Of a DNA stretch of 64,000 bases, positions 1 through 64,000 are shown in pieces (positions within the stretch are counted from its first letter, which is position 1; every line of letters begins with the position of its first letter). Made by a program: the position numbers and the translations under genes. Under the pieces are notes generated by a model that had not been told where the DNA came from, searched no databases, and was given only the letters and a program-made list of their open reading frames with translations. The stretch is from Gammaproteobacteria bacterium. GTDB taxonomy: Bacteria > Pseudomonadota > Gammaproteobacteria > DRLM01. The stretch spans positions 1 through 64,000 of the forward strand of contig JAHFRV010000007.1 in NCBI GenBank assembly GCA_023266095.1, read 5' to 3'.

Positions 1-106
1 AATGGGTCTTGATCTACGTTTCAGGCTTGATGCCTAAGGGTGGGCCCAAGATCGCCATTCCTCGTGATACGCTGATAGCTAATCAGCATAGCTGGAGAGA
101 TACAAG

Positions 107-136
107 GGTGGGTTAGGCCGTAGGCCGTAACCCGCC
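107..136. repeat. REP-like palindrome, GGTGGGTTA...TAACCCGCC type
   Basis: An imperfect inverted repeat with left arm GGTGGGTTAGGCC, a GTA loop, and right arm GGCCGTAACCCGCC carrying one bulged G. This layout is typical of intergenic REP-like elements that accompany RAYT transposases in gammaproteobacteria. A RAYT fossil lies at 17.6-18.1 kb. It sits downstream of sodB and no gene was seen in positions 1-263. Confidence 0.6.
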
Positions 137-191
137 AAGTTGTCGCACAGCGACTCATCAGTCAATCTTTAGGATGAGCGCCTGACGGCGC

Positions 192-228
192 GGGGTGGTG
201 GGGTACGCTGCGCTAACTTTCCCCCTAC
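192..228. repeat. Second, degenerate REP-like element
   Basis: A GGTGGGGTACGC / GCGCTAACTTTCCCCC half-palindrome resembles the 'GGGTTACGCTGCGCTAACCC' class of intergenic repeats, with mismatches in the right arm. It lies between the first REP-like element and the end of sodB. The assignment is by resemblance only. Confidence 0.4.
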
Positions 229-263
229 ATCGACTTTAGAAGAGCAATGTGAACGGTGTGCGC

Positions 264-845
264 TCAACCCAACAAACGCTGCGCCATCAAATCCCAGTCC
301 ACCAGTTTCCAGAAATTTTCCAGGTAGGCGGCGCGGGCGTTGCGGTAGTCGATGTAATAGGCGTGTTCCCACACGTCGCAGGTGAGCAGGGGTTTGTCGC
401 CGCGAACGATGGGGGTGTCGGCGTTGCTGGTGTTTTCTATCACCAAGCTGTTGTCGCTTTTTTTCACCAGCCAGGTCCAGCCGGAACCGAAGTTGCTGAG
501 TGCGGCTTGCGTGAATTGTTTTTTGAATTCTTCGACGCTGCCGAAGTATTTTTTGACCGCCATCGACACCGGGCCGATCGGTTCGGCCATCGCGCCGGGG
601 GTGAGGCAGGTCCAGTAGAAGTTGTGGTTCCACACCTGGGCGGCGTTGTTGAAGAGCGGCCCGGTGGCTTGCTTGATGATGGCCTCCAGCGTCATATTCT
701 CGAACTCGGTGCCCGCCACCAGCTTGTTGAGGTTGTCCACATAGGCGCGGTGGTGTTTGTCGTAGTGATATTCGAGCGTTTCGGCGGAGAGATAGGGTGC
801 CAGCGCGTCTTTGGTGTATGACAACGCGGGGAGTTGGAAGGCCAT
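264..845 (-). CDS. sodB: Superoxide dismutase, Fe type
   Basis: Cytosolic superoxide dismutase that converts superoxide to oxygen and hydrogen peroxide. The 193-residue length is normal for the family. The metal ligands are visible as His27 (in YHYDKHH), His74 (in VWNH), Asp157 and His161 (in DVWEH). Gln70, just before VWNH, is in the position typical of iron rather than manganese enzymes. The start ATG follows an AAGGA-like ribosome site. It is transcribed divergently from modA across an 86-bp gap that holds a 7-bp inverted repeat. It belongs functionally with the two peroxiredoxins and the catalase elsewhere in the window, though not in one operon with them. Confidence 0.96.
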   Translation of the reverse strand: MAFQLPALSYTKDALAPYLSAETLEYHYDKHHRAYVDNLNKLVAGTEFENMTLEAIIKQATGPLFNNAAQVWNHNFYWTCLTPGAMAEPIGPVSMAVKKYFGSVEEFKKQFTQAALSNFGSGWTWLVKKSDNSLVIENTSNADTPIVRGDKPLLTCDVWEHAYYIDYRNARAAYLENFWKLVDWDLMAQRLLG

Positions 846-871
846 GGAGTAATCCTTGTTATGAGAGAGGT

Positions 872-893
872 GGGACTTAATCTAACAAGTCCC
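872..893. promoter_or_regulatory. Inverted repeat in the sodB-modA divergent gap
   Basis: GGGACTT (872-878) and AAGTCCC (887-893) form a perfect 7-bp inverted repeat around an 8-base AT-rich centre between two divergent genes. It could be an operator or part of the sodB 5' leader. No regulator can be named from the sequence. Confidence 0.3.
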
Positions 894-931
894 GGGTGCG
901 GCGAAAATAACACAGGGAATGAGGGTAGTAA

Positions 932-1690
932 ATGAAGCGGGATCGCCGGCGATGGATGTGGGCGGGTTGGTTGATGCTGTGGGCGCCGGTCGGTGGGACG
1001 GCGGAGGCCTTGCTCGCGGTGGCCAGTAATTTCAACAGTGCAGCGCGAGAGCTGGCCGCGGATTTCGCGGCGGGCGGCGGCCACCGACTGCGAATCAGCA
1101 GCGCGTCGACCGGGGTGCTGTACGCGCAGATCAGCAACGGCGCGCCTTTTGATGTTTTTCTCGCGGCGAATGACAGTGAACCCGCGCGTTTGGCAAAAGA
1201 GGGGCGCGCCGTGGCGGCGCCTTTCACGTACGCGGTCGGGCGGTTGGTGGTGTGGAGCGCCGACGCGGAGTTGATTCGTGGCGACTGCGCGGAGGTATTG
1301 GCCCGGCTCGAGGTGCCGCATGTCAGCCTGGCCAACCCCCGGCTGGCGCCCTATGGCGCGGCGGCGCTGGCGGTGTTGAAGCGCCTGGGCTTGCAGGAGC
1401 GTTATGCGCCGCGGTTGGTGATGGGTGAGAATGTGGCGCAGGCCTTTCAATATATCGCGACCGGCAATGCCGCTTTCGGTTTCGTCGCGCGGGCACAACT
1501 GGTTGGTTTATCGGCGGAGCGGACGGGCAGTTACTGCGAGGTGGACCCGGCGCTGCATCCGCCGCTCCTGCAACAGGCGGTGTTGCTCAAACATGGTGCC
1601 GGCAATCCGGCGGCCGAAGGGTTCGTGAAGTATTTACGCGGGCCGCGCGCCGCCGAGATTATCCGGCGCGCGGGTTACGGCCTGCCTTGA
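932..1690 (+). CDS. modA: Molybdate ABC transporter periplasmic binding protein
   Basis: Periplasmic molybdate (or tungstate) binding protein of 252 residues. An N-terminal signal peptide (RRRWMWAGWLMLWAPVGGTAEA) precedes the mature start LLAVASNF, the ModA hallmark. Further ModA motifs are SSASTGVLYAQI, PFDVFLAAND and the C-terminal PAAEGFVKYLRGPRA segment. A GAGGG ribosome site lies 7 bases before the ATG. No modB or modC follows, since the next gene is on the opposite strand, so membrane and ATPase partners must be encoded elsewhere. moeA at 35 kb is another molybdenum-related gene but is not linked. Confidence 0.9.
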   Translation: MKRDRRRWMWAGWLMLWAPVGGTAEALLAVASNFNSAARELAADFAAGGGHRLRISSASTGVLYAQISNGAPFDVFLAANDSEPARLAKEGRAVAAPFTYAVGRLVVWSADAELIRGDCAEVLARLEVPHVSLANPRLAPYGAAALAVLKRLGLQERYAPRLVMGENVAQAFQYIATGNAAFGFVARAQLVGLSAERTGSYCEVDPALHPPLLQQAVLLKHGAGNPAAEGFVKYLRGPRAAEIIRRAGYGLP

Positions 1691-1697
1691 ATTCGCT

Positions 1698-2177
1698 TCA
1701 ACACCCCGCGTCGCGGGGGTGGGATGACCAATCCCGCGAGCGGGAGAGTTGTTGCGCGGTCATGTCCCGTTCCAAGGCGTCACGGTAGGCTAGAGCTAAA
1801 CGATGGCCTTGGGCGGCGGCCAGGCTGTACCAGAGGTGGGCATAGTCGGGATAGGCGGGCATGGTCATCGGGCGGTTTTTGGTGGCGCGGAAACCGTATA
1901 ACTGGCCGAGCTGGAATTGCGCGCCGGCGTGCCCGTTCAGCGCAGCCTTGCAGAACCAGGTCCGGGCGACGGTTTCGGTGTGGCCGGGGCCGTAGCCGCA
2001 ACAATAAGTGAGACCCAGTTGATATTGGGCTTCGCTGTCACCCTGTTCGGCCTGCTGCTGCAAGTCGGCGCGTTTGAGCTGTTCGACGTCGAACTGAACG
2101 CTTTTGCCGCCGCCGAAGTAGGAACAGCCGCCGAGGAGTACGCCGATCAACAGCAGTAAGAGGGTCCGCGCAGGCAT
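1698..2177 (-). CDS. Sel1-repeat lipoprotein
   Basis: A predicted lipoprotein of about 159 residues. The signal peptide [18 protein letters not shown] ends in a lipobox (LGGC), so it should be lipidated. The mature part carries two Sel1-like (TPR-related) repeats, around [20 protein letters not shown] and [15 protein letters not shown] chose the inner ATG because an upstream in-frame ATG adds eight polar residues ahead of the signal peptide. A GC-rich hairpin spans its stop codon and the modA end. Such proteins usually act as scaffolds; the exact role is unknown. Confidence 0.75.
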
Positions 2178-2308
2178 GGTTGATCTCCCGTGGTTATGCG
2201 TCACAGCCTAGCATAGCCGAACCCGCTTTCGGTAATGCCGCGAGGCGCTTAAGATACACCCTCGCCGAACCGGGGCCCACCGCCCTCATTGCATGCCGGG
2301 AGACGATC

Positions 2309-3325
2309 ATCAGTTACGCGCTATTACGCCCCCTCCTGTTCCGGCTCGACGCCGAGACCGCTCACCATTGGACCTTGGCCGCGCTGAAGAACGCCCATCG
2401 CCTTCACCTGCTCGGGGCGGGCGGTGTGCCGGCCTCGCCGCGGCGGGTAATGGGTCTGGATTTCCCCAATCCGGTGGGGCTGGCGGCCGGGCTGGATAAA
2501 AACGGCGATTACATCGACGCGCTGGCCGCGCTGGGTTTCGGTTTCATCGAGGTCGGCACGGTCACCCCCCGTCCCCAGCCGGGCAATCCGCGGCCGCGGC
2601 TGTTCCGCCTGCCCGAGGCGCGGGCCATCATCAATCGCATGGGTTTCAACAATCGCGGCGTCGATTATTTGCTCACCAAGGTGCAGCAGGCCCGTTACCG
2701 CGGCGTGCTGGGCATCAACATCGGCAAGAATGCCGACACACCGGTGGAGCACGCGGTGGACGATTACCTCATCGGCCTGCGCAAGGTGTATGCGGCGGCC
2801 AGTTATGTGACGGTGAATATTTCTTCGCCCAACACGCCCAATCTGCGCAGTCTGCAGGAGGGCGCCGCCCTCACCGATTTGTTGTCGCGCTTGAAGCGCG
2901 AGCAACAAGTGCTGGCCGAGCAGCACCAGAAATACGTACCGGTTGCCGTGAAGATCGCCCCCGACCTCAGCGCCGAGGCGGTGGCGGAGATGGCCGCGGT
3001 GATCCGCGAGTCGGGCATTGACGCGGTGATCGCCACCAACACCACTTTGGCACGGGAGGCGGTGGCGCAGCTGCCCCACGGCGGTGAAGCCGGCGGTTTG
3101 AGCGGCGCGCCGCTCACCCGCCGCGCCACCGAAGTGGTGAGCCAGTTGCACAGTGTATTGGGGGACACGGTACCCATCATCGCGGCAGGCGGTATTATGG
3201 ACGGTGACGACGCACTGGCCAAACGGCGGGCCGGCGCATCGCTGGTGCAGGTTTACAGCGGCCTGATTTATCGCGGCCCGGCCTTGGTGCGCGAAGTGGC
3301 CGCCACCTTGGCCCAGGCGTCATGA
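2309..3325 (+). CDS. pyrD: Dihydroorotate dehydrogenase (quinone), class 2; start codon atypical
   Basis: Membrane-associated FMN enzyme that oxidises dihydroorotate to orotate with quinone in pyrimidine synthesis. Class 2 signatures are clear: an N-terminal membrane helix ([17 protein letters not shown]), [58 protein letters not shown] and [10 protein letters not shown]. By comparison with E. coli PyrD the first residue should fall at the ATC at 2309, six bases after a GGGAG ribosome site (2298-2302). No ATG, GTG or TTG exists in frame near there. The only in-frame ATG upstream (2180) adds about 43 unlike residues and starts two bases from the divergent lipoprotein gene. An ATC or ATT start, or a local sequence error, is possible. 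Confidence 0.93.
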
Positions 3326-3401
3326 GCGGGCCGGACCGGACGGGTTTCAGTTACGGACGTCGTGTAACGGGACCAACGTAAGCTATTTAAAATCAAAGAT
3401 A

Positions 3402-3842
3402 ATGGAGAAAGTGGTGAAAAAAACATCCTGGTTTGGGCAAAAAGGCCGGCGCAGCGTCGATAAGGTCAAGGACTTCGGTACCTTGATCGGCGCGGATTCC
3501 AGCTTCAGCGGTGTGCTGCGCGGCAAGGACAATTACGCGGTATACGGCGCGGTGGAAGGCGACTGCGAGCTGGAGGGGGCCGTGATGCTCGGCCCCAGCG
3601 GACGCTGGAAGGGCAATATCAGCGCCGCCGTGGTGTTTATCGGCGGAGAGGTGGAAGGCAATGTCACCGCGTTGGAAAAACTGGAGATCGCCCCCGGCGC
3701 ACGGGTGCGCGGCAATTTGAGCAGCGTATCGATCGCCATCGCCGACGGTGCGGTGTTCGAGGGCGAAGTGAAGATGTCCAAGCCCGAGCAGGTCACTCAT
3801 TTCGCCGAGCGGCGCGGCAGCGGTGAACCCGCTGGCGAGTGA
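3402..3842 (+). CDS. Bactofilin family polymer-forming protein
   Basis: A 146-residue bactofilin (DUF583/polymer-forming cytoskeletal). The core, roughly residues 26-130, is a right-handed beta helix with regularly spaced glycine and hydrophobic steps, seen as TLIGADSSFSGVLRG, GAVEGDCELEG, VFIGGEVEGNV and GARVRGNL. Short charged tails flank it, as is usual. Bactofilins self-assemble without nucleotides at the membrane and support cell shape, stalks or polysaccharide machinery. ATG 3402 has a poor ribosome site. GTG 3414, six bases after GGAG, is a good alternative and would remove four residues. No M23 peptidase partner is adjacent. Confidence 0.85.
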   Translation: MEKVVKKTSWFGQKGRRSVDKVKDFGTLIGADSSFSGVLRGKDNYAVYGAVEGDCELEGAVMLGPSGRWKGNISAAVVFIGGEVEGNVTALEKLEIAPGARVRGNLSSVSIAIADGAVFEGEVKMSKPEQVTHFAERRGSGEPAGE

Positions 3843-3868
3843 GATTCCAACAGCCCCCGCGGACGGGA

Positions 3869-4225
3869 TCAGTCGTTATTGAGACCCAGACGGGTATTTA
3901 GGCCCTGCTGTTCCGCGCAACGGTAAAACACCCCCACCGCATAGTCATGAGGATTGCCGTTCCACAAATAGGCGCCCCAAATGACTTTTAGCAAATAGGT
4001 GGAATACTGTTCATGCAGCACCGCGGCGAGCGGGTTTTTCGAGGCCAGTTCCAGCGCGTCCTCCGCCGGCACGCCCAATCTCGAATTGATAACGGAATCA
4101 AACCCCACCATGGCATGTCCATAGCAGAGTTGCGCGTCCAGATCGCGCGGCAGGCCATCGAAGGCGGGTGCCGTCGGGCTGATCACGGCAAGAACGCAAA
4201 TCAGTGATAACATCAGGTATTTCAT
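3869..4225 (-). CDS. Small exported protein, unknown function
   Basis: A 118-residue protein with a clear signal peptide (MKYLMLSLICVLAVISPTAPAF) and a short mature part rich in aromatic residues. It has cysteines in AQLCYGHAM and VFYRCAEQQ that could form a disulfide. It is not recognised as a member of a named family. It lies convergent with the bactofilin gene and alone on its strand. The 187 bases upstream hold no other gene. Confidence 0.6.
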   Translation of the reverse strand: MKYLMLSLICVLAVISPTAPAFDGLPRDLDAQLCYGHAMVGFDSVINSRLGVPAEDALELASKNPLAAVLHEQYSTYLLKVIWGAYLWNGNPHDYAVGVFYRCAEQQGLNTRLGLNND

Positions 4226-4463
4226 GGCTGAGCCCTCCGCCGCACGGAACGGGGTACAGACCGGGCGACTGCGAGTAAAAAGGGAGGCTGGGATATCCAG
4301 TCTCTTAATTTGGATAGCGGCCGCGGCGGGGAAGGTTTAATGAAAGAATGGCGGGGGTGACACGCCGGAATGGACTGAAAATCGTTGCGCGCCGCGTAAC
4401 TCTCTAAAGATAATGTTCCACATCCCCCAATGTGAATGTGCAGTACGAGACCTTCTAATTAAT

Positions 4464-6290
4464 ATGACTGACGAGCTACCTATTCGGTTTCAAATTTGTC
4501 CCGTCCAGCCGGGCGCTCATCTTTTTGAAGTGACCTGCGAGATCGCCGACCCCAATCCGGCGGGGCAAATTTTTTCCCTGCCGGCATGGATACCTGGCAG
4601 CTATATGCTGCGCGAGTTCGCGAAGAGCGTGGTGCAAGTCTGGGCCAGCGCCGGTGGCGAACCGGTAGCGTTACGCAAGCTCGACAAAAGCACTTGGCAG
4701 TGCGCCCCCTGCGATGGGCCGCTCAACGTGCGTTATCAAGTCTATGCCTGGGATTTGTCGGTGCGCGGTGCCTACCTGGACACCACCCATGGCTATTTCA
4801 ACGGCACCAGCGTGTTCATCAAGGTGGCGGGTCGGGAGCGGCGGCGCCACCTTGTCGATATCCGGCCGCCCGCGGGCGAGGCCTATTGGGATTGGCGGGT
4901 GGCCACCGCCTTGTCGCGCGAGAGCGCCCACCCCTACGGCTTCGGCCGTTATCAAGCCGCCGATTACGAGGAACTGATCGACCATCCCGTCGAGATGGGT
5001 GCGTTTACCCTCGCCACTTTTTATGCCTGCGGTTATCCCCACGATGTGGTGATCAGCGGCCGTCACCGCGCCGACCTGGACCGCCTCTGCCAAGACCTCA
5101 CCGCGATCTGCGAGTACCAGATCCGCTTTTTCGGCGAGGCGCCGCCCATGGAGCGTTACGTGTTTATGATCACCGTGGTGGGCAACGGCTACGGCGGTCT
5201 GGAACACCGTGCCTCGTGCAGTCTGTTATGCAGTCGCGACGATTTACCGCGCGCCGGCCAGCGCGACATCAGCGAAAAATACCGTACTTTCCTCGGCCTG
5301 TGCAGTCACGAGTACTTCCACACCTGGCACGTCAAACGCATCAAGCCCGCGGTGTTCGCCGCGTCGGATCTGGCAGTGGAAAACTACACTCGCCAGCTGT
5401 GGGCTTTCGAAGGTATCACCAGTTATTACCAGAGCCTCGCCCTCTTGCGTTGCGGCCTGATTACGCCCGAGGAGTTTCTCGAATCGCTGGCGCAGATGGC
5501 GACCCGGGTGTGGCGGGCCGCCGGCCGTTTCAAGCAGACCTTGGAAGAGTCCAGCTTTGATGCCTGGATCAAACTCTATAAACAAGATGACAACGCGCCC
5601 AACGCACTCATTAGCTATTACACCAAAGGCGCACTGGTGGCCTTGGCCCTGGATCTGTTGATCCGCCGCGACACCCGTAACGCCCGCAGCCTCGATGATG
5701 TGATGCGGGCTTTGTGGAAACGTTATGGCGAGACGGGTGTCGGCGTGCCGGAAGACGGCGTGGAGCGCCTCGCGGAAGAAATATCCGGACTGGATTTACG
5801 TGACTTTTTCGAACGGGCGCTGCGCAGCACCGAAGAATTGCCGCTGGCGGACTTGCTGGCCCAGTTCGGCGTGAAGATGGAGGTGCGCCCGGCAGAGTCC
5901 GTGGCCGATGTCGGCGGCCGCGTCGCCAAGGCCTCGGTCGATGAGTTGGCCCGCCGCGCGGTGTTGGGCGTGCGGCTGATCGAGAACGGCGGTGAGGCGA
6001 AACTGCAATACGTCTATGACGGCAGTGCCGCGCAACGGGCCGGTCTGTCGCCGGGCGATGTGTTGGTGGCGGTGGACGGCCTGCGGGTGACGCGCGCCAA
6101 CTTGGAATCCTTGCTCACGGCTTATACGCCCGGCGAAATCGTGAACATACACGCCTTCCGCCGCGATGAACTCATGACTTTCAACGTCACCTTGCGTGCC
6201 GCGCCCGCCGATACCTGCGTATTCAGCTTGCTGGAAAACGCCGACGGCGCGGTGCGCGCGCAACGCGCGTCATGGCTGGGCGCGACGTAA
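4464..6290 (+). CDS. M61 family metallopeptidase with PDZ domain
   Basis: A peptidase of about 608 residues in the glycyl aminopeptidase family (M61). The N-terminal beta domain (from PIRFQICPVQPGAHLFEV) precedes the zinc site H282-E-Y-F-H286, followed by TWHVKRIKP. The downstream glutamate ligand is in LWAFEGITSYY. A PDZ domain occupies roughly residues 490-590 (VYDGSAAQRAGLSPGDVLVAVDGL). There is no signal peptide, suggesting a cytoplasmic enzyme. I prefer ATG 4464 because the family usually begins near PIRFQI; ATG 4413 is also in frame. Substrates are unknown; family members prefer N-terminal glycine or alanine. Confidence 0.88.
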   Translation: MTDELPIRFQICPVQPGAHLFEVTCEIADPNPAGQIFSLPAWIPGSYMLREFAKSVVQVWASAGGEPVALRKLDKSTWQCAPCDGPLNVRYQVYAWDLSVRGAYLDTTHGYFNGTSVFIKVAGRERRRHLVDIRPPAGEAYWDWRVATALSRESAHPYGFGRYQAADYEELIDHPVEMGAFTLATFYACGYPHDVVISGRHRADLDRLCQDLTAICEYQIRFFGEAPPMERYVFMITVVGNGYGGLEHRASCSLLCSRDDLPRAGQRDISEKYRTFLGLCSHEYFHTWHVKRIKPAVFAASDLAVENYTRQLWAFEGITSYYQSLALLRCGLITPEEFLESLAQMATRVWRAAGRFKQTLEESSFDAWIKLYKQDDNAPNALISYYTKGALVALALDLLIRRDTRNARSLDDVMRALWKRYGETGVGVPEDGVERLAEEISGLDLRDFFERALRSTEELPLADLLAQFGVKMEVRPAESVADVGGRVAKASVDELARRAVLGVRLIENGGEAKLQYVYDGSAAQRAGLSPGDVLVAVDGLRVTRANLESLLTAYTPGEIVNIHAFRRDELMTFNVTLRAAPADTCVFSLLENADGAVRAQRASWLGAT

Positions 6291-6395
6291 TTTACCGCGG
6301 GGTGCGCGGGCTTGCATCCCGGCGGCAAACTGCGTAGTTTAACGGGCCTTGGAATGAGTTTAAGCCTTTTTCAGTTAAAAATTAGGGGATATCGC

Positions 6396-6995
6396 ATGTC
6401 AGTACTTGTTACCAAACCGGCGCCGGATTTCGTGGCGCAAGCCGTCATGGGCGACGGCAGCATCAAGGCCGATTTCAAATTGTCCGATCTGCGCGGCAAA
6501 TACGTCGTGCTGTTTTTCTGGCCGTTGGATTTCACTTTCGTTTGCCCCACCGAGATCATCGCCCACGACAAACGCGCCGCGAAATTCCGCGAACGCGGCG
6601 TGGAGCTGGTCGGTGTGTCCATCGATTCGCAGTTCACCCATGCCGCCTGGCGCAATACGCCGGTGGACAAAGGAGGCATCGGCCCGGTGAGTTTCCCGAT
6701 GGTGGCCGACGTCAAACACGAAATCACCCGCGCCTACGGCGTCGAACATCCCGATGGCGTGGCTCTGCGCGGTTCGTTCCTCATCGACCGCAATGGCATC
6801 GTGCAGCACCAAGTAGTGAACAATTTGCCGCTCGGCCGCGAAGTGGACGAGATGCTGCGCCTGGTCGACGCGCTGCAATTCGTCGAAGCACACGGCGAGG
6901 TTTGTCCGGCTGGCTGGCAAAAGGGTGACGCAGCGATGAAGCCCGACGCCAAAGGTGTTGCCGACTACTTGGCCAAACACGCCAAGGAACTGTAA
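6396..6995 (+). CDS. Typical 2-Cys peroxiredoxin (AhpC/Prx1 class)
   Basis: A 199-residue thiol peroxidase that reduces hydrogen peroxide and organic hydroperoxides. The peroxidatic cysteine is Cys50 in DFTFVCPTE. The resolving cysteine is Cys170 in HGEVCPAGW, as expected for the typical 2-Cys class. A C-terminal YLAKHAKEL tail follows the normal YF-motif region. The start ATG has a GGGG-A ribosome site 7 bases upstream. A strong terminator follows the gene. The catalase gene downstream is on the same strand but separated by about 370 bases. Confidence 0.93.
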   Translation: MSVLVTKPAPDFVAQAVMGDGSIKADFKLSDLRGKYVVLFFWPLDFTFVCPTEIIAHDKRAAKFRERGVELVGVSIDSQFTHAAWRNTPVDKGGIGPVSFPMVADVKHEITRAYGVEHPDGVALRGSFLIDRNGIVQHQVVNNLPLGREVDEMLRLVDALQFVEAHGEVCPAGWQKGDAAMKPDAKGVADYLAKHAKEL

Positions 6996-7047
6996 CCGCT
7001 GCGCGCTTGATCGCGTGATTTTGTAAATTTTATAATGTCGATTTCCG

Positions 7048-7075
7048 CGCCCATCCCCGGATGGGCGTTTTATTT
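7048..7075 (+). terminator. Rho-independent terminator after the peroxiredoxin gene
   Basis: CGCCCATC (7048-7055) and GATGGGCG (7060-7067) form a perfect 8-bp stem with a 4-base loop, followed by TTTTATTTT. The rest of the gap to the catalase start, 7076-7368, holds no gene. It includes a paired ATCGAT element near 7103-7120 with no assigned function. Confidence 0.85.
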
Positions 7076-7368
7076 TGAAAACGTATAATCTATCCTCTAC
7101 AATCGATGACGATATCGATTTAAATTCCAAACCGTAGTTAATGCCCACGCTTCCTTTGGAAGTCCTGAAAGTTCTGCAAGTGCTCATTCTTAAGTTTTAA
7201 ACGCCGGTCCAGTTTTTGGTTGCACAGACGCTGTGTATTGACTGCGATTAATCCAGTGTTCTCTTGGTAATTTCTAGTTCCAATGGCCAAGCTCAACGGC
7301 TACGCCTGCCCCCTTAATGAATGCGAATAGCGCATTTATCCTCCGCCATCAATCGAAAGGACGCCTCG

Positions 7369-9573
7369 ATGAGTATCGCAAAACCCAAAAAGCCGAAAAA
7401 CAAACACGCTCAGCAACCAAGCACTGTGAAGGTGGATCAGCTGGTGAAAGACACCACGGATGCCACCGGCGCCTATCTCACCACTAATCAAGGCTTACGT
7501 ATCAACGATAATCAGAATTCGCTGAAAGCCGGCGAGCGCGGTCCGACCCTGCTGGAAGATTTCATCTTCCGCGAAAAAATCACGCACTTCGATCACGAGC
7601 GCATTCCCGAGCGTATCGTGCATGCGCGCGGCGCCGCGGCGCATGGTTATTTCCAGGTCTATCACTCGATGGCGCAATACACCAAGGCCAAATTTCTACA
7701 GGACCCCACGCAAAAGACGCCCGTGTTCGTGCGCTTTTCCACCGTCGCTGGATCGCGCGGTTCCACCGATCTTGCCCGTGACGTGCGCGGTTTCGCTGTC
7801 AAATTCTACACCGAAGAGGGCAACTATGATGTAGTCGGCAACAATATCCCGGTATTTTTCATCCAGGACGCAATGAAATTTCCCGATCTCGTACACGCTG
7901 TTAAACCAGAGCCTCACAATGAAATTCCGCAGGCGGCGTCGGCCCACGACACCTTCTGGGATTTTATTTCTTTGATGCCGGAAGCCATGCACATGATCAT
8001 GTGGGTGATGTCGGATCGTGCGATCCCTCGTAGCTACCGTATGATGGAAGGCTTCGGCGTACACACCTTCCGCTTCATCAATGACAAAGGTCAGGCGCGC
8101 TTCGTTAAATTTCACTGGAAGCCGCTGCTCGGGACGCACTCGGTGTTATGGGATGAAGCGATCAAGATATCCGGCAACGATCCCGACTTTCACCGTCGCG
8201 ATTTGTGGGAGGCAATCGAAAACGGCGATTATCCCGAATTCGAATTCGGCGTGCAGATCATTGAGGAAAAGGACGAGCACAAATTCGGCTTCGACCTGCT
8301 TGATCCCACCAAGCTCATCCCTGAGGAGATGGTGCCGGTGCAGCGCATCGGCAAGCTGATTCTCAATCGTAATCCCGACAATTTTTTCGCCGAGACCGAG
8401 CAGGTGGCCTTCCATCCCGGCCACATCGTGCCCGGCATCGATTTCACCAATGACCCACTGCTGCAGGGTCGGCTATTTTCCTATCTCGATACGCAGTTGA
8501 AACGGCTGGGCAGCCCAAATTTTCATGAGATACCAATCAACCGTCCGATCGCTCCCGTGCACAACAATCAACGCGATGCGCATATGCGGCAAACCATCAA
8601 CAAAGGCCGCGTCGCTTACGAGCCGAATACCTTGGCCGGCGGCTGTCCGTTTCAGGCAACGAGGGGCGAGGGCGGTTTTGCGAGCCACGCCGAGCGCATC
8701 GACGCCACCAAGGTGCGCGCGCGTAGCGAAAGTTTCTTTGACCACTTCAGCCAGGCGACACTGTTTTTCAACAGCCAGTCCGCCGCGGAGCAGGACCACA
8801 TCGTCAATGCACTGCGTTTTGAATTGGGCAAAGTGGAAACGCCGGCGATCCGCGAACGCATGGTTTATATGCTGGCGCAAGTCGATAAAAGTTTGGCAAA
8901 CCGAGTAGCGGAGGGTTTGGGTATCAGCGTGCCTGCCGGTATCGAGAGAGATCTCAATCAAAGTATACCGGCAGACGGCGACCCCAAAAAATTTCAGCCC
9001 AAGCGGGTTGGCAAAAACCTCGGTGCGTCACCGGCGCTCAGCATGGCCAACACGACCATGAACAGCATCAAGACTCGCAAGGTGGCGGTGCTGGTGGCGG
9101 ACGGTTTCGACGCCGCGCCGCTGGCCACCGTCAAACAGGCGTTAATGAACGCCGGCGCCCAAGTCAAATTGATTGCGCCGCGGCTCGGCCAGTTGCAAGG
9201 CAATAACGGCGAACAAGTGAAAATCGATTTCAGTTTTCTCACCTGCTCATCGGTGTTGTTCGATGCGGTGTATGTGCCGGGCGGCGAAGCCAGCATCGAA
9301 ACGCTGCAGGGCGTACCCAAAGCGCTGCATTTTATAAATGAGGCGTTCAAACATTGCAAAGCGATTGCGGTCACCGGCGCGGCGGTGGATTTATTGCAGG
9401 CGACTTATCTCGCCGACAAAGTTAACCATGCGAGTGGCAAAGGCGTGATAGTGGATGAGGGTGTCGTCATCAGTCGCGATGCGGCGCCGGCCAAAGTCAT
9501 CGCGGAATTCATCAAGGCCATTGCCCAGCATCGCCATTGGAGTCGTGAGCGGGACGACCACGTGCCGGCTTGA
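7369..9573 (+). CDS. katE: Large-subunit catalase HPII (KatE type)
   Basis: A monofunctional haem catalase of about 734 residues. The N-terminal catalase core shows the catalytic His segment ([18 protein letters not shown]), [29 protein letters not shown], and the haem-ligand Tyr in [16 protein letters not shown]-terminal flavodoxin/DJ-1-like domain ([21 protein letters not shown] to the end) is typical of the large-subunit HPII clade. The start ATG follows AAAGGA with 8-base spacing. An in-frame ATG 48 bases earlier has no ribosome site. It detoxifies hydrogen peroxide in the cytoplasm and complements sodB and the two peroxiredoxins. Confidence 0.95.
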
Positions 9574-9595
9574 CGTGATGCAATGAATTACGTAA

Positions 9596-9623
9596 GCCGC
9601 CGGTTAAATCGCTGACCGGCGGC
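9596..9623. terminator. Hairpin between convergent katE and batD
   Basis: GCCGCCGGT (9596-9604) and ACCGGCGGC (9615-9623) form a perfect 9-bp stem that overlaps the batD stop codon. There is no strong T-run on either side, so it may be a bidirectional pause or a Rho-aided terminator. Confidence 0.45.
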
Positions 9624-11262
9624 TGAAAGATTCGGGGCGCCACGGATCATTCGCTGTCACGGTCGCCGGGCGTCCGCGGCGGATGATTTCTATGGCGTCT
9701 TCCACTGCTTGCTGCAATTGCGGAGTGGTCGCCATCTGCTGGCGATCTTTGCCGTAACAAAGCCGCTGCACGGCGTGTACCGTCGTGCGCAACATCGGGT
9801 CGCCGCCGTTGCGTTGTTCCCAATCCTGTAAACCTAAGTCGAGGCTAGGGTTGCCGAAGGCAGCCAGCAGGCGTGCTTGCAAAGGGTGCGGCGCGTGAGT
9901 GGGTTGGCTCACCGCGTGACGCTGCGTCGATTCGACCGGCCAGATTTGTCTGGCGGGCGCGCGGCTTTGCCACCACAACGCGGCGGTGGCCAGCCATAAC
10001 AGCGCGAAAAAGGCCGTGCCGATTTGCCACCAACGTGCATCTTCCGCAGGACCGGCTGCGATGAGCGCATCCGCGCCATTCTGTCCAGGGCTGGTGGCGG
10101 TCATCACCGGCGTCACGGCCCGCGCCTCGCCGCTGATTTCGAGGCGCGGCCCCGCCAGTTCTGCGACGTCCATTACGCCGCGTTCGGTATCGAAGTACGG
10201 TACACGCACCGGCGGCAGCTCGAGATTGCCGGGACGTTGCGGCAGTGCGGAGAAACTGTAACGCACGGTGGTGGTCACGCCGTCGGCGCCGACTTCGCTC
10301 TCGCGCTGGGCCTGGTCCGCGTAAAGTTTGATGGAATCGGCCAGCGCCGGCAGCGGCAGGTTTTCGGGCAAGGCGAAACGGCTGAAGGCGCCGCTCACCG
10401 TCACCGTCCAGGTGCTGAATTGATCGACGGAGGGCGCCGGGATGGGTGGAGTCTGCGCGAGTTGCGGCACGCCGACGATCAAGTCCGCGTCCACCGTGAC
10501 AGGCAGGGCTTGCACCTGCACATTTTCCGTTTGATGAGGCAAACGCAGTTTGCGGTCGGCGGCGGTGACGACCCACACGTCGGGCAAGACTATTTTCAAC
10601 GCGCCGCTCTCTATTGGGAAGATCGCCCAGGCAGTGCGCACGACTTGATACGGTGTGCCGTTGACGGTCTCTTGACGCTGGCTTTGCGGCAGTTCGCGGT
10701 GTTCCAGCAGTTCGATACGGGTCGGCTCGGTGTCGATGTATTCGCCGACACTGGCGCTTTTGAGCGGGACGCGGTGATAGACGTCGAGCCAGGCCACCAG
10801 ATGTTCGCGTTGCCATACCCGCCTTTTACTGACACCGCCGCGACTGAAGACGTCGGGCAAGGCATCGGGCGCCAGTCCGCTCACCTGCACTTTGAGCGGC
10901 GTGCTGCTCAAACCGTCGATGCGAAAGGCGGGCAGGGTGAACGTGCCGCCGCGGCGCGCAAACAATTCCACACTGAGTTCCGACGTCGAGCGGCCGCGGC
11001 CGAGATCGACGTTGTAGCGGTGGCTGGCCTGCGGCTTGCCCACCTCGAAGTCCTTGGCGAGCACGCTCAAGTCGATGTTGGGCGCCACGCCTTCGGCGCG
11101 CAAACGGGTTTCGCTGTTGAGCAGCGTCAGGGTCAGCGTCAGCGGTTCGCCCAAGGCGACCGCGTTGCGGTCGATGCGTGCGGTGAATTCGGCGGCCAAG
11201 GACGCCGCGCTGAACAAGAAACTCAATAAAGCGCACAACCATCGGCATCGGCGCTGCGTCAT
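9604..11262 (-). CDS. batD: BatD-like oxygen tolerance protein
   Basis: A membrane-anchored protein of about 552 residues. A signal peptide (CRWLCALLSFLFSAASLAAEF) is followed by beta-rich domains (TARIDRNAVALGEPLTLTLTLLN, a BatD hallmark). One transmembrane helix lies late (IGTAFFALLWLATAALWW, about residue 418), then a cytoplasmic tail. It is last in the DUF58-DUF4381-BatA-BatB/C-BatD operon. Its ATG overlaps the preceding stop as TAATG, so I chose it over a GTG six bases earlier. Bat proteins are linked to envelope stress and MoxR chaperone function; the molecular activity is not established. Confidence 0.82.
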   Translation of the reverse strand: MTQRRCRWLCALLSFLFSAASLAAEFTARIDRNAVALGEPLTLTLTLLNSETRLRAEGVAPNIDLSVLAKDFEVGKPQASHRYNVDLGRGRSTSELSVELFARRGGTFTLPAFRIDGLSSTPLKVQVSGLAPDALPDVFSRGGVSKRRVWQREHLVAWLDVYHRVPLKSASVGEYIDTEPTRIELLEHRELPQSQRQETVNGTPYQVVRTAWAIFPIESGALKIVLPDVWVVTAADRKLRLPHQTENVQVQALPVTVDADLIVGVPQLAQTPPIPAPSVDQFSTWTVTVSGAFSRFALPENLPLPALADSIKLYADQAQRESEVGADGVTTTVRYSFSALPQRPGNLELPPVRVPYFDTERGVMDVAELAGPRLEISGEARAVTPVMTATSPGQNGADALIAAGPAEDARWWQIGTAFFALLWLATAALWWQSRAPARQIWPVESTQRHAVSQPTHAPHPLQARLLAAFGNPSLDLGLQDWEQRNGGDPMLRTTVHAVQRLCYGKDRQQMATTPQLQQAVEDAIEIIRRGRPATVTANDPWRPESFSRRSAI

Positions 11263-13100
11263 TACCACGGTTTTCCCCCCATCATCTTCACGTGTGAACC
11301 CAAATCATCTTCGCGGAAACGCCAGCGCAAAAACTCCGCGTTATTGTCGCGCAATGTTTCCAGTTCCGGGGGGCGACCGCCTAGTCCAGCGCCGGCCTCC
11401 CGCCACAAGGCCAAGGTTTTTTCGAGGCGCGCCGCGTCTGTTTGCTGAGTGAGCTGAGGTTCGCGCCGCGCTTGCGCGGCGCCGGTGCGTTCGCGCTGTT
11501 GTTGTGGATTGCCTTTCGCTGCCGAAGCGGCGGCGCTGACGCTGTCCGGCGCGTCGCCGCGGCCGGATGATGTGCTCTCCGCGCGCTCGCTGCCTTGACC
11601 ACCGAGATTGGCGGCCGCATGCTCTGCGTCTTTGCGTTCGCGCTGGCCGCGCCGTACGTCGAGGAACTGATTGACCAGGCTGAGATTCAGCGCGGCCTGG
11701 GACAGATTGGGTTTCAAGTGCAGCGCCGCTTGATAACGCTCGCTGGCCTGTTGGAAACGTTCGAGCCGCGCCAGAGCATTGCCGACGTTATAGAGAGCAT
11801 GAGCTTTTTCGTCGTCGTTGTCTGTTTGGCGCGCGGCTTTTTCAAAAGCGGCGAGGGCGGTGTTCCAATCCTGTAAACGATAGGCGGCGGTACCCGCGCC
11901 CAGCCAGCCGCGATAATTTTTCACTTGGTCATAAAGTTTCCGCGCTTGCGCATAGTCCTGTTTTTGCAGCGCCTCATAGGCTTCGCGCTCGGTCCAAAGT
12001 CCGGCTATATCACTCTTGCTGGACGGCGCCGCTTCGCCGGGCGGCGGCACGATGATGAGCAGCGGCAGGACCAGCATCGCCAGCGCTTCGCGGCGGCGCG
12101 CGCCCGCCCACAAGAATAAAACCAGACTGGCGGCGAGGGGTGCGATGTAAAGCGGTATCGCGTCCACCGCGGCGGCCGGCGAGGCCAATCGCCCGGCGTG
12201 GGTGGCGGCGCGCAGAGCGGTGATGAGTTCGCGCCATTCGTCGTCGTCCTCGCGCAGCTGGACGTAGTGGCCGCCGCCGTCCCGCGCCAATTGCTGAAGG
12301 CGCGTGTGGTCGAGGCGGGACATCACCACTTGATCGTCGTAACGCATGAAATGCCCGGCCAAGTCGGGCACCGGTCCGCCGCTGGGCGTGCCGACGCCGA
12401 CGGTGAACAGCGGAATACCCTGGCCGCGCAGGGCCGCCGCAGCGGAGGCGGCTTCGGCATCGTGAAATTCACCGTCGCTGATCAGTAACGCGGCGCGGCT
12501 GTCGCGCGGGCTGGCCGCCAGCAATTGGCCGGCCACTTCGGTGGCGCGAGCGAGGTTGGAGCCGGGTTTGGCGGTGAGGCCGGGATCAAGCAAGTCAACG
12601 AATTGCAAAAAGGCGTCGCGGTCGGCGGTGAGCGGCAGCGCCGGATATGCGTTGGCGGAAAACACCACCAAGCCCAGCCGGTCGCCGCCGAGCTGGGCGA
12701 TTAAATCGCGCAATTCGTGTTTGACCCGCGCCAGCCGGTTAGGAGTGAGGTCGGCCACCGCCATCGATGGCGAAATGTCGATGATCACCGCGAGGTCGAT
12801 GCCGCGGGTTTCGGCGGGGGCGGCGGCGCGGCTCCAATACGGACCGGCCACTGCCACGGCGGCCAACATCCAGGCGGCGAGAAATACCTTGTTGGACGCG
12901 GCGGGACCGGCCGGTCCCACCAGCAAGCCGCGCAATAAATGGGCGTCGGCATAGGCGGCGAGGCGGGCCGGCGGGCGTGCGCGGCGGCGCCAGCGTTCCA
13001 GCAAGAGTGATACAGCCGGACTTTGCAGCAGCCAGGGCAACAAGGCCAGCGCCAACCAGGCCGGTTCGCGCCAGTGCAGTCCGTTCAGCCAGTCCATCAT
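11262..13100 (-). CDS. BatB-BatC fusion: VWA domain plus TPR repeats
   Basis: A protein of 612 residues. Two N-terminal membrane segments precede a von Willebrand A domain with an intact metal site (DLAVIIDISPSMAVADLT; DxSxS). Two more hydrophobic helices follow near residue 300. The C-terminal half holds TPR repeats (LGAGTAAYRLQDWNTALAAF, KAHALYNVGNALARLERF, ASERYQAALHLKPNLSQA) and a charged low-complexity stretch. In the original Bacteroides operon BatB and BatC are separate, so this is a fused form. The chosen ATG overlaps the BatA stop as ATGA; an upstream reading adds only an Ala/Pro/Arg-rich run. Confidence 0.85.
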   Translation of the reverse strand: MMDWLNGLHWREPAWLALALLPWLLQSPAVSLLLERWRRRARPPARLAAYADAHLLRGLLVGPAGPAASNKVFLAAWMLAAVAVAGPYWSRAAAPAETRGIDLAVIIDISPSMAVADLTPNRLARVKHELRDLIAQLGGDRLGLVVFSANAYPALPLTADRDAFLQFVDLLDPGLTAKPGSNLARATEVAGQLLAASPRDSRAALLISDGEFHDAEAASAAAALRGQGIPLFTVGVGTPSGGPVPDLAGHFMRYDDQVVMSRLDHTRLQQLARDGGGHYVQLREDDDEWRELITALRAATHAGRLASPAAAVDAIPLYIAPLAASLVLFLWAGARRREALAMLVLPLLIIVPPPGEAAPSSKSDIAGLWTEREAYEALQKQDYAQARKLYDQVKNYRGWLGAGTAAYRLQDWNTALAAFEKAARQTDNDDEKAHALYNVGNALARLERFQQASERYQAALHLKPNLSQAALNLSLVNQFLDVRRGQRERKDAEHAAANLGGQGSERAESTSSGRGDAPDSVSAAASAAKGNPQQQRERTGAAQARREPQLTQQTDAARLEKTLALWREAGAGLGGRPPELETLRDNNAEFLRWRFREDDLGSHVKMMGGKPW

Positions 13101-14089
13101 GACGGCAGCACCTCGCCGGCGCGGCGGCGCTGGGCGGCGAGCAGGAGCAGCAGGCCGGCCAGCAGCGGCAGCCAATAGGCCTCGTGGGGCGTGCCGAGCT
13201 GGGCGAGTTCGACCTTGACGGTTTCGAGGGCGTCGATGTCTTTGACGATTTGTTGCAGCGCGCCGCCGTCGCGCGCCCGGTAAAAACGCCCGCCGCTCTC
13301 TTGCGCCAGTTGTTTCAGCAGGGTCTCGTCAATGGGCAGTTCGGCGAGGCCGAGACTATTGTTGGGACCGCTGGGAAACGGCACGCGGCCGTCCTTGCCC
13401 ACCGCCACGGTGTAGATGCGTACTTGATATTGGCGGGCCAGGGCCAGGGCGCGCGCGGGCGCTATGCCGCCGGCGGTATTGGCGCCGTCGCTGAACAGCA
13501 GCAGGATGCGCGCGGCGGGCGGGCGGGCGCGCAGCCGTTTCACCGCCAGCGCCACCGCGTCGCCGAGGGCGGTTTTTTCACCGACGATGCCGTGGTCGAT
13601 TTCATGCAACAGATTGCGCACCAAATCCAAGTCGTGGGTGACCGGGCTGAGGGTGAGGGCCTCGCCGGCGAACACGATCAAGCCGGCGCGGTCGCCTTTG
13701 CGCTGCGCGAGCAATTCATCGACGGTGTGTTTGACGACGGTGAGACGGTCGGCGGGGCGATTGTCGATGACGAAATCCTGAGCGCGCATCGAACCGGAGA
13801 TGTCGATGGCGAGCATGAAATCCCGCGCCGGGTATTCGCCCGGCAACAGGTCGATCCACTGCGGCCGGGCGAGAGCGAGTACCAATAGACTGCAGGCCGT
13901 CAGCCACCACCACGGCCAGCGGCGCGGGCGCGGCGGCGCGGCGGCCGCGAGCTGCGCGAGCAAGGCCGCGTGCGGATGAAACAAGGCGACGCGCGGCACG
14001 GGCCGTCCCGGCCTGCGGTGCAGCGCCCACCACAGCAGCCAGGGCAGTGGCAAGGCCAACAGCCAGCCGGCGGCGGCGAATTCAAACAT
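13097..14089 (-). CDS. batA: BatA: membrane VWA protein
   Basis: A 330-residue inner-membrane protein. An N-terminal membrane helix (FAAAGWLLALPLPWLLWWAL) and a second helix near residue 60 (WWWLTACSLLVLALA) precede a VWA domain with the metal site FMLAIDISGSMRAQDF. A C-terminal helix (AYWLPLLAGLLLLLAA) closes it. It overlaps DUF4381 upstream by 8 bases and batB downstream by 4, so translation is probably coupled. VWA proteins next to MoxR ATPases usually act in metal insertion or complex assembly. Confidence 0.85.
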   Translation of the reverse strand: MFEFAAAGWLLALPLPWLLWWALHRRPGRPVPRVALFHPHAALLAQLAAAAPPRPRRWPWWWLTACSLLVLALARPQWIDLLPGEYPARDFMLAIDISGSMRAQDFVIDNRPADRLTVVKHTVDELLAQRKGDRAGLIVFAGEALTLSPVTHDLDLVRNLLHEIDHGIVGEKTALGDAVALAVKRLRARPPAARILLLFSDGANTAGGIAPARALALARQYQVRIYTVAVGKDGRVPFPSGPNNSLGLAELPIDETLLKQLAQESGGRFYRARDGGALQQIVKDIDALETVKVELAQLGTPHEAYWLPLLAGLLLLLAAQRRRAGEVLPS

Positions 14090-14549
14090 GCGACGTCTCC
14101 GTCGTCAGCCAGCGGCGGGCGTGTTCGAAGAGTTCAGGCGGCAAAGGCTGTTCGCGCCGCGGCCGGTAACGTTGGCGGTTCAGTTGTTGAAGTGTGTCGC
14201 GCCACAACGGCGCGTCGTTCACCACGGCGGGCGGATGGTCATCCGATAACTGCGCGAGACCCAGTCCGCGCCGCAATACGGTGGCGAGGCGGTAGGCGGC
14301 GTCGCGATCGTCGATTTGTTTGGCCTCCCATGTTTGGCGCAATACGTTCAACGCGGCCAGCGCGTCACCGCGAAGGTCGTCGGCGGGCGTGGCGCGTCGA
14401 TGCCGGCGGCGATCGATCCACCCCGCGACCAAGGCGGCTATTGCAATGAAGGCGAGCGCGGCGAGCAGCCATAACCACCACGGCGTCGCGGCGGGAGGCG
14501 CGGGTGGAATGATGTCGGCGAGACGTTGAAGAGTATCGTCGCTGTTCAT
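14082..14549 (-). CDS. DUF4381 membrane protein
   Basis: A 155-residue protein with one transmembrane helix (PWWLWLLAALAFIAIAALVAGWI, about residues 23-45) after a short proline-rich lead. A helical cytoplasmic domain follows (RGDALAALNVLRQTWEAK, AAYRLATVLRRGLGLAQL). This is the usual shape of DUF4381 proteins, found between DUF58 and BatA genes. It overlaps both neighbours. The role is presumed to be structural in the Bat/MoxR complex. Confidence 0.78.
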   Translation of the reverse strand: MNSDDTLQRLADIIPPAPPAATPWWLWLLAALAFIAIAALVAGWIDRRRHRRATPADDLRGDALAALNVLRQTWEAKQIDDRDAAYRLATVLRRGLGLAQLSDDHPPAVVNDAPLWRDTLQQLNRQRYRPRREQPLPPELFEHARRWLTTETSHV

Positions 14550-15433
14550 ACGGCCTCGCGCATCTGGCTGAACGCGTCGCGGTGAGTATGGACGGTTTGC
14601 AGGCGGATGCCGGTACTGTGACAGAGACGGCGTAGTGCCGCAGCGCGTTCCGCCATGGCGGCGGCGTAACGTTCGCGGAGGGCTTTGTCACCGGTGTCGA
14701 TGAGGTGGATTTGGCCGTCGCCCGCTGTCAAACGCAGCCGCCCGGCATCGGGCAATTGCTCTTCTGCCGGATCGATGATTTGAAAGACGATGACCTCGCA
14801 CAACGCCGCCAGACGCCAGAGTTGCGCGCGCTGGCCTTCGTCCACGCCGAGCAGATCGCTGATGATGCAGACGGTAGTGCCGCGCGTGACGTTGCGCCGC
14901 AAGTCATCCCACACCTCGGGCCAGTCGGCGGCGTGGCGATTGTCGGCGCCCGCCGCGGCGCAGGCGGCGCGCAGCATCGGCAGGACGCCGTCCAAACGGC
15001 GGGCGGCGGCGAAAGCATGTTCGCGGCGGCCGTCCAACACCAGACCGGCGACCGGCTCCTGTTGAGCGAGCGCGGAGAAGGCGAGGATGGCCGCGACCCG
15101 CGCCGCGGTGGCGGCCTTGGTTTCGACGCGGGTGCCGAAGTGCATGGCCGGGCCGCGGTCGATGAGCAGATACAGCAGGCGCTGACGTTCCTCGCGGAAC
15201 ACCTTGGTCATGGGGCGGCCGCTGCGGGCAGTTGCGCGCCAGTCCATGTGCCGCACGTCATCGCCGGCCTGATAGGCGCGCAAATCGTCCAGCTCCATGC
15301 CGCGCCCGCGAAAGATCGACCGCGCCGCGCCCGACCAAGGACTCGCCACCGCACGCCGCGGCGCGTAACGGCGCAGCAGAGTCTGCCGTTGCAGCTGTTC
15401 GAGTTCGGCGAGGGTGAGGAGGGGGGTGTTCAT
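14546..15433 (-). CDS. DUF58 domain protein of the Bat operon
   Basis: A 295-residue cytoplasmic protein. The DUF58 signature GMELDDLRAYQAGDDVRHMDWRATARSGRPMTKVFREER is split by eye into MELDDLRAYQAGDDVR and HMDWRATARSGRP. It is followed by a VWA-like fold (LLYLLIDRGPAMHFGTRVE), where DRG replaces the usual DxSxS. It is the first gene of the operon. A MoxR AAA+ ATPase normally sits directly upstream; here the upstream region instead has a large palindrome and a gene on the other strand. Confidence 0.85.
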   Translation of the reverse strand: MNTPLLTLAELEQLQRQTLLRRYAPRRAVASPWSGAARSIFRGRGMELDDLRAYQAGDDVRHMDWRATARSGRPMTKVFREERQRLLYLLIDRGPAMHFGTRVETKAATAARVAAILAFSALAQQEPVAGLVLDGRREHAFAAARRLDGVLPMLRAACAAAGADNRHAADWPEVWDDLRRNVTRGTTVCIISDLLGVDEGQRAQLWRLAALCEVIVFQIIDPAEEQLPDAGRLRLTAGDGQIHLIDTGDKALRERYAAAMAERAAALRRLCHSTGIRLQTVHTHRDAFSQMREAV

Positions 15434-15493
15434 GGTTGATAGCAGGATGATAGGGCCTTCAAGGATTCGCAGGGTCAGTCATTGTAGCCTGAT

Positions 15494-15570
15494 GGGTTGA
15501 GCGGAGTGAAACCCGGGGCGTACTGTATCCGAGAGTCGTCAACCCCGGGTTTCGCAAAAAAGCTTAACCC
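15494..15570. repeat. Long imperfect inverted repeat (REP-like element)
   Basis: The left arm GGGTTGAGCGGAGTGAAACC (running to 15518) matches the complement of the right arm CCCCGGGTTTCGC...TTAACCC (15543-15570). It resembles the common 'GTAGCCTGGATG...AATCCGGGG' intergenic repeats. It lies in the gap between the divergent DUF58 and DUF262 genes, just where moxR would be expected. Confidence 0.65.
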
Positions 15571-15671
15571 AAACTATTTCGCTGAAGCTCTTTTGACGCA
15601 TGTGCTTGTTCCGTCCGGTTGCCTGTGACTATTATCCCATAATAGGAAAATTGTTCAGAGGTTCCTTAATT

Positions 15672-17466
15672 ATGTCCACTCAACGCTATTCCGTGACCCC
15701 GCATCCGATCGAAACCCTGCTCACCTGGGTGAAGTCAGGCGAGATCGCCATCCCTGAAATTCAACGTCCCTTCGTTTGGGAGCCCACCAAAGTTCGCAAC
15801 CTGCTCGACTCGCTCTATCAGGGCTACCCCGTCGGTTACCTCATTGCGTGGCGTAACCCCACCGTGAAGCTCAAGGACGGCACGCCATCTGCCGGCAAGC
15901 GTGTTCTGATTGATGGACAGCAGCGTGTCACGGCACTGATGGCCGGGTTGCTCGGGCGCGAAGTGCTGACCAAGGAATACGAGACCATCCGCATCCGTAT
16001 CGCCTTCCACCCGCAGATCGAGAAGTTCGAGGTGGCCAACCCCGCCATCCGTAAAGACGTGGCATGGATCGAGGACGTGGCGGCGGTTTTCGCACCTGAA
16101 GCAGACTTGATTGAATTGACCGAAGACTATGTCGCCAAGAACCCCGCCGCCGACCGCAAGCAAGTCGGCAAAGTGCTGCAACGGCTCGGCAAGATCATCA
16201 ACAACCATGTCGGCCTGATCGAACTCGCCGAAGACCTCGATATCGAAACCGTCACCGAAATTTTCATCCGCGTGAATTCCGCCGGTGCCGAGCTCTCACA
16301 GGCCGACTTCGCCATATCGAAGATCGCCGCCAACGAGACCTACAGCGGCAACATGCTGCGCAAGGCCATCGACTACTTCTGCCATCTTGCCGTGGCGCCC
16401 GATTTCTTCGGACGCATCGAGAAGGGCGACAAGGCCTTTGCCGCCTCCGAGTTCTTTCCGCAGATGCGCTGGCTCAAAGATGTGAATGACGACATCTACG
16501 ACCCCACCTACACCGACATGCTGCGGGTGGCGTTCACCGCCGAGTTCGGACGCGGCAAACTGGCAGACCTCGTGGCGCTGCTCTCGGGGCGCAACTTCGA
16601 GACCCGGCAGTATGAGGACGCCATCGCCGAGTCCTCGTTCGCGAAACTCAAGCAGGGCATCCTGCTTCATCAACCAAACGCATTTCAACCGCTTCACCAT
16701 GATCTTGCGTTCAGCGGGCTTCTTCACCAGCGACCTGATCGGCGGGCAGAACGCTGTCAATTTCGCCTACATCCTTTACCTGCGCGGGCGCGCGGAAAAC
16801 ATCTCCGCCGCCGATCTCGAACGACTCGTGCGCCGCTGGTATGCCATGTCGATCCTGCGCGGGCGTTACACCGGCAGTCCTGAGACCGCATTCGACTTCG
16901 ACATCCGTCAGGTCGAGGCGCGCGGGCTGGTCAACTACGCCGATTCAGTGATTGAAAATGAACTGCCCGCGAGCTTCTGGACTGGTATGCTGCCCCAGCT
17001 CATGGACACCTCGTCCGGCCAGAGCCCTTATTTCCTCGCCTACAAAGCGGCGCAGGTGAAACTGGGCGACAAGGGATTCCTGTCGCGCGACATCACCGTG
17101 CAGGACCTCTTGATGAACCGCAGCGACGTACACCATGTGTACCCGCGCAATCGTCTCAAAAAGCAGGGCCTCGCGCGCGGCCGCTACAATCAGATCGCCA
17201 ACTTCGTGCTGGCCCAGAGCGAGATCAATATCGGCATTGGCGACAAGGCGCCCGAAACCTATTTCAAGGAGTTGGCTGAACAGTGTGCGGGCGGCCCGAA
17301 GAAACACGGCGGCATTACCGAGCGGGATGAGCTATGCGCCAACCTGCGCATGAGCTGCCTGCCGGAGTCGCTCATCGACGGCGAAGTTCCCGCCTACGAC
17401 GACTTCCTTGAGCAGCGGCGCAAGCTTATGGCGCAGAAAATCAAAACCTGGTTTGAGGCGCTCTGA
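15672..17466 (+). pseudogene. DUF262/DUF1524 protein (GmrSD-like), frameshifted
   Basis: Two overlapping frames together encode one protein of about 598 residues. Frame 1 (from ATG 15672) holds the DUF262 domain: [28 protein letters not shown], and [17 protein letters not shown] (the DGQQR nucleotide-binding motif). Homology jumps to frame 2 near 16657-16665 and continues with [20 protein letters not shown]. It runs to a C-terminal DUF1524 HNH-like nuclease site, [15 protein letters not shown], and ends at 17466. The shift corresponds to one extra base (or two missing). GmrSD-type proteins are modification-dependent restriction enzymes. It is probably inactive unless the shift is a sequencing error. 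Confidence 0.82.
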
Positions 17467-17610
17467 TGATTTACCGACGCACCGTCCGCAACAGGTCTAC
17501 CGCCGGATTGCCGAACACACCTGGAATCCCGCCGACCTGCTGCAACGAGGTCAGCCTTGTGGGTACATTCCATGCACCATTCGCCCGGCGAGCGCAGGAT
17601 GCACCAAAAG

Positions 17611-18050
17611 TTATTCGCCGAACCCCTCGCCATCGTCGATATTCAACGGCGCCGTTCGCCAATCCTCCGGATTACACCCCAAGGCGCACATACCGATGAA
17701 ACGTCGAATATCGCCATTCTGAAGCTCGCTTCACGTAGCCATGCTTGACCGGGTTCCAGTGGAGGTAATCAATATGCCCGCGAAAATCCACCTCGTCACG
17801 GATGCTCCCAATAACGACGTTGCCACAACGTCGATTCATGGCGGCCGGATTTCGAAGCATTCATCCAATCGTCACGGTGTAGTCGTAACCCATAGCGGCG
17901 GGTGACATGCCGTTTTATCACAGCCCAACGTAGCGCAAAAGTCACATCTTCCGGCGGCAACGTCCAGCTACTATGCAAGTGATTTGGCAACAACGGTGTA
18001 CCCCTCGCGCCGTGTCTGTATCTACACGCAATGCTGAGCATCTTTATCAA
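17611..18050 (-). pseudogene. RAYT (REP-associated tyrosine transposase) fossil
   Basis: Pieces of a Y1-type transposase lie in order on the minus strand in several frames. They are LPNHLHSSWTLPPEDVTFAL (the HUH-like motif, here HLH), then LRWAVIKRHVTRRYGLR, STLWQRRYWEH, IRDEVDFRGHIDYLHWNPVK, EWRYSTFHRYVRLGV, and after another shift NPEDWRTAPLNIDDGEGFGE followed by a stop. The end GFGE-stop is typical of RAYT genes. The N-terminus is degraded. Two or more frameshifts make it inactive. RAYTs mobilise REP palindromes, and several REP-like elements remain in this window. Confidence 0.8.
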
Positions 18051-18185
18051 GATGGGTCGATGACGGCCCAGTCGCAGTATGTCCGCATCCTCAAGCTGAC
18101 TGGCGCGCTTCGTTCTTTTTTACACTCTTGACTAAAATTCTAGTGAGAATATTTTAAGATACTGATAGATATAATATATTTTTAT

Positions 18186-18201
18186 TGGCCCAAATATTGC
18201 T
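18186..18201 (+). promoter_or_regulatory. Sigma-54 promoter for the PEP-CTERM gene
   Basis: TGGCCC (18186-18191), five bases, then TTGCT (18197-18201). The GG and GC pairs lie 12 bases apart, exactly the -24/-12 spacing of RpoN promoters. Transcription would begin near 18212, leaving a leader of about 57 bases. Upstream, 18118-18185 is AT-rich and could bind an enhancer protein or IHF. Confidence 0.65.
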
Positions 18202-18268
18202 GATTTGAATTGACGCAGCACTTCAGCCTCAGGTTGACAGTTTTTAATTAAAGGCAGGAATCAATATC

Positions 18269-18946
18269 ATGAAAAAGAGTGTAGTAGTAGGTGGTTGGGC
18301 AACGGCCCTGGTATTAAGCCTTGGGCTGTCGGCGGTTCCCGCGCAAGCCGTACCTTTATCAGCATTTTCAGAAAATTTCGAAGGCACCTTAGCTGCATGG
18401 ACCGACATCACCCCGGCGACTCCTCAGGCGCAGATCGTTAACGATCCCCTACGGGCGGGCAACCACGTACTGAGCTTCGCAACTCTGGGATCAGGTGGCA
18501 GTATTTATTCTACCGAAGCCATTACCACGGCCGGAGATTTTACAGTTTCCTTCGAATACCTGGGACTTGCCGTAAACGGCTCTAACCCGGGTGATATCGG
18601 AGGGTTTTTCGGTGTGAGCCAGGGCTTTCCAGGCAGTCACTATTGGGTGGCGGGGAGCATCGATGGTTACGGGCCTATCAATCTCATCGATGATAATACT
18701 TGGCACACTTACAACCTGACCTTTAGCTCTCCGGTGGGGCAGACCGTACACCTCATGTACGAGGATTTCGTCGGTTCCGGTGGTGTGGCAGGTGATGCCT
18801 ATTTCGACAATATCCGCTTCAATGATGCGAACGTTGCTCCAGCCCCGTTTCAGAACACCGTTCCCGAGCCAGAAACTTACCTGTTGATGCTCAGCGGTCT
18901 TGGTCTGATGGGTTACATCGCGCGCCGCCGAAAACAAAAGCAGTAA
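18269..18946 (+). CDS. PEP-CTERM sorting-domain surface protein
   Basis: A 225-residue exported protein. A signal peptide (KKSVVVGGWATALVLSLGLSAVPAQA) precedes a beta-rich domain that begins FSENFEGTLAAW and resembles carbohydrate-binding-like jelly rolls (DAYFDNIRF). The C-terminus is a textbook PEP-CTERM: VPEPETYLLMLSGLGLM, then GYIARRRKQKQ. Such proteins are processed by exosortase, usually with exopolysaccharide biosynthesis; no exosortase gene is in this window. Upstream is a sigma-54 promoter and downstream a strong terminator, so it is a single-gene unit. Confidence 0.92.
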   Translation: MKKSVVVGGWATALVLSLGLSAVPAQAVPLSAFSENFEGTLAAWTDITPATPQAQIVNDPLRAGNHVLSFATLGSGGSIYSTEAITTAGDFTVSFEYLGLAVNGSNPGDIGGFFGVSQGFPGSHYWVAGSIDGYGPINLIDDNTWHTYNLTFSSPVGQTVHLMYEDFVGSGGVAGDAYFDNIRFNDANVAPAPFQNTVPEPETYLLMLSGLGLMGYIARRRKQKQ

Positions 18947-18981
18947 CCACGGCTTAATTCGATACAGCCGCGTTGACACAG

Positions 18982-19007
18982 ACCCCGCTACGGCGGGGTT
19001 TTTGTTT
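18982..19007 (+). terminator. Rho-independent terminator after the PEP-CTERM gene
   Basis: ACCCCGC and GCGGGGT form a 7-bp stem around TACG, followed by TTTTGTTT. The remaining gap to the end of phoH (19008-19344) shows no convincing gene, RNA or repeat. Confidence 0.9.
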
Positions 19008-19344
19008 GAGACGCCTTTGTGTGGCTAGGAAAAGGGCGCGGTCCATATCGAAAGTGAGTGCGCCGGCAGACCGGCCAGGAGTAAAGCGTGTAAGGACTGC
19101 ACGGATAGCCCTCTGTTGCTGGCAGTGATCCGGGCTGCAAGACGTGTTTGCTGGAGTCCAGCCGTTTCGGCGGACGTCGCAAGCGAGTATCGCTACTGAG
19201 CCATTTAAGACCATGGCAACCGGTTTGGTCCAGTTGTGCTCGGATTATCGTCCGCTCTGCAATCCTCAACTGCTTGTAGATTCTCTCCACGCAATATTTT
19301 CTCTTCAACTATGTCGCACTTGATATTTGAAACCGCCTATCCGC

Positions 19345-20748
19345 TCAAAGCGCCTCCGACGCATAGTCCGCCAAGCGTGAACGTTCGCCGCTGCGCAGAG
19401 TGATGTGGCCGCTGTGTTCCCAGGCCTTGAATCGGTCCACCACATAGGTGAGGCCGGAGGTGGTTTCGGTGAGGTAGGGCGTGTCGATCTGGCCGACGTT
19501 GCCGAGTACCACCATCTTGGTGCCGGGACCGGCGCGAGTGATGAGGGCCTTCATTTGTTTGGAGGTGAGGTTCTGCGCCTCGTCGATGATGACGTATTTG
19601 TTGAGGAAGGTGCGGCCGCGCATGAAGTTCATCGAGTGAATCTTGATGCGGTTGCGCAATAAATCGTTGGTCGCGGCGCGGCCCCAGCTGCCGCCGTCGT
19701 TGCTGGCCAGCACTTCCAGGTTGTCCATCAGTGCGCCCATCCACGGCACCATTTTTTCTTCCTCGGTACCGGGCAGAAAACCGATGTCCTCGCCCATGGG
19801 CACGGTGGCGCGGGTCATGATGATTTCTTGATAGCGCCGTTCGTCCAGTACTTGCGCCAAGCCCGCGGCGAGGGTGAGCAGGGTTTTGCCGGTACCGGCA
19901 TTGCCCAGTAGTGATACGAAATCGATGGCCGGGTCCATCAGCATATTGAGTGCGAAGTTCTGTTCGCGGTTGCGCGCGTTGATGCCCCACACGTTGTGAT
20001 GGCTGCTGCGGTAGTTGGTGCACACTTCGAGGGTGGCTTCTTGTTTGTCGATGTGACGGACGATGGCCTCCAGGCTGTTGTCCCTGCCGTCATGTACAAA
20101 CGTGTTGGTGTACCACTGCTCCACATCCGGCCCCTTGATCTTGTAAAAGGTCTTGCCGTCTTTTTGCCACGACGCGAGGTCTTTGCCGTTGCGGTCCCAG
20201 AATTCCTCGGCCAGGGTGACTTGGCCGGTGGCGAGCAGGCTAAGGTCGTCCAGCACTTGGTCGTCACGGTAATCTTCCGCCGGAATGCCGAGTGCCGCGG
20301 CTTTGACCCGCAAGTTGATGTCCTTCGACACCAGCACCACCATGCGATCCGGGTTGGTGGCTTGCAAGGCCAGCACGGTGGCGAGAATGGTGTTGTCGGG
20401 CAGATTGCTGGGCAGGTCGCGCGGCAAGTCGTAATTGAGGGTGCGGGTTTGAAAAAACAGGCGTCCACCGGCGCTTTCGTCATCTTTGAGCGCGGGCAGC
20501 GGCAGGCCTTTTTCAATCTCTTGCCGCGAGGCGCCTTGCACCAGTTCTTCCATGAAGCGACTGGCCTGGCGGGCGTTGCGCGCCACTTCCGAGTGGCCGC
20601 GTTTGTTGTTGTCGAGTTCTTCGAGCACGATCATCGGAATGAACACGTCGTGTTCTTGAAAGCGGAAGAGGCACGCGGGATCGTGCATCAACACGTTGGT
20701 GTCCAGAATCATCAAGTGACGGCCGCGCTGCCTTTTTTTGGGCGACAT
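19345..20748 (-). CDS. PhoH-family ATPase with N-terminal PIN domain
   Basis: A 467-residue PhoH2-type protein. The N-terminal PIN nuclease domain begins MILDTNVLMHDPACLFRF and keeps acidic residues (Asp in LDTN, VLEELD). The C-terminal PhoH ATPase has Walker A LLGNAGTGKTLLTLAAGL, a Walker B-like VIIDEAQNLT, and an arginine-rich end (LRSGERSRLADYA). PhoH2 proteins combine RNA helicase and ribonuclease activity. The gene stands alone on its strand, upstream of bcp on the same strand by about 100 bases. Confidence 0.9.
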   Translation of the reverse strand: MSPKKRQRGRHLMILDTNVLMHDPACLFRFQEHDVFIPMIVLEELDNNKRGHSEVARNARQASRFMEELVQGASRQEIEKGLPLPALKDDESAGGRLFFQTRTLNYDLPRDLPSNLPDNTILATVLALQATNPDRMVVLVSKDINLRVKAAALGIPAEDYRDDQVLDDLSLLATGQVTLAEEFWDRNGKDLASWQKDGKTFYKIKGPDVEQWYTNTFVHDGRDNSLEAIVRHIDKQEATLEVCTNYRSSHHNVWGINARNREQNFALNMLMDPAIDFVSLLGNAGTGKTLLTLAAGLAQVLDERRYQEIIMTRATVPMGEDIGFLPGTEEEKMVPWMGALMDNLEVLASNDGGSWGRAATNDLLRNRIKIHSMNFMRGRTFLNKYVIIDEAQNLTSKQMKALITRAGPGTKMVVLGNVGQIDTPYLTETTSGLTYVVDRFKAWEHSGHITLRSGERSRLADYASEAL

Positions 20749-20846
20749 AAGGACTACCTATGTTGAGGGGAAAAGAGTGATGCAATGACGCGCCCCCGGG
20801 GGGCGAAGTAAATACGGAGGTGTTGCGATGCGGTGCGCAGTGTAGG

Positions 20847-21314
20847 TTACAGCGCTTTGATGGCCGCCAGGACTTCGTCGGCGTGGCCTTCGACTTTGAC
20901 CTTGCGCCATTCCCGGCGCAGGACGCCGGCGGCGTCGATGAGAAATGTACTGCGTTCAACGCCGATCACCTCTTTGCCGTACATGTTCTTCGGCTTCATG
21001 ACATCGAAGAGTTTGCAGACCTTTTCTTCTTCATCGGCCAACAATTCAAAAGGAAAAGACTGGTTCGCCTTAAAGGTTTCGTGCGAGTCGACGCTGTCGC
21101 GCGAAATGCCGAGGATGATGGCATTGATCTTTTTGAATTGAGGGTGCATGTCGCGGAAGTTCTGGCCTTCCAAGGTGCAGCCGGGAGTGTTGTCCTTGGG
21201 GTAGAAATACAGGACCACGTTTTGCCCTTTGAGGTCCGATAGGCGAACGGTTTGATCGCCGGTGGCGGGAAGTTCGAAATCCAGTACGGGTTTGCCGACG
21301 ATGACTGTAGTCAT
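20847..21314 (-). CDS. bcp: Peroxiredoxin of the Bcp/PrxQ class
   Basis: A 155-residue thiol peroxidase. The peroxidatic cysteine is Cys46 in NTPGCTLEG. The second cysteine found in E. coli Bcp five residues later is missing (Gln51), and the alternative resolving position before FKANQSF is also not a cysteine. Only Cys100 (EEKVCKLFDV), matching E. coli Cys99, remains. It therefore looks like a one-Cys-type PrxQ. The ATG at 21314 gives the normal family length; longer upstream readings lack homology. It is divergent from dapA, as in E. coli. Confidence 0.9.
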   Translation of the reverse strand: MTTVIVGKPVLDFELPATGDQTVRLSDLKGQNVVLYFYPKDNTPGCTLEGQNFRDMHPQFKKINAIILGISRDSVDSHETFKANQSFPFELLADEEEKVCKLFDVMKPKNMYGKEVIGVERSTFLIDAAGVLRREWRKVKVEGHADEVLAAIKAL

Positions 21315-21568
21315 GGGTGTTCCTTTGCGTAATGCCGTGAAGTGGTAGGCCGCCGATTCCGAACCCCATAATTCGGTGTGCATTCGGTGCGCGCTTGCCG
21401 AGGACTTGGACAGCCCCGCGCATGTTGCGATCCGCGACCCTGGATGTTTTGTTATCATACGGCACTTCCGGCATGGTAGGAACACGGGTTGAGTGCGGCT
21501 TGTCACCGCCTACCTTGGTCAGTACCATGCCCATTCCTGATCCTGGATATTCATGGAGATCCTTTCCG

Positions 21569-22444
21569 ATGTTTCACGGTAGCATGGTGGCTCTGGTCAC
21601 CCCCATGCAGGTGGACGAGAGCCTCGACGCCGACGGCTTGGCGCAGCTCGTCGAGTTTCACATCGAGCAGGGTACCGACGCGATCGTCGCCGTGGGCACC
21701 ACCGGCGAGTCCGCCACGCTCGATATGGAAGAACACTGTAAGGTCATCCGTCAGGTGGTCGAATTCGCGCGCGGCCGCGTAGCCGTGATCGCCGGCACCG
21801 GTTCCAATTCCACCCGCGAGGCCATCGACCTCACCCGCAGCGCCATGGTCAGTGGTGCCGACGCCTGTCTGCTGGTGACGCCTTATTACAACAAACCCAC
21901 TCAAGAGGGGTTGTACCGTCATCACAAGGCGGTGGCGGAGGCCGTGCCGATTCCACAGATTCTTTACAATGTGCCGGGTCGCACCGCGGTCGACATGTTG
22001 CCCGAGACCGTCGAGCGTCTCGCCGCGGTGCCCAACATCGTCGGCCTCAAGGAGGCCACCGGCAATCTCGAGCGCGTCCGCGACCTGGTGCGCCGTTGCG
22101 GCGATCGCCTCGACCTCTACAGCGGCGATGACGCCACCGCCATGGAATTCATTTTGCTGGGCGGAAAAGGGGTGATCTCGGTCACCGCCAACGTCGCGCC
22201 GCGCGGTATGAGTGAGATGTGTGCCGCCGCGCTGGCCGGCCGGCGCGACCTGGCAGCCGCCATCGATGCGCGCCTCGCCGGTCTGCACGAGGCCTTGTTC
22301 GTGGAGGCCAACCCTATCCCCGCCAAATGGGCCTTGCATGAAATGGGGCTTATTCCCCCCGGTATCCGTTTGCCCTTGACCCCGCTGTCCGAGCGTTATC
22401 ACGACGCCGTGCGCCAGGCCATGAAGCAAGCCGGTGTTCTTTAA
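21569..22444 (+). CDS. dapA: 4-hydroxy-tetrahydrodipicolinate synthase
   Basis: A 291-residue enzyme that condenses pyruvate with aspartate semialdehyde in lysine and peptidoglycan-precursor synthesis. Motifs: [10 protein letters not shown] at the start, [28 protein letters not shown] (catalytic Tyr), [11 protein letters not shown], and [14 protein letters not shown] (Schiff-base Lys). The ATG at 21569 follows GGAG and fits the family start; an upstream in-frame extension is not conserved. It heads the dapA-bamC-MBL-purC-purL group. Confidence 0.96.
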
Positions 22445-22466
22445 ATCCCTTTCCGTAAAGGTGCCC

Positions 22467-23483
22467 ATGTCTTTCACACGATGTTTTTCCTCCACCGGAA
22501 TGGTGGTGCTGTGCGCGGTCCTCACCGCCTGCGCCACCAAAAGCGACGGGTATAAAACCAGCAATTCCCTGCCGCCGCTGGAGGTGCCGCCCGACCTCAT
22601 CAATCCGCCCAAGGACAGTACGACCGCCATCCCGGTTTTGCCGGCGGGGGTGTCCGCCGCCGCGACGGCCGCCGTACCGACCTCGATCTCCGCCGTGCGG
22701 GTGGAGCGGGAGGGCGGTTTACGCTGGCTGGTGACGCCGGGCGCGGCGGACGCGGTACGGGCGCGGGTCCGCGATTTTCTGCTGCAAGAACGTTTCGACC
22801 TCGCCAACGAAGACGCCGCGCGCGGTGTACTGGAAACCGACTGGCGGATCGCCGATGGCCAGGGCGGCGAACTGAACCAGTCCTTGGCGGCGGGGCTGCG
22901 GGATAAATTCCGGGTGCGGGTGGAGGCGGGGCGCGCGGCGGGTACCAGCGAAGTGTCTGTGAGCCATAGCGGTTTGCAGCGGGTGACGGCGGCCGGCGCC
23001 GACGCTTGGCAGCCGCGCGCCGCCGATCCCTTGCTGGAGGCGGATCTCCTGGATCGTATGCAAGACTTTCTGGCCGGTGAAACCGCGAGCGTCGAACCGG
23101 CGCCGGACCTGCCCGGCGTGCGCAGCGCTATCGAGACCGGCTCGGACGGCGTGACCACCCTGCGTCTCGCCGAAGACTTCGAGCGGGCCTGGCGGCGCAT
23201 CGGCTTCGCGCTGGGGCGCGGCGGCTTCGTCATCGAGGACCGTAACCGCGCCGAAGGTGTGTACCTCATCCGGCTCGGCAAGGCATTTAAAGCAGACGCC
23301 AATGCAGGGTTTTTCAGCCGCTTGTTCGGCAGTAACGCCGGTGATCCGGAGGCGCAATACCGCGTGCAGTTACAAGGCCGTGGCGACGCCACCGTGGCGG
23401 TGGTGCAACATCCGGGCGGCGCGGCGGTGCGCACCGGCATCGGCGAGCGGATTTTGGAGCGATTGAAAGAGAAGATGGAATAA
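22467..23483 (+). CDS. bamC: BamC-like outer membrane lipoprotein
   Basis: A lipoprotein of about 338 residues, part of the BAM complex that inserts beta-barrel proteins into the outer membrane. The signal peptide ends in the lipobox LTAC. The mature N-terminus contains SNSLPPLEVPPDLINPP, the unstructured region that binds BamD. Two helix-grip domains follow (about residues 80-200 and 220-335). The position between dapA and purC is conserved with E. coli. An AAAGG site precedes the ATG. Confidence 0.87.
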   Translation: MSFTRCFSSTGMVVLCAVLTACATKSDGYKTSNSLPPLEVPPDLINPPKDSTTAIPVLPAGVSAAATAAVPTSISAVRVEREGGLRWLVTPGAADAVRARVRDFLLQERFDLANEDAARGVLETDWRIADGQGGELNQSLAAGLRDKFRVRVEAGRAAGTSEVSVSHSGLQRVTAAGADAWQPRAADPLLEADLLDRMQDFLAGETASVEPAPDLPGVRSAIETGSDGVTTLRLAEDFERAWRRIGFALGRGGFVIEDRNRAEGVYLIRLGKAFKADANAGFFSRLFGSNAGDPEAQYRVQLQGRGDATVAVVQHPGGAAVRTGIGERILERLKEKME

Positions 23484-23486
23484 CGC

Positions 23487-24248
23487 GTGCGCTTCACGGT
23501 GCTCGGCAGCGGCAGCCGCGGCAACGCCACCCTGGTGGAGGTGGGCGCCACCAGCGTCTTGCTCGATTGCGGATTTTCGCTGGTGCAGTTGGAACAGCGC
23601 TTGGCGCGGGCGGGCAAACGGGCGCGGGACTTGACTGCGGTGCTGGTCACCCACGAGCACGGCGACCACGCCAGCGGCGTGACGGCTTTGGCGCGGACCC
23701 ACGGGGTGGCGGTGTGGGCGACGCCGGGCACGGCGCGAGCGGCGAAGTTGCTGGATCTGCCCGAGTGCCGCGAGTTCGACTGCCACGCCCCCTTCGCCAT
23801 CGGCGATGTGGAAGTGCGTCCGTTTCCGGTGCCGCACGATGCGCGCGAGCCCTGCCAATTCGTATTCGGCGACGGGGCGCGGCGGCTGGGTATACTCACC
23901 GATGTGGGCGCCGCCACGCCGCACATCGTGGCGAGTTTGAGCGGCTGCGACGCTTTGGTGCTGGAATGCAATCACGAGGCGGCGATGTTGGCGGCGGGGC
24001 ATTATCCTCCCAGTCTCAAGCAGCGGGTGGGCGGGCGCCACGGCCATTTGAGTAATGCGCAGGCGGCGGGTTTGCTGGCGGAATTGGATAGTGGCCGCTT
24101 TCAGCATGTGGTGGCAGCGCATTTGAGCGAGAAGAATAATTACCCCCGCCTGGCGCGGCGCGCCTTGGCGGAGGTCATGCACTGCGACGACGAGTGGATC
24201 GCCGTCGCCGATCAGGAGCAGGGTTTGGAATGGCGCGACCTGCGTTAA
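23487..24248 (+). CDS. MBL-fold metallo-hydrolase (YycJ-like)
   Basis: A 253-residue metallo-beta-lactamase fold hydrolase. The start MRFTVLGSGSRGNATLVE and the metal-binding motif H56-E-H58-G-D60-H61 are typical of the YycJ/WalJ group of single-domain phosphodiesterases. Further ligands are the His in PVPHDAREP, the Asp in GILTDVG, and late His residues (HLSEKNN). It starts with GTG three bases after bamC and is part of the same unit. Related proteins process nucleic acids, but the substrate here is not known. Confidence 0.83.
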   Translation: MRFTVLGSGSRGNATLVEVGATSVLLDCGFSLVQLEQRLARAGKRARDLTAVLVTHEHGDHASGVTALARTHGVAVWATPGTARAAKLLDLPECREFDCHAPFAIGDVEVRPFPVPHDAREPCQFVFGDGARRLGILTDVGAATPHIVASLSGCDALVLECNHEAAMLAAGHYPPSLKQRVGGRHGHLSNAQAAGLLAELDSGRFQHVVAAHLSEKNNYPRLARRALAEVMHCDDEWIAVADQEQGLEWRDLR

Positions 24249-24275
24249 GGCCGCGCGTTACGGGATAGGTGAGTT

Positions 24276-24989
24276 ATGCAAATCGGCAAAGAATTGTACA
24301 CGGGCAAGGCCAAATCGGTGTTCGCCACCGACGATCCCGAACGTTATGTCATGCGTTATCGCGACGACACCTCGGCCTTCGACGGCGGTAAAAAGGCCAG
24401 CCTAGCCCGCAAGGGCGCGGTGAACAACAAGTTCAACGCTTTCATCATGGGCAAGCTGGCCGAGGCCGGCATACTCAGCCACTTCGAGCGGCTGCTGTCC
24501 GATACCGAGTCACTGGTCAAACGCCTCGACATGATTCCGGTGGAGTGCGTGGTGCGTAATATCGCCGCGGGCAGTCTGTGCCGCCGTCTCGGCGTGACGG
24601 AAGGCACGGAACTCAACCCACCCACCTTCGAATTCTTTTTGAAGAACGATGCCCTGCACGATCCTATGATCAACGATTCCCACATCCTGGCCTTCAATTG
24701 GGCCAGCGCGGCGGAGATCGCCCGCATGCGAGAGCTTACCTTCGCGGTCAACACCGTGCTGAAAAAACTCTTTCTCGACGCGGGCATCCTGCTGGTGGAT
24801 TACAAGCTCGAATTCGGCCGCTACCACGGTGAGGTGCTGCTGGGTGATGAATTCAGCCCTGACGGCTGCCGCCTGTGGGATGCCAAAACCGGCGAAAAAC
24901 TCGACAAAGACCGCTTCCGCCAAGACCTCGGCAATGTCATCGAGGCCTACGAGGAAGTGGCGCGCCGCTTGGGCGTGGATCTGTCTTAA
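24276..24989 (+). CDS. purC: SAICAR synthetase
   Basis: Phosphoribosylaminoimidazole-succinocarboxamide synthase, 237 residues, purine pathway. Motifs: [20 protein letters not shown] (ATP site), [32 protein letters not shown], and VDYKLEFGR with [12 protein letters not shown]. Length and start agree with E. coli PurC. purL lies about 80 bases downstream on the same strand. Confidence 0.96.
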
Positions 24990-25070
24990 AGAAACTAGAA
25001 TTCTCCCGCGTGGACGCGCCGGGGGATGATAAAATCGGCGCTTTTCGCGCCTAAGCCTGGGGAGAATTAT

Positions 25071-28000
25071 ATGCTCTATCTGCGCGGCCGCACCGCCTGG
25101 TCTTCTTTTCGTTTGGAAAAGCTCATCGCCGCCGCGCGGGCCGAGGTGCCCACCGTCTCGGGTATCCACGTCGAACAGGTCTATTTCATCGACGGCGAAC
25201 AGCGCCTCGATGAGGCGGAGCAGACGCGGCTGACCGCGCTGTTGATCGCCGATGATGTTCCTGTTCCCCTACCGCCCGGCGCCGGTCTGCTGCTGGTGGT
25301 GCCGCGCTTCGGCACCATCTCCCCCTGGGCCAGCAAGGCCACCGACATCGTTCACAATTGCGGCCTGTCCACCGTGCGGCGCGTGGAGCGCGGCACGGCC
25401 TACTACTTCAGTTTCGCCAATGGCGAGGGCTTGGAGACGCATGCCGCCGGCCTCGCGGCCCTGTTGCACGACCGCATGACCGAAACCGTGCTCACCAGTC
25501 TGGACGAGGCGGAAGGCCTGTTCGCCAGCGCCAAGCCCGCCCCGCTGAAAACCTATGACCTGCTCGGCGGCGGCCGTCCGGCTCTGGAAGAGGCCAACCG
25601 CGCCTTGGGCCTCGCTCTCAGCGGCGAAGAGATGGATTATCTGCTGGAGAGTTTCGCCCAGCTCGAGCGCAATCCCAGTGACGTCGAGCTGATGATGTTC
25701 GCTCAGGCCAATTCCGAACATTGCCGCCACAAGATCTTCAACGCCGGCTGGCGCATCGACGGCGTCGATCAGGACAAGAGCCTATTCGACATGATCCGCC
25801 ACACCTCGACCCATTGGCCCGACGGCTTGTTGTCCGCCTACCGCGACAACGCCGCGGTGATCGCCGGGCCGCGCGCCGAGCGTTTTTTCCCCCGCCCCGA
25901 GAACCACGGCGAATACGCCCGCTGGCGCGAGGACGGCCACATCGCCATCAAGGTGGAGACCCACAACCATCCCACTGCCATTTCGCCTTTTCCCGGCGCC
26001 GCGACCGGTTCCGGCGGCGAGATTCGTGACGAGGGCGCCACCGGCCGGGGCGCCAAACCCAAGGCCGGTTTGTGCGGCTTCTCGGTGTCCAATCTGCGCA
26101 TTCCCGGTTTCGCCCAGCCCTGGGAGACCGACCACGGCAAGCCGGACCGCATCGCCTCGGCCCTGACCATTATGTTGGAAGGACCGATCGGCGCCGCCGC
26201 CTTCAACAACGAATTCGGCCGACCCAATTTGTGCGGTTATTTCCGCACTTTCGAGGAACGGGTGCCCGGTGTTCACGGCAGTGAACTGCGTGGTTATCAC
26301 AAACCCATCATGATCGCCGGCGGCATGGGCACGATACGTCCGCAGCATGTCGACAAAGGCCAATTGCCGCCCGGCGCCCAGCTCATCGTGCTGGGGGGGC
26401 CGGCCATGCTGATCGGCCTCGGCGGCGGCGCCGCCTCGTCGGTCAGCAGCGGCGCCAGTCACGCCGACCTCGACTACGCCTCGGTGCAGCGCGGCAACCC
26501 CGAGATGGAGCGGCGGGCGCAGGAAGTGATCGACCGCTGCTGGCAGCTCAACGACAAAAACCCCATCATTTCCATTCACGACGTCGGTGCGGGCGGCCTG
26601 TCCAACGCCCTGCCCGAACTGGTCAACGACAGCGGCCGGGGTGCGCGCATCGAACTGCGCGCCGTGCCCAACGACGAGCCCGGCATGTCGCCTATGCAGC
26701 TGTGGTCCAACGAGGCCCAGGAGCGCTACGTGCTGGCGGTGAAGCCGGAAGACCTGGAGCTGTTCGAGGCGCTCTGCGAGCGCGAGCGCTGCCCCTACGC
26801 GGTGGTGGGCGAAGTGACCGAGGCACAACAGTTGGTGGTGGGCGACGGGCTGTTCGACAACACGCCGGTGGACATGCCGATGTCCGTTTTGCTGGGCAAG
26901 CCGCCCAAGCTGTTCCGCGACGTGCGCCGCCACACCCATCCCAAACCGGAGTTCGCGACGGCGGGGTTGGACTTGCACGAGGCGGCGCTGCGGGTGTTGC
27001 GTCTGCCGGCGGTGGCGGACAAGAGCTTCCTGATCACCATCGGCGACCGCAGTGTCAGCGGCCTGGTGACCCGCGACCAGATGGTCGGGCCCTGGCAGGT
27101 CCCGGTGGCCGATTGCGCGGTTACTGCGAGTTGTTTCCACGAATACGGTGGTGAGGCGATGGCCATGGGCGAACGCACGCCGGTGGCGTTGCTGCACCAC
27201 GCCGCCTCGGCGCGCATGGCGGTGGGCGAGGCGGTGACCAATATCGCCGCGGCCGGCATCGAATTTATCGGCGACGTCAAACTCTCCGCCAACTGGATGG
27301 CCGCCGCCGGCCACCCCGGCGAAGACGCCGGCCTGTTCGACGCAGTGAAGGCGATCGGCATGGAACTCTGTCCCGCACTCGATCTCGCCATCCCGGTGGG
27401 CAAGGACTCGCTCTCCATGAAGACCGTGTGGGAGCAGGACGGCGAGCGGCGCGAAATGGCCGCGCCCTTGTCGTTGATCGTCAGCGCCTTTGCCCCGGTG
27501 GAGGACGTGCGGCGGACCCTCACCCCGCAATTGCGCACCGATTGCGGCGACACCGATCTCATCCTCATCGACCTCGGCAAGGGCCGCAACCGGCTCGGCG
27601 GTTCGGCGCTGACCCAGGTTTATAAACAGTTGGGCCACCACCCCGCCGACTTGGACGATCCCCATGTCCTGCGGGAATTCTTCGACGCCATCCAGGCCCT
27701 CAATCTGGAAGGTTTGATACTTGCCTATCACGACCGCTCCGACGGCGGCCTGTTCGCCACTCTCTGCGAAATGGGCTTCGCGGGACGGGTGGGTCTAAGC
27801 GTAGCCCTCGACGAAATGGGCGAGGACAACGCGGCGGCCCTGTTCAACGAAGAGCTGGGCGCCGTGCTGCAAGTGCGTCACTGCGACACCGAGGAAGTGC
27901 TGGCGGCACTGCACGAAGCGGGCTTGAGCAAACACAGCCACGTCATCGGCACCCTCAACGACGAAGACCGCCTAGTCTTCACCCGCGGTCACAAGGAAGT

Positions 28001-29048
28001 GCTGGCCGACGCGCGGGTGAATTTCCAGCGCGCGTGGTCCGAGACCAGCTATCGCATGCAGGCGCTCCGCGACAACCCGCACTACGCACAGCAGGAGTAC
28101 GACCGGATTTTGCACAGCGCCGACCCCGGCCTCAACGTGGCGCTGCCCTTCGATATCGAAGACGACATCGCCGCGCCTTATATCGCCAGCGGCGTGCGGC
28201 CGCGCATCGCCATCCTGCGCGAGCAAGGCGTCAACGGCCAGGTGGAAATGGCGGCGGCCTTCGACCGCGCCGGCTTCGCCGCGGTGGACGTGCATATGAG
28301 CGACATCCTGGCGGGACGCATCGACCTCGCCGATTTCCAGGGCCTGGCAGCCTGCGGCGGTTTCTCCTACGGCGACGTGCTGGGCGCCGGCGGCGGCTGG
28401 GCCAAATCCATCCTGTTCAACAGTCGTGCCCGCGATCAATTCGCCGCTTTTTTCCAGCGCGGAGACAGCTTCGCCCTCGGCGTGTGCAACGGCTGCCAGA
28501 TGTTCTCGCATTTGAAGGAACTGATCCCCGGCGCCGGGCATTGGCCGCGTTTCCTGCGCAACCGTTCCGAACAATTCGAGGCGCGATCTTCGCTGGTGGA
28601 AGTGGTGGAATCGCCTTCGTTATTTTTGCAGGGCATGGCCGGTGCGCGCCTGCCCATCGCCGTGGCGCACGGCGAAGGGCGCGCCGAATTCGATGCAAAT
28701 CACAATCCGCACCAAGCACTGGCCGCCGGGCTGGTCAGTCTGCGGTATGTCGATCATCACGGCGCGGCCACCGAACGTTATCCCTACAACCCCAACGGTT
28801 CACCTTTGGGCATCACCGGGCTAACTAGCCGTGACGGCCGGGTCACCATCATGATGCCTCACCCCGAGCGGGTGTTCCGCGCCGTGCAAAACAGCTGGCA
28901 TCCCGCCGAGTGGCGGGAAGATGGGCCATGGTTGCGCATGTTCCGCAACGCGCGCAAGGCGGTGGGTTTTATCACCCAGGGGAGAACCACCGCGGCGGCG
29001 AGTCTTACCACGGAAGCCAAAGGCTATATACCACCCGATATTCATTGA
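25071..29048 (+). CDS. purL: Phosphoribosylformylglycinamidine synthase, single chain
   Basis: The large single-chain FGAM synthase (1325 residues), which uses ATP and glutamine to form FGAM in purine synthesis. Domains: N-terminal FGAR-AT_N, linker and two AIRS-type ATP domains ([30 protein letters not shown]), and a C-terminal class I glutaminase from about residue 1040. The nucleophile Cys is in [12 protein letters not shown] and the His/Glu of the triad are near [13 protein letters not shown] 25071 follows GGGGAG. This large form is typical of gammaproteobacteria and betaproteobacteria. Confidence 0.97.
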
Positions 29049-29220
29049 ACATATCGGCGACATGAGGGGCGCGTGATCATTGGTGCGTAGCTCGATGTAG
29101 GGCAATCGCATGCCGTTGAGTGCTGACGCGGTGCTGTTGCGGATTTTGCGGGCAAAACACCTTGTTGAACGGATGGACTTTTAACGTTTGCGGCTTGCCA
29201 ACCCGATGGGTGCTGGCGAG

Positions 29221-30339
29221 TCACTCTTGCCAGACCCGATAGGTTCCGCGTCCCGCCTGTTTGGCCTGATACATGGCCTGGTCGGCTTGGCCGACCAGGC
29301 TCTCCAGATCATCCTTCCCCGGTGCAGGGATACGTGTGGCATCCCAATGGGTGATGCCGGCGCTGGCGGCGATCTTGATTTCATGCTGAGCGAGGTGGAA
29401 GGGCTGCGCCAGTGCATCGAGGATCTTTTGCGTAACTGGAATCGCGTTGTCCAGACGAGGCACGTCCTGCAGAATCACCAGAAACTCGTCACCGCCGAAG
29501 CGGGCCACGGTGTCGACGTTGCGCACGCAGGCGAGCAGCCGGCGGGCGGCTTCTTGCAGTAGCTGGTCGCCGCAGGCATGACCGTACATGTCGTTGACCG
29601 GTTTGAATTCATCGAGGTCGATGAAGATCACCGCGAAGCCGTTTTTGTCGCGCAAAGCCAGTTCGCGCGTTTGACGCAGGCGGTCATAGAACAGCATGCG
29701 ATTAGGCAGACTGGTCAAGGGATCGTAGTTGGCCAGATACCTGATCTGTTCTTCGGAATTTTTGCGCTGGGTAATGTCGCTGAAGATGGCCATGTGATAC
29801 TGATAGTCGCCCGCCTCGTTTTTTATGGCGCGTAGCGACAGCCATTCGGGATAAATCTCGCCGTTTTTGCGCCGATTCCAGATCTCGCCGCTCCAGGAAC
29901 CGCTGCGGGCGATTTCTTCCCACAGGGCTTTGTAGAAATCGGGGCCATGCCGGCCTGAGCTGAGAATGCGGGGATTTTTCCCGATTACCTCTTCCGGTGC
30001 ATAACCGGTGATGCGGGTGAAGGCCGGGTTGACTTGAATGATGTGGTTGGCGTGGTCGGAGATGAGCATGCCTTCGTTACTTTCACGAAAGGGAATCTCA
30101 GCGAGCTCCAGTTTGGCCGTGGCCTGGGCCAGTTGGCGTCGCGACTGCTGCATGGGCCGCAAATAATAGAGGTAGAGCACCGGGAACAGAAAGGCGCCGA
30201 GCACCAGCGCATCGATCAAGGCCTCGACGGGTGTCGACTGCGGCGGCAGATAATTCAGGACCAGGATCACCGCGGTCTCAGAGGCGAAGACCGCCGCGGC
30301 GGTAAAGATCAGTAAGCGTAACGGGTTATCCATAAGCAT
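29221..30339 (-). CDS. Membrane PAS-GGDEF diguanylate cyclase
   Basis: A 372-residue protein. Two N-terminal membrane helices (LLIFTAAAVFASETAVILVL and ALVLGAFLFPVLYLYYL) precede a PAS domain (residues about 85-195; ISDHANHIIQVNPAFTRITG) and a GGDEF domain with an intact FGGDEF site. An RNVD (RxxD) inhibitory site lies ahead of it. It probably synthesises c-di-GMP. The start is one of two ATGs six bases apart, both with good ribosome sites. No neighbour shares its strand. Confidence 0.9.
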   Translation of the reverse strand: MLMDNPLRLLIFTAAAVFASETAVILVLNYLPPQSTPVEALIDALVLGAFLFPVLYLYYLRPMQQSRRQLAQATAKLELAEIPFRESNEGMLISDHANHIIQVNPAFTRITGYAPEEVIGKNPRILSSGRHGPDFYKALWEEIARSGSWSGEIWNRRKNGEIYPEWLSLRAIKNEAGDYQYHMAIFSDITQRKNSEEQIRYLANYDPLTSLPNRMLFYDRLRQTRELALRDKNGFAVIFIDLDEFKPVNDMYGHACGDQLLQEAARRLLACVRNVDTVARFGGDEFLVILQDVPRLDNAIPVTQKILDALAQPFHLAQHEIKIAASAGITHWDATRIPAPGKDDLESLVGQADQAMYQAKQAGRGTYRVWQE

Positions 30340-30599
30340 CCTTATCTCCCGCTATAGTAGCGAGAGGGGGGTGGGTAATAAAGAGAAATCTCGGTGGTCG
30401 GCCGTGGGCGGCAAGCCGGTTCCAGTCAGCGCTACGTCGCGCCACACGATGCTTTAAAGACGCGTCACGCTATTGTAAAGTGCGCGGGTTTTGCGGCGTC
30501 GGCGAGCTGGCGGCGCGGTGAGTTTCATGGTTTCCGGCAGGGGTGTGGTTGCGGCCGATAACGATAGGAAATGTTCATGTGTAATTTAGAGAGAGCGTC

Positions 30600-31076
30600 A
30601 TGACTGCGGACGCGGCGCATCACAGCGGCTGGCGGACGGCGGATTTGATCTTCGCCGCCGCCTTGTTGCTGGGCTTGGGGCTGGATTATTTTTTCCCGCT
30701 GACTTTTCAAGAAGTGTTGCCCCGCCTGATGCTGCACCTGATCGGCGCGCCGTTGCTGATAGCCGGCACGGCCATCGTATTTCTCGGCAAAAAGGAGTTG
30801 GCACGTTGCGAACAGCCCTCGGAACCCGGGCTAGCCACCACGCAATTGGTCAAAAGCGGGGTGTTCAGTCACTCGCGAAATCCGCTATACGTCGGGATAC
30901 TGCTGGCCTTCATGGGCTTGGCGGTCGCGACCAATATGCCATGGTGGTTGTTTCTGGCGATTCCCGCCATGTGGGTGATCCAATGGCTGCTGGTAGTCCC
31001 CGAGGAACGCTATTTGGAAAAAAAATTTGGCGAAGAATATCGCGCCTACCGGCGTGCCGTGCGGCGCTGGTGTTGA
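30600..31076 (+). CDS. ICMT/PEMT-like membrane methyltransferase
   Basis: A 158-residue integral membrane protein with about four hydrophobic segments. The C-terminal signature is that of the isoprenylcysteine carboxyl methyltransferase-like family: GVFSHSRNPLYVGILL, then EERYLEKKFGEEYRAYRRAVRRW. Bacterial members methylate lipids or unknown small acceptors using SAM. The substrate cannot be inferred. An AGAGAG site precedes the ATG. Confidence 0.82.
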   Translation: MTADAAHHSGWRTADLIFAAALLLGLGLDYFFPLTFQEVLPRLMLHLIGAPLLIAGTAIVFLGKKELARCEQPSEPGLATTQLVKSGVFSHSRNPLYVGILLAFMGLAVATNMPWWLFLAIPAMWVIQWLLVVPEERYLEKKFGEEYRAYRRAVRRWC

Positions 31077-31345
31077 ACGGGTCGGCCGTGATGGGACGCA
31101 GATGGCCCACGGTTATGCCGGCAGGGTGTGTCCCTTTGCCCATTGGGCGTGGGTTGAAACGGCCAACCACCCGTCACTGGCCGCTATGACAGGCGACGCC
31201 GCTTGCTCGCTGGCTGTGTCGTTCGCCCACTGCCCTGGAATAAGGCGATACTAAACCCAAGGGCACGGATGGGGATTCGTGCTTCCCTCATCAGCCGTTC
31301 CGGGCTACCATCCGCGCGAGTCTTTTCTGAGAGGTAGTGTGTTCG

Positions 31346-32116
31346 ATGGAATGGTTTACCGACCCCCAAGCCTGGATAGCCTTGGCTACCCTGACGGCCC
31401 TGGAAATCGTGCTGGGTATAGACAATATTATTTTCATTTCCATTTTGGTCGGCCGCTTACCGGCCGAGAAACGCGACTTCGCGCGTCGCCTGGGTTTGGG
31501 TTTGGCGATGGGGACGCGGATTTTGCTGCTGTTCTCGCTGGTCTGGGTGATGGGGCTGGTGGAGCCGCTGTTCAGCGTGGCTGGCTTGGAAATTTCCGGG
31601 CGCGATTTGATTCTGGTCGGTGGCGGACTGTTTCTGCTGTGGAAGAGCGTGCACGAAATCCACAACAGTCTGGAAGGCATCGAACATGAGCCCGGCGTTA
31701 AAACGACGGCGGCGGTGAGTTTTGTCGGCGTTCTGATTCAAATCGCCATCATCGACATTGTCTTCTCACTGGACTCGGTGATCACGGCGGTGGGCATGGT
31801 CGATCATCTGTCGATCATGGTGATCGCCATCGTCATTGCGGTGGGTATCATGATGGTGGCCGCCAAATCCATCGGCGATTTCGTCGATCGGCATCCCACC
31901 ATCAAAATGCTGGCCTTGAGTTTTCTGATTCTGGTGGGCGTGGCCTTGATCGCCGAAGGCTTCGAGTTTCACATTCCCAAGGCATATATTTATTTCGCCA
32001 TGGCCTTTTCAGTGGCGGTGGAAATGCTCAATATCCGTCTGCGCGGAAAACGCGCCGCCGTGCCGGTGAAATTGCATAAGTCGCTGAGAGAAGACAAAGA
32101 CTCCCCCGAAGAATGA
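31346..32116 (+). CDS. TerC family membrane protein
   Basis: A TerC-family inner-membrane protein of 256 residues with seven or so helices. Signature: LTALEIVLGIDNIIFISILVG near the start and IIDIVFSLDSVITAVGMVD in the middle, with acidic intramembrane residues. TerC proteins are implicated in metal ion export, often manganese or calcium. The ATG gives the usual family start MEWF; a GTG nine bases earlier is too close to the ribosome site. Positions 31077-31336 were checked for a yybP-ykoY-type riboswitch and none was seen. Confidence 0.88.
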   Translation: MEWFTDPQAWIALATLTALEIVLGIDNIIFISILVGRLPAEKRDFARRLGLGLAMGTRILLLFSLVWVMGLVEPLFSVAGLEISGRDLILVGGGLFLLWKSVHEIHNSLEGIEHEPGVKTTAAVSFVGVLIQIAIIDIVFSLDSVITAVGMVDHLSIMVIAIVIAVGIMMVAAKSIGDFVDRHPTIKMLALSFLILVGVALIAEGFEFHIPKAYIYFAMAFSVAVEMLNIRLRGKRAAVPVKLHKSLREDKDSPEE

Positions 32117-32133
32117 TTGCTGTTGCCGCAGTG

Positions 32134-32164
32134 ACCGTCCCACCCGAAGCGGGTGGGACGGTTT
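32134..32164. terminator. Strong hairpin between convergent terC and radical SAM genes
   Basis: ACCGTCCCACCC (32134-32145) and GGGTGGGACGGT (32151-32162) form a perfect 12-bp stem with a 5-base loop, with a short T-run on the plus side. Confidence 0.7.
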
Positions 32165-32174
32165 GCATTCACTC

Positions 32175-33689
32175 TCAAGCCCCGAGATGGCGGCGTTGGC
32201 GTTGCGGTCCGCCCGTGCGCGTGCCGCCGGCGGATCGCTCGCGCACGGCGGGGATGACGAAGCTCAATTCGGCGCGGCCGCCGCTGTTGGCGTAGTCCGC
32301 GCTGAGCGTCGCCGCCGCCGCGGCCGGCGTGACACCCAGCCGGGTCGTCATGCCGCGATAGACCAGCTCGAATAATTTATCCAAGGCGATTTGATGGGTC
32401 TTGCCGGTTTCGCTGTATAACCAGTCGCTGAGCGTCATGAAACGTGCGAAGGGCGCCTCCCCGAGCAGCGCGGGACGGCTCAAGCGGAAGCGGCCGGAGT
32501 TGCCGATCAAATCCCAATAACGCGCGTAGCGGTTGAGACGTTGCACGGTTGCGAAGTCGAGACGGTCGGTGGCCAGTATGCTGTAAGGCGGATAGGGGTT
32601 GTAACGCATATGGTGGCCGGCGGTGTGGCGGTCGATGGGCGCGCCGCGCAAACGCTTGAGGATGCCCACCTGGATTTCATGCGGATCGAGCGCCACCAGC
32701 CGGTCGAAGCCGGCGCCGAAACTGACAAGGTCTTCGCCGGGCAGTCCGGCGATAAGGTCGGTGTGCAAATGGGCCTGGGTTTCCCGCCGCAGCCAACGGA
32801 TGTTGTGTTCCGCTTGGTCATTGTCCTGACGGCGGCTGATGCGGGCCTGCACCTCGGGATTGAAACTCTGCAAACCGATTTCAAACTGCAAGCTGCCGGG
32901 CGGAAAACGCAGAATGATTTCCTGCAAGCGTTCGGGCAGATGATCGGGGATCAGCTCGAAGTGCAGAAACAACTTTTCGTCGAGCCGTTCGAGAAAAAAT
33001 TCCAGGATACGCACGCTGGTGTCGATCTTGAGATTGAAGGTGCGGTCGACGAATTTGAAATGCCGCACACCGCGCCGGTGCAGTTGCTCCATTTCTTCGA
33101 GAAACCGCGCCAGCTCGAAAGGCTTCGCGGTCTTATCCAGCGCCGACAGGCAGAACTCGCATTTGTAGGGGCAGCCGCGCGAGGCCTCGACATAGATGAA
33201 ACGATGGGCGACGTCTTCGTCGTCGTAATAAGCGTAAGGCAATTTCAGCTCGGTCAGGCGCGGCTGCGCCGCTGCGATGATTTTTTGCGCCGGCCGCTCA
33301 CCGGCCAGCACTTGCCGGCACAAGGTGGGAAAGGCCAGGTCGCCGGGCCCGGCGATCACATAGTCCGCGAGGCGGCAAATATCCTGCGCCTCCTGTTCAT
33401 AGCTCACCTCCGGCCCGCCCACCACCACCACGATATCGGGACGCACTTGTTTGATCAGCGAGACGATCTGGGTGCTCACCTCCACGTTCCAGATGTAAAC
33501 ACCCAGGCCGATGATGCGGGGCTCGGCTCGCAACAGATTTTCCACGATGTCCGCCGGCCGCGCGTCGATGATGTATTCCACCAAACGGCTGCGTGATTCC
33601 AGTTCGCCCATATTGGCGAGCAGATAACGCAGGCCGAGCGAGGCATGGAAATAACGGGCATTGAGTGTAGTGATGATGATGTCGGACAT
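32175..33689 (-). CDS. B12-binding domain radical SAM protein (DUF4080)
   Basis: A 504-residue protein. A cobalamin-binding Rossmann domain (residues 1-135; GLGVYIWNVE, VVVVGGPEVS) precedes a radical SAM core whose iron-sulfur cysteines are C173, C177 and C180 (RGCPYKCEFC). A DUF4080 C-terminal domain completes it. Proteins of this layout are found widely in proteobacteria, but the reaction is not known; methyl transfer or other radical chemistry is likely. A Gly/Arg-rich tail ends the protein. It is a single gene on its strand. Confidence 0.9.
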   Translation of the reverse strand: MSDIIITTLNARYFHASLGLRYLLANMGELESRSRLVEYIIDARPADIVENLLRAEPRIIGLGVYIWNVEVSTQIVSLIKQVRPDIVVVVGGPEVSYEQEAQDICRLADYVIAGPGDLAFPTLCRQVLAGERPAQKIIAAAQPRLTELKLPYAYYDDEDVAHRFIYVEASRGCPYKCEFCLSALDKTAKPFELARFLEEMEQLHRRGVRHFKFVDRTFNLKIDTSVRILEFFLERLDEKLFLHFELIPDHLPERLQEIILRFPPGSLQFEIGLQSFNPEVQARISRRQDNDQAEHNIRWLRRETQAHLHTDLIAGLPGEDLVSFGAGFDRLVALDPHEIQVGILKRLRGAPIDRHTAGHHMRYNPYPPYSILATDRLDFATVQRLNRYARYWDLIGNSGRFRLSRPALLGEAPFARFMTLSDWLYSETGKTHQIALDKLFELVYRGMTTRLGVTPAAAAATLSADYANSGGRAELSFVIPAVRERSAGGTRTGGPQRQRRHLGA

Positions 33690-33784
33690 GACGGAGCGCC
33701 GCAGGTATTTAGGCGGCGATTATAACGGAAGCCGCCGGTCGGCGTTGGGCGTCCACGGTCGTGATGGCGTAGGTGTAGCAATGT

Positions 33785-33814
33785 AAAAAAACTGCCCCTG
33801 GGGGAAGGGGCAGT
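33785..33814 (-). terminator. Rho-independent terminator of the Fur-box gene
   Basis: On the minus strand, an 8-bp stem ACTGCCCC/GGGGCAGT (33791-33798 and 33807-33814) is followed by seven T residues. It ends the small exported protein gene at 33854-34249. Confidence 0.88.
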
Positions 33815-33853
33815 GCTGAATACAACCGAGTGAAGGAGAGGGGGATGTGGGTC

Positions 33854-34249
33854 TCAGTTGTGGGTCGCTAAACGGTCTTCCAGTAGATGGGGCATGTGAG
33901 CGGCGTAGTTGGCGATGGCCTCGGCGGCATAATAATTGGCGCGTGCCGTCACGGAGTCACCCTGTTTTTCGGCGTGCCGGGCCTGAGCCAGCGCTTGCTT
34001 GGCCAGTGTAATGGTTTGGCGGATGATCGCCTGCTCATCGGCGCGGTTTTTAAACAAACCCTCCGTCTCATGTTCGGCCAGCTCGCCTTCCGCCCAGGCG
34101 TTGAGCCCTTTCACTGTCTGCGTCAGTTGGGGAAGGGAGGCGTTTTTGCCATAACTCAATTCGGGGGTTGGCTCGTCGGCGTGAAGCGCCACGCTGGCAG
34201 TGGTGACGCTCATGGCCAGCAGGAAGGTGGATAGTTTGGCATAAGGCAT
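33854..34249 (-). CDS. Small periplasmic protein under a Fur-type operator
   Basis: A 131-residue exported protein with a signal peptide (YAKLSTFLLAMSVTTASVALHADE). The mature part is helical, with a run of Ala, Gln and His (LAKQALAQARHAEKQGD, ARANYYAAEAIANYAAHMPH). No cysteine is present. It is not recognised as a member of a named family. A sigma-70 promoter with a perfect Fur-like palindrome lies about 77 bases upstream and a strong terminator downstream, so it is a single-gene transcript probably made under iron starvation. A role in periplasmic iron or metal handling is inference. Confidence 0.75.
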   Translation of the reverse strand: MPYAKLSTFLLAMSVTTASVALHADEPTPELSYGKNASLPQLTQTVKGLNAWAEGELAEHETEGLFKNRADEQAIIRQTITLAKQALAQARHAEKQGDSVTARANYYAAEAIANYAAHMPHLLEDRLATHN

Positions 34250-34325
34250 GGCGTATCCTCTTTGTGATGAACTGTGCCGTAATGACTTCGCAGCGGATGG
34301 CGTATTTACAGTATCCGCCAGCCGC

Positions 34326-34358
34326 AGTAAACGATAATGATTATCGTTTACTAAGTCA
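34326..34358 (-). promoter_or_regulatory. Fur box overlapping a sigma-70 promoter
   Basis: AGTAAACGATAAT (34326-34338), a central G, and ATTATCGTTTACT (34340-34352) make a perfect 27-bp palindrome whose core fits the Fur consensus (GATAATGAT-like). On the minus strand, a TTGACT -35 element (34353-34358) and a TATCGT -10 element are 17 bases apart, with the palindrome filling the spacer. Fur binding would block RNA polymerase. The plus-strand side, 34361-34660, contains a 60-codon open stretch with no start and no recognised product. Confidence 0.85.
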
Positions 34359-34663
34359 AGCCCTGGGCGGGGGATTAGGCGCGGCCATAGTAAAAAACGG
34401 GAAACCTCGTTGACCGGGATCTATTTAATTGATGTGCGACCCAGGGCGACAAGATCGCCACGGCTAGCGGGTTTACTCTGCCCTGTGGTTAGGTCGCGGT
34501 AGCGTTAATGACATCAGCACCGCCATTAACCTGCGAGCGCATAAAACCAAACAACGCGAATACCCCGCTCGACAGCGCATGCGTGAACTCTCGCATAAGG
34601 TCGTTGATATGAATTCGCGGACGTTATCTTGCAACGGCAGTTGGCAAGCGAACCGCAAGCGCT

Positions 34664-35926
34664 TTATAACAAGGTGAAGATTTGCACTTCGACCAGCGCA
34701 CCGGCGGGGAGATCGCCGCATGCCGCCGGCAGGACGATGAAGCAGTTGGCTTTGCTCATGGAGCTTAATATCGCCGAGCCTTGCATGCCGGTGCTGCGCA
34801 CCACCGCGTGGCCGTCGGCGTCGCTTTCCAGTATGCCGCGCTGAAATTCCATTCTGCCCGGCGTCTTGTTGAGCGGGCTGACGCAGGGTACGCGGAGGCG
34901 GTAAGTTTGGGTGCGCTGTTCACCCATCAGATGGCGCAAGGCCGGCTGGACGAATTGCAGGAAGGTCACCATGGTGGAGACCGGGTTGCCCGGCAGGCCG
35001 AAAAACCAGGTTCGCTTTATGCGACCGAAGGCGAAGGGCCGTCCCGGTTTCATGCCGACCCGCCAGAAGTGGATTTCGCCCACCGCGCCCAAGGTGTCGC
35101 GCACGAAATCGGCCTCGCCTACCGAGACGCCGCCGGTGGAGACGACGACATCGGCCTCCGCGGCGGCGCGCAGCAAAGTGTCACGCAACGCCTGGCGTTG
35201 GTCGGGCACGATGCCGAGGTCGATGGGGATGACGCCCAATTGCTGTAGCAGGCCGTAGAGTGTGTAGCGGCTGCTGTCGTAGAGGCAGCCGGTGGACAGC
35301 GGTTCACCTACTGGGCGTAGCTCGTCGCCGGTGGAGAAATACGCCACACGCGGGCGGCGCAGTACCTCGCAATGAGTGAAGCCCAGCGAGGCAAGCACGC
35401 CGAGATCGGCGGGGCCGAGGCGTTTGCCGGCGGCGATAACCGAATCGTGTTGGGCGATGTCTTCGCCGGCGTGGCGCACATGCTCGCCGGTCTTGTGGCC
35501 GGCGCGGATCACCGCGATGTCGTCATAACGGATTACGTTTTCCTGCATAATCACGCTATCGGTGCCTTCAGGCAGCACGCCGCCGGTCATAATGCGCACA
35601 CATTCACCGGCGTCGACCACGCGATCATACGGCTTGCCCGCCAGGACGGTGCCGACGATGCGCAATTCGCGTTCGCCTTCAGCGGGGAGGTCGGTGCCGC
35701 GCAGCGCATAGCCGTCCATCGCCGAGTTGTCGAAGGGCGGCACATCGCGCGGCGCACGCACGGCATGAGCGGTGATGCGGCCGAGACTGTCGTAAAGTCC
35801 GACGGTTTCCTGCGCGGTCAACGGCGGCAGCGAGCTGAGAATGCGTTGTTGCGCCTCTGCTACGCTGAGCACTTGCTCCGTTTCGGGAGCGGCGCAACTG
35901 ACGGTGGACGGCTCATCGATGCTCAT
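34664..35926 (-). CDS. moeA: Molybdopterin molybdenumtransferase
   Basis: A 420-residue MoeA that inserts molybdate into adenylylated molybdopterin. Motifs: DVPPFDNSAMDGYALR, PEGTDSVIMQENV, VAYFSTGDELRPVGEP, STGGVSVGEADFV and FGLPGNPVSTMVTFLQFV. Its start lies two bases after the VKOR-DsbA stop, so the two form an operon. modA lies 33 kb away and other molybdenum cofactor genes are not in the window. Confidence 0.95.
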   Translation of the reverse strand: MSIDEPSTVSCAAPETEQVLSVAEAQQRILSSLPPLTAQETVGLYDSLGRITAHAVRAPRDVPPFDNSAMDGYALRGTDLPAEGERELRIVGTVLAGKPYDRVVDAGECVRIMTGGVLPEGTDSVIMQENVIRYDDIAVIRAGHKTGEHVRHAGEDIAQHDSVIAAGKRLGPADLGVLASLGFTHCEVLRRPRVAYFSTGDELRPVGEPLSTGCLYDSSRYTLYGLLQQLGVIPIDLGIVPDQRQALRDTLLRAAAEADVVVSTGGVSVGEADFVRDTLGAVGEIHFWRVGMKPGRPFAFGRIKRTWFFGLPGNPVSTMVTFLQFVQPALRHLMGEQRTQTYRLRVPCVSPLNKTPGRMEFQRGILESDADGHAVVRSTGMQGSAILSSMSKANCFIVLPAACGDLPAGALVEVQIFTLL

Positions 35927-35928
35927 GG

Positions 35929-37272
35929 CTAGCGGGCCAGGACTTCGGGACGGGGCGGCGGCAATGTTTGAAAGCCCGCCGCGTTACTGTCGCCCGCGGC
36001 GATGATCATGGCGAAGATGAATGGCGGAAAGGCGGGGGCCTGCCGGCCGTTGATCACCACTAATGGCGTACCTTCAATGCCGTGTCGGTTGGCGAGTTCG
36101 ATGTCGCGTCGCAAGGTGGCGATGGTTTCCGGTGACGTGACGCATTTTTCCAACGAGGCGCGTTGTGTCTGGTCTTCCGCGGCGATGGTCCAGACCCGCG
36201 CCATGCTGAGTTTGCGCTGTTCGTTGAAGAGCGTGGTGCGCACCAGCTTGCCTTGGGGCGAGCCGGCTAGGCAGATGAGCAGTTTCGCGCTGAGGCAGGC
36301 CACGCCGCTGCCGTCGCTGCGCGAGACGCTGGCGTTGCATTCGCTGTCCAAGGGGAAATGCCGGGATTCCTCGGTCCAGCTGGTGTTGGGGGTGACGCCG
36401 CGGATTTCGTTGAGGGCCTCATCGAGATTGCGGCAATGCGGGCAGCGAATATCCACCCAATCGATGAGGTGCACCGGCGCCTGGGGATTGCCGGAGATGA
36501 CCCGTGCGATGTCCACCGGGGATTCGATGACACGCGCCGTACGATACACGGCGCGCGCGTCGCTGACGATTTGCTGTACTTGCGGTTCCAAATCCCGCAA
36601 GAATTTGGCCAGCGGATCCTGCGACAAGTCCACATCGCCGTGATTGGGGGACGACTCGATGATTTTAGCGAGAGTGGCCGAGGCCAAATCTTGCTTGGGC
36701 GTTTGCAGGCCGGGGTATAACAATACGGCCACAATGATCAGTAATAATCCAAGATCATGCAGCGCGGCGCGCGACCAGGCCGGCTGCTCTGGATGCAGCC
36801 GAGCGAAGGCAAGGTAGACGCTGACGGCGACGAAAACATAGAACAACAGGCAAGTGGGGCAGAATACGCCGAGGGTGATGCTGTAGATCAGCAAGCCGAG
36901 GGAGAGCAGGCCGCCGCCGCCCGTGACCAGCCGCAAGGCGAGCACGATGTCGTCGGCAGGGATTTGCCGGCCTTGCCGCCGCGTCAATTGCAGGGCGAGG
37001 ATAAACACCATGCCGCCCCAGGCCACACCCCAGGCCGCGAACGGCAGGCCGGTATAACGGTGTACGGCGGTGGCCAGCGGCGAGGTCCAGACCGCGGTGC
37101 AATCGAGATTCTCGGACAAGTCGCACAGGGGGCTGGCGCCGCTGGTACGCATTTCATACAACTCGTACCACTGGTAGAGGCCCAGCGATAAGGTAAGCAG
37201 GGCGACGCCGAGCAAAATGATGGCGACGGTGCCTGGCGGTTTTCGGGGAGTCTGGGCGGTTTGAGAGTCCAT
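35929..37272 (-). CDS. VKOR-DsbA fusion (disulfide bond formation)
   Basis: A 447-residue fusion. The N-terminal vitamin K epoxide reductase domain (residues about 15-190) has four to five helices, the active CxxC as C138-P-T-C141 (GVFCPTCLLF), and loop cysteines C50 and C58. The C-terminal thioredoxin-like domain carries C277-P-H-C280 (DIRCPHCRNL) and a cis-Pro loop (EGTPLVVINGRQAP). Such fusions pass electrons from a periplasmic thiol oxidase to quinone, replacing DsbA/DsbB. Additional cysteines occur near DSECNASVS, GVACLSAKLLIC and LEKCVTS. It precedes moeA. Confidence 0.9.
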   Translation of the reverse strand: MDSQTAQTPRKPPGTVAIILLGVALLTLSLGLYQWYELYEMRTSGASPLCDLSENLDCTAVWTSPLATAVHRYTGLPFAAWGVAWGGMVFILALQLTRRQGRQIPADDIVLALRLVTGGGGLLSLGLLIYSITLGVFCPTCLLFYVFVAVSVYLAFARLHPEQPAWSRAALHDLGLLLIIVAVLLYPGLQTPKQDLASATLAKIIESSPNHGDVDLSQDPLAKFLRDLEPQVQQIVSDARAVYRTARVIESPVDIARVISGNPQAPVHLIDWVDIRCPHCRNLDEALNEIRGVTPNTSWTEESRHFPLDSECNASVSRSDGSGVACLSAKLLICLAGSPQGKLVRTTLFNEQRKLSMARVWTIAAEDQTQRASLEKCVTSPETIATLRRDIELANRHGIEGTPLVVINGRQAPAFPPFIFAMIIAAGDSNAAGFQTLPPPRPEVLAR

Positions 37273-37409
37273 GATAATTGGCAGCTTCCGTCGCGATGAG
37301 ATGGATGGAATTTAACAAGTTCGGCCCAGCTTCACAACGGAAGCGGCGAAGCGCGGCGCAATTGGGCAAGTGCGGTCGCTTATGCTATACCGTTAAAGAA
37401 GCTCCGAAT

Positions 37410-37555
37410 AATTCCATCCTGGAATTTTCAGAGCAAGGGAAGCGAAAAATGTGATTTTGGCTTCCCTGCATGTTCAATGGCTGACCGCCATTGAACATGG
37501 CGGCACATTCCTGTGCCGCAGGAACATCTGAATAAATCAGAGGTCCCTGATTTAT
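37410..37555. repeat. Array of five consecutive hairpins upstream of nfeD
   Basis: Five inverted repeats follow one another in 146 bases. 37410-37426: AATTCCA/TGGAATT, 3-base loop. 37436-37467: AGGGAAGC/GCTTCCCT with an inner AAAAT-GTG-ATTTT stem. 37469-37499: CATGTTCAATGGC/GCCATTGAACATG, a perfect 13-bp stem. 37500-37519: GCGGCACA/TGTGCCGC. 37532-37555: ATAAATCAG/CTGATTTAT. Hairpin four can re-pair as TTCCTG/CAGGAA (37508-37524). The last ends four bases before the nfeD ribosome site. It may be a repeat mosaic or a structured mRNA leader. The rest of the gap 37273-37572 holds no gene. Confidence 0.9.
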
Positions 37556-37572
37556 GGTGGAGGGCATGACCG

Positions 37573-38904
37573 GTGCGACGACTCGTGATCTGGATGTCCA
37601 TCTTGGTTTGGTGCTGGCCGCTCAGCTCGCCGGGGCAGGACGCGGGCGGGCGGGCCGTGTTGTTGCAAGTCAACGGTGTGATCGGTCCCGCCAGCCGCGA
37701 TTATATTCAACGCAATCTGCAGCGGGCCGCCGAGCAGGGTGTGGACTTGGTGATTCTACAGCTGGATACGCCCGGCGGTTTGGATGTCTCGATGCGCGCC
37801 ATCATACAAGACATCATCGCCTCGCCGGTTCCCGTGGCGGCTTATCTTGCGCCGTCGGGCGCGCGCGCCGCCAGTGCCGGTACCTATATTCTTTACGCCA
37901 GTCATTACGCGGCCATGGCGCCGGCCACCCATCTCGGCGCCGCGACGCCAGTACAGATGGGCACTCCCATTGCGCCGGCGGGGGGTGAAGCGGAAGGTAA
38001 ACCAGCGCACGGTGACGATGCAATGACCAAGAAAATCGTCAATGACGCGGTGGCCTATATTCAATCACTGGCAAGGTTGCGCGGTCGCAATGTGCAGTGG
38101 GCGGAGCAAGCGGTGCGTGAGGCTGCCAGCCTGGCGGCGGAAGACGCCCTGCGTTTGAACGTCATCGATATGGTCGCCAAGGACTTGGATGATGTATTGA
38201 CGCAGATCGATGACCGGCCGGTGAGCGTGCTGGGCGTAGCGACCCGGGTAGATACCGCCGGTATGGCGGTGGATGAGAGGGAGCCCGATTGGCGTTCGCG
38301 ATTGCTGGCGGTGATCACCGATCCGACTATCGCCTACGTATTGATGCTGCTCGGCATCTATGGCTTGATTTATGAATTCGCGAATCCGGGAATGGTGTTG
38401 CCCGGCGTGGTGGGCGCGATTTCCTTGCTGCTCGCGTTGTTCGCTTTTCAGACCCTGCCGATCAATTACGCCGGTTTGGCGCTGATCGTGCTTGGTATGG
38501 CCTTCATGATCGGTGAAGCCTTGCTGCCGAGTTTTGGCGCGCTGGGAGTCGGCGGCGTGATTGCCTTTGTGTTCGGTTCCATCATTCTGCTGGAGACGGA
38601 TATGCCGGGTTACGGCATATCGTTCGCGGTCATCGCATTATTTTCGATCATCAGTCTTGGTTTTTTGGTATTCGTGGTTGCGCTGGCCTTGCAAGCGCGC
38701 CGCCGTCCAGTGGTGAGCGGCCGCGAGGAAATGATCGGCAGTGTGGGCACGGTGCTGGAGAATTTCGAACGGCAGGGACCCATACATATTCATGGAGAAC
38801 GTTGGACAGCGCATTCAGACCGGCCTTTGCGTGCAGGGCAACGAGCGCGCGTGATAGCCTTGGACGGCTTGATTCTGCGGGTAGAGCCGGTCGAGGAAAC
38901 ATAG
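37573..38904 (+). CDS. nfeD: NfeD-family membrane serine protease
   Basis: A 443-residue NfeD1b protein. A signal peptide leads into a ClpP-like serine protease domain (residues 25-220). The catalytic Ser is in SGARAASAGTYI and the Lys in DAMTKKIVNDAV, as in the archaeal 1510-N protease. About four to five transmembrane helices (residues 240-375) and a C-terminal OB-fold domain (GSVGTVLENFERQGPIHIHGERW) follow. It starts with GTG, eight bases after GGAGG. It is paired with the slipin gene 18 bases downstream; the two act together in membrane quality control. Confidence 0.92.
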   Translation: MRRLVIWMSILVWCWPLSSPGQDAGGRAVLLQVNGVIGPASRDYIQRNLQRAAEQGVDLVILQLDTPGGLDVSMRAIIQDIIASPVPVAAYLAPSGARAASAGTYILYASHYAAMAPATHLGAATPVQMGTPIAPAGGEAEGKPAHGDDAMTKKIVNDAVAYIQSLARLRGRNVQWAEQAVREAASLAAEDALRLNVIDMVAKDLDDVLTQIDDRPVSVLGVATRVDTAGMAVDEREPDWRSRLLAVITDPTIAYVLMLLGIYGLIYEFANPGMVLPGVVGAISLLLALFAFQTLPINYAGLALIVLGMAFMIGEALLPSFGALGVGGVIAFVFGSIILLETDMPGYGISFAVIALFSIISLGFLVFVVALALQARRRPVVSGREEMIGSVGTVLENFERQGPIHIHGERWTAHSDRPLRAGQRARVIALDGLILRVEPVEET

Positions 38905-38922
38905 CGGGTAAAGGAGCGGATC

Positions 38923-39696
38923 ATGACTTCGTACGTGTTTATTTTATTGATCGGTGTAATCGCCGCTTTGTTGGCCACGGCGTTTCGGGTTCTGCGCGAA
39001 TATCAGCGGGGTGTCATCTTCATGCTGGGCCGGTTTTGGAAGGTCAAGGGTCCGGGTTTGATACTGGTGATTCCAGTATTACAGCAAATGGTCAAGGTGG
39101 ATCTGCGCATCATCGTGATGGATGTGCCGAGCCAGGATGTGATATCCCGTGACAATGTCTCGGTCAAAGTCAATGCGGTGATTTATTACCGGGTGGTGGA
39201 TCCGCAACGGGCGATTATTCAAGTGGAAAATTTTGAATCGGCCACCAGCCAACTGGCGCAAACCACCCTGCGTTCGGTATTGGGCCAGCACGAGCTGGAT
39301 GATATGCTGGCCAGCCGTGACAAGCTCAATGCCGATATCCAGACAATTCTCGACGCCCAGACCGATGCCTGGGGGATCAAAGTCACCAATGTCGAGATCA
39401 AACATGTCGATATCGATGAAAGCATGATTCGGGCGATTGCCCGTCAAGCCGAAGCCGAGCGCGAACGCCGCGCCAAGGTGATTCACGCCGAGGGTGAGTT
39501 GCAGGCCTCGGAACATTTGTTGGCGGCGGCGCGGGTGCTGGGGCAGGCGCCGCAAGCCCTGCAACTGCGCTATTTGCAGACCTTGAACGCCATCGCCACC
39601 GAGAATAATTCCACAATCATTTTTCCCGTACCCATGGACTTGATCCAGCCCTTCCTGAAACGGCAGGAAGACCATGCCGGAAATGAGCCTAAATGA
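38923..39696 (+). CDS. Slipin (SPFH/stomatin-like) protein
   Basis: A 257-residue SPFH-domain protein. An N-terminal membrane hairpin ([17 protein letters not shown]) precedes the SPFH/band 7 domain ([72 protein letters not shown]). Slipins form oligomers in lipid domains and partner NfeD proteases, which cleave their C-terminus in archaeal systems. A GGAG site lies before the ATG. Confidence 0.93.
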
Positions 39697-39747
39697 TGAG
39701 CTCGCGAATGTCGATAACAAAAAATGAAGGTATACAAATTTGAGGCG

Positions 39748-39765
39748 CGCTCTTTGAAAAGAGCG
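39748..39765 (+). terminator. Hairpin after the slipin gene
   Basis: CGCTCTT and AAGAGCG form a 7-bp stem around TGAA. There is no long T-run, so termination is uncertain. Confidence 0.4.
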
Positions 39766-39809
39766 TGTTAATATCAGGTGACGGCGCACAACAACAAGGT
39801 TTGCGTGTG

Positions 39810-40283
39810 ATGTATGTAATGCAAAACTCGCTCGGTCTCTACGAGGAAAATTTCTCTAAATTGATGACGCTTCTGCCGGATTTGGCGCGTGCCGACGCCA
39901 GCGCGGTGCTGACCGCCGAAACAATCAGCGGCCTGGAGATAAGAGTGGTGGAACTCAGTCCTTATACCACGACCATTAACCTGGTTCACTCGGTGGAAAC
40001 GGATGAGCGTTTCGTGCCCGCGCTCAATATGAAGATACGCATTTACCAGGATGCGCGAGTAGCCGAAGTGCTGGCGTACCAGCATTCCGGGCGCTTCCGG
40101 CCCCTGTATCCCTACCCGAACCCGAACATGTTTCAGCCCTATGAGAAACGCCGCGTCAATCAGTTTTTAGGAGAATGGTTGGCTTATTGCTTGAAAAAGT
40201 CCTGCCGATTCAAGTTGCACTCCAATAGTGCGGCCCCGTTTGGGTTTATCTCAGGTTATTCGCGTGTTCGGGGTGACGCCTGA
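39810..40283 (+). CDS. DUF1249 (YqiB-like) protein
   Basis: A protein of about 157 residues of the DUF1249 family. Typical segments are LGLYEENFSKLMTLLPDL, TTINLVHSV, LNMKIRIYQDARVAEVLAYQH and FQPYEKRRVNQFLGEWLAYCL. In E. coli the homologue lies between nudF and cpdA; here those neighbours are absent. The function is not known. The start is the first of two in-frame ATGs (39810 and 39819) that fit the family; a longer GTG reading has no ribosome site. Confidence 0.82.
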   Translation: MYVMQNSLGLYEENFSKLMTLLPDLARADASAVLTAETISGLEIRVVELSPYTTTINLVHSVETDERFVPALNMKIRIYQDARVAEVLAYQHSGRFRPLYPYPNPNMFQPYEKRRVNQFLGEWLAYCLKKSCRFKLHSNSAAPFGFISGYSRVRGDA

Positions 40284-40456
40284 ACGGGGTCAGCCGCTTA
40301 GAGTTACGGTTTTTTTAAGTTTGAAATGTGATGCTATTGGCGTTTTATCCATTAAAGGCCTGTTGAGGCCGGGTCGATAACTAAATTGAGCGGCGATGAG
40401 TGGTTACAGGCTACGCGCCGTGATGCCACGGGGTTAAAATCGATGAGGAGGCAGTT

Positions 40457-40633
40457 ATGAGTGATCGACGTAAATATGATCAAGACGACGATTTGCAATT
40501 GAGGCTGCTGGAAGTCACCGAAGATACGGCCTATGGTAAAGCTAAATATCAAGAACCCCGTGCGGTGATCTCGGTGGACGAGACGCCTGCTAAAGGCGAC
40601 ACTACGCGCGGTGTGAATAAGACTCTGCATTAA
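40457..40633 (+). CDS. Small 58-residue protein, unknown
   Basis: A short reading frame with a strong ribosome site (GAGGAGG, six bases before the ATG). The product is acidic at its start (SDRRKYDQDDDLQLRLLEV) and ends in GDTTRGVNKTLH. There is no signal or membrane segment and no cysteine. A 9-bp hairpin follows its stop within 20 bases. I recognise no family. The ribosome site, the terminator-like hairpin and reasonable codon use support it as a real gene. Confidence 0.6.
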   Translation: MSDRRKYDQDDDLQLRLLEVTEDTAYGKAKYQEPRAVISVDETPAKGDTTRGVNKTLH

Positions 40634-40651
40634 ATTATCGCGACGGCATCC

Positions 40652-40680
40652 GAGGACGGCATGACCGGCCGTCCTCTTTG
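40652..40680 (+). terminator. Hairpin terminator after the small gene
   Basis: GAGGACGGC (40652-40660) and GCCGTCCTC (40668-40676) make a perfect 9-bp stem followed by TTTG. The region from there to 40852 is AT-rich and probably carries the promoter of the next operon; it has a 6-bp ACCTCA/TGAGGT inverted repeat at 40791-40806. Confidence 0.6.
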
Positions 40681-40852
40681 ATCAGTCCAGCCGTATTCAT
40701 CCCGCTTTACGAGCCCCCGGATTTAAAAATTGTTTGGGGCTACATCTTTTAAAATTGTGTTTATTCTTCCGAAGCCCTACAATCGTGATTACCTCAATAG
40801 TGAGGTGATAATTTATAAAATTGACGATCCGCCCAGAATTTATAGATAGCGA

Positions 40853-41803
40853 ATGGCCTTTTTTTCGTTAGTGAGGATGGCAATCTTAGCAAGTGTAGGC
40901 TTCCTTGTAAGTTTACCTTTCTCCATTTCACATGCGGCCATCGCCGTGTTATATCCCGATATCCGAGATCCGTATCGCGAGGTTGTTACCGCGATCATGG
41001 ACGGCATCAAACAGGGCACCACCCGCGAGATTAATTTTCATGCGATTGGCGACAAGTACGATCGTGATGCTTTACGCGAGACCTTGCTCCGCCAAAATAC
41101 CGAAGTAGTAATCGCGCTGGGCCGAGGCGGGTTCGCCGCCGCGCAAGAGATAAAATTGAACCGTCCGGTCGTAGTGGGCGCTTTGATAGTCGCGCCGGCC
41201 GATGTCGCCAGCGGTATCTCGGGCATCAGCCTGGCCGCCGATCCCGACTTGTTATTCGCCAAACTTAAGGCGATCTTGCCCGATATCAAGAATGTGAGCG
41301 TGGTGTATAACCGCGCCAACAGTGAATGGCTGGTGAGTTTGGGCCAGAGTGCCGCTAAACGTCATGGCGTACGATTGCTTGCCTATCCCGTTGAAGACAG
41401 CAGAGGCGCCGCGAAGGTCTACCGGGATATTTTGGCCAATAGCCGGCAATCAACCGACGCCATTTGGTTGCTGCCGGATGCCACGGTCGTGGAGGATCGG
41501 GTCATCCTGCCCCTGATTTTAAAAGGCGCTTGGGATAATTATCTGGCCGTGTTTTCATCGAATCCCGCCCATGTCAGAAGGGGCGCGCTGTTCTCATTGT
41601 TCCCCGATAATAAGGCGATGGGAGTGAGTATCGTGAAACTGGCGCAACGGGTTTTGAGTGAGGGCGGCAATGGCGCGGCCTCATCCATCGTGCCTTTGAC
41701 GGATTTACAGGCCGCGCTGAACACGCGTACCGCCGATCATTTGGGCCTGGCCATTTCCATTGAACAGCAGCGCGAATTCGCGCTTGTTTTTCCGGCGCCA
41801 TAG
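40853..41803 (+). CDS. Periplasmic binding protein (ABC_sub_bind type)
   Basis: A 316-residue exported protein of the ABC_sub_bind (type 1 periplasmic binding) family. A signal peptide (MAILASVGFLVSLPFSISHA; ATG 40877 is a possible start) precedes the binding fold (IAVLYPDIRDPYREVV, EVVIALGRGGFAAAQEI, NVSVVYNRANSEWLV, ATVVEDRVILPLILKG). No permease or ATPase is adjacent. It lies 8 bases before a histidine kinase gene. In many proteobacteria such orphan binding proteins, kinases and TonB receptors are encoded together, suggesting sensing rather than transport. The ligand is unknown. Confidence 0.85.
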   Translation: MAFFSLVRMAILASVGFLVSLPFSISHAAIAVLYPDIRDPYREVVTAIMDGIKQGTTREINFHAIGDKYDRDALRETLLRQNTEVVIALGRGGFAAAQEIKLNRPVVVGALIVAPADVASGISGISLAADPDLLFAKLKAILPDIKNVSVVYNRANSEWLVSLGQSAAKRHGVRLLAYPVEDSRGAAKVYRDILANSRQSTDAIWLLPDATVVEDRVILPLILKGAWDNYLAVFSSNPAHVRRGALFSLFPDNKAMGVSIVKLAQRVLSEGGNGAASSIVPLTDLQAALNTRTADHLGLAISIEQQREFALVFPAP

Positions 41804-41811
41804 AGTAGTAG

Positions 41812-43446
41812 ATGAGCATGGATATCCTTGATCGTCTATTGCCGCCGTCATGGAGTTTCCGCAAACAACTTTTATACACCGTGTCGGTGGGCGTCGCCTG
41901 CATGGCTTTGCTGGCTTCGCTGGCGACCGCGGTTTTGCAAAGCATGAATATGCGCGAATCGCTGGTGCGGGAGGGCGTGCAAATCACCGATAATTTCGCG
42001 ACGCAAAGCGTGTTGGCGCTGTTGCTTTCCTCGCAGGAGAATGCCGCCGATTCCGCCAAAGCGACGCTGGCCTTTCCCAATGTCCGCTACGTCTCTATTT
42101 ATAATATGGAGCGTAGCCTTTTACTGAAACAGGGAGAAAAGGTGGATTGGGCGCCCGCGCTGGAGGTAATGACGGCGACCGCCCCCCCTAATAAAGCATC
42201 CTTGATGGAGGAAACCGGCTCATTTCTGCATTTTATCGCGCCGGTGTATTCCCGGCCGGAGGGCGGCGAAGGGATAGAGTCGCAGTTTCACCTGCAAGAT
42301 CCGCAGGTCGAACAATTGGGGTTCGTGCATGTCGCGATCAGCAAGGCCGAGTTGCGGAAGGCTCAAGCGACTATTTTCATAAACAACATCATTGTCGCGT
42401 TGATCTTCGCCGCGGTGTTGCTTTTGCTGTTGCGCAGCATCGTCAACCGCGCCACCTCGCCCCTGCAGGCCCTTGCGGTGGTGATGCGCAAGACCGGCGA
42501 AGGCGAAGGTCATTCCCGTGCGTTGATTGAAGGCCCCGCCGAAGTTAGAACCATCGCGCGCGTATTCAATAAAATGATCGCCGCGCTCGAAGAGCGGGAT
42601 CGGCAGCTGCGCGAGCAAAACGATAATCTGGAGGCCCTGGTGTCTTCGCGGACCCGCGAGTTGGTGGCGGCGCGCGATGAGGCGCTGCTGGCCAGCCGAC
42701 ACAAATCGGAATTTCTCGCCAACATGAGCCATGAACTGCGCACACCGCTAAACGCCATCATCGGTTACTCAGAGATGGTAATCGAAGAAATGGAAATTGA
42801 AGGTAATGACGAAGTGGTAACCGATCTGCGACGGGTCCATAACGCCGCCAATCACCTGCTGGTGATGATCAATACTATTTTGGATCTCGCGAAAATCGAG
42901 GCGGGTCGCATGGATGTCTGGCTTGAAGCGACCGACATACGCGAGCTGGTCGCGGAGGCGGTGGACACGGTGCGCGTGCTCGTCAAGAAAAATAACAATC
43001 AGCTTTCCGTGCGGACTGAAGGCGGATTGGATATGGTCGTGATGGACGGGCAAAAGCTTCGGCAGATATTGCTGAATTTATTGAGCAATGCCAGCAAATT
43101 TACCAAGTGCGGTCACATTGAAATATCGGTGACTATCACCGAAGCGTTGCTGGTGATCGTCGTATCCGACACCGGGATCGGCATGTCGGAAGACCAGCAG
43201 GCCCATATTTTCGAAGAATTCCGCCAGGCGGATATGAGTACCACCCGCGAGTATGGCGGGACCGGTCTGGGTCTGAGCATTACCCAAAGACTATGTCAGT
43301 TGTTGGGCGCGACTATCACGGTAAAAAGCGTACACCAGCAGGGTTCAGTTTTTTCGGTGGGCATACCACTCCCGGTAAAAGGCACTTTGCTGGCGGGGGG
43401 CTTGCCGCCGCGCGCGGTGGATGGAAACCAAACGGGCCAAACCTGA
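41812..43446 (+). CDS. Membrane sensor histidine kinase with HAMP
   Basis: A 544-residue sensor kinase. It has a first membrane helix near residue 20, a periplasmic region of about 145 residues, a second helix (IFINNIIVALIFAAVLLLLL, about 187-206), HAMP and a coiled coil. The HisKA domain has H307 in SHELRTPLNAIIGYSEM, and the ATPase has N, G1 and G2 boxes (NLLSNASKF, DTGIGM, GGTGLGLSI). No response regulator gene is next to it. The periplasmic domain probably receives signal from the binding protein encoded 8 bases upstream. It is convergent with the TonB receptor gene. Confidence 0.92.
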   Translation: MSMDILDRLLPPSWSFRKQLLYTVSVGVACMALLASLATAVLQSMNMRESLVREGVQITDNFATQSVLALLLSSQENAADSAKATLAFPNVRYVSIYNMERSLLLKQGEKVDWAPALEVMTATAPPNKASLMEETGSFLHFIAPVYSRPEGGEGIESQFHLQDPQVEQLGFVHVAISKAELRKAQATIFINNIIVALIFAAVLLLLLRSIVNRATSPLQALAVVMRKTGEGEGHSRALIEGPAEVRTIARVFNKMIAALEERDRQLREQNDNLEALVSSRTRELVAARDEALLASRHKSEFLANMSHELRTPLNAIIGYSEMVIEEMEIEGNDEVVTDLRRVHNAANHLLVMINTILDLAKIEAGRMDVWLEATDIRELVAEAVDTVRVLVKKNNNQLSVRTEGGLDMVVMDGQKLRQILLNLLSNASKFTKCGHIEISVTITEALLVIVVSDTGIGMSEDQQAHIFEEFRQADMSTTREYGGTGLGLSITQRLCQLLGATITVKSVHQQGSVFSVGIPLPVKGTLLAGGLPPRAVDGNQTGQT

Positions 43447-43481
43447 ACCGGGAAAATATTGCTTAGCATGAGTTGCGCGGA

Positions 43482-45560
43482 TTAGAAGGAGTATTCCGCC
43501 TCGACATAGAAGCTTCGCCCCGCTATGGGTAGATCATTCGGAATTTGACCAGGGCTAATACTGGGTTCGTATCCCGCTTCATCCAATAGGTTGCGGATCG
43601 AGGCGGCGAACGAGAATTTATCAATACCCTGATTGCGGCGTACGGTTAAATCAAGGGTGAGGTAATCGTCAACCGGGGGCCGTGCGTCGCCCGTGACCCG
43701 CTGCCGCTCACCCACCCAGGTAATCTGCGGACTGATATTCCAGCTATTGGCTGGTTGCCAGTTGGTGCGGGCATAAATTTTATGATGCGGCGCGTTGCCG
43801 GGGTCCGAGCCGGTGTTGTCGTCTTCCGAACGTTGCAGGGCGTAATTGCCGATGAGACGTACCGTATCGGTGATGCTCCAGCTTATTTCCCATTCCAAAC
43901 CGTAACCAGTTTGACTGCCGCTATTCTGCGCGGTTACGGTGGTGGCGGGAGAGGGATCATTGATGGGACGGATTATATCCTTCATCTGGTAGTGAAAAAG
44001 ATTTAATCCGGTACGTGCTTGAGCGGATATTTGATAATCGAAAGCGAGTTCTATGGTGTCGATGGTTTCCGGTTTGAGATTGGAATTACCCAGCGCGACG
44101 GGATTGTTAATATTGTAAAGTTCGGCAAACGACGGCGCGCGGAATGCACGGCCGTATAACAGTTTAGTAGTGAGATCGAAGGCGGTTTGCCAAACGATGG
44201 CCGCGCGAGGATTGATGGTATCGCCGAAGTCTGAATAGTTGTCATATCTTACTCCGGCGGTGAGGCTCCAATCCCGCGCGAACATCCATTCATCTTGAAC
44301 GAATAGATAGGTTATTTTGCGGTCTTCCTCTCGCACAAAGGCGGCTGAATCGCTAACGTCAACGACGCTACCCAGCGGGACGGGGATGCCGCCCGGCGCG
44401 AAAAAATAATTTCTGCTTTCTGTAACTTTGTATAGATCACTGAAATTGTAACCGGCGCCCAAACGGATCCGGTGTTTCTCCCAGCCCGTATAAAAGCTGG
44501 ATATCCCAAAGCGGGTATGCCGCTCATAGACGTCCGGATTGCCGATCAGCCCATCCGGAAACGCCCCGCCGAAAGCGCCGGGTGGAAACAACACCAGCTC
44601 GGAACGGGCGCTCGTGTCGAAATAACTCAGTTCGACGCTGGTGTCCCAAGCCTCCACGCGCGTCAAGCGGTAGGTGAGGTCCGCGTTAAACCGATCGCTT
44701 TGATTGTCGCCGACGGGATCGAGCGCTTGCGCCACGCCGGCCCCGGTTCCCACATCGCGCCGACCTTGATAACCCAGGCGCAGCCGCCAATCGCCGATGC
44801 CTAAGTCAACGCGGGTATCCAAATATTTTCGTCCCAAGTTCACGGGGCCGGGGGCCAGCGAGGCGCTCGTTGCGAATAAGCCATCCAGACCGGTTTGAGC
44901 GTCGGCTTGAACAGTTTCCCGCTGGCCGTCGGTCATCCCATATTCAAAAGAGAAGGTGGTGCTTAAACCGTTATGTTCGCCGCCGTATTGTAGCCAAACC
45001 TCTTTTGTATCAAACGAACCGACCCGCGCACCGATTTCGGTGCCATCGATGTTATTCGCATCTTTGGTGATGATGTTGATGACACCAGAGAAGGCGTCCG
45101 CGCCATAAACCGCCGAGCCCGGGCCGCGGATGATTTCAATGCGGGCGATATTATTGACCGGCATCCCTCCCCAAACTTGACTGCGGTCGCCGGCGAAGAT
45201 GTTGGTGATGGGGATGCCATTGATAAGAATCAGGATCTGTGGATTCGTTTCTGAATATATTCCCCGTATCGTGTATACAGGATTATATAAACGATTTGAT
45301 CTTGCTACGTGTAGGCCCGGAAGAGTTTCCAGGATTTCGTCAAGATCTCTGGCGCCGATTTCCTTAATATTTTCCGCTGAAATGACCGAGGCTACGGCGG
45401 GGGCGTGGGCTATGGTTTGTTGTACGCCTGTCGCGATCGTGACGAACTCCGTATCGCCATACATGAGTGAAAAATCATCTTCTACTGCTACAGCGGCGGT
45501 CCCGAAAGCACTAAAAATGAAGCTGAGAATCACGGGAATTCTATAAGTGCTATTTTTCAT
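43482..45560 (-). CDS. TonB-dependent outer membrane receptor
   Basis: A 692-residue TonB-dependent receptor. A signal peptide (RIPVILSFIFSAFGTAAVAV) is followed by a TonB-box-like stretch, the plug domain (PAVASVISAENIKEIGARDL, LDEILETLPGLHVARSNR, IEIIRGPGSAVYGADAFSGV), and a 22-strand barrel. The last residue is Phe (EAEYSF), as needed for barrel assembly. Its ATG lies four bases after the stop of the second citrate-synthase-like gene, so it is the last gene of that operon. The substrate is unknown. Its operon with metabolic enzymes, rather than transport genes, is unusual. Confidence 0.93.
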   Translation of the reverse strand: MKNSTYRIPVILSFIFSAFGTAAVAVEDDFSLMYGDTEFVTIATGVQQTIAHAPAVASVISAENIKEIGARDLDEILETLPGLHVARSNRLYNPVYTIRGIYSETNPQILILINGIPITNIFAGDRSQVWGGMPVNNIARIEIIRGPGSAVYGADAFSGVINIITKDANNIDGTEIGARVGSFDTKEVWLQYGGEHNGLSTTFSFEYGMTDGQRETVQADAQTGLDGLFATSASLAPGPVNLGRKYLDTRVDLGIGDWRLRLGYQGRRDVGTGAGVAQALDPVGDNQSDRFNADLTYRLTRVEAWDTSVELSYFDTSARSELVLFPPGAFGGAFPDGLIGNPDVYERHTRFGISSFYTGWEKHRIRLGAGYNFSDLYKVTESRNYFFAPGGIPVPLGSVVDVSDSAAFVREEDRKITYLFVQDEWMFARDWSLTAGVRYDNYSDFGDTINPRAAIVWQTAFDLTTKLLYGRAFRAPSFAELYNINNPVALGNSNLKPETIDTIELAFDYQISAQARTGLNLFHYQMKDIIRPINDPSPATTVTAQNSGSQTGYGLEWEISWSITDTVRLIGNYALQRSEDDNTGSDPGNAPHHKIYARTNWQPANSWNISPQITWVGERQRVTGDARPPVDDYLTLDLTVRRNQGIDKFSFAASIRNLLDEAGYEPSISPGQIPNDLPIAGRSFYVEAEYSF

Positions 45561-45563
45561 AAA

Positions 45564-46400
45564 TTACATTTTTAACGCATTGTGTTGAGTGCTCGCGCTC
45601 GTCCATGCCCGTCTTTGCGGCCCGATATAGTTGATGCCGCTACATCTGATTGGCAAGAAAGTACCCTCAGGGTGGGACGCGCTTTCGACATAACAAGGAA
45701 GCATACCTGCTGTGAAACATTGGATCATATAAAGGTAATGTTCTCGTGCTTTGATGCCTTGGTCGGCGACTAACGCCGCGATCAAACTCGCCGCGTTCAT
45801 GTGAAGCCTCCAGCGCCCATCAAGCAAAGTCTTTTCTATGTCAAAGGCGAGCTTCACGTGTAGGCCGTTTGCATAGCCGAGTTGTTCTGCAAGTGACATC
45901 AGTGCGGGAATCCGTTCATCGGTGCCAATGAGTGGACGTCCATAACCGGGAACTACACGGTATGTTTCTAGCTCACGGGTGATCAAGGCTTTTAAATTAT
46001 GTCCCTTGTCGAGATTTTCTTGGGTGCGAATTAAGAATTCTATGCTTTTGATTACGGGTTTTTGACCATAGATAGTTGCCTCGGAGGCGGCAATCGCGGC
46101 TGCAATACCTAAAGAACCCGTGGTCCTAACGGTGCCGGCCAGGGCCGCGATCCGGTTATTCCATAACCGGGCCTCGGGATAACTCGTGCATATAACCCAG
46201 ATGCCTTCAAGGAGCTTGATTTGTTTCTCGTCAAAAGAGCGGCCGGTTATCCCATACATTAATAACTGCAGCCAGCGGGAATCTTTGAGGTCTTTAAAAA
46301 GATCGTTGTCTCGATATATGACGGGTTGTCCTGGTAATGCCGAACCGGCGGTCGTGTGCCAGTTGTTTTCATTGCTGAGGAGGGCGGATGGCGAACGCAA
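45564..46400 (-). CDS. Diverged citrate-synthase-fold protein, copy 2
   Basis: A 278-residue member of the citrate synthase/citryl-CoA lyase superfamily, shorter than citrate synthase (about 430). Recognisable parts are LLEGIWVICTSYPEARLWNN, RIAALAGTVRTTGSLGIAAA, VVPGYGRPLIGTDERIPAL and NAASLIAALVADQG. By eye, the family's HGGA(N) histidine is replaced in the ATIYGQKP stretch, the second His in VPGFGHP is Arg (VPGYGRP), and the NVD aspartate is Ala (NAAS). It starts with TTG, nine bases after GGAG, and follows copy 1 by 12 bases. Catalysis on its own is doubtful; a partner subunit role is inference. Confidence 0.7.
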   Translation of the reverse strand: MRSPSALLSNENNWHTTAGSALPGQPVIYRDNDLFKDLKDSRWLQLLMYGITGRSFDEKQIKLLEGIWVICTSYPEARLWNNRIAALAGTVRTTGSLGIAAAIAASEATIYGQKPVIKSIEFLIRTQENLDKGHNLKALITRELETYRVVPGYGRPLIGTDERIPALMSLAEQLGYANGLHVKLAFDIEKTLLDGRWRLHMNAASLIAALVADQGIKAREHYLYMIQCFTAGMLPCYVESASHPEGTFLPIRCSGINYIGPQRRAWTSASTQHNALKM

Positions 46401-46412
46401 TGTCGTATACTC

Positions 46413-47234
46413 CTACAAAATCGCAGCCGAACTTCGCGTGTCAGGGTTGTTGTTCATTTTTATAGCGCCAGCAAAAAACGGAAATCGTCGCCAGCCATAT
46501 TCCTTCTGTTCTAAAGCGTGAACGGCGGCGCCGGGCAGACGCAGCAGTAGAAAAAGCATCTCCCCTTGGTCCGCGCTGAGGGAGAGATCCATGAAGGTAG
46601 CGGCCGCCACCCCGCTCATCGCAAGGGGGGCATCGGCGATTTTTTCGAGCCTCTCTCGCTGTTCTTGCAGCCAGGCCAAATGCGGACCGGGGCTACACCC
46701 GCTGAGATAGGCCAAGGTTTGGCGGACCGGTGTGCTGCAACTGGCGCCGTGAGGATCGAATCCGGGGGGATGTTCCATGGGCAGCCAGATATCAATCCGC
46801 TCTTCCTGCGGTGGATTGCGCAGCAGGGTTTCCCAGGCGGCGGAATCGAGGCCGCCGCTGCGCCAGTATTCCATCGCCCGATACACTTCGTGTGCGCCGC
46901 CGAGTTGCCCCGCGCCGACCGCGAGGGCCGCCATCAAACATGCGGCGCTGGTGGAGCCGCCAACCCCGCCGTTCATTGCGGCATGAACGCTGTGATCCCG
47001 TATGCCGGGATTGGCGAGGGCGACGGCAATACCTTCCAATAACATGGTTTGCTGTCGTGAGGGAGGTTCACCGAGAAACAAGAGATGGAGGTATTCTATC
47101 CAACCGGCTTTGCCGAGCAGGTCGCCGTACACATTATAACCATGACAAAAACTGGCGGCAGCGGCGAAAGGATTATCGGCTTCGGGTATTTCATCCCAAA
47201 TGCGCGTATTGAATTTATCGCTTTTGTCTACCAT
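46413..47234 (-). CDS. Diverged citrate-synthase-fold protein, copy 1
   Basis: A 273-residue protein of the citrate synthase/citryl-CoA lyase fold. Family segments: FCHGYNVYGDLLGKAGWIEY, LHLLFLGEPPSRQQTMLLEG, IRDHSVHAAMNGGVGGSTSA, GAGQLGGAHEVYRAMEYW and MSGVAAATFMDLSLSADQG. The usual catalytic His just before GGA(N/H)E is Leu (QLGGAHE), and the NVDG aspartate appears as Ser (AMSG). It lacks the middle VPGFGHP motif that copy 2 keeps in altered form. The two copies may therefore pair. It begins 21 bases after the TPP enzyme gene. Confidence 0.72.
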   Translation of the reverse strand: MVDKSDKFNTRIWDEIPEADNPFAAAASFCHGYNVYGDLLGKAGWIEYLHLLFLGEPPSRQQTMLLEGIAVALANPGIRDHSVHAAMNGGVGGSTSAACLMAALAVGAGQLGGAHEVYRAMEYWRSGGLDSAAWETLLRNPPQEERIDIWLPMEHPPGFDPHGASCSTPVRQTLAYLSGCSPGPHLAWLQEQRERLEKIADAPLAMSGVAAATFMDLSLSADQGEMLFLLLRLPGAAVHALEQKEYGWRRFPFFAGAIKMNNNPDTRSSAAIL

Positions 47235-47255
47235 GAGCTTACTTTGCCGCTGAGG

Positions 47256-49211
47256 TTATGCGGTGGCATTGAGCATTTTGATACGTTGTTCCAAGGGCGG
47301 CCGTTCATTCGGATCGATGTGGACATCGAGTACGGTGGGGCCGGCGCGGTTGCAGAGCGCGGCGATGTCGAGAGCCGCCATGTCCTCGGGTGTATCGATA
47401 CGGTAAGCGTCGGCCCCCATGGATTTAGCGTAGGCGACAAAGTCGATGGGCGGCAATTCGAAGGCGATGGGTTCCGCGCCGGCCATTTGCTGGCCGTGTT
47501 TGACGGTGCCGAAGGCGGCGTCATTGAGGATGACGTAAATGATAGGCAGTTTTTCCTGCACCGCGGTGTTCAATTCCTGGCCGCTCATCAGCACGGCGCC
47601 ATCGCCGGCGATGCAGACTACCGGGTTGCCGGGAGAGGCGATCGCGGTGCCGACCGCGGCGCTGATGGCCCAGCCCATGGAAGCGAAGCCCATGCCCATC
47701 CGTATTACGCCGCTGGGGAGTGAGCGGTCGCCGATGATGCGCCTATCATAAGGATGCAGATAATGGATGACCCACAGGAAGCTGTTGCCGATGTCGGCCA
47801 GAAAACGGGTGGTGGGCGGGAAGAGTCGCGATAAATCATACATCAGCCGTTGCGGTTTGATGGGAGCGGCATTGGAGATGTATTTGTCTTCGTCTTTTAA
47901 GGTAAAGCGGCGCGCAGTGAGAGGAATGCCCAGATCGTCGCGCCGTTCATCGGCCAGCCGATTTTCCTTGGCGCGCAGCGGAGTGACGTTTTCCGAAAAA
48001 TAAGGGCGCGGCGAAGGTTGGCGGCGATCGTGGGCGCGGCGGTCAAATTGCACCACCGGAAAACTGTGCGGCCGGTTGTGTTCGGAAAATTGCCAGAGTA
48101 CATCCTGCTGCCCTTTATCATTGCTGTAGAGACGGCCGATCAATCTTTCGAACAAGCTGCGCAGATTGCCGCTGATATGTTGGCGCGCCAGGGGCGAACG
48201 GGAGAAATGCTGAGGCGTGGCATCGGTAAACACCACTTTTTTGCCCATCAAAGCAGTGCGGTCCCAGCTGTTGGTTGCTTGTTCGTCCAGGTCGGTGCCG
48301 ATGGCCAGCACCACGTTGACGCTGGGATCCTTGAGTAGACCGTGCGCGGTGGGATGGCCCGCCAATCCGTATACCCCGCGGTATTGAGGATGATAAGCGC
48401 TGACCAGGCCTTTGCCGTGGGGCGTGGTGACGACCTGGGCGTTGAGCAGTACAGCGAGTTCCAGAATGGTGCCGACCGCCTTGCCCGCGCCGGCACCTAA
48501 CACGAACACAGTGTTGCGGGAGGTGCGCAAGGTGTGTTGCAGTTGGTCCACCGCTTCGTCATCAACGGCGTAGGACGGATAGAGCAGGGATTTGAGATTA
48601 TGGCCGGGCTCGACGCTCACCGGTTCGCGTAGCACATCCAAAGGAATGCTTAAATGCACCGGGCCCGAAGGCGGTTGCAAGGCCATGGTGATGGCGGTGA
48701 TGAGCTTGCGCTCCAATTGATCGACGTGCGAGACCAGGGTGTTGTAGCGCGTGCAGTGTTCATACATGGCGACGGTGTTGATGCCGGTGCAGCTGGATTC
48801 TTGTACCGCGCCGCGGCCGAAGGTGCGCAGCGGCGTTTGCGCGGTGATCGCCAGCAGGGGGATTTGATCTTGGTAGGCGGAAGCGATGCCGGTGATCATG
48901 TTGGTGGCGCCGGGCCCGGTGGTGGCGCAGCACACGCCGAGTTTGCCGGTCTCGCGGGCGTAGCCGTCGGCCATGAAGGCCGCCCCGGTTTCGTGGCGGG
49001 CCACGACCGGGCGGGGTCCGCCGCGACGTTGGCTGCGAGCCAGCGCGTCATATAACGGCTCGATACTCCCGCCGGGGATGCCGAAGACGAACTTGATATC
49101 GAGCTGTTCCAGGTAATGGATTATGAGGTCCGCGGCCCGCAAAGGCTGTGCTCGAGAGGATTCATGGAATTCTGTGTTGTTATTCGCATCGCTCGGGGTG
49201 ACAGACGACAT
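47256..49211 (-). CDS. Acetolactate-synthase-like TPP enzyme
   Basis: A 651-residue thiamine diphosphate enzyme of the acetohydroxyacid synthase fold. The catalytic Glu is in ARHETGAAFMADGYAR and the TPP motif is GDGAVLMSGQELNTAVQ with ILNDAAFGTVKHGQQM. It is about 80-100 residues longer than IlvB-type catalytic subunits; an Arg-rich insertion (VQFDRRAHDRRQPSPRP on) lies between the middle and C-terminal domains. No regulatory subunit gene follows. ATG 49211 has a GGGAGG site. It is first in an operon with two citrate-synthase-fold genes and a TonB receptor. The substrate is probably a 2-oxoacid; the product is unknown. Confidence 0.85.
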   Translation of the reverse strand: MSSVTPSDANNNTEFHESSRAQPLRAADLIIHYLEQLDIKFVFGIPGGSIEPLYDALARSQRRGGPRPVVARHETGAAFMADGYARETGKLGVCCATTGPGATNMITGIASAYQDQIPLLAITAQTPLRTFGRGAVQESSCTGINTVAMYEHCTRYNTLVSHVDQLERKLITAITMALQPPSGPVHLSIPLDVLREPVSVEPGHNLKSLLYPSYAVDDEAVDQLQHTLRTSRNTVFVLGAGAGKAVGTILELAVLLNAQVVTTPHGKGLVSAYHPQYRGVYGLAGHPTAHGLLKDPSVNVVLAIGTDLDEQATNSWDRTALMGKKVVFTDATPQHFSRSPLARQHISGNLRSLFERLIGRLYSNDKGQQDVLWQFSEHNRPHSFPVVQFDRRAHDRRQPSPRPYFSENVTPLRAKENRLADERRDDLGIPLTARRFTLKDEDKYISNAAPIKPQRLMYDLSRLFPPTTRFLADIGNSFLWVIHYLHPYDRRIIGDRSLPSGVIRMGMGFASMGWAISAAVGTAIASPGNPVVCIAGDGAVLMSGQELNTAVQEKLPIIYVILNDAAFGTVKHGQQMAGAEPIAFELPPIDFVAYAKSMGADAYRIDTPEDMAALDIAALCNRAGPTVLDVHIDPNERPPLEQRIKMLNATA

Positions 49212-49238
49212 CAACGTTCCTCCCTGATACATATACAC

Positions 49239-49267
49239 ACAATAATAGACTGTCCGAGCGCTTGCAA
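49239..49267 (-). promoter_or_regulatory. Candidate sigma-70 promoter of the TPP-enzyme operon
   Basis: On the minus strand a TTGCAA -35 (49262-49267) and a TATTGT -10 (49239-49244) are 17 bases apart, just upstream of the GGGAGG site and ATG 49211. No clear operator was seen around it. Confidence 0.5.
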
Positions 49268-49351
49268 CAAATGGTACGAAGTGAATATTGCGAATGGGTG
49301 TCAGGGCCGCCGTTTATTTTTGCGCGGGCGGACGTGAATGCCTGGGAGAGA

Positions 49352-51931
49352 TTAGGCGGAATAAAATTCCAGAGGCAACGCATGACCTATGCCGTGACCT
49401 TGCACGTAGTCGACGCCGATTTCTCGTAGGCATTGCAGGACGGCCGGCGTTTCGACGCATTCCGCGATGGTTTTCTTGCCGAGGATGTGGGCGATGTCGT
49501 TCATAGAGCGCACCATGGCGAGATCGAGATCATTGTCGGCGATGTGCTTGATATAGGAGCCATCCAATTTCAGGTAATCGGTGGGGAGATGACGCAAATA
49601 ATGGAATGAGCAGAAGCCCGTGCCGAAGTCGTCCAGAGCGAAACGGCAACCCAAACTTTGCAGTTGGTCGATCATGCGCTGGGTTTCGTTGATGTTGGCC
49701 ACACTGGCGGTTTCGGTGATCTCGAAAATGATCCGTTTGGGGTCCACGCGCAGGTCATTCAACTCATTATTAACGAAACCGAGCAAGTCGGGATCAGCAA
49801 AGGCATGGCCGGAGAGATTGATCGCCAGTTGCGGCAACCAGGGCTGGGTGGCCAGCATTTGAATGGCGTGTTTGATGACCCAGCGGTCGAGCATATGGAT
49901 TTGACCGGCCTTTTCCACGGCGGGTATGAAAATCCCCGGCGTGATGATGTCGGCGGGTTCGCGGGTGCGCAGGCGCAAAAGAGCCTCGTAGTGGTTGATC
50001 TTGCCGGTGGCGAGTTCGAGGATGGGTTGGATATAGAGCTCCAAACGCTCTTCGCTGATGGCTTGCCGTACCCGATGGGCCCAGTCTATGCTCTGCCGTA
50101 ATTCGTCGCTGTCCTTGTCGGCGGGATCGTAGATATGCACCAGGTTGCGGCCGCGGTTTTTCGCCGCGAAGCTGGCTTTGTCCGCTTGCAGAAGGTGAGC
50201 GGCGCCGGATGACTGGCTGCCGTCGATCAGGCTGATGCCGATGCTGCATCCGACGGCGATTTCACGCCCCTCGTGGCGGTAACGGAATTGGTTGATGACT
50301 TCGACCAGCCCGTAAGAGGCGGCCGTGGCCTGCTGGGCATCGGCGTGAGTAAGCAGAATCGCGAATTCATCGCCGCCGATCCGGCACAGCAAGTCGGATT
50401 CCCGGGTGCGGGAGGACAACAAGGTGGCGACTTCCTTGAGCACCATGTCGCCCTCGCGATGGCCTATGGCGTCATTGACCATTTGGAAATGGTCGAGATC
50501 GATATAGAGCAGCGCATGAGGCACCGCGGAACGGGCGCTGCCGGCGGCCATGTGTTCCAGGCTGATTTCAAAATAGCGGCGGTTGTATAAACCGGTCAGC
50601 GAGTCGTGAATGGCCAAATGTTCCAATTGAGCCATGGCCAATTTGCGTTCGGTGATGTCGGTGAGGTGACCGAAAATCGCTTCGATACCCGAATCCGGGT
50701 GTTGCTTGACGTTAAGGGTGATTTCGGTCCATACCGTCTCGCCGCGTTTGCTGAGCAGGCGGACTTCCTGTTCGTGGTGCTGTTTCCGGCCCGCGGCCAA
50801 AGCGCAGATGATGGCCCGGCATTGGCCGCGGTCCAAGGGTGCGAGAAAGTCATAAAGAAAGCAGCCTATGCTCTCGTGGATCTTGAAATGGCTGAGCTGT
50901 TCCCAGGCACGGTTGAGGAAACGCAGGCGGCCATCGGCATCGAGCTCGAAGACTACCGAGCTGAGGTTGTCGAGCAAGCGTTGATGGGCATCGGCAATCA
51001 CGGCGTAATGACTTTGCGCCGTCTTGAGGGCGCGGGTGCGCTCGGAAAACTGACGATTACTGATCAGGCAGTCGGCGCGCCGTACCGCGATTTCACAGAT
51101 TTGGCGCAACTGGTTGGCGTGAAACGGCTTGGCCAGGAAATCGACCGCGCCTTCCAACATCAGCGACTCGCAGCGTTCGGCGCTGCCATCGGCGGTCATG
51201 ATGATGATGGCCTGCTGCGGGTCTTCCGCAAGTATGGTGCGCAACACCTCCGGCCCCGCCAGTTTGGGCAGCATGACGTCCAATAAAACCAGGTCATAAG
51301 GTTTTTTGCGCCACGACTCCAATCCCGCACATCCGTCGCTCACCGTGTCGATCTCGAAGCGGCCTCGTAACATGCGTTCCGCGAGTACCGCAGTGTCCGG
51401 ATCATCCTCGATGATCAGCAGACTCGGCTTTTTAAGCATGGGGTTGGAGTCGGCGAGGAGAGTTTGCACCGAATGCAGCAATTCGCCGCGGTTCTCCAGT
51501 GGGAGGGAGAAAAAGCGATTGACCTCGAATTCGCGGGCGGTGGTTTCCGCGATGCGCTCGCTGAACGTGGCTGAGGCCACGATGATGGGCGTGGTGGCGG
51601 GACAGCTAAATAGACCGGAACGCACCATGCGGGCCAGCCGCCAGCCGTCCAGCTGCGGCATGTGAATATCGGTGATCAGCAGATCGATCGGTTCACCGCG
51701 GAGTTTGCGTATCGCTTCGCCGCCATCGCGGGCTTCGATGATCTGAAATTGGCCGTCTTTGGCCAGAGTTTTAGAGAGGAGGTGGAGGATGTCGTCTTGA
51801 TCGTTGACGATGAGGATGCGGGCTTGCCGCCGCGACGCTGGCTCGCGCGGTTTGGGCTTGGGAAACTCAATAATGCCGTTATTGAGCCCATTCATTGCGG
51901 CCACCCTGCCACCCCGAAAGTGCGTTGCCAT
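49352..51931 (-). CDS. REC-REC-PAS-GGDEF-EAL protein
   Basis: An 859-residue response-regulator-type protein that may both make and degrade c-di-GMP. Domains: receiver 1 (about 38-155, LLITDIHMPQLDG), receiver 2 (about 168-285, LVLLDVMLPKLAG), PAS (about 310-425), GGDEF (IGGDEFAILL, intact) and EAL (YEALLRLR, FEITETA, DDFGTGFCSFHYL, KTIAECVET, all key acidic residues present). No membrane segment is present. The start may be ATG 51931 or ATG 51895. It is transcribed away from the wsp operon. It could receive phosphate from the orphan kinase at 41.8 kb or from WspE; both are guesses. Confidence 0.92.
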   Translation of the reverse strand: MATHFRGGRVAAMNGLNNGIIEFPKPKPREPASRRQARILIVNDQDDILHLLSKTLAKDGQFQIIEARDGGEAIRKLRGEPIDLLITDIHMPQLDGWRLARMVRSGLFSCPATTPIIVASATFSERIAETTAREFEVNRFFSLPLENRGELLHSVQTLLADSNPMLKKPSLLIIEDDPDTAVLAERMLRGRFEIDTVSDGCAGLESWRKKPYDLVLLDVMLPKLAGPEVLRTILAEDPQQAIIIMTADGSAERCESLMLEGAVDFLAKPFHANQLRQICEIAVRRADCLISNRQFSERTRALKTAQSHYAVIADAHQRLLDNLSSVVFELDADGRLRFLNRAWEQLSHFKIHESIGCFLYDFLAPLDRGQCRAIICALAAGRKQHHEQEVRLLSKRGETVWTEITLNVKQHPDSGIEAIFGHLTDITERKLAMAQLEHLAIHDSLTGLYNRRYFEISLEHMAAGSARSAVPHALLYIDLDHFQMVNDAIGHREGDMVLKEVATLLSSRTRESDLLCRIGGDEFAILLTHADAQQATAASYGLVEVINQFRYRHEGREIAVGCSIGISLIDGSQSSGAAHLLQADKASFAAKNRGRNLVHIYDPADKDSDELRQSIDWAHRVRQAISEERLELYIQPILELATGKINHYEALLRLRTREPADIITPGIFIPAVEKAGQIHMLDRWVIKHAIQMLATQPWLPQLAINLSGHAFADPDLLGFVNNELNDLRVDPKRIIFEITETASVANINETQRMIDQLQSLGCRFALDDFGTGFCSFHYLRHLPTDYLKLDGSYIKHIADNDLDLAMVRSMNDIAHILGKKTIAECVETPAVLQCLREIGVDYVQGHGIGHALPLEFYSA

Positions 51932-52269
51932 ACCAATTCATAATTATGAGGAGCGATGCTTGAAAAACGGCAAGCGAGCCCCGCGTCCATAAACCGCGGG
52001 CGGTGCTGAAATATGTGAGTGCCGCTGCCATCGTGAATTCGGCATTCCTACAAGTGTACCAACCGTATGTGCGCATTAAAGACTGAAAATTCTAATAATA
52101 ATGTGTTATTTCCAGCGCAACTGAATTTTTAACAGGATTTTTCCGTAACGTCAATAAACATATGGCGTTTCTTGCTGGCAGGACTGTCGGCACACGGTCA
52201 ATTTAATAGCGTTGGGGCTTAGACATGAAGGGTATGCGTGCCTGGGGAGCAGCTATGCGCGGGGATCAT

Positions 52270-52298
52270 TAAAGTTTTTGAAGACCTTAGCCGTTGAT
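52270..52298 (+). promoter_or_regulatory. Possible sigma-28 (FliA-type) promoter for wspA
   Basis: TAAAGTTT (52270-52277) and GCCGTTGA (52290-52297) fit the flagellar sigma factor consensus TAAAGTTT/GCCGATAA with six of eight bases in the second box, but the spacer is 12 rather than 11. The wider gap 51932-52461 shows no gene. I looked there for a c-di-GMP riboswitch and found none. Confidence 0.35.
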
Positions 52299-52414
52299 AG
52301 CAGTGGGTTCACGTTAGGTGTACCCGTTTGCAATCAGGTCCCGCAAGGAAAGGCGAAGTAAGTCGATATGGCCATTCTAAAGGGGGCATTTTTAAAATGA
52401 CGTGTTAGTCAGGT

Positions 52415-52445
52415 CATTACATCCACGAATGTCAGTGGTGTAATG
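52415..52445 (+). promoter_or_regulatory. Hairpin directly before the wspA ribosome site
   Basis: CATTACA-T-CCAC (52415-52426) pairs with GTGG-TGTAATG (52435-52445): 11 base pairs, one bulge and an 8-base loop. It ends immediately before the AAAAAGGAAG ribosome site, so it could affect wspA translation or mRNA stability, or it may be an operator. Confidence 0.55.
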
Positions 52446-52461
52446 AAAAAGGAAGCTTACC

Positions 52462-54510
52462 ATGCAAACCATCGTTAATCGGCTGCCCTTCGCCAACCGT
52501 TTATCCGTTCGCGCGAAGATCAATTTGACCGTGGCCATGATCTTCATATTGGTCGTGGGCTCGGTAACCATCTACTCCGGTATCCGCCAAAAAGATGCCA
52601 TTTTGATGTTGGCGGAGGCACAAATCAAAGATACCTCAACGCTGTATTTTGACAGTCTCAATACCATGATGCTGACCGGCACCATGGATCAGCGAAATAT
52701 ATTGCGTGAGAAGATGCTGCGCCGCACCAATGTGCTGGAGGCGCGGGTCGTGCGGGGTTTGCCGGTAAAAGGCCAATTCGGCGCCGGCTTTCCCGAAGAA
52801 CAGCCCATGGACGATCTAGATCAAAAAGCGCTGATGGGCGAAGACATTCTGGTGGTGGGAAAAAATGACAAGGGGCGCACGGTTACCGTAATGACGCCCT
52901 TTCGCGCCACCCCCGACACGCGCGGCGTCAATTGCCTGCAATGCCACCAAGTTCCCTCGGGAGCGGTCAATGGCGCCATCCGCCTGACTTATTCCTTGGC
53001 CGATATGGATGCCGGTGTCGAAAAAGAGCTGTGGGTAGGCGCACTCGCCAACGTGGTTTTGCTGATGGGCGGCTTATTGGTCGTCAATCTCCTGTTCCGC
53101 GGCTGGATATCCCGCCCGCTGCAAGATCTGATGGATACCTTGAATGCGCGTACCGGCGGCAATAACACCGTGAGGGCGGTGATCCATAACAATGATGAGC
53201 TGGGCAAGCTCGCGATCGCCTTCAATTCCCTGGCGGATAATGTCGATGCGTCGACCCAGCGCGAGCGGGAACACCAGGAACGTGAACGGCAAATCGCCGA
53301 GGAGCTGGCGAACAAGGTCAATATTCTTTTGAATGCGGTGGACAAGACCGCGTCGGGTGATCTAACCAGTAAGATCAGCTTCAGCGGCGAGGATGCGATC
53401 GGGAAGCTGGGTAAAGGCTTGCAAAAAATGATGGACAACTTGCGAGACCTGATCGAGGAACGGCGCCGGGCGATGGAAGATCTCCAACAAAAAGCCGACA
53501 CCATACTTGGTGTGGTGGTTCGCGCGGCGGAAGGTGATTTGACGGGACGTTTAGACATTCGCGGCGAAGACACCATCGGTAAACTGGCGAGTGGTGTGCA
53601 GAGGATGGTGGACAATCTGGGCGGACTGGTCAATCAAGTCCAACAGTCCGGCATACAAGTGACTTCATCGGCAACGGAAATCGCCGCTACCGCCAAACAG
53701 CAGGAAGCGACCGCCGCCGAACAGGCCGCCACGGTCAACGAAATCGTCGCGACGTCGACCGAGATTTCCGCTACATCGAAAGAGCTGGTCAAAACCATGG
53801 AAGAGGTGGCGCGCGTAGCAGAAACCACCGCGACCGCCGCCAGTCACGGTCAAGCTGGCCTGGACAAAATGGAATTGACTATGCATCAAGTGGTGGAAGC
53901 CTCCGCCTCGATCGCCTCAAAACTAGAGGTGCTCAACGAAAAAGCCAGCAACATCAATACCGTGGTCACCACCATTACCAAGGTCGCCGATCAGACCAAT
54001 TTGCTTTCGCTCAACGCGGCGATCGAGGCTGAAAAAGCCGGCGAATATGGACAAGGTTTCGCGGTGGTCGCCACCGAGATCCGCCGTTTGGCCGATCAGA
54101 CCGCGGTGGCCACATGGGATATCGAACAGATGGTGAAAGAGATGCAATCGGCCGTCACCGCCGGGGTGATGAGCGTGGAGAAATTCTCGGAGGAGGTGCG
54201 GCGCAGTGTCGCGGAAGTGGAATCGGTCGGAACCCAGCTCGTGCAAATCATCGAGCAAGTGCAGGCTCTCACTCCGCGCTTTGAAAGCGTGCATGAAGGC
54301 ATGCAATCCCAGTCACAAGGCGCTGATCAGATCAAACAGGCGATGATTCAGCTTAACGAAGCCGCGCAACAGACGGTGGATTCCATACGGCAATCCAATT
54401 CCGCCATCGAACGTCTTAACGACGCCGCGCATGGCCTGCAAACCGGGGTGTCGCGCTTCAAGGTGCAGAAACGCGCGCATGAATCCGGATCGTGGCTTGC
54501 GAGTGCTTAA
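52462..54510 (+). CDS. wspA: WspA-type chemoreceptor with periplasmic c-type haem motif
   Basis: A 682-residue methyl-accepting receptor. It has a membrane helix at about 21-43, a periplasmic domain, and a second helix at about 194-216. The haem motif C158-L-Q-C161-H162 ([14 protein letters not shown]) lies near the end of the periplasmic domain. HAMP and HAMP-like repeats follow ([19 protein letters not shown] and [19 protein letters not shown]), then the signalling hairpin ([40 protein letters not shown]). It is the first gene of wspABCDEFR. Pseudomonas WspA responds to surface contact and is not known to bind haem. Redox or gas sensing is inferred from the CxxCH. Confidence 0.9.
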
Positions 54511-54534
54511 TGACACCGTTGCGAGGTAAATATC

Positions 54535-55014
54535 ATGTTGCTTCTCTTCACCGTCGGGGAAGATCGCTTCGGACTGGATGTAAGGCACGTCGTCGAGGTC
54601 ATACCGCACGTAAATCTCAAGCGTTTACCTAAAACGCCAGACTATGTGGCGGGGCTGTTCAATTATCGCAGCGTGGCGGTCCCGGTTATCGACGTATCGA
54701 AGATGATCAGTGGTGATACGGTACGGCGCCATCTCAGCACCCGAATCATCGTAGTCGACTACCCCTATGATGGGGGTGGGAAACACATGCTCGGCCTGCT
54801 GGCGGAACATGTGACTGAGACCGCAAAATTCGATAGGTCAGCGTTCATCTCCTCCGGGCGCGGCGCGCAGAGTGCGGAATTTCTAGGCGAACTCGCCGAG
54901 GACGAAAAAGGCATGGTTCAGTGTATCCGCCTGGATAAACTCCTGCCTGCCGATTTGCGGGATACCTTATTCAGTCCGGTCGAAAATGAAAAAATACAAG
55001 CCGAGGCCGGGTGA
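54535..55014 (+). CDS. wspB: CheW-like adaptor WspB
   Basis: A 159-residue CheW-domain protein that couples the receptor to the WspE kinase. The CheW fold is visible in LFTVGEDRFGLDVRHVVEVI, LPKTPDYVAGLFNYRSVAVPVIDV (split by eye) and HMLGLLAEHVTETAKF. A GAGG site lies before the ATG. Its stop overlaps the start of wspC (TGATG). It matches the WspB position and length. Confidence 0.88.
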   Translation: MLLLFTVGEDRFGLDVRHVVEVIPHVNLKRLPKTPDYVAGLFNYRSVAVPVIDVSKMISGDTVRRHLSTRIIVVDYPYDGGGKHMLGLLAEHVTETAKFDRSAFISSGRGAQSAEFLGELAEDEKGMVQCIRLDKLLPADLRDTLFSPVENEKIQAEAG

Positions 55015-56339
55015 TGGATTTCAGCGCCATAGAAGGTCTCCTGCTGGAAGCGATGGGGCTTGATAGCGAGTCGATCGGTAATAATACCGTGCAGAGAATC
55101 GTCCGACAGAGGATGGATGAAGTTGGGATTGAGCTGGCCGGAGACTATTTGGCCAAAATAAAAAAAGATCCGGTTGAATTACAAGAGTTGATCGACGCGG
55201 TCACTGTGCCGGAAACCTGGTTTTTCAGAGATAAGAACCCCTTTATTTTGTTGACCGAAGTAGTGCGCCGCGAATGGTTTCCTCCTTCGCGTGAACGGCT
55301 ATTAAGAATATTGAGCATCCCTTGCGCGACCGGCGAGGAACCGTATTCGATCGCCATGGTGCTGAAAGACATGGGCTTCAATGCCGAGACGGTGCGGGTT
55401 GATGCCGTCGACATCAGTATCCGGGCATTGGGCCGCGCGCGGCGGGCGGTTTATGGGTCGAATTCTTTTCGGGGTGACGAAGGCAATTATCGTTCCCGCT
55501 ACTTTAACAAATCAGATGATGGATACGTGTTGAACGACTCGATAAAACAAATGGTGAATTTGCAGCACGAGAATTTACTCAATTCAAAATATCTGGCGGG
55601 GTCTGAGTTGTATGACGTGGTTTTTTGCAGAAATGTGCTCATTTACTTCAGGCGTGAGCAGCAGGACGTGGCGGTTAAAAAGCTTTATCGAATATTAGCC
55701 GCAAATGGACTCTTATTCGTTGGTCATGCCGAAGGCGGCCGTTTGCCCAGCGAGCTTTTTGCATCCATGAAGCAGTCGGGCACATTCGCATTCAGAAAGC
55801 GGGCATTGGCCACGCGCGAAACGGATCTCGCGGTGGATAAGCTGGACGTGTCCTTAAATAAGCACGAACCATTGCCCCATTTTCCCCAGCAGCCACTGGT
55901 CAATAGCGGTAGTGGTAGCGTGGAGAAAAGAAAGCTGAGCGGTGATACGGCGGCGGCAGAGAAGAACACCGCGCAAGCCGCTAAACAACTCAGAAAATCC
56001 GACGGCAACAGCATAACCAACCTTAACGGCGACGTGTCACTTGTTGAAGTGCGAAGGCTGGCGGATAAAGGGGAGTTGAGCGCAGCGGCAGAATATTGCG
56101 AACAATTCTTATTGAAAAACACGGTTTCCGCTGAAGCCTATTATTTACTGGGTCTGATCAAACAAGCGGAGGGAAAAGATTCTTTCGCAGGTGAATTGTT
56201 TCGTAAAGCGGTGTACCTGGATCCGCGTCACTATCAGGCCTTGGTGCATCTCGCCGCGCAAGCTGAATTATTGGGAAATTGGGCGGCCGCTGCCGTTTAT
56301 CGTTCGCGGGCCTCTCGTGTCATGGATAAAGACAAATAG
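55014..56339 (+). CDS. wspC: CheR methyltransferase WspC with TPR repeats
   Basis: A 441-residue protein that methylates receptor glutamates using SAM. The CheR N-terminal helical domain precedes the SAM domain with ILSIPCATGEEPYSIAMVL, VDAVDISIRALGRAR and VVFCRNVLIYFRREQQ. A linker of about 80 Ser/Lys-rich residues leads to C-terminal TPR units (AEYCEQFLLKNTVSAEAYYL, YLDPRHYQALVHLAAQAELL), as in WspC. ATG 55014 overlaps the wspB stop; GTG 55011 is also possible. Confidence 0.9.
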   Translation: MDFSAIEGLLLEAMGLDSESIGNNTVQRIVRQRMDEVGIELAGDYLAKIKKDPVELQELIDAVTVPETWFFRDKNPFILLTEVVRREWFPPSRERLLRILSIPCATGEEPYSIAMVLKDMGFNAETVRVDAVDISIRALGRARRAVYGSNSFRGDEGNYRSRYFNKSDDGYVLNDSIKQMVNLQHENLLNSKYLAGSELYDVVFCRNVLIYFRREQQDVAVKKLYRILAANGLLFVGHAEGGRLPSELFASMKQSGTFAFRKRALATRETDLAVDKLDVSLNKHEPLPHFPQQPLVNSGSGSVEKRKLSGDTAAAEKNTAQAAKQLRKSDGNSITNLNGDVSLVEVRRLADKGELSAAAEYCEQFLLKNTVSAEAYYLLGLIKQAEGKDSFAGELFRKAVYLDPRHYQALVHLAAQAELLGNWAAAAVYRSRASRVMDKDK

Positions 56340-56382
56340 TGACGTGATATGAGTCCTAGGGCGATGAATAGAGGAATAGATC

Positions 56383-57087
56383 ATGAGTAATGTCAAGGAA
56401 ACTCCAAAGTCATCGGAAGGCATCATTATCAACGATTGCTGGAACCGGATCGGCGTGTGGGGCAATGAAAAACCGCGTTGCCCGGAACTGGATAAAGTTA
56501 TCCACTGCGCCAATTGCAAAGTGTACTCAGCTAGCGGCCGTTTACTGCTGGATAGAGCAGCCGATCCGCACTATATAAAAACCTGGACCGACCAGCTCAA
56601 GCAGATTAAAAAAAAGAAGGATCAGAATTCGGTATCGGTAGTGGTGTTCCGGATTTCTGAAGAATGGTTGGCTTTGCCGGCCCGTTTATTCCAAGAAGTA
56701 GTGGACATGCGGGTTGTTCACCGGGTTCCCCATGCCAAGAGCGGCGTGCTTAAAGGACTGGTCAATATCCGTGGTGAATTGCAGTTGTGTGTTTCACTGG
56801 GACGTTTGCTGGGGGTGGATAAAAGAACAGCATCGAGTGACGACGCCACGCAGGGTATTTATGCGCGGCTAGTAGTGTTCTCGGATAATGAGAATAGATA
56901 TGTATTTCCGGTAAGCGAAGTGAAAGGGGTTCATCGTTATGGTTACACTGACTTGCAGAATGTCCCCGCGACCGCGGAACATAGTGCGATAAATTATATG
57001 AAAGGTATGTTGGACATGGACGGTAAGCACGTCGGATGCCTGGATGAGACGTTGTTGTTCTCGGCGCTCAAGAGGGTGATGACATGA
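56383..57087 (+). CDS. wspD: CheW-like adaptor WspD with Cys-rich N-terminus
   Basis: A 234-residue protein. The N-terminal 60 residues carry four cysteines in DCWNRIGVWGNEKPRCPELD and VIHCANCKVY, a pattern seen in WspD proteins and possibly a metal site. A CheW domain follows (SVVVFRISEEWLALPARLFQ, LKGLVNIRGELQLCVSLGRL). A GAGG site lies upstream; the stop overlaps wspE as ATGA. Confidence 0.88.
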   Translation: MSNVKETPKSSEGIIINDCWNRIGVWGNEKPRCPELDKVIHCANCKVYSASGRLLLDRAADPHYIKTWTDQLKQIKKKKDQNSVSVVVFRISEEWLALPARLFQEVVDMRVVHRVPHAKSGVLKGLVNIRGELQLCVSLGRLLGVDKRTASSDDATQGIYARLVVFSDNENRYVFPVSEVKGVHRYGYTDLQNVPATAEHSAINYMKGMLDMDGKHVGCLDETLLFSALKRVMT

Positions 57088-60041
57088 ATAAGAAGGATAT
57101 GAATAATCTGGCCGATGCCTCGATGCTGGAGTTATTCCGCATGGAGATGGATCAACATGCCGTGGTGTTGAACGAAGGTCTGTTGCGATTGGAAGAAGAT
57201 CCCGCTTCTCCTGAAAAAATCGAGCCCTTGATGCGGGCTGCCCACTCTATCAAAGGCGCGGCGCGCCTGGTGGGGTTGTCGTATGCGGTCGGGCTGGCGC
57301 ATAAAATGGAAGATTGTTTGGTCGCGGCGCAGACTGGAAAGCTGTGGTTGACCGCCGATAGTATCGATTTGCTGCTGAAATGCGTCGATATGCTGACGTA
57401 TATTTCAGATATGACCCATGACGAAAACTTCGAGTTACCACAATCACGCCAAACGGAGCTGGCCGATCTGGAAGAGGCTTTGGCCGAGGTGATCAGCTTC
57501 GATAAAAAACCAAAATCCAATCCGGTGGCGGCCAAGGCGGTGGAAAAATCTACTGAGATAGAATCGACGAAGGAAGCCGAGTTAGCCGATAAAGAGATGG
57601 ATAGCGAGAGTAATTCGTCGGCGAAGAAGGGAAGCAAAAAAACCGTAACACGCAAGACACCGGCACCCAGCAAGAAAAATCCCGCTACTGATTCTGGTGA
57701 GATAGATGCGGCCGTAACCTTGAACGATCCTTCCATGATGGAATTATTTCGTCTTGAGGTGGCGCAACAGGGCCAGGTCTTGACTGAAGGCTTATTGCAA
57801 TTGGAGGAAGATGCGTTTTCTCCAGAGCGACTCGAATCTTTGATGCGTGCCGCTCATTCCATCAAAGGTGCGGCACGGCTGGTCGGGGTGGATTTGGCGG
57901 TAGGCCTCGCCCATCGTATGGAAGATTGCCTGGTCGCGGCGCAAACCGGCAAACTGCAGTTGTCTCCCGATGATATCGATGTCTTGCTTAAATCCAGTGA
58001 TATGTTGTGCGCCATCGGTCAAATTACCGGAGTAGCCGATGCGGCGCTCAGCGAGACGCATCAGCAAGTGCACGAACAGCTCCTGAATCGCTTGTCGCAG
58101 GTGTTGGCCGGCCGCTATCAGCCCGCTAAACAAGCGCCGATGTCTGAGGCCGCGCCCGTTGAAAAACATCGCGTCGAGGCAGGCGAGGTACAGGCGGTGT
58201 CCGCCAGCCAACAAATCGGAGAAGCCAAGCCGAAACACGCTCCCTTCGAGCCGATCAAAAAAGAAAAGGAAAAAAATGTTGCCGTGACCCAGACAGCTGA
58301 CCGGGTGTTGCGTATCAGCGCCGAGCAGCTTAATCGATTAATGGGACTCGCCGGCGAATCCATGGTCGAGGCGCGGTGGTTGCGGCCTTATGTGGAAAGT
58401 ATGCTGCGGCTTAAGCGCCGCCAGGCTGAAATAGTCACCTTACTTGACGGATTGCGTGAACAGCTCGATGAGAATCTTGATCGCGATAAATTGCGCAGGA
58501 TGTTGCGTGAGGCCCAGGGCAAGGCAGCTGAGTGTCGGCAAATTCTCGGCGACCGCCTGGCGGAATTGGAGTCGTATGACCGTCGTGCCGTGAATTTATC
58601 GAGCCGTTTACGCCGTGAAGTGGTCACTAGTCGGATGCGGCCGTTTGGTGACGGGGTGCAAGGTTTTCCGAGGATGATCCGCGATCTGGCCCGTCAGCTC
58701 GGCAAACAAGTGCAGCTGCAGATAGACGGTCAGGCGACCATGGTCGATCGCGATATTCTCGAAAAAATCGAGGCGCCACTCAATCATCTTCTGCGCAACT
58801 CCATGGATCACGGCATTGAGCCGGCGGATCAGCGCGAGGCGGCCGGTAAGCCGGCGCGCGGCACTATCCGCCTTTCCGCCTATCACCAATCGGGCATGCT
58901 TTCGGTAGTGGTGGAAGACGACGGACGCGGGGTGGATACCGAACGTCTCCGTAAGAAAGTGGTCGAGCGTGAGCTGGTCACAGCGGAGATGGCGGTCGAC
59001 CTCAGCGAAGCTGAGCTGATGGAATTCTTATTTCTGCCCAGTTTCAGCACCAAGGATGAAGTGACCGAAATCTCCGGCCGCGGGGTCGGTCTTGACGTGG
59101 TTCACGATGTGGTCCAGGAGATGCGCGGCATGGTGCGCGCCACGTCTCAATTGGGTAGCGGAACCCGCTTCCAATTGCAGTTACCGTTGACGCTGTCGGT
59201 ATTGCCGGCGTTGTTGGTTGAAATCGCCGATGAGCCTTATGCCTTTCCCTTGGCGCGTATCGAACGGATTCTGCATGTTCCCAGGCAATCGCTGCGTGAA
59301 GTCGAAGGGCATCAATATATCAGCGTCGAGGATCATCACGTCGGCTTGGTGTCGGCGTATCAGATTTTCGGATTCGGCGAGATTAACTCGCAGCGTGACG
59401 ATTTGCCGGTCGTTGTTCTCGGCGAACGCAAAAATTCCTACGGCCTAGTGGTGGACCGATTTCTCGGCGAACGTGATTTGGTCGTGCACGTCCTGCCGCC
59501 TCAGTTGGGGAAAATAAAGGATATCAGTTCAGCCGCTTTGATGGAAAACGGCGCCCCCTTGCTGGTGGTCGATGTCGATGACATGTTGCGCTCGATAGAA
59601 AAAATCGTGATGGGCGGCCGCCTCAACCGGGTCGGTGAACCGCAGCAGAAAGACGAACAGGCCAAGAAGAAGCGCATTCTGGTGGTCGATGATTCGATCA
59701 CAGTGCGTGAAGTGGAGCGTAAATTACTGACCGCCTCGGGTTATTCGGTGGATGTGGCGGTGGATGGCATGGATGGTTGGAACGCTTTGCGTGAAGGCGA
59801 TTATGACCTGATCATCAGTGATATCGACATGCCGCGGCTAGATGGCATCGAATTGGTAAGAATGATACGCCAAGATGCAAAATTTAAGGACATGCCGGTA
59901 ATGATCGTTTCATACAAGGATCGTGAAGAGGATCGTTTTCGCGGTTTGGAGGCGGGTGCGAATTATTATCTCACCAAGGGAAGTTTTCACGACGAAACTC
60001 TCAGGGAAGCCGTAATTGATTTGATAGGTGTTGCCGCATGA
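57084..60041 (+). CDS. wspE: CheA-type hybrid kinase WspE with two Hpt domains
   Basis: A 985-residue hybrid kinase. Two Hpt domains (about residues 10-130 and 215-330) each contain RAAHSIKGAARLVG, with phospho-acceptors His54 and His258. The linker between them is Lys/Ser/Glu-rich. The dimerisation and ATPase domains follow (LNHLLRNSMDHGIEPADQR, VEDDGRGVDTERL, GRGVGLDVVHDVV), then a CheW domain and a receiver domain (ILVVDDSITVREVERKL, DLIISDIDMPRLDG). It should phosphorylate WspR and WspF. Canonical WspE has one Hpt; the pair here looks like an internal duplication. Confidence 0.93.
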   Translation: MNKKDMNNLADASMLELFRMEMDQHAVVLNEGLLRLEEDPASPEKIEPLMRAAHSIKGAARLVGLSYAVGLAHKMEDCLVAAQTGKLWLTADSIDLLLKCVDMLTYISDMTHDENFELPQSRQTELADLEEALAEVISFDKKPKSNPVAAKAVEKSTEIESTKEAELADKEMDSESNSSAKKGSKKTVTRKTPAPSKKNPATDSGEIDAAVTLNDPSMMELFRLEVAQQGQVLTEGLLQLEEDAFSPERLESLMRAAHSIKGAARLVGVDLAVGLAHRMEDCLVAAQTGKLQLSPDDIDVLLKSSDMLCAIGQITGVADAALSETHQQVHEQLLNRLSQVLAGRYQPAKQAPMSEAAPVEKHRVEAGEVQAVSASQQIGEAKPKHAPFEPIKKEKEKNVAVTQTADRVLRISAEQLNRLMGLAGESMVEARWLRPYVESMLRLKRRQAEIVTLLDGLREQLDENLDRDKLRRMLREAQGKAAECRQILGDRLAELESYDRRAVNLSSRLRREVVTSRMRPFGDGVQGFPRMIRDLARQLGKQVQLQIDGQATMVDRDILEKIEAPLNHLLRNSMDHGIEPADQREAAGKPARGTIRLSAYHQSGMLSVVVEDDGRGVDTERLRKKVVERELVTAEMAVDLSEAELMEFLFLPSFSTKDEVTEISGRGVGLDVVHDVVQEMRGMVRATSQLGSGTRFQLQLPLTLSVLPALLVEIADEPYAFPLARIERILHVPRQSLREVEGHQYISVEDHHVGLVSAYQIFGFGEINSQRDDLPVVVLGERKNSYGLVVDRFLGERDLVVHVLPPQLGKIKDISSAALMENGAPLLVVDVDDMLRSIEKIVMGGRLNRVGEPQQKDEQAKKKRILVVDDSITVREVERKLLTASGYSVDVAVDGMDGWNALREGDYDLIISDIDMPRLDGIELVRMIRQDAKFKDMPVMIVSYKDREEDRFRGLEAGANYYLTKGSFHDETLREAVIDLIGVAA

Positions 60042-61084
60042 GGATTGCCATTGTCAATGACATGACGCTTGCATTGGAAAGTTTACGGCGGGTGGTCAAC
60101 AGCGCCAGCCAGCATCAAATCGCTTGGGTTGCGCGCGACGGCGCGGAGGCGGTAAAACGCTGCGCCGAGGATCGGCCGGATTTGATCTTGATGGATTTGA
60201 TCATGCCGGTAATGAATGGCGCGGAGGCCACCCGCCAGATTATGTTCAGTAACCCGTGTCCGATTTTGGTGGTGACCAGCTCGGTGGGCGGCAATGCGTC
60301 GCTGGTGTTCGAGGCCATGGGCGCCGGAGCCTTGGACGCGGTGCGCACGCCTATACTCGCCCAGCAAGGCGAGCAGGGTGCGGCGGGTTTGTTGGCCAAG
60401 ATAGCCACGATCGAGAAGTTGACCAGGACGGCCCCGGTTCGCCGTCCAAACGAGGCGCCGGGCGAAAAAAACCTCGGCGCGCCGAGCGGGCTAAAACTGC
60501 TCGCCATCGGTTCGTCCACCGGCGGCCCCAAAGCGTTGGCGACGATACTATCGAAGTTGCCCGCTGATTTCCCGGGTGCGGTGGTGATTATTCAACACGT
60601 CGATGCGCAATTCGCGGGCGAATTAGCGGAATGGTTGAACGAACAATGCGCGCTCCCAGTACGTCTCGCCCGCGAGGGTGACCGGCCTACGGCCGGTACC
60701 GTGCTGCTGGCGGGGACCAACGATCATCTGGTGCTGACCGATATGTTACGTCTCAGCTATAGCGACGCACCACGCGATATGGTGTACCGCCCATCGGTGG
60801 ATGTCTTTTTTGAAAGTGTCGTGCGTTATTGGCGGGGTGGGGTGGTCGGCGTTTTACTGACCGGTATGGGGCGCGATGGCGGCATGGGTTTGCTACGGTT
60901 GCGCGAACGGGGACACCATACCATTGCGGAACACCAATCGACCTGCGCGGTATACGGCATGCCGAAGACCGCCGTACTGCTCAACGCGGCGGTCGAGGTG
61001 CTGCCGGTAGGCGATATCGCCCCGGCGTTGTTGAAGGTTTTTCCCGGCAGGGCCGATACAGGGAAAAGAGGCGTCATGTCATGA
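60038..61084 (+). CDS. wspF: CheB-type methylesterase WspF
   Basis: A 348-residue protein that removes receptor methyl groups and resets the Wsp system. The receiver domain has the phospho-Asp in LILMDLIMPVMNG. The methylesterase domain shows Ser in IGSSTGGPKAL, His in VIIQHVDAQF and Asp in TGMGRDGGMGLL. Start and stop overlap wspE and wspR by four bases each. In Pseudomonas, loss of WspF locks WspR on; this copy looks intact. Confidence 0.92.
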   Translation: MRIAIVNDMTLALESLRRVVNSASQHQIAWVARDGAEAVKRCAEDRPDLILMDLIMPVMNGAEATRQIMFSNPCPILVVTSSVGGNASLVFEAMGAGALDAVRTPILAQQGEQGAAGLLAKIATIEKLTRTAPVRRPNEAPGEKNLGAPSGLKLLAIGSSTGGPKALATILSKLPADFPGAVVIIQHVDAQFAGELAEWLNEQCALPVRLAREGDRPTAGTVLLAGTNDHLVLTDMLRLSYSDAPRDMVYRPSVDVFFESVVRYWRGGVVGVLLTGMGRDGGMGLLRLRERGHHTIAEHQSTCAVYGMPKTAVLLNAAVEVLPVGDIAPALLKVFPGRADTGKRGVMS

Positions 61085-62235
61085 ATAAAGACAAAATCAT
61101 CAAAAGAGAGCCGGCTCCGAACGAGGCGCCATACACTATGACCCGGGTTTTATTGGTGGACGATCAGCCCATTGTCGCCGAAGCAATCCGGCGTATGCTG
61201 GTCACCGAGGAAAACCTCGAATATCACTATTGCACCGATCCGGCGCGGGCCATCGCCGAGGCGGTTGAATTCCAGCCCACGGTTATTCTGCAGGATTTGG
61301 TCATGCCCGACATCGACGGCATGATGCTGCTGCGCTTTTTCCGGGCGAATCCCGAGACCAAGAATATTCCTATCATCGTGATGTCTTCCAAAGAAGATCC
61401 CAAGATAAAAAGCGAGGCATTCGAGCTGCAGGCCAGCGATTACCTGGTCAAAATCCCTGATAAGATCGAGTTAATCGCCCGGGTGCGCGCGCATACCCGC
61501 AGTTATCTGGCTCAGTTACAGCGTGACGAAGCCTATCGCGCTTTACACGACATGCAGATCGAACTGGAGAAGACCAATAAGGAGCTGCAGCGACTGACCA
61601 GTCTTGACGGCTTGACCGGTATCGCCAACCGTCGCCGTTTCGATGAATACCTGGATCAGGAATGGATGCGCGCGGCGCGCGGTAACAAGGTGATTTCGCT
61701 GATCCTGATGGACATCGATCACTTCAAGACCTATAACGACAACTACGGTCATCAGGGTGGTGACGACGTGCTGCGGAAGGTGGCGCAAGCCATCGATCAG
61801 GGTACCAATCGCCCCGGCGATTTGGTGGCGCGCTACGGCGGCGAAGAGTTCGCGATTATCATGCCCGATACCGATCCCGACGGCGCCGAAACCGTCGCCG
61901 AGAAAATCCGTCTAGCGGTGGAGAAACTCGCTATTCCCCACGCGCATTCATCGGCGGCGGCCTGTGTCACCATCAGCATGGGTGTGGCGAGCATCATTCC
62001 GCGCGACGGGATATTGCCGTCGATGTTGATCGCGGCGGCGGACGAGGCTTTGTATGCGGCCAAACACACGGGACGTAATCGTTTCGTCAACGCCCATGAC
62101 GTGAAGAAAACCGCGACCGCCGCCGAAAAGGCTGAACAAGAACCAGAATCAGAAGAAAAAAAGGCAACGGATGACGCAGCCAAGCCATCCAAGAAGAAAA
62201 TTGCCAAGGACAAGATATTCCGCGCCGCCGGTTAA
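61081..62235 (+). CDS. wspR: Response regulator diguanylate cyclase WspR
   Basis: A 384-residue output protein. The receiver domain (about 20-140) has its Asp in VILQDLVMPDIDG. A coiled coil (EAYRALHDMQIELEKTNKEL) links it to the GGDEF domain with active site YGGEEF. An RxxD inhibitory site (RPGD) lies five residues before it, as in Pseudomonas WspR. When phosphorylated it should make c-di-GMP. The last 50 residues are a charged Lys/Glu/Ala-rich tail (EKAEQEPESEEKKATDD, AAKPSKKKIAKDK) that WspR normally lacks. Confidence 0.93.
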   Translation: MNKDKIIKREPAPNEAPYTMTRVLLVDDQPIVAEAIRRMLVTEENLEYHYCTDPARAIAEAVEFQPTVILQDLVMPDIDGMMLLRFFRANPETKNIPIIVMSSKEDPKIKSEAFELQASDYLVKIPDKIELIARVRAHTRSYLAQLQRDEAYRALHDMQIELEKTNKELQRLTSLDGLTGIANRRRFDEYLDQEWMRAARGNKVISLILMDIDHFKTYNDNYGHQGGDDVLRKVAQAIDQGTNRPGDLVARYGGEEFAIIMPDTDPDGAETVAEKIRLAVEKLAIPHAHSSAAACVTISMGVASIIPRDGILPSMLIAAADEALYAAKHTGRNRFVNAHDVKKTATAAEKAEQEPESEEKKATDDAAKPSKKKIAKDKIFRAAG

Positions 62236-62258
62236 ACCGCGCCGGCCATCCGGGTTTG

Positions 62259-63536
62259 TTAATCTTCCGCGGCAATGCGGCGCAGCGCGGGGTAGATTCG
62301 CGCCGTCTTGATGGTGTTGGCGCTGGTTTGTATGACTTCGATGGGGTAACCCGCGATCATCACACTCGTGCCCGGTTCGGGGATCGATTCCATATGTTCG
62401 GTGATGAGGCCGTTGAAGGTTTTCGGACCGTCGGTCGGCAATTGCCATTCCATAAGCCGGTTCAATTCGCGGATGTTGGCGCTGCCGTCGACCAAGAAGC
62501 TGCCGTCATCCTGTGGGTGGACCTCGCGTACGGTGGCTGCGGCGTCGGTGGTGAATTCGCCGACGATTTCTTCGAGGATATCTTCGAGCGTCACCAGACC
62601 TAGGATGTCACCGTATTCGTCGACCACCAATCCGATCCGGCGTTTTTGCCGCTGAAAATTCAGGAGTTGCGTATTAAGCGGCGTGCCTTCCGGCACAAAG
62701 TAGGCTTCGCGGGCGATTTGGCTTAGGGCTTCCTTGGTGAGTTTGCCCTCGGCGACCAGATGCAGGGCATTACGTAGATGGATGATGCCCACCACGTTGT
62801 CGATGCTCGCGCGGTAGACCGGTAGTCGGGTGTGCTGGCTGGTAGTCAGCAGACGCATGGCATCGTCGAGATCGCCCTCGATGTCGATACCGATGATTTC
62901 GTTGCGCGGCACCATGATGTCCTCGACCGTGACGTTTTCCAGATCGAGGATGCTGAGCAGCATGCGTTGATGACGGCGCGGGATGAGCGCCCCCGCTTCG
63001 TTGACCACGCTGCGCAGCTCGTCGCGGCTGAGCTGATGCATGGCCGGCTCCTTGGCGGAAATCCCGAATACCTTTAACAGCGAATTGGCAATGCCATTGG
63101 TCAGCCAGACGATGGGATAGAGCAGCCGCAATAGCGGCGTGAGGATATAGGCCACCGGCAGCGCGATGCGTTCCGGATGCAGTACAGCCAGCGTTTTCGG
63201 CGTGACTTCGCCGAAGATCAGCAGGAGTATGGTAAGTAGACCGGTGGCTATCGCAATACCGGTTTCCCCCATCAGGCGCAAGCCGATCAAGGTAGCCAGA
63301 GCCGAGGCGGCGATGTTGACAAAGTTGTTGCCCAGCAGGATGAGGCCGATGAGGCGGTCGGGTCGCGCCAGCAGGGCGCTGGTCAGCATGGCGCCGCGAT
63401 GTTTGGATTTGGCGAGATGGCGCAGACGGTAACGATTGATACTCATCATCGCCGTTTCCGATGCGGAAAAGAAGGCCGAGAGTGCGATCATCACAATCAG
63501 CGCGGTGAACAAGGCGCTTAGCGGAATGTCTTCCAT
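62259..63536 (-). CDS. CorC/CNNM-family transporter (YfjD-like)
   Basis: A 425-residue membrane protein. The N-terminal DUF21/CNNM domain has three or four helices (SAFFSASETAMMSINRYRLR is its hallmark). It is followed by two CBS domains (IMVPRNEIIGIDIEGDLDDA; IGLVVDEYGDILGLVTLEDI) and a CorC_HlyC domain at the end (DGSFLVDGSANIRELN). It probably moves magnesium or related ions. It lies downstream of ypjD on the same strand, as in E. coli. Confidence 0.92.
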   Translation of the reverse strand: MEDIPLSALFTALIVMIALSAFFSASETAMMSINRYRLRHLAKSKHRGAMLTSALLARPDRLIGLILLGNNFVNIAASALATLIGLRLMGETGIAIATGLLTILLLIFGEVTPKTLAVLHPERIALPVAYILTPLLRLLYPIVWLTNGIANSLLKVFGISAKEPAMHQLSRDELRSVVNEAGALIPRRHQRMLLSILDLENVTVEDIMVPRNEIIGIDIEGDLDDAMRLLTTSQHTRLPVYRASIDNVVGIIHLRNALHLVAEGKLTKEALSQIAREAYFVPEGTPLNTQLLNFQRQKRRIGLVVDEYGDILGLVTLEDILEEIVGEFTTDAAATVREVHPQDDGSFLVDGSANIRELNRLMEWQLPTDGPKTFNGLITEHMESIPEPGTSVMIAGYPIEVIQTSANTIKTARIYPALRRIAAED

Positions 63537-63618
63537 GGTCTGTCAGCGTACGCTATGGGCTGAAAAGCTGGCTCGCTTGGGCGGCGACTTCCAGCGCTAC
63601 GTCCACTACTGCGTTCCC

Positions 63619-64000
63619 TCAACGATTGAGCACGATTTCCAAGACCCATTTACTGCCGAGGTAAGCGAGCAACAACGCGGTAAATCCCCACAGAGTCCAG
63701 CGGATGGCGACGCGTCCGCGCCAGCCCGAACGCCAGCGGCCAAGCAGCAAAATGGCGAAAATCACCCAGGCCGTGATGGAAAACACAGTTTTGTGGACCA
63801 GATGCTGGGCGAACAAATCTTCCAGATAGAGAATACCGCTCAATAGCGACAGGCTGTGCAGGATGAAGCCGATGGCGATTAATTGAAATAAGAGGCTTTC
63901 CATGGTTTCCAGCGGCGGCAGGGCGCGGATAAAACCGCCGGGACGTTTGTTGTGCAGATGACGGTCTTGAATGGCCAGTAAAATGGCCTGGCCGGCGGCG
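63619..64000 (-). CDS. ypjD: YpjD-like (CcsA/ResC-type) membrane protein, partial
   Basis: The C-terminal 126 residues of a cytochrome c assembly-type inner-membrane protein; the start lies beyond the right edge of the window. The visible part holds LLAIQDRHLHNKRPGGFIRA, LPPLETMESLLFQLIAIGF, GILYLEDLFAQHLVHKTVFS and RVAIRWTLWGFTALLLAYLG, matching the YpjD end. Three membrane helices are visible. It pairs with the corC gene downstream. Confidence 0.88.
   Translation of the reverse strand, partial: AAGQAILLAIQDRHLHNKRPGGFIRALPPLETMESLLFQLIAIGFILHSLSLLSGILYLEDLFAQHLVHKTVFSITAWVIFAILLLGRWRSGWRGRVAIRWTLWGFTALLLAYLGSKWVLEIVLNR

Follow-up and report, generated by a model that had tools for sequence, protein, structure and literature searches.

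Background

MITEs are usually viewed as remnants of insertion sequences in which only the ends matter. Those of bacteria are thought to be insertion sequences that have lost their transposase function (PMC5896051). QMITE2 of Coxiella, as presented in the relevant sections of PMC10969869, makes duplications of 7-9 bp and has ends of 23-29 bp. The element described here resembles QMITE2 and other structured MITEs in being short, intergenic, stem-loop-forming and non-autonomous, but it differs from them by a multi-hairpin architecture that is conserved across genera, a property that these sections of PMC10969869 do not describe for structured MITEs. With REP and BIME sequences it shares intergenic palindromes in many copies. 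However, REPs have a length of 20-40 bp (PMC3733652), whereas the present element has a near-fixed length of 151 bp, terminal repeats and target duplications.

There are also clear likenesses to the IS5 family and the MITEs derived from it, namely ends of the form GGAA-CTCTGA, 4-bp duplications such as TTAA, CTAG and TTAG, and the presence in a congener of an IS5_4 transposase gene with matching ends and target duplication. Unlike in these MITEs, the interior is not a visibly deleted insertion sequence, but consists of five palindromes conserved across genera. A search of a library of open-access papers yielded no paper describing the 151-bp five-hairpin element. We conclude that positions 37397-37547 very probably represent an old copy of an IS5-type MITE of 151 bp, which a transposase would have moved in trans, whose hairpins would act as DNA during its multiplication and which stands beside nfeD as a bystander.

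Extent and structure of the element

The row of hairpins that a preliminary description had placed at 37410-37555 of the window, i.e. of the whole 64-kb stretch of DNA analysed, is real and far beyond chance with regard to stem density and to both RNA and DNA folding. Perfect stems of at least 7 bp cover 92 of the 150 bases from 37410, compared to 44 bases in the runner-up 150-base stretch of the window. The minimum free energy of 37397-37547 is -74.5 kcal/mol when folded as RNA (z -9.2) and -49.8 kcal/mol when folded as DNA (z -10.5), and in both cases none of 200 shuffled sequences folded equally well. The place was correctly recognized, but the bounds were not: the aligned copies share one common unit of 151 bp, whose ends were set by the alignment of copies and by the target duplications, and this unit occupies 37397-37547 (Table 1). 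The outer stem of hairpin 1 (GCTCCGA/TCAGAGC) begins upstream of 37410, while the fifth hairpin proposed at 37532-37555 overruns the element by 8 bases into host sequence. Nor does the element run into the ribosome site, since the GGAGG (from about 37559) lies outside of it. The frame of nfeD opens with GTG at 37573, 26 bases downstream of the end of the element.

The family ends are GGAAGCTCTGA and TCAGAGGTTCC, and the terminal inverted repeats (GGAAGCTCTGA and GGAACCTCTGA, 11 bp) are alike at 10 of 11 positions. Between them the hairpins follow one another in a set order: hairpin 1 with a 7-bp outer and a 7-bp inner stem, hairpin 2 with 12 bp, hairpin 3 with 13 bp, hairpin 4 with 8 bp and hairpin 5 with 11 bp, the last of which is the right end paired with its own inverted copy. 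Folding of the consensus yields the same five hairpins on either strand. In a subfamily of copies (L012, L013, L014, L018, L019, L025, L028, L029), the loop of hairpin 4 is enlarged by about 17 bases (CCCTTCGCTTCGCT-like).

Table 1 Positions of the element, its parts and the adjacent host genes in the window
Feature	Position	Strand	Evidence
VKOR/thioredoxin-like gene, divergent, on the far side of the element and not part of it	35929..37272	-	Pfam VKOR, Thioredoxin_4, DSBA
Left flank TTAA, presumed target-site copy	37393..37396	.	family flanks TTAA/CTAG/TTAG-like
Whole element, most likely a decayed copy of the MITE (151 bp, five hairpins)	37397..37547	+	covariance-model match 1-151, C85:37397-37547, 159.3 bits
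Left terminal inverted repeat AGAAGCTCCGA (family form GGAAGCTCTGA)	37397..37407	+	matches ends of the G001 IS5-family insertion sequence
Hairpin 1, outer stem GCTCCGA/TCAGAGC and inner stem AATTCCA/TGGAATT	37401..37434	+	stem scan, fold, covariation
Hairpin 2, AGGGAAGC.../...GCTTCCCT, family stem 12 bp	37436..37467	+	stem scan, fold
Hairpin 3, CATGTTCAATGGC/GCCATTGAACATG, private compensatory T:A to G:C change	37469..37499	+	stem scan, fold
Hairpin 4, GCGGCACA/TGTGCCGC	37500..37519	+	stem scan, fold
Hairpin 5, family GGAACCTCTGA-loop-TCAGAGGTTCC at the right end, damaged in the nfeD-site copy	37521..37547	+	alignment, fold
Right terminal inverted repeat (family form GGAACCTCTGA, inward reading)	37537..37547	-	alignment, target duplications, G001 IS ends
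Right flank TGAT, presumed target-site copy after decay	37548..37551	.	
nfeD, host gene of the NfeD membrane protease-like kind, adjacent to the insertion and outside the element	37573..38904	+	Pfam NfeD1b_N, NfeD_membrane, NfeD

The nfeD-site copy has some features of its own. Its target duplication is poor, with only 2 of 4 bases alike between TTAA on the left and TGAT on the right, and the double change from T:A to G:C in hairpin 3 is found in this copy alone (1 of 37 rows of the own-genome alignment). The alternative TTCCTG/CAGGAA stem, previously regarded as a second fold of hairpin 4, does exist, but all six of its pairs are present only in the nfeD-site copy (1 of 37 own-genome rows) and in none of 39 cross-genome rows. 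It is therefore private to this copy, and the idea of a switch between two folds in the family was rejected.

Copies in the source genome and the empty site at nfeD

The earlier statement that there is no other copy in the window holds for these 64 kb, but dozens of copies are located elsewhere in the genome. A BLAST search of the stretch against its own genome (3.33 Mb, 110 contigs) resulted in 50 matches, many of them full length, with 75-90% identity. With a covariance model of 27 copies, 104 matches were obtained in the same genome at an E-value of 0.01, and 57 places, as counted by eye down the match list, precede the first reverse-strand shadow. The preliminary description had itself proposed a genome-wide search for copies and had held that a multitude of copies unconnected with nfeD would refute the idea of a regulatory leader; the search revealed dozens of scattered copies without such a link, and by that rule the leader is refuted.

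We checked 40 own-genome loci for target duplications (L041, the same place as L013, was skipped here and in the alignment of copies). Eight of the 40 lack recognisable full ends, and 20 of the other 32 have identical 4-bp flanks, mostly TTAA, CTAG, TTAG, TTTA and TTAT. Duplications of the TTAA/CTAG/TTAG kind fit the type YTAR, the target of IS5. Two short versions of 85 bp (L039, G000:C40:14995-15079) and 98 bp (L040, C73:6101-6198) are devoid of hairpins 2 and 3 and are flanked by perfect 4-bp duplications. Insertion thus does not strictly depend on hairpins 2 and 3, and a requirement for all five hairpins can be claimed only within this limit.

Four relatives (G001-G004) also have nfeD next to the gene of the VKOR type, with no copy of the element between the two genes. 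The empty site was aligned base by base with the congeners G001 and G002. From this comparison of sequences, the element would either have entered the nfeD site in this lineage or have been lost from it in the others.

Distribution in other genomes

The covariance model detected the five-hairpin architecture in 78 of 369 genomes of the class (own genome included) and in 58 of 272 genera at an E-value of 1e-5, and by our own count of the table about 50 of these 78 genomes reach 1e-20 or better, although the E-values of such models are only rough. In a sample of the phylum, 45 of 398 genomes match at 1e-6. Nearly all of these (42 of 45) belong to other classes, mostly to one family (f207). Three copies from outside the class that were examined (L273, L274, L275) possess all five hairpins in order at lengths of 151-153, one of them with TTAG on both sides. 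In these and other copies from outside the class the inner stem of hairpin 1 is longer.

For the exact core pattern, the matches listed include contigs of uncultured Gammaproteobacteria and Proteobacteria, many of them from groundwater, and one Thiotrichales MAG. Plasmids and phages gave no blastn match at an E-value of 1e-5, and viral contigs no exact match to the core pattern. The genome G024 contains head-to-tail arrays with units of approximately 114-136 bp that lack hairpin 5 (L070, 1314-2034 in G024:C1; L071, L072, L073, L075, L078), and single full copies stand beside these arrays.

A candidate mobiliser of the IS5 family

The congener G001 possesses an insertion sequence of 1169 bp (G001:C27) with the target duplication TAAG on both sides. 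Its ends, GGAGCCTCTGAACAATTC and GGAACCTCTGATCAATTT, agree with those of the MITE at 15 of 18 bases each, and its protein of 325 amino acids contains the Pfam domains DUF772 and DDE_Tnp_1 and scores 341.7 bits with the NCBIfam model IS5_4 (cut-off 140). A broken relative with the end GGAACCTCTGAACAATT is located at a contig end in the own genome. In G265, insertion sequence and MITE both end with CGCTGA instead of CTCTGA, and in G095 each of the two has one TCTGAA-AAG end and one TCTGCA-AAG end, while the ends agree in part in G129 and G307. The reading as a mobile repeat is supported by dozens of copies, target duplications, the empty site in congeners and the matching ends of an insertion sequence.

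A protein search with the L099 transposase gave a match at 1e-20 in 6 of 12 element-bearing genomes and none in the other six. The IS5_4 model matched in 4 of 11 element-bearing genomes, among them the own genome, and not in the remaining seven (G216, G072, G020, G233, G249, G024, G117). In genomes without such a match the mobiliser either belongs to another family or is gone. G216 contains many near-identical copies and yet has no IS5_4 match, so that another mobiliser or a recent loss comes into consideration there. Terminal inverted repeats were sought around three IS5_4 loci (L302, L303, L306), but no pair of ends was detected.

Covariation of the stems

In an alignment of 27 hand-chosen copies from nine genomes (A1), 23 of 58 pairs show changes on both sides, and none of 500 shuffles was as high on any measure. 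When the structures were slid along this alignment, pairing dropped from 91% to at most 46%. It had been assumed that a covarying structure would refute the repeat idea. This rule fails, since the present repeat covaries strongly; its covariation is a property of the mobile family rather than of the site at nfeD.

Between genomes, double Watson-Crick changes clearly prevail. The cross-genome alignment (A3) comprises 39 matches from 38 loci, with two near-identical pairs of rows (L111/L142, L120/L208) and two rows from L119, and shows 292 double changes compared to 89 one-sided ones (A.C 42, G.T 21, other 26), with a bias towards paired stems as it mostly includes the best-scoring copy of each genome. 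We therefore added a random draw, repeated 200 times, in which each of 13 genomes was represented by a single copy; hairpins 1-3 then showed on average 81.8 double and 20.9 single changes. This reduces the bias of A3 but does not remove it, because the loci, although chosen by the letters of hairpins 4-5 only, still had to match the model at an E-value of 1e-8. The draw was made from 101 matches, which were kept from 138 after 37 overlapping a better one had been dropped.

The situation is reversed among the resident copies. In the own-genome alignment (A2; 37 matches from 36 of 41 loci), 229 one-sided changes are opposed by only 41 double changes. Sound palindromes thus occur in multiplying lineages, whereas copies that stay put lose them.

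A structure maintained as RNA tolerates G.U. Overall, A3 contains 28 G.T and 45 A.C oppositions and hence no excess of G.T. The same count for the SRP RNA, found in 26 of 30 element-bearing genomes, gives 100 G.T and 5 A.C, a control that leans somewhat to G.U over A.C as its structure was predicted from its own alignment. A control with tRNAs was dropped for A.C in favour of the SRP RNA, since the brackets given by ARAGORN contain allowed pairs only. Taken together, the double changes between genomes, the absence of a G.T excess and the one-sided decay of resident copies favour a role at the DNA level in the spread of the element, and this role is inferred.

Discussion

The order and sizes of the hairpins are constant over many genera and in other classes, while the letters of the stems change in matched pairs without an excess of G.U. 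We suppose that a transposase of the IS5 type would cut and insert the MITE in trans and that the hairpins would act as DNA, be it as cruciforms or as folded single strands. Such a hairpin step, for instance recognition by the transposase or a host factor or survival during replication, would let the copies multiply. New lineages would then be founded mainly by copies with sound palindromes, whereas a copy would decay once inserted. A further-reaching view, which we put forward tentatively and consider somewhat less probable than its opposite, is that of an ancient mobile element of at least two classes, whose folded-DNA architecture of five palindromes is under selection on DNA structure; the hairpins would work in amplification and be recognised via their conserved loops, leaving the arms free to change together.

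The agreement of the arms could also arise without selection, if, at stalled replication, one arm of an imperfect hairpin serves as template for the other. This templated mutation is conceivable but rather improbable. Double changes far exceed single ones between genomes, as it would predict, and the private double change in hairpin 3 of the nfeD-site copy is a hint in the same direction. However, the mostly one-sided damage in resident copies (229 versus 41) indicates that such repair does not predominate once a copy has been inserted, and templated mutation leaves unexplained why hairpin sizes, hairpin order and loop letters are conserved across genera.

It is unlikely, too, that the hairpins serve as RNA in either orientation, for instance as RNase III sites, transcript stabilisers or insulators that ease the harm of an insertion. 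Both strands of the consensus form the same five hairpins, and 30 surveyed copies adjoin genes in all arrangements (10 codirectional in the same and 6 in the opposite orientation, 9 convergent, 5 divergent), as far as the crude ORF calls of this survey permit such a classification. Moreover, G.T would be suppressed along with A.C if both strands were under selection, which weakens the preference for DNA over RNA. On the other hand, a clear preference for one orientation is missing (10 same versus 6 opposite among codirectional neighbours), old copies decay, and G.T is unfavoured on either strand, unlike in the SRP RNA. In addition, an Rfam search of the window returned no match above the gathering threshold, and a known RNA family was rejected on these grounds. 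Over the 30 copies, the element shows no link to one gene arrangement or orientation.

A role of the hairpins as a structured leader RNA that regulates the nfeD operon is highly improbable, despite a strong fold that ends 26 bases short of the nfeD start. The element is absent at nfeD in the four relatives with the same gene pair, dozens of copies exist at other genes, and the alternative stem is private to the nfeD-site copy. A conserved cis-regulatory leader is refuted by copy number and empty site, and there is no preference for G.U (28 versus 45, compared to 100 versus 5 in the SRP RNA).

A repeat of the REP/BIME type moved by a Y1 (RAYT) transposase, or a single-strand recombination site like attC, is barely credible, since its hairpin-rich, intergenic nature, its many copies and the head-to-tail arrays in G024 are opposed by terminal inverted repeats and 4-bp duplications that accord with a DDE transposon but would be unexpected for REP/RAYT repeats or attC sites. 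REP/RAYT repeats are not known to make target duplications and have a single palindrome with a tag tetranucleotide; the present element has duplications and five hairpins and was not assigned to them. From the earlier suggestion of a folded single-strand recombination target, the likeness to attC is not supported in view of ends and duplications of the DDE-transposon type, while the notion of hairpins apparently kept as DNA survives.

Returning to the proposed IS5-type MITE with hairpins acting as DNA, dozens of genera share the structure of its interior, and the paired Watson-Crick changes without an excess of G.U contrast sharply with a real RNA of the same genomes. This makes it directly testable whether DNA hairpins play a part in the life of non-autonomous elements of the DDE type and how the arms of palindromes stay alike. 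It is also a warning that strong covariation, which is often read as proof of a functional RNA, can stem from a mobile DNA element.

At nfeD the element is a bystander. The hairpins may nevertheless be carried in the nfeD transcript, and the element may have an accidental effect on nfeD expression. On the plus strand, nfeD is followed by a SPFH/Band_7 gene and then by a DUF1249 gene (37573-40283), the first two as a NfeD-stomatin pair.

Follow-up and report, generated by a model that had tools for sequence, protein, structure and literature searches.

A conserved gammaproteobacterial operon of a ThDP-dependent enzyme, two citryl-CoA-lyase-fold proteins without catalytic residues and a TonB receptor, possibly for a self-made and sensed molecule

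What might a bacterium do with an operon that joins a ThDP (TPP)-dependent enzyme (hereafter TPP), two degenerate proteins of the citryl-CoA-lyase fold (CSA and CSB) and a TonB-dependent outer-membrane receptor (TBDR)? The four genes lie in a 64,000-nucleotide stretch of gammaproteobacterial DNA, hereafter the window, and were singled out in an earlier note made from the sequence alone. Because an acetolactate-synthase-like enzyme and a degenerate pair adjoin an outer-membrane receptor and sensor proteins, the operon suggests a small molecule that is made, and then sensed or taken back, by the cell. A search of the open-access literature for the gene set, for ThDP-made autoinducers and for Marinobacter/Tenderia biocathode data returned nothing on this system, and within that literature the gene set is so far undescribed.

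Gene organisation and distribution

The four minus-strand genes have the coordinates (Table 1) and the gaps of 21, 12 and 3 bases that the earlier note had given. For TPP, a start at ATG 49211, yielding 651 instead of 660 amino acids, appears more likely, because AGGGAGGA lies just upstream and this start matches that of the nearest homologue (locus L007). The single promoter proposed for all four genes was not recovered: in a consensus scan the stretch ahead of TPP had no sigma-70-like site, and such sites in the region were fewer than in shuffled sequences, with nothing above chance. Since the gene of the same strand encoding the RR-RR-PAS-GGDEF-EAL protein (RR, response regulator) ends 140 bases upstream of TPP and its place is kept in relatives, the operon transcript may begin further up.

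Table 1. Features of the operon and its surroundings, in window positions.
Feature	Position	Strand	Description	Basis
ABC_sub_bind protein	40853..41803	+	Periplasmic protein	Pfam PF04392
Histidine kinase	41812..43446	+	Membrane part, HAMP, HisKA, HATPase; convergent with the receptor gene	
TBDR	43482..45560	-	TonB-dependent outer-membrane receptor, plug and barrel	Pfam Plug, TonB_dep_Rec
CSB	45564..46400	-	Second citryl-CoA-lyase-fold protein without catalytic residues; TTG start	hhalign, AlphaFold2, Foldseek, alignment
CSA	46413..47234	-	Citryl-CoA-lyase-fold protein without citrate synthase/lyase catalytic residues	hhalign, AlphaFold2, Foldseek, residue counts
TPP	47256..49211 (ORF reaching GTG 49238)	-	ThDP (TPP)-dependent enzyme, acetolactate-synthase superfamily, distinct subfamily	Pfam TPP_enzyme_N/M/C
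Ribosome-binding site AGGGAGGA	49218..49225	-	Ahead of TPP ATG 49211	Read from sequence
RR-RR-PAS-GGDEF-EAL protein	49352..51931	-	Two response regulator domains, PAS, GGDEF, EAL; c-di-GMP turnover; directly upstream of TPP	
Methyl-accepting chemotaxis protein (MCP)	52462..54510	+	N-terminal CXXCH (heme c type) motif	

Rare adjacency in related genomes had been named beforehand as an argument against a functional unit; adjacency of the four genes is in fact widespread in relatives. Among 369 sampled gammaproteobacterial genomes, a strong CSA match was found in 43, the TPP enzyme in 51 and both in 41. The TPP enzyme thus occurs in 41 of the 43 CSA genomes versus 10 of the 326 others (Fisher p = 2e-42, a value that ignores kinship among the 369 genomes). 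The TPP-CSA-CSB trio is also present in two families outside Gammaproteobacteria. In 5 of 6 cases in which TPP is not next to the pair, an orthologue is encoded elsewhere in the genome, and in one genome (L073) TPP and CSA are fused into a single frame of 886 amino acids. Ten genomes, at least one of them with the gene at a contig edge, carry a TPP orthologue without CSA or CSB, which argues that the enzyme can have other partners. A few clusters include tailoring genes, namely an O-methyltransferase (L011, L060), an SDR (L056, L057) or an Asn-synthase-type amidotransferase (L059, L064). A search for plasmid carriage gave no match in PLSDB.

The TPP enzyme and the CSA-CSB pair

The best PDB matches of the TPP enzyme are BbmA (8x3x, 2.3e-89) and CsmA (8x3z), ThDP-dependent enzymes whose structures (8x3x, 8x3y, 8x3z, 8xod) are its closest solved relatives. 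With acetolactate synthase (IlvB/AlsS) it shares the three-domain ThDP fold, the catalytic Glu and the GDG...N motif, and an alignment showed the catalytic Glu, Gln, GDG Asp and Asn in 48 of 48 relatives. However, the acceptor-site Trp of acetolactate synthase is replaced by Gly in the same 48 of 48, the linker is different, and the regulatory subunit is missing, as previously noted: no ilvH-like gene is adjacent or found among the operon genes. The separate IlvB-like enzyme of the host genome (L098), in which the acceptor-site Trp is present, is 30% identical to the TPP enzyme. Scores against the NCBIfam acetolactate synthase models fall far below the cut-offs (290.9 versus 509 for PRK08322, 290.7 versus 538 for TIGR00118), and these scores, the Trp-to-Gly change and the gene context rule out a plain acetolactate synthase. 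The Gly corresponds to G484 of BbmA, the position altered in BbmA-G484F. BbmA and CsmA presumably form alpha-hydroxy-beta-keto acids, a function for which the open-access literature searched held no confirmation, and we know of no citrate-synthase-fold partners of these enzymes. The long Arg-rich insertion described earlier is real (residues 369-452, 13 Arg) but lineage-specific: near relatives have such a stretch with a different sequence, and it is absent in Marinobacter and Moraxellaceae MAGs.

CSA and CSB have the fold and length of citryl-CoA lyase and citrate synthase. Against citryl-CoA lyase, hhalign gave probabilities of 99.5-100 for CSA and 98 for CSB; single-chain AlphaFold2 models reached pLDDT values of 90.5 and 89.0, respectively, and the top Foldseek match of both was the citryl-CoA lyase 6hxp. 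Scores against the curated family are, however, 47 bits for CSA and 42 bits for CSB versus a cut-off of 245; in Pfam, CSB scores 22.3 versus a cut-off of 27 and CSA has no match. The loss of the HGGA histidine and the NVD aspartate from both proteins, which had been judged by eye, was shown by profile alignment, and the GFGH histidine, the third catalytic residue, is also lost. Neither the GFGH His nor the NVD Asp is kept in any aligned relative (0 of 54 for CSA, 0 of 52 for CSB); the HGGA His is lost in most relatives of both, and most members of a divergent CSA subgroup carry a His at this position or close to it. By these residues a true citryl-CoA lyase is ruled out. The catalytic control of the alignment, an ordinary citryl-CoA lyase (L069, genome G343), retains the GFGH His and the NVD Asp; by eye, its gene adjoins that of a TctC-like tricarboxylate-binding protein. 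Another candidate, the citryl-CoA lyase of a Caulobacter iron paper (PMC3751524), is a CitE-type annotation and unrelated.

The two diverged paralogues, over which the set is split, keep different remnants, as the earlier note had observed. CSB retains the DPR Arg, the NVD Asn and the C-terminal Arg in 52 of 52 relatives, and CSA the AHxxE His (54 of 55), the AHxxE Glu (55 of 55) and usually the preceding Arg (38 of 55). An alignment of relatives further shows that CSB has invariant residues of its own (R155, D161-E162-R163, N202, C236 and R264), which argues for function, not decay. The CSA and CSB distance matrices correlate with r = 0.91, the permutation maximum being 0.22. The earlier idea of a pair therefore holds insofar as the two proteins are found together, correlate in this way, retain complementary residues and are tied to the TPP enzyme; that they form a heteromer, for which this co-evolution is indirect support, is part of the proposal below. 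The pair's usual place, between TBDR and TPP, is taken in a single genome (G038, completeness 86%, contamination 6%; locus L179) by a KAS III condensing enzyme whose Cys-His-Asn set is intact. This substitution makes it plausible that the pair forms C-C bonds or handles acyl groups; the results point to no particular 2-oxoacid-derived carboxylate of the kind the earlier note had proposed.

The receptor and its sensory neighbours

Among 25 relative loci with full flanks, 23 contain a TBDR, bearing out the claim that receptor, TPP, CSA and CSB are one unit; 21 contain an ABC_sub_bind or DUF4154 gene, 17 a GGDEF gene and 15 a histidine kinase (HK) gene. In the window receptor Pfam found Plug and barrel alone, with no N-terminal STN signalling domain of FecA-type transducing receptors. 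Among general models it comes closest to those of heme/siderophore receptors, with scores below their cut-offs. As the hosts include hydrocarbon degraders, identity with TOL_0244/OmpS, TonB receptors of alkane degraders implicated in alkane uptake (PMC6304351), was tested. It was ruled out by a score of 154 bits against model NF053590 (cut-off 645; tested relatives at most 187), and the true members of the host genome sit elsewhere, away from the operon. TOL_0244/OmpS loci resemble ours in that the receptor adjoins a DUF4154 protein and HK/GGDEF/MCP genes, but the window receptor is of another family and those loci lack the trio. Since such sets of genes occur without the trio, the compound detected by the sensing module may be an external one.

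Many loci, L007 and L092 among them, have a homologue of the kinase next to the receptor, and the ABC_sub_bind protein is probably the sensor partner of the kinase; in relatives the periplasmic partner is an ABC_sub_bind or a YfiR-like (DUF4154) protein. The RR-RR-PAS-GGDEF-EAL gene keeps its position in L007 and L092, and Marinobacter has an RR-GGDEF-EAL version there; the CXXCH motif of the MCP is conserved in L007, L080, L085, L088 and L092. The sensory partner differs among genomes while the trio stays: it is DUF4154-HK(CHASE8)-RR-GGDEF/EAL in Marinobacter, SpoIIE/STAS/MCP/CheB in L010 and, outside Gammaproteobacteria, a Ser/Thr-kinase-AAA-GAF-histidine kinase with a LuxR-type regulator and without a receptor. 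As the conserved surroundings (ABC_sub_bind protein, histidine kinase, GGDEF-EAL protein, heme-motif MCP) are sensory, the compound appears to be sensed rather than plainly taken up.

Possible functions of the operon

The leading proposal, which we hold tentatively, is that TPP, CSA and CSB form a biosynthetic unit for a small diffusible molecule that is sensed or retaken via the linked receptor and sensors. It builds on what was computed directly: the genes with their conservation, fold and residue changes, their joint occurrence, the fusion of TPP with CSA in one genome, and the sensory setting. What the enzymes catalyse, that CSA and CSB dimerise, and that the product is the ligand of receptor and sensors we infer as follows. 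The TPP enzyme would decarboxylate a 2-oxo acid and transfer the resulting acyl group onto a bulky acceptor, which would yield a product of the acyloin or alpha-hydroxy-beta-keto-acid type. CSA and CSB would form a heterodimer with a rebuilt active site, in which arginines, Asn and Cys replace His/His/Asp, and which may bind a thioester or carboxylate and perform or shape the next acyl or C-C step. The product would be sensed by the TonB receptor, the periplasmic binding protein and the kinase, c-di-GMP and chemotaxis proteins, with re-uptake across the outer membrane as well. Small-molecule synthase genes likewise stand with sensor or regulator genes in Legionella lqs, Vibrio cqs and Pseudomonas pqs, and the trio's loci are organised in this lqs/cqs-like way if the trio is indeed biosynthetic; however, none of those enzymes is a homologue of TPP, CSA or CSB, a TonB receptor belongs to the trio's system, and the gene set contains no recognised autoinducer synthase. 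In Pseudomonas pqs, the heterodimeric PqsBC already shows that a condensing enzyme can be a degenerate pair.

Uptake and breakdown is rather unlikely but deserves weighing: the receptor would bring in a compound from the environment, to be sensed by the periplasmic protein and the kinases and cleaved by the trio, acting as a TPP lyase and a CoA-linked lyase-like pair. The TPP superfamily includes lyases, several named hosts (Marinobacter) inhabit hydrocarbon settings, and receptor modules of like design, from the alkane-linked family discussed above, exist without the trio. Yet CSA and CSB lack lyase residues, the trio outside Gammaproteobacteria stands beside kinase/LuxR genes with no receptor, and what recurs with the trio is sensors and occasional tailoring enzymes, not a dehydrogenase, CoA ligase, thiolase or inner-membrane transporter.

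We consider it unlikely that CSA and CSB have no catalytic part and instead regulate or scaffold the TPP enzyme as a heterodimer, sensing a carboxylate or CoA ester in place of an IlvH-type subunit. The loss of every classical catalytic residue, the ligand-binding arginines kept in CSB, the fusion and the tight co-occurrence with TPP would fit such a role, but two widely conserved degenerate paralogues with new invariant polar residues and a Cys exceed the needs of a scaffold, and KAS III has once taken their place.

Alpha-hydroxy acids are metal ligands, and the trio could be imagined to make an alpha-hydroxy-carboxylate chelator whose metal complex is recovered by the receptor, in line with the TonB gene and its general matches to heme/siderophore receptors. 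This is very improbable, as the receptor scores under the siderophore and heme cut-offs, among the annotated neighbours there is neither an NIS or NRPS gene nor an exporter, an iron reductase or a metal transporter of the inner membrane, and the operon is instead accompanied by signalling proteins and by an ABC_sub_bind protein that has no transporter genes with it. That the genes stand together by chance and that CSA and CSB are decayed citrate-synthase pseudogenes, as the lost residues might suggest, is already refuted by open frames, invariant residues, gene order and co-occurrence conserved across many families and beyond Gammaproteobacteria.

Going beyond the biosynthetic proposal, it is possible, though doubtful, that the operon represents a widespread gammaproteobacterial signalling system, in which a ThDP carboligase and a heterodimeric, repurposed citrate-synthase-fold condensing enzyme make a new class of diffusible signal that returns to the cell by a TonB receptor of its own and, via the periplasmic binding protein and the kinase, sets chemotaxis and c-di-GMP. 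If true, this would be a thiamine-dependent class of self-made signals perceived via a TonB receptor, and two citrate-synthase-fold proteins would have dropped their catalytic residues and been jointly rebuilt for another reaction. About one in nine of the sampled gammaproteobacterial genomes, including culturable Marinobacter, hold the gene set. A genetic system is available in that genus, for Marinobacter atlanticus CP1 (PMC6308636), and even if the product is another one, the function can be tested directly, thanks to the invariant residues and to Marinobacter as a tractable host.

Gene order and its conservation

The earlier note had described a minus-strand run of four genes separated by gaps of 21, 12 and 3 bases, and the same run was recovered here as a TPP enzyme, two short citryl-CoA-lyase-fold proteins (CSA and CSB) and a TonB receptor (TBDR). 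Pfam clearly matched the TPP enzyme and the receptor; CSB scored below the cut-off and CSA gave no match. The nearest NCBIfam family to CSA and CSB was citryl-CoA lyase, at 42-47 bits against cut-offs of about 245.

Features of the locus and its flanks
Feature	Coordinates	Strand	Remarks
TPP gene	47256-49238	minus	start probably ATG 49211; AGGGAGGA ahead of ATG
CSA	46413-47234	minus	
CSB	45564-46400	minus	
TBDR	43482-45560	minus	
ABC_sub_bind protein and histidine kinase	40853-43446		convergent with TBDR, on its far side
Response regulator-GGDEF-EAL protein			upstream of TPP gene
Chemotaxis receptor (MCP)	52462-54510		divergent, upstream of TPP gene

Adjacency in relatives, proposed in that note as a check, was borne out. 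A genome-collection scan with CSA as query found 19 loci. Many are from Marinobacter; the others come from uncultured gammaproteobacteria (among them a biocathode MAG with 82% identity), Moraxellaceae-type MAGs and one Methylococcaceae MAG. The TPP and CSB genes adjoined CSA in all 19 and the TBDR was present in 18, the remaining locus being a contig that ends within CSB. When 369 gammaproteobacterial genomes were searched with profiles, CSA matched strongly (>150 bits) in 43 and the TPP family (>530 bits; next TPP enzymes at about 280 or less in a checked genome subset) occurred in 51; both were found in 41 (Fisher p = 2e-42, relatedness of the genomes being ignored). Where the TPP gene did not adjoin the CSA-CSB pair, five of six checked genomes had an orthologue elsewhere. 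Distance correlations were 0.91 for CSA-CSB, 0.83 for CSB-TBDR and 0.44 for CSA-TPP, each exceeding 500 permutations, and at L073:7276-9936 TPP and CSA are fused through a short linker into one 886-aa open frame. Outside Gammaproteobacteria, one family has the order TBDR-CSA-CSB-TPP-ABC_sub_bind-kinase; in a second, a 1727-aa Ser/Thr kinase-AAA-GAF-histidine kinase and a LuxR-type response regulator come after TPP-CSA-CSB. Very probably, TPP, CSA and CSB (the trio) form one functional unit.

The complete genome G136 has a split CSB (L072 / L171), a 72-aa start adjoining CSA and the rest about 0.5 Mb away, which suggests breakage by rearrangement.

Active sites of the trio

AlphaFold2 models of CSA and CSB were confident (mean pLDDT 90.5 and 89.0), citryl-CoA lyase 6hxp was the top solved structure for each, and profile alignments placed both unambiguously with citryl-CoA lyases. 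The catalytic control was the ordinary citryl-CoA lyase at L069:9430-10299, which has the full catalytic set and is followed by a TctC-like tricarboxylate-binding protein. Both proteins had been thought to lack the HGGA His and the NVD Asp. For the Asp this stands: CSA has Thr, Ser, Pro or a comparable residue at the position, and CSB has Ala, Asn, Gly or the like. The His is replaced by Leu, Tyr or Asn in the window's CSA group, but a divergent CSA subgroup mostly has His at or near the site. At the GFGH His position almost every CSA carries Pro or Ser, and all 52 CSB carry Arg. ATP-citrate lyase mutants D1026A and D541A appear in the PDB titles of the structure matches, which fits the Asp as the residue crystallographers remove to trap substrates. 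Each protein does keep different remnants, as claimed: CSB the DPR Arg, NVD Asn and C-terminal Arg in all sequences, CSA the His and Glu of AHxxE. CSB also has a set of invariant residues peculiar to it (W80, N82, R155, D161, E162, R163, N202, C236, R264). Judged from these residues, the site seems to have been rebuilt for binding rather than to have decayed.

In the TPP enzyme, the catalytic Glu, Gln, GDG Asp and metal-site Asn are kept in 48/48 relatives, all of which have Gly for the acceptor-pocket Trp of acetolactate synthase; the natural inference is a pocket open for a bulkier partner. The nearest solved structures are BbmA and CsmA, which we take to be alpha-hydroxy-beta-keto-acid forming enzymes, and the PDB variant BbmA-G484F changes exactly this Gly. 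The Arg-rich insertion noted earlier is present, but only near relatives share it.

Sensory and tailoring neighbours

Among 25 relative loci with complete flanks, the raw counts were 23 for TBDR, 21 for ABC_sub_bind or DUF4154 (YfiR-like), 17 for GGDEF proteins and 15 for histidine kinases. The full window order, MCP / GGDEF-TPP-CSA-CSB-TBDR / kinase-ABC_sub_bind, recurs at L007 and also at L092, which belongs to a different family. The MCP carries a CLQCH heme-c-type motif (residues 158-162), and its CXXCH is retained in homologues from L007, L080, L085, L088 and L092, which suggests a heme-based redox or gas sensor. In Marinobacter the genes upstream of TPP encode DUF4154, a CHASE8 kinase, a response regulator and RR-GGDEF-EAL, and TBDR is convergent; L010 has SpoIIE, STAS, MCP and CheB genes; the trio thus stays constant while the sensory apparatus switches type.

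Additional enzymes occur in some clusters: L011 and L060 have an O-methyltransferase, L056 and L057 an SDR, and L059 and L064 a glutamine-dependent enzyme of the Asn-synthase type that has its N-terminal Cys, as expected of a product-decorating pathway. TPP genes that lack the pair have other neighbours. A KAS III with intact Cys-His-Asn (L179:4691-5683) lies between TBDR and TPP, the usual CSA-CSB place, in a single genome that is 86% complete and 6% contaminated; a methyltransferase occupies that position at L173. At L174 and L182 the neighbours are proteins with a FIST domain, as in NosP-type sensors, together with kinase or GGDEF genes.

Role of the locus

In our reading the trio is a biosynthetic unit. 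Its strongest competitor is a system for uptake and breakdown, since receptor-DUF4154-kinase modules also exist with TOL_0244-type receptors, which are tied to alkane uptake (PMC6304351). At L142-L151 a DUF4154 protein and a kinase, GGDEF or MCP gene usually come after such receptors, forming a recurrent receptor-sensor module; L151 is one of two in the window's own genome. A metallophore is possible, as is a purely regulatory CSA-CSB pair.

For the biosynthetic reading, PqsBC, a paired, partly degenerate condensing enzyme, is a precedent for CSA-CSB. The lqs, cqs and pqs signalling clusters are similarly organised; none of their proteins is homologous to those here, so the likeness is one of working alike, not of membership. 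The product may be small, tentatively an acyloin or hydroxy-keto acid, and there is an even chance that the linked receptor and sensors would serve to detect it.
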